This document shows, piece by piece, positions 1 through 30,031 of a stretch of 30,031 bases of DNA (the first letter of the stretch is position 1; every line of letters begins with the position of its first letter). Source of the DNA: a virus. The stretch lies in the IMG/VR virus record IMGVR_UViG_3300036466_000122, positions 1-30,031 of that record; one strand, 5' to 3'. Below the pieces are notes generated by a model that made no database searches, was not told the origin of the DNA, and worked only from the letters and a program-made list of their open reading frames with translations. Made by a program: the position numbers and the translations under genes.

Positions 1-314
1 CAATTGAAGAGAATTTCAGTCCAGAGGAATGCAGTAGACAAATTGTAAGGTTAGCTATGATGGATGATAAAACTCCAGTTTCTGACGTTGACAGGCTAGA
101 CAAAGCTTGTGACGCAGTTGTTTATGCTATTGGATCTATCGCTAAGTTAGGTTTAGATCATCATGGTATTACTAAAGCACTTAACATTGTTAATGCAGCT
201 AACAAAGCTAAACTTGGTATGCCCAGAGATGAGCATGGTAAACTATTAAAACCTGATAATTTTGTAGGACCTGAAGCACAACTACAAGAGTTGTTAGACT
301 CTTACAAAGGCTAA
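1..314 (+). CDS. All-alpha NTP pyrophosphohydrolase (MazG/PRA-PH-like), 5' end cut off by the window
   Basis: This is probably a house-cleaning or nucleotide-pool enzyme that hydrolyses NTPs or dNTPs to the monophosphate and pyrophosphate. The C-terminal part reads DKACDAVVYAIG, then a helix ending NIVNAANKAKLG, then GKLLKPDNFVGPE. This is the late half of phage PRA-PH/MazG-like proteins: the D-x3-D metal-binding helix, the AN-x-K motif and a K-P-x-x-F/W-x-x-P tail. The frame stays open upstream to base 3 and encodes an acidic stretch with EE pairs, so I read the gene as truncated by the window. An ATG at 57 preceded by AAGG is a possible internal or alternative start, but starting there would lose the first metal-binding helix. 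It is followed 4 bases later by the next gene. Family call is fairly firm; substrate is unknown. Confidence 0.7.
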   Translation, partial: IEENFSPEECSRQIVRLAMMDDKTPVSDVDRLDKACDAVVYAIGSIAKLGLDHHGITKALNIVNAANKAKLGMPRDEHGKLLKPDNFVGPEAQLQELLDSYKG

Positions 315-318
315 TTCT

Positions 319-717
319 ATGTTTGAAGTATTCGCTCTATTAGTTTTATTTCAGATTAAGCATTTTGTGTGTGATTATCCATTACAAACTAAAGCTATGC
401 TTGGAAAGATGAACAGAACTGGTTGGGTATGGCCTTTAATTACTCATGTTAACGTACATGCTCTTGGAACTTACTTACTAGTTGTAACTTTTACACTTAT
501 CACAGGTATGGAATTTATAGCAGCTATTACTTTGGCTTATATAATAGCAATGGCAGATTTTGTATTACACTTCATTATAGACAGAATTAAAGCTAGCCCA
601 AATTTATTAGGCAGATTTAAACCTGACCAACCATATTTTTGGTGGGCACTAGGTGCAGACCAAATGGCACACCACTTAATTAATTATGTATTTATTTATA
701 TTATAATTACTTGGTAA
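319..717 (+). CDS. DUF3307-like integral membrane protein
   Basis: This 132-residue protein is mostly hydrophobic, with about four membrane segments (near residues 1-15, 40-62, 65-88 and 115-131). Conserved-looking polar residues sit at the membrane edges: FQIKHFVCDYPLQT near the start, THVNVHA in the middle, DFVLHFIIDRIK, and DQMAHHLINY near the end. The pattern of histidines and aspartates spaced through the helices fits the DUF3307 family, which occurs in phages and bacteria and has no established function. The start ATG lies just after the previous stop, with AAAGG upstream. The histidine-rich pattern could bind a metal, but that is inference. Confidence 0.6.
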   Translation: MFEVFALLVLFQIKHFVCDYPLQTKAMLGKMNRTGWVWPLITHVNVHALGTYLLVVTFTLITGMEFIAAITLAYIIAMADFVLHFIIDRIKASPNLLGRFKPDQPYFWWALGADQMAHHLINYVFIYIIITW

Positions 718-722
718 TTAAC

Positions 723-746
723 AGAGCATATCTTCGGATGTGTTCT
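723..746 (+). other. Stable UUCG-tetraloop stem-loop between genes
   Basis: The arms AGAGCATATC (723-732) and GATGTGTTCT (737-746) pair over ten base pairs, two of them G-U, around the loop TTCG closed by C-G. A C(UUCG)G loop is among the most stable RNA tetraloops. No U-run follows, so it is not a classical intrinsic terminator. It more likely protects the upstream 3' end or marks a processing site. It lies just after the DUF3307-like gene stop and before the ribosome-binding site of the next gene. Confidence 0.7.
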
Positions 747-774
747 AATTAGTTACTACACAAAGGAATTTATT

Positions 775-990
775 ATGTCACAATCGACTGACTACTTGTA
801 CGGAGTAGACTCAAAAACGTTTATGGATTTGCCATATAAGGATGCACTTAATTTTAAGATTAAGGCTGCTAAATCTTTATTAAAAGTTCTATTTGAACCT
901 GGATATTTAAAAGCGGACCACTATCGAATTAACAGCGTAAGCAAGGCTATTAAATTTAACCTAAACTTACTTGAGGAGTTAAAATGTTAG
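775..990 (+). CDS. Small hypothetical phage protein (71 aa)
   Basis: I do not recognise this protein. It is soluble and probably helical, with lysine and leucine repeating along the middle (KDALNFKIKAAKSLLKVLFE), a short GYLKADHYR segment and a C-terminal helix ending LNLLEELKC. It has no signal peptide or membrane segment. The start is supported by AAAGGAA about seven bases upstream. It lies in the short + strand early-type operon, and its last codons overlap the start of the next gene (ATGTTAG), which suggests translational coupling. Confidence 0.65.
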   Translation: MSQSTDYLYGVDSKTFMDLPYKDALNFKIKAAKSLLKVLFEPGYLKADHYRINSVSKAIKFNLNLLEELKC

Positions 991-1211
991 TTTTAGCAGT
1001 ATTAGCAACTATGTTAAATATTATTCTATTAATAGTTAAGTTTAAACGTAAACGTTATGAAGACGCAATACTAGATTTTTGTTTACTGTTTGTAGTATTT
1101 TCATTTCTAAAAGGTTCTGAACTTATGTTACTTACAGGAATATTTAGTTCTCTTGGAATTTCTATTTATTTATGGTTTTCTCCACCAAACTTTATAAAGG
1201 TTAACAAATGA
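984..1211 (+). CDS. Small membrane protein (75 aa)
   Basis: This 75-residue protein has a hydrophobic N-terminal helix (residues 1-18), a basic patch KFKRKRYE, then two more hydrophobic helices (about 29-44 and 46-66) and a short lysine-containing tail. The topology is compatible with two or three membrane passes. A good ribosome-binding site, GAGGAG, lies in the end of the previous gene. The stop overlaps the next start as ATGA. Function is unknown; small membrane proteins in phage early blocks can alter host membranes or block superinfection, but nothing here shows that. Confidence 0.6.
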   Translation: MLVLAVLATMLNIILLIVKFKRKRYEDAILDFCLLFVVFSFLKGSELMLLTGIFSSLGISIYLWFSPPNFIKVNK

Positions 1212-1363
1212 AAGATATTACAATAATATTCATAGTTTTATTACTAATAGTTGTTTCTTTTTACGCATTTCAACTATTAGTTTTAGGTTTAGTTGGTCTA
1301 GTAATTTACTGGACCTTACCATTTATTAAAAAAATCAACAAAAAGGCCCAAAAATGGAAATAG
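1208..1363 (+). CDS. Very small membrane protein (51 aa)
   Basis: An ATG at 1208 overlaps the previous TGA by the ATGA arrangement and opens 51 codons ending TAG at 1361-1363. The product starts MKDITIIF and is almost entirely hydrophobic up to about residue 40, enough for one long or two short membrane helices. It ends in a strongly basic tail (KKINKKAQKWK), which by the positive-inside rule should be cytoplasmic. AAGG precedes the start. The junction spacing and the continuing operon pattern support it as a real gene. Function is unknown. Confidence 0.5.
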   Translation: MKDITIIFIVLLLIVVSFYAFQLLVLGLVGLVIYWTLPFIKKINKKAQKWK

Positions 1364-1434
1364 TAGCATTAGTAGCATTAGTTATATTCCTATATTGGAG
1401 GGAAGAGCAAGAGGAACTTAACGAAGAGGATTAG
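1354..1434 (+). CDS. Tiny single-pass membrane peptide (26 aa)
   Basis: An ATG at 1354 lies within the end of the previous gene, with AAGG seven bases upstream. It opens 26 codons: a hydrophobic helix (MEIVALVALVIFLYW) followed by a highly acidic tail (REEQEELNEED). A helix with a charged tail is unlike random AT-rich translation and fits the chain of overlapping + strand genes. The stop codon overlaps the convergent minus-strand gene end by four bases. It could be a small lipid-bilayer regulator; that is a guess. Confidence 0.4.
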   Translation: MEIVALVALVIFLYWREEQEELNEED

Positions 1435-2306
1435 TCATCTTTATTGTATAGGGCTAATACATCTTCTGTGAATAGCTCTGTATTCCCTGAGTCTAATACA
1501 GGTTTTCCTGTATATTTGTGCTTTTTATACTGTTTTAGAAGTTTTTGTTCTAATTCATAAGCATCTTTACCTAACTCAAACTCCTCTTGCTTAACTATTT
1601 CTATCTTTTGTAGATCTTTTAAACCGAATCTTTCATTTACTGAGCGATTTGTTATACCTATTTTGTATAATGTTCTATTATCCTCAGTTGTTATTTTTAA
1701 GTAATACAATATTGCAGGTTTTGTACTATCAAATCCTGTTTTAGCACAACTTTGACATCCTTTTCCTTCTAAGTGGTTTTTTGCCATTTGCTCAAATTCT
1801 CCATGTATAGGACAAATGATTTTAACTTTGCTATCAGTATTAGTATATTTTATTTTAGAATAATTATACTTATTACCATGTATTTTAGAAACTTTTGTTA
1901 AAAATTCTTTTAATTCTATTTTACGATTACCGCTACAACTGGGACAACCTTTTCCATATAAATGATTATTTGCTTTTTGCTTAAATTCTCCATGATCACA
2001 ACAAGTTATAATTACTGTATCATGACTCCCTGTGTATACTGTATTATTATACATGTACTTATTGTTGTGTATTTTATTAGCTTTGCTAATAAAATCATTT
2101 GTTGTTATTTTCATAACACCTGCACAGAAAGAACATCCTCTGCCTGATAAGTGTCCACTAGGAGTCTGTTCAAAGTCGCCATGCTTAGGGCATGTAATGA
2201 TGACTTTATCTTTACAACCAATATAAATGACTTTATTATAATTGTACTTTTTACCATGTACTGCTTTAGCTTCTTCAATCCATTCAGTAGTTGTTTTCTT
2301 AGCCAT
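1431..2306 (-). CDS. GIY-YIG (T5orf172-like) endonuclease with three Cys/His zinc-binding repeats
   Basis: Residues 1-190 hold three repeats of about 60 residues. Each runs from an IHGxKYxY segment through VxIxCxxHGxFxQ to HLxGxGCxxC; the C-H...C-C spacing indicates one zinc per repeat (DUF723-like). Residues about 198-285 carry a GIY-YIG-type nuclease core: ILYYLKI, then YKIGIT, the NRSVNERF arginine, a DAYELEQ glutamate and an SGNTELF asparagine. Similar phage proteins are free-standing homing endonucleases or T5orf172-type nucleases, with the repeats binding DNA. The start is set by AAGGAG seven bases upstream, located inside the ribbon-helix-helix gene. Selfish mobility is the likely role; a host-DNA or rival-phage target is possible. 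Confidence 0.75.
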   Translation of the reverse strand: MAKKTTTEWIEEAKAVHGKKYNYNKVIYIGCKDKVIITCPKHGDFEQTPSGHLSGRGCSFCAGVMKITTNDFISKANKIHNNKYMYNNTVYTGSHDTVIITCCDHGEFKQKANNHLYGKGCPSCSGNRKIELKEFLTKVSKIHGNKYNYSKIKYTNTDSKVKIICPIHGEFEQMAKNHLEGKGCQSCAKTGFDSTKPAILYYLKITTEDNRTLYKIGITNRSVNERFGLKDLQKIEIVKQEEFELGKDAYELEQKLLKQYKKHKYTGKPVLDSGNTELFTEDVLALYNKDD

Positions 2307-2478
2307 TTTTTAACTCCTTTTTAAGAAGTTGTTTAATAGCTTCATTTACGAATTCTGATTGACTAACATATTTAAGTGACTTATCATCATTAACTTGTTT
2401 TAAGTAATCTTTCATTTGTTTGAGTAGGTCTGCTTTAATTGTCATTCCTACCCTAACTGGTTTATTTTGTTTATACAT
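2299..2478 (-). CDS. Ribbon-helix-helix (CopG/Arc-type) DNA-binding protein (59 aa)
   Basis: An ATG on the minus strand at 2478 opens 59 codons, ending TAA at 2299-2301 inside the start of the endonuclease gene. Residues 5-13 (NKPVRVGMT) form the DNA-contacting beta strand, residues 15-29 the first helix, and residues 39-56 (VSQSEFVNEAIKQLLKK) the second. The S-x-F/Y-V-x-E-A-I pattern is typical of ribbon-helix-helix proteins, which dimerise to bind palindromic operators. AAAGGAAAG precedes the start. The out-of-frame overlap with the nuclease gene implies coupled expression, so it probably represses this two-gene unit. An antitoxin role is a less likely alternative. Confidence 0.75.
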   Translation of the reverse strand: MYKQNKPVRVGMTIKADLLKQMKDYLKQVNDDKSLKYVSQSEFVNEAIKQLLKKELKNG

Positions 2479-2493
2479 ATACTTTCCTTTAAG

Positions 2494-2511
2494 TTTAGTA
2501 TACGTATTTTA
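2494..2511 (-). promoter_or_regulatory. Candidate operator/promoter upstream of the ribbon-helix-helix gene
   Basis: The 44-base gap upstream of the ribbon-helix-helix gene contains the overlapping palindromes GTATAC (2498-2503) and ATACGTAT (2500-2507), flanked on both sides by TTTAG. The minus strand reads TATGCTAAAAT just upstream, usable as a -10-like element. A small palindrome directly before an autoregulating ribbon-helix-helix gene is the expected operator layout. This rests on position and symmetry only; no binding data exist. Confidence 0.35.
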
Positions 2512-2522
2512 GCATAATTTTC

Positions 2523-5500
2523 TTAATTTATTCTGAAGATACTCCCTAAATCAGGTATAAGGTCAAATATATTTGGTTGTAAGATTTGCTCTGGAGCATC
2601 ATCTAACAACCATCTATAACTTACACCATCTATCCCAGTTCTTAGGTAAGTATCTATTGGATCTTGGAAATCTATTCCAGTTAACTGTTGGGCACCTTGC
2701 ATTAACGCAGTTCTGGTTGGATTTTTCTTTGTCATACTCATAATTGCTTTTGCTTGACTTAAGTAATATTTCATAAAGAATAACCCACCAACTCTCTCAG
2801 CGTACTTCCACCACCTATTCATGGTATAACCATAGTTTACTAGTAACTGGTCTAAGTAGTTAAGTATTTCTCTTTCTACACTTGCTGTCACTTCTCCATC
2901 TCTTTTTATAGCTTTTGCTTCCAACTCTTCTTTTATTATTTGTCTTGTTATGGCATCCCCATAATGTACTGTTTTTAACATTGTATTATAGAAAGCACTT
3001 GTTCTATTTATATACAACCCATTCTTTACTGTATCTACAACTCCTAACCAATTCTTTTTATCTAAGTAGTCTTTTGCCATAGTCATTAACTGACCTTCTC
3101 CTTGACCATCTATATTTATGTCTTCCACTAACGCAGTATATTGACCATCTTTCACCAATTCATCCCACACATTACCTTCTAACTGTTTTTTCAACTGATT
3201 CATTTTTCTATTAACATTCTCACCAGCCATTTTCTTAACTTCTAACTCAGCTAATTGTTGAGATTTCTCATTATAATCATTTAACTGTTGCCATCTTTCT
3301 TTGAACTTTTTAGTATACTTTATTGGATTTATACCATGAGTTATTGCTACTATTACATTTGATGTTTGGTTACCCAACAATACATCTGCATTTAGTACTA
3401 CCATTGCATTCTTTACATAACCAAGTATCTCAGCAAGATATGATTCTAAAGCCATAAGTCTTGCTTTTGCAACTGGATATTTTTTAATGTCTATACCAAA
3501 CTTAGCAAAATTGCCAATTGTTACATCTTTTTCACCAGTCATTAACTCCACAAAATCTTTATGTATTAATATACCTTTATTCTTAGTTTTTTGGAATATG
3601 TAGTCTTTTGTATGGTCTGGTAAGTATTCCCATCTATCATGTCTTTTCTCACGCTTCACACCATTCATTTTATCTTCTTCAGTATACTCTTCAACTAACA
3701 CATATTCATCTGGCTTTTCTAACACTCCTTGAGCACTATTTTCTATTATTGTATCAACAACTCGTTTATTTTCTGTCGCTGTTAATGTAGTTTTAATTGA
3801 TCTACTAAACGTATGACTTAACACATCCTCTAACCCAGTTTTTCTATCAGGTAAGTGTATTTCTTTTTCTAGTTTATTTAGTTGTATTCTATAATCAACT
3901 ATCTTATTTTGATGGTCATATACTGGCACTAATGTTTGACCTTTACCCATCTTAAACTTTCCAGCAACATTTTCATCACTACTACTAATCGCATTTATAA
4001 TGTTCTTAGTTTTTCTTTTTAACTCACCATCCATTAATTCAACTTTACCGGCTAATTCATTATTTTTACGAATTAGTGCACTTACAGGAATACCTTCTGT
4101 TGTATGTGATATTAACCCAATAGCACCCTCATTGAACCCTACTGATTTAGTTCTACCAGTCATTAAGTAATATTTTTTATTTTCTACTATTACATAAGGC
4201 TTTTCTTCTACTAAGTCCATAAGTACACTTTGTTGAGCTTTCACTTCTTCTTCTGGAATTAACTCATATTTTATTAAGCCATCTTCTGCTCTTATATACC
4301 CTTTTGGTACTGGGTCATATGCCCCAAGTGTAGCATCTAATCTCATATTATCTATGTACCCTCGATACATTGTTATTGTTTTATTTAGTAAGTCATTATC
4401 TAATTTACTTATTAGTTCTAACTGTGTAGCATCACTATTTTTTAAGACTTTTAAAGACACCAACTTATCAACGAGTTTTACAAGTTCTTTATTAGCATTT
4501 TTATGTTTTTTCTTATCAACATATAATTCACTAATAATATTATTAGCATTTATTTGTTGATTATATGTTGTGGTTTTACCCGACACTAAATATTCTGCTA
4601 ATCCATCTATTTGTTCCATCATTGCTTTATTTGCCTTATCCAACTTAATTATTTGTTTAACATCTGTCATTCCTTCTGGACTTGCTAATATTTGCTTCTG
4701 CAAAGACTCTATTTTAGCATCAACTTTTGACCCATCTAACATATATTCTTTTAACTCTTCTGCAGTAAACTGTGCTAAATCACCTTCAAGTATTACTCTT
4801 GTAACAGCATTTTTTGTATCTTCATCAACACCTTCATACATTTCTGTTGCAACTGCTTGCACACCATTTCTTATATCTGATGTATGTTTTTCTATTACTT
4901 GTTTAGCATGTCTAAATATCATATACATATCTGCTACATCATTTGATGTAGTATCTTGTGTTACCATTCTCCATAAGTATTGACTAATCCCAGTTTCTAC
5001 TAAGTCATTTAGTAATGGAACCTTTTTGATATGGTTTGCTAACCACTTAGCATTTGCTTTTGCACTTAATTTTTCATTCCACTCTTCAACTTTATCTGTT
5101 ACTGGCTTTAGTGCTTCATCTAGCTGGTTTATTTTACCTTTGGCATATCCTGATATACCTTCTGGGTCTTCTTCAGCTTTCCAATCTTTTTGTGCTTTCT
5201 CTGCATCTAGCTTAGCTATTGTATGTACCATATCAGCTATCATCTTACCACCAGTCTCACCTCTACCACTTAACAATCTCCATACATAATTAACTACTTT
5301 TATTAGTTTATTTAAAACTTTTTTCATAGGTGACTTTTTAGTTGGATCCATCTCTAAGGCTTTTATTAATGGTGTACTTATTTTTATATCTTTTATTGCA
5401 TTATACACATTTTCATTTGTTGTTGCATATGCATAAAACTCTTCAGCATTTGCCGTTTTATCAAATGTGTACTCAAACTTCATCTTAGCTATTTCTACTT

Positions 5501-7349
5501 CTTCTACTGTTGGGTTTTGAATACCTTCTAAGAACAACTCATAAGTTACACCACTTGCTATAGCACTATCTCTTAAGTCTTCCATTAGTCTTCTTAGTTT
5601 GATATTATCTTTGAATACATGACTTGACATTAAGTGATTTATTTCATGTAGGAACACTTCACTTACTCTACTTAGTCTACTCATTTTATTCCATCTAATA
5701 TGCATTTCTTTTGTACGCAAATCTATTTGTCCTGCTGTGTTATCTACCATATTTTCAAACATCCTCAACTTCACATTACCTGTTCCCAAGTCTTGCATTG
5801 TTTGTTGGTAGGTATCTACAACTGTATTTTGTAGGTCAGCAAACTCTTGTGTTTGTATTGGTCTACCTTCTTGAACATCTGCTTCATAGTACGCTGCAAA
5901 GTCATCTGCTAACACTTGTCCCAAGTCTATTTCTTCTTGACCCAAGAACACATCTGCTTTAGTATCTCCTATTCCGGTATTTTCATCACTACCTTTACTA
6001 ATTTTATCAGATTCTCTATATTTTTTTACTAAGTCTCTTACTTTATCTGTCATCAGTGTGCTTTTATCACTTTGAGCTTCTATTATTGCAGCAAACCCAT
6101 CCATTGTGAACTCTAACAAATTGTTTTTTACTTTTTTACTTAATCCTAGCATATCTAGTAGAGAGTTCATTAAGTCTCTTAACATATTACTTAACTTACC
6201 TTTGTTATTAGTTTCAATTTGACTTAATGCATTCATTAATCCAGGATTACTTAGTGCTTCAGCCACAAATTCATCTTTATTAGCTTGCCAACGAGTTGTT
6301 ATTATATCTCCTTGATTAACCAGGCTTTGTATATCATCTTTTTTAGACATTGCCTCATTGTATAACTCTTCTACTCTTTTAACTGCAGGGTGCTTTGGAT
6401 TATCTTTAATAAACCTAGCAGAACCAGCATGAATTAGTTCATGTGTTAGTACATGACTTCCTCTAACTTTTTCAACTGCATCTAGTATTCTTTCTATTGC
6501 CTTTGCTTTATTAGCTCCAACAAACTCAACTAATTTGTCCATATTAGTATTATTTGGATTTTTATTAATGTATAATTGAATTAATGCAGTTTCTGCTACA
6601 TTATCAATTTCTTCTTTAATAGGCTCTTTTGCAATTTGCAAAGTGTGGGTATCTAAGTTATAGTCTCCAACTACTATATTATCTTCATGTACCTTACTTA
6701 GCATTAACCCTGCAACATCTGTAACTATTTTTGGATCAACTAATTTTTCTATTATATTTCCTAATGCTCCTGAGTATCTATCGTGTCCATACACTCCTTT
6801 TGGTGCACTATCTGTATACCTTTTCCATGCAGATGTATCATTTAATTTACTTGCTCTTTCATCTTCCAATTTTACAGCCATTTGTCTTGTTTCACTTACT
6901 CTTTGTGCTCTATTATAAGCTTCTTCAGTAAGGTAAACATTACTTACAGTGTTCCATTGCCCTTCATTAGCACTTACTTGATCTGCAGTAATTCTTGAAG
7001 CAGGAAGTTTATACTCCTTTTCATTATTTGGGTATTTAACTGTGTATATTAATTTACCAGAGGCTGTTCTAACTCCATTTAACACTTTAATGTTTACTTT
7101 ATTGTCTTTTGGGTTATTGTTATTTAGCTCATTTATAAACATTGAATCTACTGTTTCATAGTTTGTTTGGACTATATTTTCAGGCTTTCTGTATATAATA
7201 GCCCTCATATTATCCATAGCTTCTTGGATATCTAGTATATTATTTTCCAAGTCATCTTCGAACCCTTGTTTTTGTAGGTCAGCAAGTCTTTTGTATTCGA
7301 CTTTTGCTGCTTCTACTATTTGTTTTTGTTGTTGTATACTACAAACCAT
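2523..7349 (-). CDS. Giant internal virion/ejection protein with two HExxH metallopeptidase motifs (1608 aa)
   Basis: I do not recognise a named family. Two zincin-type motifs are visible: HELIH at residues 303-307, followed by a KDEFVAEALS segment, and HEINH at 568-572, followed by NAEEFYAYAT. In each the downstream E-F-x-A could supply the third zinc-ligand glutamate, so the N-terminal third looks like two related metallopeptidase domains. After about residue 730 come long charged helical stretches, and near the C-terminus a more hydrophobic region. The size and the position directly after the virion RNA polymerase gene (11-base overlap, different frame) suggest a packaged protein injected with the DNA. 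Proteolysis of the capsid, cell wall or host proteins are alternative roles. GGAG precedes the start. Confidence 0.6.
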   Translation of the reverse strand: MVCSIQQQKQIVEAAKVEYKRLADLQKQGFEDDLENNILDIQEAMDNMRAIIYRKPENIVQTNYETVDSMFINELNNNNPKDNKVNIKVLNGVRTASGKLIYTVKYPNNEKEYKLPASRITADQVSANEGQWNTVSNVYLTEEAYNRAQRVSETRQMAVKLEDERASKLNDTSAWKRYTDSAPKGVYGHDRYSGALGNIIEKLVDPKIVTDVAGLMLSKVHEDNIVVGDYNLDTHTLQIAKEPIKEEIDNVAETALIQLYINKNPNNTNMDKLVEFVGANKAKAIERILDAVEKVRGSHVLTHELIHAGSARFIKDNPKHPAVKRVEELYNEAMSKKDDIQSLVNQGDIITTRWQANKDEFVAEALSNPGLMNALSQIETNNKGKLSNMLRDLMNSLLDMLGLSKKVKNNLLEFTMDGFAAIIEAQSDKSTLMTDKVRDLVKKYRESDKISKGSDENTGIGDTKADVFLGQEEIDLGQVLADDFAAYYEADVQEGRPIQTQEFADLQNTVVDTYQQTMQDLGTGNVKLRMFENMVDNTAGQIDLRTKEMHIRWNKMSRLSRVSEVFLHEINHLMSSHVFKDNIKLRRLMEDLRDSAIASGVTYELFLEGIQNPTVEEVEIAKMKFEYTFDKTANAEEFYAYATTNENVYNAIKDIKISTPLIKALEMDPTKKSPMKKVLNKLIKVVNYVWRLLSGRGETGGKMIADMVHTIAKLDAEKAQKDWKAEEDPEGISGYAKGKINQLDEALKPVTDKVEEWNEKLSAKANAKWLANHIKKVPLLNDLVETGISQYLWRMVTQDTTSNDVADMYMIFRHAKQVIEKHTSDIRNGVQAVATEMYEGVDEDTKNAVTRVILEGDLAQFTAEELKEYMLDGSKVDAKIESLQKQILASPEGMTDVKQIIKLDKANKAMMEQIDGLAEYLVSGKTTTYNQQINANNIISELYVDKKKHKNANKELVKLVDKLVSLKVLKNSDATQLELISKLDNDLLNKTITMYRGYIDNMRLDATLGAYDPVPKGYIRAEDGLIKYELIPEEEVKAQQSVLMDLVEEKPYVIVENKKYYLMTGRTKSVGFNEGAIGLISHTTEGIPVSALIRKNNELAGKVELMDGELKRKTKNIINAISSSDENVAGKFKMGKGQTLVPVYDHQNKIVDYRIQLNKLEKEIHLPDRKTGLEDVLSHTFSRSIKTTLTATENKRVVDTIIENSAQGVLEKPDEYVLVEEYTEEDKMNGVKREKRHDRWEYLPDHTKDYIFQKTKNKGILIHKDFVELMTGEKDVTIGNFAKFGIDIKKYPVAKARLMALESYLAEILGYVKNAMVVLNADVLLGNQTSNVIVAITHGINPIKYTKKFKERWQQLNDYNEKSQQLAELEVKKMAGENVNRKMNQLKKQLEGNVWDELVKDGQYTALVEDINIDGQGEGQLMTMAKDYLDKKNWLGVVDTVKNGLYINRTSAFYNTMLKTVHYGDAITRQIIKEELEAKAIKRDGEVTASVEREILNYLDQLLVNYGYTMNRWWKYAERVGGLFFMKYYLSQAKAIMSMTKKNPTRTALMQGAQQLTGIDFQDPIDTYLRTGIDGVSYRWLLDDAPEQILQPNIFDLIPDLGSIFRIN

Positions 7350-10300
7350 TTTTACACTCCAGTGCTTTATTTATTATCTCATTTGCAGTCATTTTACCAT
7401 CTTGTTGCTTAGTAGGTTCTTTTACTACTTTTTTTGTGCTTTTAGGTTTTACCCAAACACCATCAACTAACTGTCTTCCATTTGAACTTAAATCATCTTT
7501 AGTAATTATCCAAGCATCTGATTCAAGTAACTTATTCATAATGTTATTATAATGCCAACTTTTACTATCTTTACCAGCTGGAGTGTAATCTCCAATTATC
7601 TCAACTGTATCATTTGAACTTAAAGAATCCCATAACTTATCAGTTACTCTAATCTTTTCTTTGCCTTCTACCATATAAGGTTCCATTTGAGCTATGTTAG
7701 CTTTTGACTTAACTTGAGTTTTTCTATTAGCAATGTCATTTAAGTTGAACACATAGTCTGTTTTTGGACTTAACTTTCCACCAAACTCTTTTTGTGTTAC
7801 TTTTCTGTCTTGAGCCATTCTATTTTTTAATAATTTCTTAACTGAATCTATTGCTGGGAACTCTTTAGCTCTAGTTTCAGATGCATTAACCTCAACTAAC
7901 CCTGAACCCATTTGGAACAAGTGTCCTGAGTAGTACCCATTTGCACTATTCACAAGTCTTTCTTTATTTATCTCTTCAGCTAACTCTATTCGCTCTAACA
8001 TTTTACAAGTACTTAATTTAAGTCTATTTGCCTCTTTAGTATAGTCTTCTCTTAACTCACCTTCTGGTCTTAACCCAATACTGTTGAACATTGTTATTTT
8101 TTGTTCATCTGGCATTGTACTTAGCATATTTTCTAACATGCTTAATTGGTCAGCAACTACTGATCTATTGAACCCAGTTTCTATCATATTTGTGTTATAT
8201 GAATCTGCTGTATCTGTTAGCATTGATTTATTCAAGCTTAGTACTACCGCATCATATACGTTTCCACCGGCATATTTACCACCCAGTTCTCTATTTAATA
8301 CATCTAACATCATTCTACCATCTATTGCATGGATTGATATTGTTGGAGCAGCTCCAGTATTTACCAGTGGTTTAAACTGTTTTATTTGTCCACCAACCTT
8401 AGTATTACCTACTGTCACATTAGTTGAATAGTCTCCACCTTTATCACCAGTCTTGTTAAGTGACTGATTTACTCTACCAGACTCTTCATCCCACACTATG
8501 TTATGACCAAACCCTTGTTCAGTAAGTCTATTATTAATGTTTTGCATATCATCTTTACTTAATTTGTATGCCTCACCTTTATGTTTTTCTGAACCATATT
8601 TACTATCAAGCATTTTATTCACTTCATCAGCAAGTCTTACTTGGTATGCTTGAAACACCAACATTTCTATTGATTTCGCAGCATCTCTGTTTCTGTCCAC
8701 AAAACCAAGCTTCTCACCAAACGCAGTTTCTATACCAGTACCAAATGTTGCTCTTATTGCTGAATCTATTGGTTCTATAGTATCTTGAATGTCTAATGCA
8801 AGTAACTGTTCCCATCTTTCTTTTGGTTTATCTACTTTTATACCAAATCCATCTACATACTTCTCTTTATCAGTTGGGATAAATTGTTGTATAAACTCAA
8901 GTTCTTTAGTTGCATCTTTACCAGTTTTTAGTAACTTACTAGCTGTTTTTATTGCTTTTACTAATGTATTTACACCTAATGAGTATGTCAACTTATTTTT
9001 AATTGAGTTAATTGTAGCACCATAGATGTACACCATAACTGGACTTTTTGCTATTGACCGAATGTTTTTAACATTTAAAGTACCAATTTGATTAAGCATT
9101 GCTAACTGTTGTATTTCTGACTCATTCAACGACTCTTTACTCTCTAAGTCTGATTTATGATCTTCCACTTCACCAATCATTGCCACACCAATTGTTGAGT
9201 ATAAATCTTTGAATACTTTATCATTATTTAAGTCAGTCTCTTGACCTTTTAATAACTCAGCATTATCTTTGTTTTCTATTGCTGAAGCATGTTTTTTACC
9301 AGCTTCTATTAACGCTCCAGGAGTGAATTCTATCTCTTTACCTAACCAATGTTTCACATAAGCTTCTAACTCAGGTTTTCTCTCTTTAGTATATATTCCA
9401 CCCTTTTCAGCAAGTCTTATTGCTTGGTCACTACCAATTTGTAGTAATGTTAGTATCATACCACTTGTTATTGCATCTATTTCTAGGTTAGCATGAGTTT
9501 TTATTTTAGTACCATTTTTTAAAGCTTTATCCCAGTCTACTAGTAACTCTATTGAACTAATTCCATGGTGTCCTTCTGAATCAGCAAACACTTCTGCCAT
9601 TGCCTCAGCATCTACTTTACCTTCTCTCATTGCTTCATATGCTTGTTTTATTGGACCTTCTTCAGATACTTCTATACCTTTATCAGTAACTTTGAACAAT
9701 TTATTGAAGTTCTCAGTAGCAGTTTCAGCACTTAACTTGTCTGGGTCCATATCTAACCCTTGCATTATGCTTGCCTCAAGCATTTGTCTAGCATCATCTT
9801 TTGTTGGGTCTACTGATTCTACACTACCTTCAGCAACTACAAATTCTCTGTGTAATTTACTTTCTTGGTATTGTATATCACTTAGTATTGTGTATCTACC
9901 ACTTACTGTTTGACCCCATTTAGTGTAGAACTTTTTGTTTCCAATTGATTTAGCAAATGTTTTTAGTATGTCCCATTCTCTAACCAATTTATCATTTCTT
10001 GCTATTTGTGCATCTATTTCACTTACATGTAACCCAGCAGTTTCCACATCAACATATCCCATAGATTTTAATGCTTCAGTTTCATCCATTTCTAACCATC
10101 TTTGTAGCCTTGGACTAATTGTATACGCAATCTTTTCTTGTTTATTTAGGAAGTCTATTGACTTTTGATCCATTTGGTTTTGTGTGTTCATAACCATTCT
10201 ATTATTGTCATCAGCTGGTTCTCTTAAGCTTGGTAAAGGTCTATTTCTATTTTCATTCATGTATTGAAGTTTATTTATTGCTCTTATTAAAGGTTCTTTT

Positions 10301-13300
10301 TCAACCCCAATACTATCCCATGTAACTTTTACTAATGTTTGATTTTTACCACCAAATCCTCCTGACTTACTGCTCATTGAACCATTATCTGTTGCTATCG
10401 CTTGTACTAACACACCAAGTGCACTTTTAAATGACTCTTCTGTAAACTCTGGAGTTATTTCAGTGAATCTTATTCCTAGTGCTTGATACACTTCAGAACC
10501 AATATCTTTTCTGATACTTGCTGAGTTAACATAACCTTGAGCAGCTTCTTGTTTTACTGCGATTTGCTCATCTGGATCTGTTATTCCTAAGTATTGACTC
10601 ATCTCTGATTCATCAAAGCTTAGTATTTTACCAATCATTGTTTGTGAGTCACCAAGCATTTTTGCTGTATAGAACTTTAGTATATTTTCTGTTTGTTCAT
10701 CTATTTGTAAAACACCATCTTTTACTGTTCCAATTAACTCTAGTACTTCCACAGGGAAGTTATACTCTCCACCTTCAGGATTTGTTCTATTTAACATTGC
10801 TAACCCATTGTAGTCTATGTTTTTACCAAGTCTATTTTTACTTATTTTTATATCACCTATTTTTGTATTATCTAAGTATTTAGCCATAGTTTCTATATTA
10901 TCTATTAATGCTTCTCTACTTTCTTTATCACTTGCAAAGAATTCTTTGAAGCCTTTTGGAAGTACTTCTAATAATTTAGTAGGATTTGCAAATGTATTAC
11001 CAGTTAATTTACCAAACACACTATCAGTACCACGTTTTATGATTTTGTGTACTGAACTATTCATTGGGAAGTTTAGTAGTAATCTGCCAGTTAACTTAGC
11101 ACTAAGGCTTGTTTCACCTTTTGGCATATCTTTAAGCTCATCTCTTAACTTTGCCATTTTATCCAATTTAACTAACTCCAACGCATCATTTATTGCAGTT
11201 GATTGAGCTATTATTTGATCTTTTTTCGGACCTGTTTTTATTATTCTTTTCTCAGCAACTACTCGTATACCATCAACCTCAACTATAGGTTTACCATATA
11301 GCTTTTCGTCTATTGTTGTAACTGTACCTATTGTTGTTTTCACTGGTTCACTAGTAAAGTCTTTTTCTTTTTCAATGTCTTTAATTTCTTGAAGTATTGT
11401 TTTCATCTCAGTTGCTAGTCTACTATACTGCTTATTTGTTTTTTTAAGCATTTTGTGCAATCTATTAATTTGATGTAACATTTTACTAACTAATCTATCT
11501 ATTTGTGCAACTATAGCTGTTATTAACTTTAAGTCTTTATGATTGTATTTTCTAACCATTCTCTTATTTAACGTAACTTCTAGTCTATCCATTAACTCAC
11601 CAAGTTTTGTTCTATCTTCTTGCAACTCTTCAAGTTTTTTAGTATAGTGTTCTTTTACATGTTTCTTAACTTCCATGTCTGGCACATTTGCTATTAAGTC
11701 ACTCAGTTCTTCATTTACATAAGCTATTCTAACTCTCACATCGCTTAAAGGTGTTTTAGGAGTTTCTACTACTGGCTCAACTTTTTTAGGTGCAGCAGCG
11801 TAGTACTCTTCTTTTTTAGCTGTTTTATCTGGTATAGAACCTTTATTAGTAGTTTCTACTTTTGCTTTAGGCTGTTCTACAGGAACCCCAACATCAGCAG
11901 GTTTCTCTTCTGGTTTAGTGTTCTTAGTATTTGTAGCAGTTTCTGTTGGTTTATTTATGATAACTACTTTATCATCAACCACATCAGCATATTTAACTTT
12001 TGTAAATTTACCTTCTGAGTCTTTACCAGTTACTTTTTGGATTGTTTCTGAACCATCAGTATTTACTTGGAACACAAACGTACCTTCATCTGTTATTGAG
12101 TCTAGTATTGCTTTTCTTCTAGTTAGTTCTTTATTGGCTTCTAAAGCAACCTTTGCTGCAGATTTTAACTCATCTTCATATGCTTTTCTAGTAGTTTCAT
12201 TAACACTTTTTAAGTCTTGAGTAGTTTTTAGCACAGTATTTATTGTTTCCAACATTTGCTCATTTTCTTTAAATAAGCTATTAATTAACCCAACTGTTTG
12301 AAATGCTTCTTTTTTAGCTGTAGGATTTAACTTTTTAAGTCTACTTTCTGCAAAGTTTGTTAACCCAGTTAATCTAACTCTAGCACCTTTAATAACTTTT
12401 TCATCCAACAAGTTTTTATTGGTTTTTGGGTTTAGTAACTGGTCTTGTAACTCTTTTTCATATACAGCAAGTCCTGGTCTATTTGGATCCGCTTGTAATC
12501 CATTAACACCTTCTGCTACTATGAACCCAAGTTCTGCAAACTCGCTATTTACTGCATCTGTATCTTTACCATTTATGTAGTCCCCGACTAAAGTTTTCAA
12601 CTTTGTTAAGTCACCTCCAATTTTAGAAAAGTCATCTGAACCCATAACTGATTTAAGTTTTTGCTCTTGAGTTTCTATAAGTTTGTTTAATGACTCTACT
12701 TCACTAAGTACATTTTCTCGTTTAGTTGCTTTTTTAGTAATCTCGTCAGTAGCTTCTCCACGCAGTTCTTGTATTCGACTATCTGAAGTGTCTACATTTT
12801 GGTTTATTATTTTTAGGAAGTCTTGAGTAGCACTATAAGCTATTTCATCCACCAGGTCTTTTGCTTGGAAGTCAGCATCACTTTTATCTAGTTTTGCTAT
12901 TGTTTTGTACACAGCATCTATTGCAGCTTCATCACCACTTTTCACAGCTTTGTCTAATGCATTTTTTATTACAGTTCCATAAGTTCTTTTTTTACTAGCA
13001 CTTGGATCCAAGTTATCCACAAGCTTACCATGCACTTTTTCTACTCTGTCAACAACTGTATTTATATCTCCTGTGAGTATAGCATTAGTTGCCTCTTCCT
13101 GTAGAGGAGCACTAAACTCTCTAGTTTCTCTTTGCTTTTTTTGTACTGGAGTTTCAGTAGCTTTTTCTAAGCCTTTTTTAGTAGCATCTATTACACCAGG
13201 AACTGATCTTATTGCTCCAGTAGTAGCTTCACCAGTACCTTTTAAAGCACCACCCATTACTCCACCAGCTAAGGCAGCTAAGCCAGTTTCTGAACTCCCT

Positions 13301-14637
13301 ACAATATCTCCTAGAGTTCTTTCTCCATCTTTTTGGGTAAGGTAAGTTTGTTGAGTTTGGTCGAATGCTTCTTGTAATGCTTCTCCAACAGTTGATTCTA
13401 GTACTGCTCCAGTTCTACCTGCTGCAGTTACACCTTTTTTAATAACTCCATCTAAACCAGTTTTTATTAAGAATTTTTCACTGACTAGTGCAGCTGTATT
13501 TAGTAATGTGCTACCAAGTAGCCATTTTGAATCTACTTCACTAACATTGTTATTTTTCTTGTAAGTTTCTGCATCGGTATTTACTCTATTACCTATTGCG
13601 GATATAAGTCCAGGAGTACTAAGTGCTAAAGCAATTATTTCCCCAGTACTATCACCAAGCATATAAGGCAGTACAGAAATCACATTTCCAGTAGCACTTA
13701 AGTAGTTACCTTTTTCCAAGTTTTTCTTAGCTGTCTTCATAGTTTGTTCTTGATCTTTTCTAGTTTCTATTTTAACCCCAGCAATTTTATCTGCTAATTC
13801 TGGTTGAGAGAGTTCTTTAGCAGAATAACCACCTTTTATAAGCCCTATTTTAACATCTTTAGGAACCCATTCATCTACTGTTTTCTCATCCATACCAACT
13901 TTACCAGCTAACCATCTGACACCATTATTCAATGCCTCAACTGTACCAGCATATTGTTGTATTAGTGAGGATTGAGCAATATCTGCAGATTCACCAATCA
14001 TTCCATCTGTATCAGAAGAGCCATTAATTAAACTATCTAAAATACTACCACTTGCTATTTTTTTAACATTTGGATTTGTGAATTTTTTAACACCTTGACC
14101 TTTTTCAAGTAAATAATCTGTTTGACTAATTGGTAATTCTTTACTTTGAGCTGTTACTAGTTCTCTACCATATCTTCCTTGTTTATCTAAAGGTGTTATT
14201 GAATAATTTCCTTCAGCTTGTCTTTGTGCAAGTGCTGGATTCATTGCATTAGTATATTGTTTGTAATATTCTGGGTCAAGTCCTTCACCTTCAGGGAAGT
14301 TTGGAGCATCAACTCCCATAGCATAGTTATCCGCTTGTATTCTAGCATTTATACCTGCTTGGTTTAATTCTCCATCTATTTTTAGTTCTGGAGCATTAAC
14401 ATAATAACCATCACCAGTTATTCTAGCAGTAGATTTTCTTTCTCCTGGTTTATCCCATACTGGAGAATCAGCATCATATAGTCCAGAGATTGTTGGATCT
14501 TGAGCTGGTTTATTACTAAGTTTATCAAGTTTTTCAACTGTTCTTTGGTTTAATCTATTAATTTTTTCTTGTAGTTTATTTTCTGTAGCATTTGCTGAAT
14601 ACCCAGCTATTTGTGATGCGAAGTTGTCATTAGCCAT
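7339..14637 (-). CDS. N4-type virion RNA polymerase (single-subunit, T7-like fold), 2432 aa
   Basis: Late in this protein are the single-subunit RNA polymerase motifs in order: TVSGR at 1577-1581 (the T/DxxGR motif), DAITSG with Asp1721 (motif A metal ligand), RSIAKSPVMVYIYG at 1860-1873 (motif B; Lys1864 and Tyr1872), and NVYDAVV with Asp2129 (motif C). A preceding IHAIDG segment matches the T7 VHSQDG region. The spacings resemble the N4 virion enzyme more than T7. N4 packages such a polymerase and injects it to transcribe early genes from hairpin promoters. The roughly 1450-residue N-terminal part contains a glycine-rich hydrophobic patch near residue 465, coiled-coil stretches and a Lys/Pro/Glu-rich linker near 900-950. 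Motif C has Tyr where T7 has His. The start is fixed by AAGAAGG eight bases upstream. Confidence 0.85.
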   Translation of the reverse strand: MANDNFASQIAGYSANATENKLQEKINRLNQRTVEKLDKLSNKPAQDPTISGLYDADSPVWDKPGERKSTARITGDGYYVNAPELKIDGELNQAGINARIQADNYAMGVDAPNFPEGEGLDPEYYKQYTNAMNPALAQRQAEGNYSITPLDKQGRYGRELVTAQSKELPISQTDYLLEKGQGVKKFTNPNVKKIASGSILDSLINGSSDTDGMIGESADIAQSSLIQQYAGTVEALNNGVRWLAGKVGMDEKTVDEWVPKDVKIGLIKGGYSAKELSQPELADKIAGVKIETRKDQEQTMKTAKKNLEKGNYLSATGNVISVLPYMLGDSTGEIIALALSTPGLISAIGNRVNTDAETYKKNNNVSEVDSKWLLGSTLLNTAALVSEKFLIKTGLDGVIKKGVTAAGRTGAVLESTVGEALQEAFDQTQQTYLTQKDGERTLGDIVGSSETGLAALAGGVMGGALKGTGEATTGAIRSVPGVIDATKKGLEKATETPVQKKQRETREFSAPLQEEATNAILTGDINTVVDRVEKVHGKLVDNLDPSASKKRTYGTVIKNALDKAVKSGDEAAIDAVYKTIAKLDKSDADFQAKDLVDEIAYSATQDFLKIINQNVDTSDSRIQELRGEATDEITKKATKRENVLSEVESLNKLIETQEQKLKSVMGSDDFSKIGGDLTKLKTLVGDYINGKDTDAVNSEFAELGFIVAEGVNGLQADPNRPGLAVYEKELQDQLLNPKTNKNLLDEKVIKGARVRLTGLTNFAESRLKKLNPTAKKEAFQTVGLINSLFKENEQMLETINTVLKTTQDLKSVNETTRKAYEDELKSAAKVALEANKELTRRKAILDSITDEGTFVFQVNTDGSETIQKVTGKDSEGKFTKVKYADVVDDKVVIINKPTETATNTKNTKPEEKPADVGVPVEQPKAKVETTNKGSIPDKTAKKEEYYAAAPKKVEPVVETPKTPLSDVRVRIAYVNEELSDLIANVPDMEVKKHVKEHYTKKLEELQEDRTKLGELMDRLEVTLNKRMVRKYNHKDLKLITAIVAQIDRLVSKMLHQINRLHKMLKKTNKQYSRLATEMKTILQEIKDIEKEKDFTSEPVKTTIGTVTTIDEKLYGKPIVEVDGIRVVAEKRIIKTGPKKDQIIAQSTAINDALELVKLDKMAKLRDELKDMPKGETSLSAKLTGRLLLNFPMNSSVHKIIKRGTDSVFGKLTGNTFANPTKLLEVLPKGFKEFFASDKESREALIDNIETMAKYLDNTKIGDIKISKNRLGKNIDYNGLAMLNRTNPEGGEYNFPVEVLELIGTVKDGVLQIDEQTENILKFYTAKMLGDSQTMIGKILSFDESEMSQYLGITDPDEQIAVKQEAAQGYVNSASIRKDIGSEVYQALGIRFTEITPEFTEESFKSALGVLVQAIATDNGSMSSKSGGFGGKNQTLVKVTWDSIGVEKEPLIRAINKLQYMNENRNRPLPSLREPADDNNRMVMNTQNQMDQKSIDFLNKQEKIAYTISPRLQRWLEMDETEALKSMGYVDVETAGLHVSEIDAQIARNDKLVREWDILKTFAKSIGNKKFYTKWGQTVSGRYTILSDIQYQESKLHREFVVAEGSVESVDPTKDDARQMLEASIMQGLDMDPDKLSAETATENFNKLFKVTDKGIEVSEEGPIKQAYEAMREGKVDAEAMAEVFADSEGHHGISSIELLVDWDKALKNGTKIKTHANLEIDAITSGMILTLLQIGSDQAIRLAEKGGIYTKERKPELEAYVKHWLGKEIEFTPGALIEAGKKHASAIENKDNAELLKGQETDLNNDKVFKDLYSTIGVAMIGEVEDHKSDLESKESLNESEIQQLAMLNQIGTLNVKNIRSIAKSPVMVYIYGATINSIKNKLTYSLGVNTLVKAIKTASKLLKTGKDATKELEFIQQFIPTDKEKYVDGFGIKVDKPKERWEQLLALDIQDTIEPIDSAIRATFGTGIETAFGEKLGFVDRNRDAAKSIEMLVFQAYQVRLADEVNKMLDSKYGSEKHKGEAYKLSKDDMQNINNRLTEQGFGHNIVWDEESGRVNQSLNKTGDKGGDYSTNVTVGNTKVGGQIKQFKPLVNTGAAPTISIHAIDGRMMLDVLNRELGGKYAGGNVYDAVVLSLNKSMLTDTADSYNTNMIETGFNRSVVADQLSMLENMLSTMPDEQKITMFNSIGLRPEGELREDYTKEANRLKLSTCKMLERIELAEEINKERLVNSANGYYSGHLFQMGSGLVEVNASETRAKEFPAIDSVKKLLKNRMAQDRKVTQKEFGGKLSPKTDYVFNLNDIANRKTQVKSKANIAQMEPYMVEGKEKIRVTDKLWDSLSSNDTVEIIGDYTPAGKDSKSWHYNNIMNKLLESDAWIITKDDLSSNGRQLVDGVWVKPKSTKKVVKEPTKQQDGKMTANEIINKALECKNGL

Positions 14638-14645
14638 TGTTAGAA

Positions 14646-14684
14646 CCTTCTTGTGTAAATTTTCTTTATTTTACCGCAAGAAGG
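14646..14684 (-). promoter_or_regulatory. Stem-loop that sequesters the RNA polymerase gene's ribosome-binding site
   Basis: On the minus-strand transcript CCUUCUUG (from 14684-14677) pairs perfectly with CAAGAAGG (from 14653-14646), and an inner GUAAA/UUUAC helix extends the stem beyond a small internal loop. The 3' arm contains the AAGAAGG Shine-Dalgarno sequence, eight bases before the start codon of the 2432-residue protein. Folding would hide the site. No U-run follows, so control of translation or mRNA stability fits better than termination. Confidence 0.6.
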
Positions 14685-14696
14685 CTTAATTTTAAG

Positions 14697-15899
14697 TTAT
14701 TTTAAATCGTACCAACCAGTCCAGTTGAACCAATCATTTTCATGACCATATTTTGCTGTTAAGTAAGCTAGTAATTCTTTCTTATCTCCAGTGCTCATAT
14801 TATCTAAAGAACCTTTATTTTTAGACATATAATCTCTTGCAGCATCTAATCCATCAGGTCCAGCTGCAGTGTATAACTGTTCACCAAAACTAAACCCTTT
14901 ACCTGAGCTACTTTTACCAAAGTACCCAGATTTTATTTTAGCTTCAAGTTCTTTGTCTTTTCTAGACTGTTCTTTTACATCAAGTAAATATTTAAGTTCA
15001 TCTAATTGTTCTTTTTGACTTTTAGGAGCATTTATTTTATTAGCAACTTCTAAGGCCATTGTTGATGGTATTGAACCTTCATTAGCTAATCTTCTGATTA
15101 AATCAAGTTTACCCTGTTTTATTTCAGTATCACTTAAATCTTTCATTGAGGTTTTAGTAACTTCTTTACTTATTTTTGGTAATTTGTCTTCAGCGACAGT
15201 AAATTCTTTACCAACCATATTATCAGATAAACCTGCTTTTTCTAATGCTAACTTATGAGCTTGTGAGATATCAGCTTGAGTTAATTCTGGTGTAGTTGGT
15301 GTTTGACTTGAACCACCATACATTTGTTCTTTTACAGCATTATCTAAACTTGTTAAAGGATTCTGTAAGGTATTAGAGATACTATCGAATGTAACTGGTT
15401 TACCTTTATATGTTAACAGTGAGCTATTATCTGTAGATACTGGTTGAACATTTGCAACAGCCTTTGACTGCTCTTCTGGTATTATAGGAGCAGTTAATCT
15501 TGCAAATTCTTTTGCATATGTGTCACCTGCAGTTTCGTACTGAGTATTCAACATACTATTTCTTGCAGAGTTCACATCTGCTTGTGTAACACCAGGACTT
15601 ACTACACTAGTAGACGACTTTTGTGTAGGTAACTTCATTAATTCACTGGCTAATAACTCTTTACCAGCTCTTTCTTGGTTTAATCTATTTTGTTCTTGTA
15701 ATTTCAAATCGAACAACTGTTGACCTTGTTGAGCTTCTTGTTTTTTTAAATTAAGTAACAAATTATTTCTATCTTGTTCTTGGATTTGAGCAGACAACTT
15801 TCCAGGTACTTGTAAACCTTGCATTATTAAGTTCGCACCAGTCCCTAAGTTTGGACTTGCCAGCCCACTATAACGAAATCTTGATTCTGGAAGTGCCAT
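14697..15899 (-). CDS. Internal virion (ejection) protein, N4 gp51 position, 400 aa
   Basis: This is probably one of the proteins packed inside the head and released with the DNA. It is rich in Gln, Lys, Ser and Thr and largely helical, with a glutamine-rich coiled-coil region around residues 35-75 and low-complexity segments up to about residue 210. A second helical region with many lysines lies near 250-320, followed by a glycine/serine-rich FGKSSSGKGFSFG segment. The C-terminal end is tryptophan-rich (NDWFNWTGWYDLK). There is no signal peptide. It starts in a TAATG overlap with the 191-residue gene and sits directly before the RNA polymerase gene, matching the place of N4 gp51. The role comes from synteny and composition, not from a recognised domain. 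Confidence 0.55.
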   Translation of the reverse strand: MALPESRFRYSGLASPNLGTGANLIMQGLQVPGKLSAQIQEQDRNNLLLNLKKQEAQQGQQLFDLKLQEQNRLNQERAGKELLASELMKLPTQKSSTSVVSPGVTQADVNSARNSMLNTQYETAGDTYAKEFARLTAPIIPEEQSKAVANVQPVSTDNSSLLTYKGKPVTFDSISNTLQNPLTSLDNAVKEQMYGGSSQTPTTPELTQADISQAHKLALEKAGLSDNMVGKEFTVAEDKLPKISKEVTKTSMKDLSDTEIKQGKLDLIRRLANEGSIPSTMALEVANKINAPKSQKEQLDELKYLLDVKEQSRKDKELEAKIKSGYFGKSSSGKGFSFGEQLYTAAGPDGLDAARDYMSKNKGSLDNMSTGDKKELLAYLTAKYGHENDWFNWTGWYDLK

Positions 15900-16474
15900 T
15901 ATCTCACCGCCTTTCCAGCTTGAATCTTTCTGTCAATATTGCCAGTTCGTTCAACTTGTCTATCATAAGCATCTTTTGCCATGTTATATTGTTTAGTTAA
16001 CATATCTTTATCAAACGCAAATTTGTCTTTTGCTAAGCCTAATTGTTTATTACCAAGATATATGCCAGCCACACCACTTGCCAAATTACCAATTTGCCCA
16101 AGACCTTGTAATGTACCCTTATTAAACCCAAAACCATCAGCACCAAACACATCCCCAAACATACTAGTATTTGATTTATCAACCAATCCACCTGTTTTGG
16201 AATCTAATACAGACCAATTATCTCCTGTTCCAGCATATTGCTTGTTATCACCATATCCAGCAGTACCAACAATTCCTCCTGGAGTAAAATCCATAGCATT
16301 ACTAGAAGTAATGAACTTACCATCTGGGCTATATCCTGTGTATGTTATATTACCCAAGCCTTTATTGACATTTGGAGAGTTAAACACTGAAGGCACATTT
16401 GTGACTTTAGCCTCACTAATAGTATTATTAGTACTTAGTCCAGGAAATTGTTTATTTGTATAATTAAACTCCAT
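15899..16474 (-). CDS. T7 gp14-like internal virion protein, N4 gp52 position, 191 aa
   Basis: The N-terminal 110 residues are Gly/Asn/Thr-rich and probably extended. Residues about 115-140 form a glycine-rich hydrophobic segment (GQIGNLASGVAGIYLG) that could insert into a membrane. This is followed by a helix rich in Lys, Asp and Phe, LGLAKDKFAFDKDMLTKQYN, ending in a basic tail (NIDRKIQAGKAVR). This glycine-patch-then-amphipathic-helix design resembles T7 gp14-type channel proteins, which are ejected into the outer membrane during DNA entry. AGGAG precedes the start. The stop shares a base with the next start (TAATG). The family call is tentative. Confidence 0.5.
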   Translation of the reverse strand: MEFNYTNKQFPGLSTNNTISEAKVTNVPSVFNSPNVNKGLGNITYTGYSPDGKFITSSNAMDFTPGGIVGTAGYGDNKQYAGTGDNWSVLDSKTGGLVDKSNTSMFGDVFGADGFGFNKGTLQGLGQIGNLASGVAGIYLGNKQLGLAKDKFAFDKDMLTKQYNMAKDAYDRQVERTGNIDRKIQAGKAVR

Positions 16475-16530
16475 TTGGAACTCCTATTTATCTTTTTACA
16501 TACTTTATCTTAATATTACTTGATATTAGC

Positions 16531-18711
16531 TTATGTTCCCATACCAGATATAACATTACTATTTATTTCAATGCCATAAGCAATTTGCAGTTCATAATCT
16601 GATAAGTTATCTACATTAGTAACAACCATAGAATCAACATACTGTTCTGTACTTCTAAACATTGGTGATGGTACTCCAGCATAAGACATCGTATTTATTA
16701 TTGAAGGATCATTTGACAATTCTGCTAATTTCTCTTTAAAATAATTTATGTCTTCTGACATAGTATCATACATCACTTGAGCATCACTAAGTATTTGTTC
16801 TGTCTGGTCATTTATGTATTGTCTATAAGTACTTAAACCTGTTTCTGCAAACTGGAACCAAGTCCCAGCTGCACCAAAGTCAAGTTTTATTGTTCCTGTG
16901 CTGTACCCAACATATGCCGCAACTGCTGCTGCAACTATAGCACCAGCTGCACCACCTATTTTTTCAGCTATCATTCCAATAATTTCACTTATTGCATACA
17001 TAACTATTGCAGTACCAACATATAGCACCAGATAATACATGGTCAAGGTCAATACTGTATCTAACACTGCTGCAGCGGTAGCCGCAAATCCTATTAGTGC
17101 CGAACTTAATGCTGAACTTGCACCCCAGGAAAATACTAGTAGTACAACCGCAACTATTTTTAATATTACACCAAACGCTGCTGTTTCATACCACTTAACT
17201 TCAACCACTTCTAAACTAAATGCTAGCATACACAAGCTATGTTCGTAAATGTACACAAACTCTTTATATCTTAAGTTGTTTAATATATCCAATGGAATTA
17301 TTAGTCTACCATATCCTCCAGTACTATCTAAATATGCAGTTAAAGAATTACCACTCACTGTATAAGTTTGTTTATAGTTACTTACTGTAATCTCTTGATA
17401 TTCAGTTAAACTTGCCTGCCATCTAAGAGTCCAAGTCCTGCCTGCTCCTGCTGTACCCCCAACTGTTTTTGTATAAGTACCAACTGACCCAATACTGCCT
17501 GTTATAGTAGACCTCGCCATAGTAAAAGCATATCTCATTGATAATTTACTCATATTAATCACAATATCCCCAGTATCTGGTGATAATAGGTCAAAGAACT
17601 GAAATGTTACTTTATTACCTATTGGACTATTATTTTGAACATCAAGTCCAGTAAGTAGATATGAGCTATCCATATCAGGATTTTCTACACTAGTTCTTAA
17701 CTGTTCACCGCTTAAGTTTAATCTTCTAAGCATTCTATCAAGATTTCTACCATTTAAGTCAACCATTACATTATTTTCTTTTAATGGTATAATTGCAGTC
17801 ATGTTTATTGTTTTAGTATTGTAAATAGCACTAATTGTGTCAGCAACTGCTACCCAATACCTAGTCTCTATACCAACTTCTCCACTTGTTACTGAATAAC
17901 TAGCATAACTAGCTTCTGTACCATATGCTGTATTTGTTACTATGTAAGTTTTTAGTTCTATAGGTGTTAATATTGTTTCATCAGGTAAACTTGGAACAGT
18001 AGGACCAACATGTGTACACACTGTTTCATATTCATCATTAATATTCACAGTTTCACTTAATGCACCAACCAAATACTGTTCACCTGTTATATATATATAA
18101 GTACCATCATAACCATAGTTATTTGTTAGATTTTCTATTATAGTTTCACTATACTCTCTAATCATATTTAAGCTAACTTGATTTGAAGGAGTGCCATTAC
18201 TGTAAGTTATTAATTTATAAATTTTACCCGTATCTGTAACCAGTCCAGTTGTAAAGTCATATCCTGATAAGTTAGTTAAGGCATGATTTCCTTTTTCATT
18301 TAGTGTTAAGTATCTATCACCATAGTCAATTACTTGTACATTACCATATCCATATAAACTTTCCAAGTAAGTCTCTAGTTGTTCTTTAACTACTATTCTT
18401 GCTTGAGCAGTGCTACTTGGGTTGTACCCCAAGTTCTCTAGAAACTTTTGGCTATACTTTTTACGATAGTCTCTTTGGAATGTTTTATATGCATCAAAGT
18501 AAGCATCTACATCGCCTTCACTATCTCTACGAGCAGTTTTTCTAGCATTAGGTTCAGCTACACCAGGAGTGAGTAGGTTTGTTATCTGTATGTCTGTAAA
18601 TGTCTCATTATGAGTGTATACACCAAAAGCTCTTAGTACTGCAGTAACACCAATTGCATCAGCTATAAAACCTAAAGGTCCGTCTATAGGATCTACTATT
18701 CCTCCACCCAT
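16531..18711 (-). CDS. Large virion protein with a long hydrophobic domain (726 aa)
   Basis: I do not recognise the family. The N-terminus begins MGGGIVDPIDGP. Residues about 70-110 are charged and helical (DAYFDAYKTFQRDYRKKYSQ). Residues about 110-500 look beta-rich, with many Tyr, Thr and Ser as in tail or baseplate proteins. Residues about 508-607 form a strikingly hydrophobic, Ala/Gly/Val-rich region with several potential membrane helices, and the last 100 residues return to a soluble helical form. By position it corresponds to the N4 gp53 area, between tail and ejection genes. A tail or neck protein that enters or perforates the envelope is a reasonable inference. GGAG precedes the start and lies within the last codons of the ketosynthase gene, so the two are coupled. 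Confidence 0.5.
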   Translation of the reverse strand: MGGGIVDPIDGPLGFIADAIGVTAVLRAFGVYTHNETFTDIQITNLLTPGVAEPNARKTARRDSEGDVDAYFDAYKTFQRDYRKKYSQKFLENLGYNPSSTAQARIVVKEQLETYLESLYGYGNVQVIDYGDRYLTLNEKGNHALTNLSGYDFTTGLVTDTGKIYKLITYSNGTPSNQVSLNMIREYSETIIENLTNNYGYDGTYIYITGEQYLVGALSETVNINDEYETVCTHVGPTVPSLPDETILTPIELKTYIVTNTAYGTEASYASYSVTSGEVGIETRYWVAVADTISAIYNTKTINMTAIIPLKENNVMVDLNGRNLDRMLRRLNLSGEQLRTSVENPDMDSSYLLTGLDVQNNSPIGNKVTFQFFDLLSPDTGDIVINMSKLSMRYAFTMARSTITGSIGSVGTYTKTVGGTAGAGRTWTLRWQASLTEYQEITVSNYKQTYTVSGNSLTAYLDSTGGYGRLIIPLDILNNLRYKEFVYIYEHSLCMLAFSLEVVEVKWYETAAFGVILKIVAVVLLVFSWGASSALSSALIGFAATAAAVLDTVLTLTMYYLVLYVGTAIVMYAISEIIGMIAEKIGGAAGAIVAAAVAAYVGYSTGTIKLDFGAAGTWFQFAETGLSTYRQYINDQTEQILSDAQVMYDTMSEDINYFKEKLAELSNDPSIINTMSYAGVPSPMFRSTEQYVDSMVVTNVDNLSDYELQIAYGIEINSNVISGMGT

Positions 18712-18712
18712 G

Positions 18713-19534
18713 TTACTTCTCCACTATACAGCTTCCATAGAAACCGCCTAATCCACTAGAAACACATAAAACTCTACCTTTTACATCTGAATCTAGTACC
18801 ATACATACTTCAATTAATCCACTTGCACCTTGGCAATGACCAATCTCTTCTTTGAACCTTAACTGCTGTCTTCCAGAGGTAAGCAATTGTTCAGCAGATT
18901 CATTATTTTCAGTTCCTGTTCCGTGAGGTTTTACAATATCACATGAACTAAATACAGTGCTATAGCCTTCTTGAGTTACACCAAAAGGATTTCGGTCATA
19001 ACTGTAAGCCCACTTACAATTAGTTATGTCTGAACCTTCTCTACTTAGGTGTATTATAGACATACCTTGACCTAATTTTAAGTCAATTCTACTTTCTTCA
19101 AATACTCTTAATGTATTATAACTAGTACGTTCTTCAGCTACAATCACAATCTCGTCAAAACCTTTTTCAAATAAGTCTTGAGCTTCATATAAACTATACA
19201 TACTACTAGCACAAGTATTAGCATTTATACTAGCAAAAGATATTTTATCTCTATCAGATAACATACCTATCCATTTATGCATACAGTATGCACTAGATTC
19301 TTTTATAGCCGTAGAACTATGTATTGGTTGAACTGCAATATTAGAATCAAATTGTTCTACATATCTAGTTTCACTACTTGGTATGGTAGCTCCACCCACA
19401 TATAAAAAAGCACATTTTCCAGTTAATTTTAAGTTCTTCAGGTAGTCTTTACATAACTTTATATGTTCTTGTGTCATATATCCATCAGACTTTATATCAG
19501 GATTAATAAAGTACTTATAACTATTTACTTTCAT
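18713..19534 (-). CDS. Short beta-ketoacyl-ACP synthase (ketosynthase) with complete Cys-His-His triad
   Basis: This enzyme should condense an acyl thioester with a malonyl-type extender on an acyl carrier protein. The nucleophile loop reads INANTCASS with Cys108, followed by the expected helix and strand (FDEIVIVAEE). The first histidine is in VKPHGTGTENNESAE (His204), matching the HGTGT motif of KAS I/II and polyketide ketosynthases. The second is in IGHCQGASGL (His233), and the end reads GLGGFYGSCIV like the usual GFGGxN tail. At 273 residues it is far shorter than the roughly 410 of FabB/FabF, with loops missing on both sides of the triad. AAGGACTACTA inside the carrier-protein gene is its ribosome-binding site. 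A non-catalytic homologue is unlikely, since all three residues are kept. Confidence 0.85.
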   Translation of the reverse strand: MKVNSYKYFINPDIKSDGYMTQEHIKLCKDYLKNLKLTGKCAFLYVGGATIPSSETRYVEQFDSNIAVQPIHSSTAIKESSAYCMHKWIGMLSDRDKISFASINANTCASSMYSLYEAQDLFEKGFDEIVIVAEERTSYNTLRVFEESRIDLKLGQGMSIIHLSREGSDITNCKWAYSYDRNPFGVTQEGYSTVFSSCDIVKPHGTGTENNESAEQLLTSGRQQLRFKEEIGHCQGASGLIEVCMVLDSDVKGRVLCVSSGLGGFYGSCIVEK

Positions 19535-19751
19535 CTAGTAGTCCTTGAATATCTCTTGGAGTTATGTTAGGATAATTTACTTTTCCAAGCTCTTTTTTAT
19601 CCCATAAGTTATATTTATCATTTATTGCCATAATAATCATAGTTATACCAAAACTATCTACACCAGATGACATAATTGTATCATCGGCAGTTATTGGTTC
19701 ACCATGTTCTTCTTCTATCAATTCATTGATTTCTTCAAGAAGTTTCTCCAT
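19521..19751 (-). CDS. Acyl carrier protein with DSFG phosphopantetheine site (76 aa)
   Basis: This 76-residue protein has the size, acidity and four-helix layout of acyl carrier proteins. Helix I is MEKLLEEINELIEEE. A loop then leads to SSGVDSFG, where Ser33 is the expected 4'-phosphopantetheine attachment residue (Ser36 in E. coli AcpP). The following recognition helix is TMIIMAINDKYNL, and residues 58-75 form the last helix. AAAGGACTACT precedes the start, inside the end of the GNAT-like gene. The gene overlaps the ketosynthase by 14 bases. It is probably charged by the host phosphopantetheinyl transferase, as none is seen here. An aminoacyl or peptidyl carrier protein is a possible alternative. 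Confidence 0.85.
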   Translation of the reverse strand: MEKLLEEINELIEEEHGEPITADDTIMSSGVDSFGITMIIMAINDKYNLWDKKELGKVNYPNITPRDIQGLLDESK

Positions 19752-20220
19752 AGTAGTCCTTTATTTTATTGAAAAGTTTTTCAACTTTATTTTTAGATTC
19801 CACTGATATTGTACCTATATTACCTTTAAATTCTATTAGAGACATGTTTTGGAACACTCTTTTTTGTTCATTCAGTTCTGTTTGAAATATACTATCAGCA
19901 TATCTATTATGTAGTGCACATAGTACAAAGTACATAAGTATACCTAGAACTTCCGGGTCTTTAGCATTGCTAATTATATATGTTATGAAATTAGGTCCAC
20001 CAGCGTAACAAGCTACAGCTCCAGTAGCATTTTCAATAACCAAAGTTTCTTTGTGCTCTATATGGTATTTTAACATTTTTAACAGTGTTCTTTTATGCAT
20101 TTCTTGCATACTTTCAGATTCATTATAGTCTACAATTACAGGCATAAGTAAAATATTCATAGACTCCAGATCATTCAAAGTAGCTCTACGAACTACTTTA
20201 TCTCCAAATTGTGCTAACAT
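19735..20220 (-). CDS. GNAT-like acyltransferase, or T7 gp13-type internal protein with GNAT fold (161 aa)
   Basis: The N-terminus reads VVRRATLNDLESMNILL, the usual first strand and helix of GNAT N-acyltransferases. A central strand pair (ETLVIENATGAVACYAGG) and a long helix with ILMYFVLCALHNRYAD follow in the expected order. The pyrophosphate-binding Q/RxxGxG/A loop is not obvious, so catalytic activity is uncertain. GNAT-like proteins occur in this part of podovirus genomes, where T7 gp13-type internal virion proteins also resemble GNATs. Some GNAT enzymes use acyl-ACP as donor, and the overlap with the carrier-protein gene makes that attractive here. It starts in a TAATG overlap with the upstream tail-type gene; GGAG precedes the start. 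Confidence 0.55.
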   Translation of the reverse strand: MLAQFGDKVVRRATLNDLESMNILLMPVIVDYNESESMQEMHKRTLLKMLKYHIEHKETLVIENATGAVACYAGGPNFITYIISNAKDPEVLGILMYFVLCALHNRYADSIFQTELNEQKRVFQNMSLIEFKGNIGTISVESKNKVEKLFNKIKDYYGETS

Positions 20221-20855
20221 TACACTAACTCCGGACCTTCAGTACCTTCTTGTACTCCAGGTGCTGTAGTTTCATCAGCCAGCATAAGACTTGAACCTTT
20301 TCCAAGGATTTTATTATATACATCATTAACATTAGAACTAAGAGCAATATTAAGAACATCAGGATCTGTTGCATCTTGGAATACCATACTATTGTATCTT
20401 AACTGAGAATCAAATAATTTTTGAAACTTATTATCATCAAAAGCTTCTTTTTGTCTTTCATAAAGTGCTTCTTGTGCTCTAAGTACACCAAGTTGTTGAC
20501 TATTGGTTTTTCTTTGTAATAGAAACTTAATAGACTCACTAACAATTGTTGGTACAACACCAACATATACAGTAGCAACATCTGAAGCTTTTAATCTTTG
20601 TGCTTTGTATTGTGCAGTTATATGAGCATTTAAAGTTTCCATGATATCATCAAATACACCGTCACCAGTTACTACGTAATTAGCATCTGTAGAAACATTA
20701 GATGTTAACTCTTCTATTGATATTGTTGTATCGTCTATGATTCTATATTCTAATAATGTAGTATTGGTGTATGGAGGTGCATCTGTAGTAGAAGCCCAAG
20801 CTCCCCAAGGATCTGTATCAACTGCTCTTATTCTTTTTTCAACTGTTATTGCCAT
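20220..20855 (-). CDS. Neck/tail-tube-type structural protein, N4 gp54 position (211 aa)
   Basis: This is most likely part of the neck or short tail. The N-terminal 60 residues look beta-rich (AITVEKRIRAV, TTLLEYRIIDD, TISIEELTSN). A mostly helical region follows between residues 60 and 170, with long amphipathic helices such as VLRAQEALYERQKEAFDD. The end is acidic and disordered-looking (PGVQEGTEGPELV). There is no signal peptide or membrane helix. Gene order, two genes downstream of the major capsid protein, corresponds to N4 gene 54, whose product forms the tail tube. The assignment rests on synteny; I cannot see a diagnostic motif. AAAGGA precedes the start. Confidence 0.5.
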   Translation of the reverse strand: MAITVEKRIRAVDTDPWGAWASTTDAPPYTNTTLLEYRIIDDTTISIEELTSNVSTDANYVVTGDGVFDDIMETLNAHITAQYKAQRLKASDVATVYVGVVPTIVSESIKFLLQRKTNSQQLGVLRAQEALYERQKEAFDDNKFQKLFDSQLRYNSMVFQDATDPDVLNIALSSNVNDVYNKILGKGSSLMLADETTAPGVQEGTEGPELV

Positions 20856-20879
20856 ATTATTCCTTTATTAATTTATTAT

Positions 20880-20901
20880 AGAACCTACCTAAGTAGGCTC
20901 T
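20880..20901 (-). other. Intergenic stem-loop between two neck/tail genes
   Basis: On the minus transcript AGAGCCUAC pairs with GUAGGUUCU over nine base pairs around the loop UUAG. The outer arms (AGAGC...GUUCU) match those of the UUCG stem-loop at 723-746, although that one is on the other strand and in another module. No U-run follows. A role in mRNA processing or 3'-end stability is more likely than strong termination. Confidence 0.6.
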
Positions 20902-20908
20902 AAATAAA

Positions 20909-21523
20909 CTAGTCTTTGAATTTTCTAGTATTTTGTGTTCTTTTTAGTTGATCAATCTCGTCTTGAGTCCAACCTTCAATCTTAGTAACTCTAAATCTTT
21001 TTTGAGATTTAACTACAGGTTCACCTTTACCATTTTTAGTATGTACTGTCATTGGAATTTGCTCTAATTTTTTAGCAACACTAAAAGGTAATGCTTGTGG
21101 ATTACCATGTAAACCAACATTCCAGTTTTTTGGACCACTTGTTAAGTTACCATATTGAATTGGAAAAGTTCTATTTTCCTCATCATCATCAATTTGTACA
21201 GAATTTTGATGGTCTGTTACAATGTATTTGAATTTAACTTGTTTAAGCTTAGCTCTTTCATGTTTATCAACAACTTTTTTTAGTGATGTTTCTTTAGGAA
21301 CTTTAGAAGTTTCAGGTTGATTTTCATCTTTCTCTAACTCTTCTTTAGTGTCAGAATTTACTGCATCTTGAGCAGCTTTGAACTCTTCTAATACTGTTAC
21401 GTATTCAGCATTAGTAATATTTTCAGGATCTTTTGCAGATTCTGTAACTTTTTCTGTTAATTTTAAGCTTTCAGCAGCTTTAATTAATTCTTCTTTATTC
21501 ATTTGTTTGAACGATTTTGCCAT
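20909..21523 (-). CDS. Hypothetical head/neck-associated protein, N4 gp55 position (204 aa)
   Basis: I do not recognise this protein. The first 25 residues (FKQMNKEELIKAAESLKL) look like a small helical SAP/LEM- or Rho-N-like motif. A charged, probably disordered linker rich in Glu and Lys follows to about residue 90. Residues 90-200 look folded, with FKYIVTDHQNS, FPIQYGNLTSGPKNWNVG and a repeated pattern of short strands, ending in a basic tail. It lies directly downstream of the major capsid gene, as N4 gene 55 does, so a head-completion or decoration role is inferred from position. AAGGAA precedes the start. There is no membrane segment or signal peptide. Confidence 0.5.
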   Translation of the reverse strand: MAKSFKQMNKEELIKAAESLKLTEKVTESAKDPENITNAEYVTVLEEFKAAQDAVNSDTKEELEKDENQPETSKVPKETSLKKVVDKHERAKLKQVKFKYIVTDHQNSVQIDDDEENRTFPIQYGNLTSGPKNWNVGLHGNPQALPFSVAKKLEQIPMTVHTKNGKGEPVVKSQKRFRVTKIEGWTQDEIDQLKRTQNTRKFKD

Positions 21524-21568
21524 TTTATTTTTCCTTATAGGTAGTTTGCACCATTGCTATGATTAAGT

Positions 21569-21589
21569 TGAGGGGCATTTCACCCCTCA
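21569..21589 (-). terminator. GC-rich stem-loop downstream of the major capsid gene
   Basis: TGAGGGG (21569-21575) and CCCCTCA (21583-21589) form a perfect seven-base-pair stem with a seven-base loop. This is the most GC-rich stem noticed in an otherwise AT-rich window. It lies in the 105-base gap after the capsid gene. The minus strand continues AACTTAATC, so the U-tract is poor; a partial terminator or pause site that lets capsid mRNA exceed downstream mRNA is the likeliest reading. Confidence 0.5.
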
Positions 21590-21617
21590 CATTATTTTGC
21601 AGTATATCCTACTACAA

Positions 21618-21633
21618 CTTAGTTTTCACTAAG
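21618..21633 (-). other. GAAA-tetraloop hairpin across the capsid stop codon
   Basis: On the minus transcript CUUAGU and ACUAAG pair around a GAAA (GNRA) loop. The capsid stop codon UAG lies in the 5' arm and is followed immediately by an in-frame UGA. The hairpin is short and AU-rich, but its loop is a stable class. It may protect the capsid mRNA 3' end together with the GC-rich stem further downstream. Confidence 0.45.
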
Positions 21634-23050
21634 CTGCAGCTACGATTCCTGGATTTTTACTAACTGAGAATTTTAATGAAGCAATTCTTTCAGGTCTGTA
21701 GTTTAAGAAACCATATGACCAGTTAGCTGAGATACCTGCCATTTGAGCATGCATATCATTATGTACATCTTTCTTAGGAGGAATGTACGAAGCAGCTGTG
21801 TTGTTTCCACCGAAACCAGTAATTGTAAATGAATCATCACCAACAACTAATGCAGTAAATACATCATAGTTACCATTTGTTTGGTAAGCAGCAGCTTGAG
21901 TTGCAGCATTTGCAGCGTCAGTACCGTCTCCAGCATCTACAGCTAAACCAACTTCTAAACCAGCACCATATTGTCTTTCAAAGTCTTTTACAACTACGAA
22001 TCTGAATTGACCAATTTTACCTTGCTCACCATCCATTAACTCTGTACCAGCAGCATACATTTCTTTTGGTGTCCAAACTAGAACGTCACCAGGACCTTTC
22101 ATAGCTCTTAATGTTGGTAATACTTCAGTATTAACATAGATAATCCATGCATCTGAAACAGTTTTAGTATCAACTAAATCAACCCCAGTAAGGATCTCAG
22201 TGTCCATTGGAACATCGTTGTTTAGTAAGTATTGCTCTAACGTTTCTAACGCAGTATAAGTTAATACATCTAAACCATCAATTTCAGAGATAGTATCAGT
22301 GTCTGGGTTAACAGAACTATTACATACAATTGAGTTTGCAGAACCAGCAGCAATTAAGTCTCTTCTAACTTGCATTTCTTTTAAGTCTTGAACAGCATCA
22401 GCCATATATTGAATTTTTCTTGCAATTAAACCTTTTCTAGAATCTAAATCAACAGATCTCATTGAGAACTTATGACCGATACCATGGAAAGTAATGTTTG
22501 CAGAAACCATTTTACTGTAATGGTTTAGTAAGTTAATTACTCCACCTTCTTCTGGCATTTCAACTAATGGACCTTCAGTAGCAGCATATGATGCTTCACC
22601 ATTAACCATACCACCTGAACCAGAAACAACTTCTTCTCCAGCACCTGCATCAGCATCAGCAGCAGCTTTAGCAGCAGCTCTAGCTAAAATCCATGTAGCA
22701 TAAGAACCAGTAGCAAAGTAATCTTTAGTGTCAAAGATTGCAGTTGCAGAAGTAATGTCTTTTGAACCAGTTGGAACAACATAAAATACATCTTGAAGAA
22801 TTGTTGCAGTGTTAGCATCAACACCACCATCAATTAAAACTCTCTTATCTAACATACCATATGAAACTTCTCTTGAAAGTTTATCACCATGATTTTTAGG
22901 CATTGAGAATCTATCTGCTCTTACTGAGAAATATCTCTTTCTTTTTGGTACTTCTACCACCGCTTTTGTTACGAACTCGTCGTTAAACTGTCTGTCAATA
23001 GTACTTGAAGTAGTACCACCTGTGTTAAATTTTCCTTGTAATTCACCCAT
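21629..23050 (-). CDS. Major capsid protein, N4-gp56 family (473 aa)
   Basis: This should form the HK97-fold icosahedral shell. Features include an early basic strand (VPKRKRYFSVRADRF), a long helix region with DAVQDLKEMQVRRDLIAAG, the loop GLDVLTYTALETLEQYL, and the segment ILTGVDLVDTKTVSDAWIIYVNTEVLPTLR. This is followed by VWTPKEMYAAGTELMDGEQGKIGQFRFVVVKD, given here in two parts as VWTPKEMYAAG and GKIGQFRFVVVKD, which resembles the N4-gp56 signature. An alanine-rich insertion near residues 125-150 could be a surface loop. The length (473) exceeds the roughly 400 of N4 gp56. The scaffold gene lies just upstream, and tandem stop codons UAG-UGA end the gene. AAGGAAA precedes the start. Confidence 0.8.
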   Translation of the reverse strand: MGELQGKFNTGGTTSSTIDRQFNDEFVTKAVVEVPKRKRYFSVRADRFSMPKNHGDKLSREVSYGMLDKRVLIDGGVDANTATILQDVFYVVPTGSKDITSATAIFDTKDYFATGSYATWILARAAAKAAADADAGAGEEVVSGSGGMVNGEASYAATEGPLVEMPEEGGVINLLNHYSKMVSANITFHGIGHKFSMRSVDLDSRKGLIARKIQYMADAVQDLKEMQVRRDLIAAGSANSIVCNSSVNPDTDTISEIDGLDVLTYTALETLEQYLLNNDVPMDTEILTGVDLVDTKTVSDAWIIYVNTEVLPTLRAMKGPGDVLVWTPKEMYAAGTELMDGEQGKIGQFRFVVVKDFERQYGAGLEVGLAVDAGDGTDAANAATQAAAYQTNGNYDVFTALVVGDDSFTITGFGGNNTAASYIPPKKDVHNDMHAQMAGISANWSYGFLNYRPERIASLKFSVSKNPGIVAAA

Positions 23051-23077
23051 TGAATTTTCCTTATTTTAAATTTGGAA

Positions 23078-23099
23078 CTGATGACAATTAAGTCATCAG
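23078..23099 (-). other. Perfect stem-loop between scaffold and capsid genes
   Basis: CTGATGAC (23078-23085) and GTCATCAG (23092-23099) form an eight-base-pair perfect stem around a six-base AT loop. It overlaps the last codons and stop of the scaffold gene and lies about 30 bases before the capsid start. There is no U-run. It may serve as an RNA processing or stability element that separates scaffold and capsid expression. Confidence 0.5.
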
Positions 23100-24344
23100 C
23101 ATATTTTTGAAGGCATTTCTAAACTCATCACCTTTTAACTCTTCGAGTTTTGGTGCTGGAGTAGCTTTCTTCACCGCTTTCTTCTTACTTACTGAAGCTG
23201 CTTTCTTACGTGCTTCAGCTGCTTCTTGCTCTCTTTTAGCCTTTTCAACAGCTTTTGCTTTAAACTCAGCTTCTTGTTTAGTTTTTTCAGCTTTTAAAGC
23301 AGCAGTATTATCTACCACTGGTGCTTTTTGCACAGGAGCTTGTGTTTGTTGTTTTTGGAGTCTTCTAACTGCAACTCTATACTTGTCAACTGAAGTCATA
23401 CCATTTAAGGTACCAGTTGAGTCTAGAAGTTCCATTCTTTGTACTTCATTTTGAACAAGGTCATAAGTTCCATCTTTTAAGTGTTGTAGTAAATCGTTCT
23501 TAACCACAGGGTTACTAACTAACTCTTTAACACTATCTAAATCCCAATCTTTAGTAACTACTCTATTAAAAGTATCACTAATACCAAGATTTTCAGCTTG
23601 CTCATAAGTTTCCTCAATTTGCATTTGAGCTGCTGAAGGCAGATTATTTTTTGGAGCATACTTGATATCCTCTAAATCCAATTCCATTGGATCAATATTC
23701 TGTTCCTTCAACACCTTTTTAATTGCTTCTGGGTCACCATCTAGCAAGCTCATTGCTAAGTTGAATTTATCAGAATCAGATGTAAGCTTTCGCTCTTCTA
23801 GTGCTTTAAGATAAGGTTTGTATTCTTTGAATACTTTCATCTTATCACTATACCCATGAAGCATTTGTTGTGCTCTAATTAGGTCATCTGGATCCTTGAA
23901 TCCTTCAACTTCTCTACCATTAGCTGTAAATTTAGCTAAAGCTACCTTTTCGTAGAACGCTTTATAATCAGGTTCTGCGTCAGTATTTTCTGATTCGTCC
24001 TCAGACTCTTCAGCTTCATCATGAGCGTTTTCTTCCTGGCCATCTTCATCAGTTTCAGAAGTTTCCTCAGAAGAACCGTCGTTCCTCTCATCTGTTTCTT
24101 CTTCCTCTTCAGTGTCCGTTTCCTGGTCTGTGTCCTCAAGATTTTCTTCAGATTCATCGTTTTCATCAGTTTCAACTTCTTCTTCAGATTCAGTAGTTTC
24201 CTCTTCAGTTTCATTAACCTCAGTTGTGTCTACATCTTCCTCTAAGTCAGTTTCTTCTTCATTAACACCCTCATCTACTTCCACATTTTCATGTACACCA
24301 GCAATCATTTGCTCTAGTTGTTCTTTTGCAGTTAAATCAGCCAT
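23088..24344 (-). CDS. Capsid scaffolding protein with long acidic N-terminus (418 aa)
   Basis: It should direct assembly of the empty procapsid and be lost on maturation. Residues about 20-130 are almost entirely Glu, Asp, Thr and Ser, an extreme polyanionic stretch. A DYKAFYEKVALAKFT segment then starts the folded part. Residues 145-320 are helical, and residues 320-405 are a Lys/Ala/Glu-rich coiled coil (KAKAVEKAKREQEAAEARKK) with a basic VSKKKAVKKA patch; the end EELKGDEFRNAFKNMLMT is a likely capsid-binding helix. Basic helix-turn-helix C-termini are typical of scaffolds. Position immediately before the capsid gene matches N4 gene 57. AGGAGAG precedes the start. Confidence 0.75.
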   Translation of the reverse strand: MADLTAKEQLEQMIAGVHENVEVDEGVNEEETDLEEDVDTTEVNETEEETTESEEEVETDENDESEENLEDTDQETDTEEEEETDERNDGSSEETSETDEDGQEENAHDEAEESEDESENTDAEPDYKAFYEKVALAKFTANGREVEGFKDPDDLIRAQQMLHGYSDKMKVFKEYKPYLKALEERKLTSDSDKFNLAMSLLDGDPEAIKKVLKEQNIDPMELDLEDIKYAPKNNLPSAAQMQIEETYEQAENLGISDTFNRVVTKDWDLDSVKELVSNPVVKNDLLQHLKDGTYDLVQNEVQRMELLDSTGTLNGMTSVDKYRVAVRRLQKQQTQAPVQKAPVVDNTAALKAEKTKQEAEFKAKAVEKAKREQEAAEARKKAASVSKKKAVKKATPAPKLEELKGDEFRNAFKNMLMT

Positions 24345-24346
24345 GA

Positions 24347-24733
24347 TTACTCTCCTTTACCAGCAAGTAGTTCTTGCTTTTGTCTAGTAAGCTCGTCTCT
24401 ATCTTGTTTAGAATTAGTAGCTACCATACTTACGGTACCTTTATAAGAATCCATACCTAAGTATCTACTAATATTCTTAATAGTGTCTAACTGACTTAAG
24501 TAATTAGCTTTATCTTCTGGTTTAACTGTTAACGGATGTGTTAGTAAACCAAAAACTCTTTCAGCTTCAATTTCTAAGTATCCTTCAATCATAACCTTAT
24601 GAAAGTCATCTTTTTGAGGTATTCCATTTAGCAACCTATCTAGAGCCTCTGCTCTACTGATATTCCATTCTAGAACTTCTAAGTTCTGATCAATGATTTC
24701 GATTTGTTCGTCAATGTTAAGTTCTTCACTCAT
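24347..24733 (-). CDS. Hypothetical small head-module protein (128 aa)
   Basis: I do not recognise the family. It is acidic and probably all-helical: an N-terminal helix EELNIDEQIEIIDQNLEVLEWN is best described as a heptad-like stretch at residues 3-24, then ISRAEALDRLLNG, a helix around EGYLEIEAERVFGLL, and a C-terminal lysine/glutamine helix. It starts 63 bases after the 123-residue gene and ends three bases before the scaffold gene, so it is cotranscribed with head assembly genes. A chaperone or scaffold cofactor is possible, as is a small head completion protein. AAAGGA precedes the start. No membrane segments are seen. Confidence 0.5.
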   Translation of the reverse strand: MSEELNIDEQIEIIDQNLEVLEWNISRAEALDRLLNGIPQKDDFHKVMIEGYLEIEAERVFGLLTHPLTVKPEDKANYLSQLDTIKNISRYLGMDSYKGTVSMVATNSKQDRDELTRQKQELLAGKGE

Positions 24734-24796
24734 TGCATTAATCCTTTAGTGTTTTAATTTACAGCTTTTTACGACATCCGTTTTCTGGTCCAAGAA

Positions 24797-25168
24797 CTAT
24801 TGTAATCCTCTAAATTCTTGTGGTGAACCCAATCCTCTTTGAGTATTATTTTGTTCAGCTGTATATTTTGCAGCTAAACCTTGCAACTCTCTATCAGATA
24901 ATTGGTCCTGATACTCTAACGGCACACCCATACCTTCAAGGTCTCTTCTTGTAAACCCATAACCCACAGGCTCATCCATCACTGATGGTGTTAAACCTTG
25001 TGGTTGAGTATTGCTTTGCATATACTGAGCTAATACAGGATTCATATTTGCATTAGCTGCATTTTGTGTCTCTTGAGCAACATTCATTTGCTGAGCTTTT
25101 TGATCTTGTGCAGCTAAGGCATCTGCCTTTTGTTGATTCAATTCTTGGTATGTAGGTGCTTTAGCCAT
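24797..25168 (-). CDS. Hypothetical small head-module protein (123 aa), next to portal
   Basis: I do not recognise the family. The N-terminal half is rich in Gln, Ala and Asn (LNQQKADALAAQDQKAQQMN) and probably extended or coiled-coil. The second half has YGFTRRDLEGMGVPLEYQDQ and DRELQGLAAKYTAEQ and looks helical. Its start shares the TAATG junction with the portal stop, and AGGAGAA lies ahead of the start. This position, between portal and scaffold, matches N4 gene 58, a small protein of unknown function. A portal-associated assembly factor is inferred from position only. Confidence 0.5.
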   Translation of the reverse strand: MAKAPTYQELNQQKADALAAQDQKAQQMNVAQETQNAANANMNPVLAQYMQSNTQPQGLTPSVMDEPVGYGFTRRDLEGMGVPLEYQDQLSDRELQGLAAKYTAEQNNTQRGLGSPQEFRGLQ

Positions 25169-27354
25169 TATTGTTCTCCTAATGTTTTGTCAATTTTAGC
25201 ATCACTAACCTTAGAAGCTGCTTTCTCAGCAATTTTTGCTGCTGCATCAAATTCTTTGTCTAATTCATATTCTGCTCTTTTTTGCCCAGTTACATCTTTA
25301 ACAAATTCATTTGCTAATGCATCAGCTTGTTCTTTAAGTAAATCAGCTTTAGCAAGAGCTTCTTGAGCTCTGGCCAATCTTTCTTTAGATTGTGCATCCT
25401 TAGTAATTCTTTCATAAGCATTTTCTTCAGTTCTAGAAATTCTTTCAACTATTCGTGAATCCATTTCTTCTAACTCTTTTCTAGCTATTACAATTTTTAA
25501 CTTAGCTTCTTCAAGTGCTAAAGCTTGTAGCTCTTGTTGAATTGGATCTGGAGTTGGTTCATATGACTCTATAGATTTTGCTAAATCTGGTTGTTTCCAT
25601 AATTTAGCAATTTTAGCTCTGTATATTCTAGCTTCAGCCGGATCCATACTAGCAGCATTTGTTTGTAATAACACACCTAGTTTGTTAGCAGTATCTTCAT
25701 CTTTTTCTGGTGTGGACACATCAATCTTTAAATCAAACTCACCTGCTAAGTCATCCCTTCTTATAGTAACAAACTCTTCATTAGTAACCCTAACTACTTC
25801 TTCTTCACTTAAGTAAGCTTGATTCATAGCAATTGTTAGTCGTGCCATATCTTTAAACATTTCACTTAGTCTTCTAAGAATACTCAATTCTCTTTGACTA
25901 GTTGCATCTAGTGCAGATCTAACACCACCAACTGAGTCTCCGAGTGCATTTCCACTGATACCTCCACTAAAGGCTTTTGTACCAGTTAGCGATTCAGCAT
26001 CAGCTTGTTGCCATTGTATAACTTGCATAGCACTATTTGGAACTGGAGGAACTGTATTTTTGTATATTGCTGTCTTAGGATTCATACCAGCTCTATAGTA
26101 AACTGTGTTACCTTTTTCATATTGTTGTCTAGTTGCCATATTTGGGAATAACGTCTCGTCAATAAACTCTTGACCAACTGCTTGTTCCGCAGTGATGTCA
26201 TGTATTGCTCTTGTAAGTTTACCAATTGAATCTTGGTTATCTCTCAACAACTCAGCATCAGGTTCACCCATAACTTCTTTTTTTACAGGCATATATGTAG
26301 ACATACTAAATGGTAGTCTTTTATGCGGGAATGGGTTTTCTTCCAATCTTACTAAAACTTCACCAACCCAAGTTGCTACTATTGGAACTAACTCATCATT
26401 ACCATTTATATCCCAATAACCCCAGTACTCATAAGCTGTTAATTTCTTTCTTGCTTTGTCTGTGAATTTAAAGTCATTGTAAGCTTGGCTTTTATGTTCA
26501 TCAAAGATTGCTTTACCATCTTCATCTTTTATTAAGTCAAGATTATGGTAAACCCCAGCAACTTCTCCAGTTTCTGCGTCTTTGTAGTACTCTTCACTTT
26601 TTAATTCAGCTATACTTGTGTCATATTCATGAATTATAAAATTAGCATCTTCTAAGTACCCTTCACAAGTTGGGTCTATTATAATGTTAGCAGGATTACA
26701 TACTTCGTATTTAGGTTGATTTTTTGTTATTTTTGGAACTTCTACTTCAACTTCTTTAACACCAATTTGCATTGGTTTACCAGCAAGCATCTTTTGTTGA
26801 AATTCTTCCATGGTCATTTGACCACTTCTAACTGCTTGTTCCATCATCATAAGTGATTCTTCTGGACTAGCATAAACTGGTTCTTCTTGTAGTATAGTTA
26901 CAATTTTTTCTTCTACTTCCCAACCAGTCTTAACAATAACACTACCATCATCTACATCATACCTTACGATATCATTAATAAGTTTTACTTTGTTAATTTT
27001 TGTAGACCATTGGTAGTTAAGTAATAACTCATTTTGTTCAGCAGCTTTAGTATCTTCCCAAGTTCTTGGTCTAATCTCAAACATATCTTCTGTGTTTAAG
27101 AATGGATCTTCCAGCTTAGGATACTTCCACTCAGCATTTTTTCTAACTACTTTTGGTCTTGCAACTGATTTACCAGGTCTGGCTTGTACTTTTTTACCAC
27201 CATCCCTATCTTCTTCATATTGAAGTAACTTCTTTTTGTACTCTTCATGAAAACTTGAAGAATTTTCTAAGTCATTCTTTAAGTCTTGATAAGTTGGCTC
27301 ATTTAACCAAGTTGGTTGTAGTTTATTTGCTTTTTTTGATAATTTTTGTTTCAT
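25168..27354 (-). CDS. Portal protein, P22/N4-type (728 aa)
   Basis: This forms the dodecameric ring through which DNA enters and leaves the head. The length (728) fits P22-type portals (about 725) and N4 gp59 (about 763). Visible features are AAEQNELLLNYQWS and RYDVDDGSVIVKTGWE, a common wing-region pattern of these portals; VCNPANIIIDPTC and ANFIIHEYDTS; then YEYWGYWDINGN and PFPHKRLPFSMSTYMP near residue 330-360. After residue 600 comes a long helical segment rich in Ala, Lys and Glu (the barrel). AGAGG precedes the start. The downstream scaffold and capsid genes support the call. Confidence 0.85.
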   Translation of the reverse strand: MKQKLSKKANKLQPTWLNEPTYQDLKNDLENSSSFHEEYKKKLLQYEEDRDGGKKVQARPGKSVARPKVVRKNAEWKYPKLEDPFLNTEDMFEIRPRTWEDTKAAEQNELLLNYQWSTKINKVKLINDIVRYDVDDGSVIVKTGWEVEEKIVTILQEEPVYASPEESLMMMEQAVRSGQMTMEEFQQKMLAGKPMQIGVKEVEVEVPKITKNQPKYEVCNPANIIIDPTCEGYLEDANFIIHEYDTSIAELKSEEYYKDAETGEVAGVYHNLDLIKDEDGKAIFDEHKSQAYNDFKFTDKARKKLTAYEYWGYWDINGNDELVPIVATWVGEVLVRLEENPFPHKRLPFSMSTYMPVKKEVMGEPDAELLRDNQDSIGKLTRAIHDITAEQAVGQEFIDETLFPNMATRQQYEKGNTVYYRAGMNPKTAIYKNTVPPVPNSAMQVIQWQQADAESLTGTKAFSGGISGNALGDSVGGVRSALDATSQRELSILRRLSEMFKDMARLTIAMNQAYLSEEEVVRVTNEEFVTIRRDDLAGEFDLKIDVSTPEKDEDTANKLGVLLQTNAASMDPAEARIYRAKIAKLWKQPDLAKSIESYEPTPDPIQQELQALALEEAKLKIVIARKELEEMDSRIVERISRTEENAYERITKDAQSKERLARAQEALAKADLLKEQADALANEFVKDVTGQKRAEYELDKEFDAAAKIAEKAASKVSDAKIDKTLGEQ

Positions 27355-27412
27355 ATGAACCTCTATTAATTATTTGACTATTGTACATAACGTTTACTTA
27401 ATTTAGTATTAG

Positions 27413-27883
27413 TTATTCTATTATTTTATTATTAGGTAAAATAATTCTATTAATACCATTACCTCTTTCATTTTGAAAGTATTCCATTAGCTGTTTTTTG
27501 TATTCAGGATTTCTATCAAATTGAGACTGACTAGGAGCATAAGACCAATTACCTTCATTACCACTCCATTGTCCACCTTCTGCAGCTTTTAATCCTTGTA
27601 TTGCATAAGGACTCTCATTACTAAATGTAGGATGTCCTGGTAATTTTCCACCAGCTAAGTAGCCTAAACCCAATCCTTGAGGATTATCTAAGGCATGCTT
27701 ACCAGTTCTTATTCTTTCAGCTTCATTTAACGCTTGTTCATCAGTAAGAATATAATCCCCTTTTAAAGCAGAGTTTGTTTGTAATACTGAAGGTTCTAAA
27801 CCTTGTTTACCAGCAGAGTTGTTTAATAATTTAACAGCATCTGCTAATGTAAACATATGAGGACCATTATTAGCTATTTTCAT
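27413..27883 (-). CDS. Hypothetical virion-module protein (156 aa)
   Basis: I do not recognise this protein. It is Gly/Asn/Pro-rich: ANNGPHMFTLADAV at the start, a helical EQALNEAERIRTGKHALDN segment, then GLGLGYLAGGKLPGHP, a WSGNEGNWSYAPSQSQFD region and a short helix near YKKQLMEYFQNE. It has no membrane segment. It overlaps the endolysin gene by the ATGA arrangement and precedes the portal by about 58 bases. It could be a small virion or muralytic accessory protein; its composition resembles internal virion proteins rather than enzymes. Function is not predictable from the sequence. Confidence 0.45.
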   Translation of the reverse strand: MKIANNGPHMFTLADAVKLLNNSAGKQGLEPSVLQTNSALKGDYILTDEQALNEAERIRTGKHALDNPQGLGLGYLAGGKLPGHPTFSNESPYAIQGLKAAEGGQWSGNEGNWSYAPSQSQFDRNPEYKKQLMEYFQNERGNGINRIILPNNKIIE

Positions 27884-28371
27884 AATATTAACTCTACATG
27901 ATTACCATCAGGTAGTGTATTAGCTTTTTCTGGTCTAGCCAGGGAATCCATCATATTATCTCTCCATTTGAACCCAGTTCTCACTTTTATACCAAGCATA
28001 TGAGCTATTCCATGACATAAACCATCGAATTGACCCCATCTTATCTCATCCTCATTACCATCATCCAAGTACATGTTCACTTCTTTTGGTAGGGGCAATA
28101 TGTCTAACGCATAACCATACCCATCAGATTTCTTTTGATGATTACTTTTTTTCTTATAGCCATCCATAGAACTTCTACCCATTTTGAAGAGAGCATTTTG
28201 TTCTTCATCGGTTCTTACACCAAACACAATTCTACAATCTACAACATTGGCAAGCTCTATAGCAAATAACACCATATGTGGATACACTCCTACTAGCTTT
28301 TCTAATGAGCTAGTAGAATACGGATATTTAACTTGGCTGTTTAGCATATGTAACTGTTCTAATGTATACAT
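27880..28371 (-). CDS. Endolysin: M15/VanY-like peptidoglycan endopeptidase (163 aa)
   Basis: This should cut peptide cross-bridges of peptidoglycan at lysis. The zinc ligands are visible in the right order: His78 in SNHQKKSDGYGYALDI with Asp90 in the same segment, and His158 in GNHVEL, the usual HVEL/HFEL end of this family. RTDEEQNALF with Arg53 is typical of the family's early arginine motif, and GFKWRDNMMD resembles the tryptophan segment before the last motif. T5 endolysin is of this class. There is no signal peptide, so release through a holin is expected; two candidate holin genes lie just upstream. The first histidine-to-Asp spacing is longer than in T5. The Shine-Dalgarno sequence is weak. 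Confidence 0.75.
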   Translation of the reverse strand: MYTLEQLHMLNSQVKYPYSTSSLEKLVGVYPHMVLFAIELANVVDCRIVFGVRTDEEQNALFKMGRSSMDGYKKKSNHQKKSDGYGYALDILPLPKEVNMYLDDGNEDEIRWGQFDGLCHGIAHMLGIKVRTGFKWRDNMMDSLARPEKANTLPDGNHVELIL

Positions 28372-28377
28372 AGGTGC

Positions 28378-28875
28378 TCACTTACTTCTGTTAGCCAGAA
28401 ATTGGTTAACTAAAGGCAACACATTTTTAATTGCTCTTTCACCAAATAAGAACCCAAGTACTAAGAAGTTAATTACCCAGAATGCATTCTCTTGCATTCC
28501 TCCACCAGCTTCATTTACTTTTAATGTCCACGCGCCACTAAATATCATAAAGTCCATGTAAAGAACACCAAATCCCCATATTGGTCTTTGTGCTCCTCTA
28601 AGGAATAACATAAGAGGACCAAGGAATGGTATTATCTTTAGGTCACTAGCTGTACCTTCATGTTGTGCTATTCTCTCATTAAGCAACTTAGCAAATCTTT
28701 CTTCATATTCAGCATCTAATTGCTTACCTTGAAGTTCTAACTCACCTTTAAGCTTAACCATTATGGTTTTAGCTTGTTCTCTCTCTTCATCACTTGTAAA
28801 CAATTTATTTATTGTATTACCAACACTGTCTATAAGCTTTGAAGCTCCTCCTGAAAATATTGAACTTAAATCCAT
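28378..28875 (-). CDS. 3TM-type phage holin (165 aa)
   Basis: The N-terminal 90 residues are helical and charged (REQAKTIMVKLKGELELQG), as in the GTA-holin-like 3TM family. Membrane segments follow: KIIPFLGPLMLFL, GFGVLYMDFMIFSGAW and AFWVINFLVLGFLFGE, with the RGAQRPIWGF motif between the first two that I associate with this family. It would permeabilise the inner membrane for endolysin release. It ends seven bases before the endolysin gene, the usual lysis-cassette order. AAAGGA precedes the start. Confidence 0.65.
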   Translation of the reverse strand: MDLSSIFSGGASKLIDSVGNTINKLFTSDEEREQAKTIMVKLKGELELQGKQLDAEYEERFAKLLNERIAQHEGTASDLKIIPFLGPLMLFLRGAQRPIWGFGVLYMDFMIFSGAWTLKVNEAGGGMQENAFWVINFLVLGFLFGERAIKNVLPLVNQFLANRSK

Positions 28876-28877
28876 AA

Positions 28878-29243
28878 TTAATCCTTTCTTTCGTTTTTAG
28901 TAGATGTTTCACCAGTTATTTTATTAAATATCCATATTGCAAACTTACTCTCTGCCAATAATAAAATTTGATATGAAGTTACACCTGATATACCAATAAT
29001 AGCATCTCTGAACTGCATATCACTTTCTAGTATTGTTCCTATTAGATATGCTACAAAACCACCTAATGCCATATTAATAAACATTGAAGATAATTGAAAA
29101 GCAAATGTAGTACCATTTCTTCTTGCTTTAGAGAAATCAAACAAATATGATATTGCTCCACCTATAACACCCAAAAATACATCTTTAAATAAGATTATCA
29201 AGGCTATAAAATAATTTGTATTGTTTGGATCTCTATATGGCAT
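28878..29243 (-). CDS. Putative second holin or antiholin (121 aa membrane protein)
   Basis: Three hydrophobic helices are visible, at about residues 12-32 (with KDVFLGVIGGAISYL), 50-70 (SSMFINMALGGFVAYLIG) and 82-103 (IIGISGVTSYQILLLAES). A basic SKARRNG loop lies between the first two, and the tail is charged and lysine-rich. The pattern of R-x-G, a middle helix with N-x-x-LGG, and an ISGVTSYQ turn resembles lambda-S-like or phage holin-3-type proteins. GAAGGA precedes the start, and the gene overlaps the preceding one by 11 bases. Holin versus antiholin cannot be told; a different membrane role is possible. Confidence 0.5.
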   Translation of the reverse strand: MPYRDPNNTNYFIALIILFKDVFLGVIGGAISYLFDFSKARRNGTTFAFQLSSMFINMALGGFVAYLIGTILESDMQFRDAIIGISGVTSYQILLLAESKFAIWIFNKITGETSTKNERKD

Positions 29244-29892
29244 CCCTCATCCTTCTTTGTATGCTAACACCACATTTCATATTATGTGATACTAATAATG
29301 AAAATACTACTAGTATAACTGCAATTGTAGCAAACAATCTAATATATGTATAATTTCCAAGTACTTCGTCTTTTTGAGTTCCTTGTACAATTATATATTT
29401 ACCTTTAATAATGTGTGTATCGTTTGGAGAGTACTTCCACTCTAACCACTCTGTACCTCCGTCAAAGTTGTATGCTGTATTATGTGAAGAATTTGAGTCT
29501 TTTCCTAATAACATAATATGCAAAGCAGTTTCTGCACTTTGCCAATCTTTAAAGTATCTTCCTACACTACCTTTCGTATAGTATAAACCTTGAGGAATAT
29601 CCTTACTATTTTCATATACAAACTTTAAAGTATCAATTTCTAACACATACACATCCCCTGTTGGACTAGTTCTACTTTTACTAGTACATATATAGAATTT
29701 ACTTACATCTGACAAATCTTTAGGTTGATACTTTAGGCAATGTTGAATTTGCTCTAAATTGTACCTAGCTTGTTGTCTTTTTTCATTTTCTATAAGTTTT
29801 ACCCACATAGTATCAGCTATAATAGACAAAACTATTATTAAGATAATAATAACTAGATTTGTCTTATCAACTTTTCTTGTGTACATTGTCAT
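29233..29892 (-). CDS. Bitopic membrane protein with Cache-like periplasmic domain (219 aa)
   Basis: Two membrane helices (about residues 11-29 and 183-203) flank a periplasmic segment of about 150 residues, with a short basic cytoplasmic tail (SIQRRMRDAI). The periplasmic part contains GDVYVLEIDTLKFVYEN and further on GKYIIVQG, strand patterns reminiscent of small-molecule-binding Cache domains of chemoreceptors. Two cysteines (52 and 69) might form a disulfide. There is no signalling domain. It lies at the head of the lysis cassette, so it could be a spanin-like or lysis-timing sensor, or a host-modifying protein. The domain call is a resemblance only. GGAG lies about 11 bases before the start. 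Confidence 0.45.
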   Translation of the reverse strand: MTMYTRKVDKTNLVIIILIIVLSIIADTMWVKLIENEKRQQARYNLEQIQHCLKYQPKDLSDVSKFYICTSKSRTSPTGDVYVLEIDTLKFVYENSKDIPQGLYYTKGSVGRYFKDWQSAETALHIMLLGKDSNSSHNTAYNFDGGTEWLEWKYSPNDTHIIKGKYIIVQGTQKDEVLGNYTYIRLFATIAVILVVFSLLVSHNMKCGVSIQRRMRDAI

Positions 29893-29898
29893 TTGAGG

Positions 29899-30031
29899 TT
29901 ACACTCCATACATTATTTTGTGATAAATTTTAACAGATGATATCATAATTTTGCTTAATTTATCATTAGGCAATAACTCTTCGAAGTACTTATTTGCAAG
30001 TTCCCAGTTACCTTCATCCGTTAAGTAATCA
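29899..30031 (-). CDS. C-terminal fragment of an upstream gene, cut off by the window
   Basis: An open minus-strand frame runs from the window edge to TAA at 29899-29901 and gives 43 residues, including NWELANKYFEELL and ISSVKIYHKIMYGV. It is helical-looking and too short to identify. It stops six bases before the membrane protein start, which supports a genuine upstream gene in the same operon. Most of it lies outside the window. Confidence 0.5.
   Translation of the reverse strand, partial: DYLTDEGNWELANKYFEELLPNDKLSKIMISSVKIYHKIMYGV

Follow-up and report, generated by a model that had tools for sequence, protein, structure and literature searches.

We found that a fragment of an N4-like phage genome encodes, inside its head/tail operon, an acyl carrier protein (ACP) and a ketosynthase (KS) that, as judged from their sequences, form a real pair with intact active sites. 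The cassette to which they belong is conserved and under selection, and it is linked to a particular type of N-terminus in the virion protein encoded next. This link, between the cassette and a hydrophobic or amphipathic N-terminus on the protein encoded after it, is new here. We propose that the cassette is a virion-protein acylation module, in which an acyl chain carried by the phage ACP and shaped by the KS would be moved by a GNAT-like partner to a plug or ejection protein; we give this reading close to an even chance.

Genome setting of the cassette

The window (the whole stretch of DNA that was analysed, a virus record of 30,031 bases) is a fragment of an N4-like (Schitoviridae-type) genome. 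Its N4-type membership was established by a portal protein (phrog_1216), a major head protein (phrog_1357) and a virion RNA polymerase (vRNAP, phrog_2206); a tape-measure-type protein (phrog_2120), an endolysin and holins are also encoded. On the minus strand the genes run in the order portal, tape-measure type, head protein, 204-aa protein, 211-aa protein (gp54 type), cassette, 726-aa protein (gp53 type), 191-aa protein, 400-aa protein and vRNAP, which is the order of N4 gp59–gp50 with the cassette placed between gp54 and gp53 (Table 1). In N4, the tail tube is formed by gp54 and the tail plug by gp53, gp52 (outer-membrane channel) and gp51 (periplasmic tunnel) both insert into membranes, and gp50 is the ejected polymerase (PMC12633501). 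The first-pass annotation had put the cassette between a tail-type gene and a large virion protein. Both flanks were confirmed by family matches, and the placement can now be given more sharply: the cassette separates the tail-tube gene from the tail-plug gene and lies next to the genes of the membrane-channel ejection proteins.

Two further features of the window were noted. The vRNAP is encoded by two ORFs that overlap by 11 nt, and the break lies near the boundary between the polymerase and the C-terminal domain, since the two ORFs cover successive parts of phrog_2206 (Table 1). A homing-endonuclease-like gene of the T5orf172/DUF723 type (1431–2306) adjoins the vRNAP.

Table 1. Coordinates of the cassette and of neighbouring genes in the window
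Feature	Position	Strand	Basis
211-aa virion protein, N4 gp54 (tail tube) type, upstream of the cassette	20220..20855	-	phrog_2050 (virion structural), E 1.7e-20
First cassette gene, 161 aa, GNAT-like by position and predicted element order only	19735..20220	-	ORF call
Acyl carrier protein (ACP), 76 aa, phosphopantetheine site Ser33 in VDSFG	19521..19751	-	PF00550
Compact KAS I/II-type ketosynthase (KS), 273 aa, Cys108-His204-Lys228-His233	18713..19534	-	PF02801; family profile; KS tree
Plug gene, codons 1-37, encoding the additional hydrophobic N-terminus MGGGIVDPIDGPLGFIADAIGVTAVLRAFG...	18601..18711	-	missing from cassette-free homologues
726-aa virion protein, N4 gp53 (tail plug) type, candidate acyl acceptor	16531..18711	-	phrog_2220, E 2.2e-27; hydrophobic internal segments
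191-aa protein, N4 gp52 position (outer-membrane channel ejection protein)	15899..16474	-	gene order gp54-cassette-gp53-191 aa-gp51-vRNAP; phrog_18869 (family with no assigned function)
400-aa protein, N4 gp51 position (periplasmic tunnel ejection protein)	14697..15899	-	position; no family match
Virion RNA polymerase, N-terminal and polymerase half, 2432 aa	7339..14637	-	phrog_2206 positions 1056-1980, E 1.9e-42
Virion RNA polymerase, C-terminal half, 1608 aa (split gene)	2523..7349	-	phrog_2206 positions 1927-3378, E 2.6e-78

The three cassette genes of the window

The cassette had been described as three overlapping genes at 18713–20220, coding for a GNAT-like protein, an ACP with a DSFG site and a KS with Cys108, His204 and His233. 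All three ORFs lie where they had been placed, on the minus strand; they overlap by 17 nt (first gene and ACP) and 14 nt (ACP and KS), and each is preceded by a purine-rich ribosome-binding site. The ACP assignment was borne out by a match to PF00550 (E 1.8e-4, 22.1 bits, curated cut-off 20.8) and by the D-S-[FL] motif at the phosphopantetheine serine (V-D-S33-F-G). Several relatives of the ACP score just under the same cut-off. The KS assignment likewise stood: PF02801 matches at E 3e-4 (21.2 bits, curated cut-off 20.8), and Cys108, His204, Lys228 and His233 align with the KAS I/II tetrad, so that the arrangement is Cys-His-His with the conserved Lys and not the Cys-His-Asn of KAS III. PF00109 does not match the window KS in the Pfam profile test; one of its relatives (L111) gives strong matches to both PF00109 and PF02801.

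For the first gene, the assignment as a GNAT is unproven. Its product matched nothing in Pfam, PHROG or NCBIfam, and a phmmer search of the PDB returned just two matches, both GNATs, at E 0.7–0.9. The AF2 model was poor (pLDDT 50) and gave no significant fold match. Furthermore, the small gene precedes the ACP gene in the window, unlike in relatives, where the third gene comes after the KS. Both the unproven label and this order count against the acylation reading. Shuffled alignments and profile comparison between the first protein and the third genes of relatives gave nothing significant; homology between them was therefore rejected and is not claimed.

The ACP–KS family recurs in many viral contigs

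When the KS, ACP and first protein of the window were used as queries, no close relative was found in IMG/VR or phage records, and the KS family was uncovered only by a scan with a small KS alignment. By this alignment-based scan, KS relatives are encoded in at least 466 IMG/VR contigs, near-duplicates included. An ACP gene lies directly upstream of 86 of the 88 KS genes examined, mostly with a 4-nt overlap, and the remaining two KS genes start within 26 nt of a contig edge. All 69 distinct KS sequences retain the full KAS I/II tetrad (Cys, His, Lys, His); because a sequence had to match one of two motifs to be picked up by the scan, and these motifs include the Cys or the first His, the invariance of these two residues is partly built in, whereas that of Lys228 and His233 is not. 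Among the ACPs, the DS motif is invariant in 64 of 64 distinct sequences. The best PDB matches of the KS family profile are FabF enzymes (E 2e-17). In close pairs, dN/dS was 0.015–0.12 for KS, ACP and the third gene (GNAT), which shows purifying selection on all three in the relatives. A pattern scan of approximately 85,000 bacterial and archaeal genomes returned only two loci of the KS family, and the family thus looks phage-borne.

The pair resembles FabF/FabB (KAS I/II) with AcpP, or a minimal polyketide KS–ACP, in joining a Cys-His-Lys-His KS with its ACP. It differs from them in that the KS of N4-like phages is shortened to 273–290 aa and sits in a virion operon, and in that the cassette has no KSbeta, KR, MAT or PPTase. 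No accessory enzymes had been visible to the first-pass annotation, and we could extend this to 21 related records, some of which may be fragments: none contained a PPTase (PF01648), malonyl transferase (PF00698) or ketoreductase (PF13561), and the positive controls were detected. A fabG-acpP-fabF set from a roseobacter prophage (PMC8224337) was set aside as a precedent, given that its order is that of a bacterial fab operon and that its virion context is not given. We found no paper linking a phage ketosynthase to virion genes in the open-access literature, a scope that leaves subscription papers and preprints largely outside.

The cassette occupies the same place in two unrelated podovirus contexts

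Three settings of the family were distinguished. In setting A, comprising N4-like phages, the order is gp54-type gene, ACP, KS, a third gene of about 160 aa and gp53-type plug, and the KS sequences form a single clade in the KS tree (100/100). Setting B consists of other podoviruses, including MW202545 (from a spring), with the order tail/virion structural gene, ACP, KS, a third gene of about 155 aa and a large virion protein. The two are unrelated podovirus contexts, and in both the cassette lies between tail and ejection genes. Setting C is a clade nested inside B, in which ACP and KS lie beside an SNF2 helicase gene, away from virion genes and with no third gene or GNAT; this argues against a role tied strictly to the virion, if only in this derived group. 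Small conserved ORFs were also seen next to ACP–KS in setting-C contigs (L148, L161, L122 and others).

The cassette is missing from the closest relatives of the window and hence appears to come and go; a search with the KS alignment over the nearest relatives, mostly fragments, gave no match. In a set of N4-like contigs found through the portal gene, KS was present at three of the 21 loci that reach the slot, two of these being the same phage. A lone KS of the N4-type clade was observed among tail- and lysis-like genes on a contig binned as a Sulfurospirillum MAG (L168, 7917–8819), and no ACP was found beside it.

The first-pass annotation had made the joint retention of the three genes in related phages a test of its proposal. 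The arrangement withstood this test, with the ACP–KS pairing and the active sites retained; the gene order differs, with the third gene following the KS in relatives. A third gene accompanies the ACP in settings A and B, and the KS is dispensable in two cultured phages described below.

The third gene and the slot between tail and plug

The third gene of setting B was modelled with high confidence (AF2 pLDDT 92.7) and has a clear GNAT fold. The top 50 Foldseek matches are all GNATs, as are all 50 of the matches listed by VIA-align, the best of them with a Z of 11.4 and an rmsd of 2.8 over 125 residues. The third gene of setting A is a separate family with no database match. No Pfam match to the HlyC/CdiC toxin-activating acyltransferases, or to any acyltransferase family, was obtained for the third genes.

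In the cultured Alteromonas schitoviruses R22Y and V19, an ACP gene is followed by a third gene of the setting-A family, and KS is absent. The ACP is thus paired with the third gene, and these two form the core to which the KS is an addition. Like the ACPs of complete cassettes, the R22Y ACP lies in the slot between the gp54-type and gp53-type genes, carries a DSL site and precedes a setting-A third gene; it differs in having no KS at its locus. It was published as a metabolic helper gene, its partner and position unremarked (PMC11705849). The R22Y locus (PP212876, L170, 23774–24554) thus has a published ‘auxiliary metabolic’ ACP in the plug slot beside a conserved unnamed partner.

Other genes were also observed in this slot. 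Another N4-like contig (L016, 11423–12373) has a radical SAM enzyme there (PF04055, E 2e-11), which suggests that the slot takes different protein-modifying enzymes. GNAT-like genes, single or paired, occupy it without ACP or KS in two contigs (L022, 19244–20708; L035, 17838–18338). Three records, OQ594354, OL906435 and PP438419, are each exactly 65,014 bases long and give identical matches under different host names, and may be one sequence deposited under several names.

A similar arrangement is found in T7 (gp13) and in cobaviruses (pc40), where a GNAT-type gene directly precedes the genes for ejection/internal virion proteins, with no ACP or KS (PMC6775973). The phage cassettes share with them a GNAT-type gene just ahead of such proteins. 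In the ACP/KS-free podoviruses that we checked, with an acetyltransferase-annotated or GNAT-like gene in the slot, the next protein lacks the amphipathic N-terminal segment, unlike at the cassette loci.

The virion protein after the cassette has a distinctive N-terminus

In setting A, each plug that follows a cassette begins with an extra hydrophobic or amphipathic segment, e.g. MSAVVKFVKDVVDVVVEAVVAIW or MGGLVNSILDTLSDIVDAVAGLV; the plug of the window starts with the hydrophobic sequence MGGGIVDPIDGPLGFIADAIGVTAVLRAF. Sixteen plug homologues from cassette-free loci, N4 gp53 (MGLFSSKTK...) among them, do not have the segment and begin with the core at once. In setting B, the protein encoded after the third gene is unrelated to the plug and begins in a like style (MGGVVSAVASVVSDVVETVGDAV). 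In both settings, the virion protein directly downstream of the cassette starts with M-[G/S/A/P] followed by a hydrophobic or amphipathic segment.

Profiles built on the first 60 residues recovered each other's proteins. With the B profile, the top seven of 1,162 N-termini were cassette-positive plugs, and with the A profile, ranks 1–15 of 730 were genes right after a cassette and all 16 such genes fell within the top 18. Good scores with the B profile were obtained for seven of the 14 cassette-positive plugs; the window plug does not score (E 9.8), and neither do six of the other 13. All 30 proteins have G, S, A or P at residue 2, compared with 43% of background genes, and 20 of the 30 have G, compared with 5%. 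Hydropathy of the first 50 residues separates the 14 cassette-positive from the 16 cassette-free plugs with p = 6e-6 when relatedness is ignored, and all of these N-terminus statistics are inflated by shared ancestry among the contigs. The association favours attachment of an acyl chain to a virion protein over attachment to a lipid, two options that the first-pass annotation had offered side by side.

Two candidate acceptors were rejected. An N-terminal glycine does not discriminate, since cassette-free plugs also start with MG, and a conserved N-terminal lysine is excluded by several segments that have no lysine. Because the segment has no conserved lysine, the N-terminal amine is our leading guess for the acceptor, but N-terminal Gly is common in cassette-free plugs as well. 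These two observations weigh against the acylation reading, as do the cassette-positive plugs that fail to score with the B profile.

A proposed role and its alternatives

On the acylation reading, host enzymes would place phosphopantetheine and an acyl or malonyl group on the phage ACP, and the KS of the phage, a compact enzyme of the KAS I/II type, would extend or select the acyl chain there. The small third protein, which has a GNAT fold in the non-N4 lineage, would take the chain over from acyl-ACP and attach it to the virion protein whose gene comes directly after the cassette. In the window phage the acceptor would be the gp53-type tail plug, most likely at its hydrophobic N-terminus, and we infer that the lipid-bearing N-terminus may aid the plug/ejection apparatus in engaging the host envelope at DNA delivery, comparable to the part played by myristoylated capsid proteins of some animal viruses and by acylated CdiA when bacteria compete.

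By analogy, the cassette can be compared with the HlyC/ApxC family and with CdiC of class IV contact-dependent inhibition, where a small acyltransferase gene adjoins the gene of its protein substrate, acyl-ACP is used and the acylated protein acts on the target-cell membrane (PMC8510554); in the phage, such a transfer is proposed. CdiC, a homologue of the RTX acyltransferases that use acyl-ACP, acylates CdiA and thereby aids target recognition (PMC8510554). A membrane-facing use of the acyl chain would fit the plug/ejection context together with this CdiC–CdiA precedent. The bacterial systems rely on the ACP of the host, with neither an ACP nor a KS dedicated to the task, whereas the phage cassette has its own. 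The phage third genes, in turn, have no sequence match to an acyltransferase family, and the candidate acceptor has no conserved lysine.

Alternatively, the cassette could make a small acylated molecule or alter host lipids (an acyl-amino acid, a homoserine-lactone-like signal, lipid A or a phospholipid), for example in signalling or superinfection exclusion, with its place in the operon reflecting late expression only. ACP together with GNAT-fold enzymes that produce acyl-homoserine lactones or N-acyl amino acids is well known, the KS and ACP appear to be intact enzymes, and the KS clade beside the helicase is remote from virion genes. Such a product would, however, leave unexplained both the shared style of N-terminus after the cassette in two unrelated settings and the absence of the segment from cassette-free plugs, and further biosynthetic genes were not found in the 21 related records. 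We consider this explanation unlikely, though far from negligible. The same genomic association with the N-terminal segment would be expected if an acyl chain made or held by ACP–KS bound the hydrophobic plug N-terminus non-covalently, as a ligand or chaperone, while the virion is assembled. The lack of a conserved nucleophile in the segment agrees with this, but the clear GNAT fold of the third gene in one lineage points to transfer chemistry, and we give a purely non-covalent role a slight chance.

The relationship of the KS to FabF, and the publication of the R22Y ACP as an auxiliary metabolic gene (PMC11705849), would suit an auxiliary metabolic role, the one proposed for that ACP, in which the cassette supplies host fatty-acid synthesis in infected cells. 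This is improbable in view of its position among late virion genes, the two isolates that retain ACP and third gene with KS absent, the failure to find other fatty-acid enzymes in the 21 records and the phage-type distribution of the family (two loci in the pattern scan of bacterial and archaeal genomes). Finally, the ACP and KS folds may have been reused as structural or chaperone parts for which catalysis is unneeded. Both genes lie between structural genes, and ACP bearing phosphopantetheine is known to play a structural part in other complexes. Nevertheless, none of the distinct sequences examined has lost a catalytic residue or the phosphopantetheine serine. Such conservation would be unnecessary for parts with a purely structural role, and we regard this explanation as highly improbable.

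Implications for virion maturation and DNA delivery

It is possible, although on balance doubtful, that several podovirus lineages have a dedicated acyl-ACP pathway, with its own ACP, KS and GNAT-fold transferase, that serves only to attach a lipid to the N-terminus of a membrane-penetrating virion protein. The cultured phages R22Y and V19, with ACP and partner, make the acylation idea directly testable. The acylation reading would relabel phage ACP and KS genes from ‘auxiliary metabolic gene’ to ‘virion maturation’, and would bear on the counting of virome ACP and KS genes as host-metabolism genes. Myristoylated capsid or penetration proteins exist in some animal viruses, and the pathway, if real, would be their phage counterpart and would make lipidation a novel post-translational step of virion maturation. 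If an ejection protein of a short-tailed phage were lipidated by the phage itself, this would add a new element to DNA delivery, in the way such proteins get into and across the envelope.
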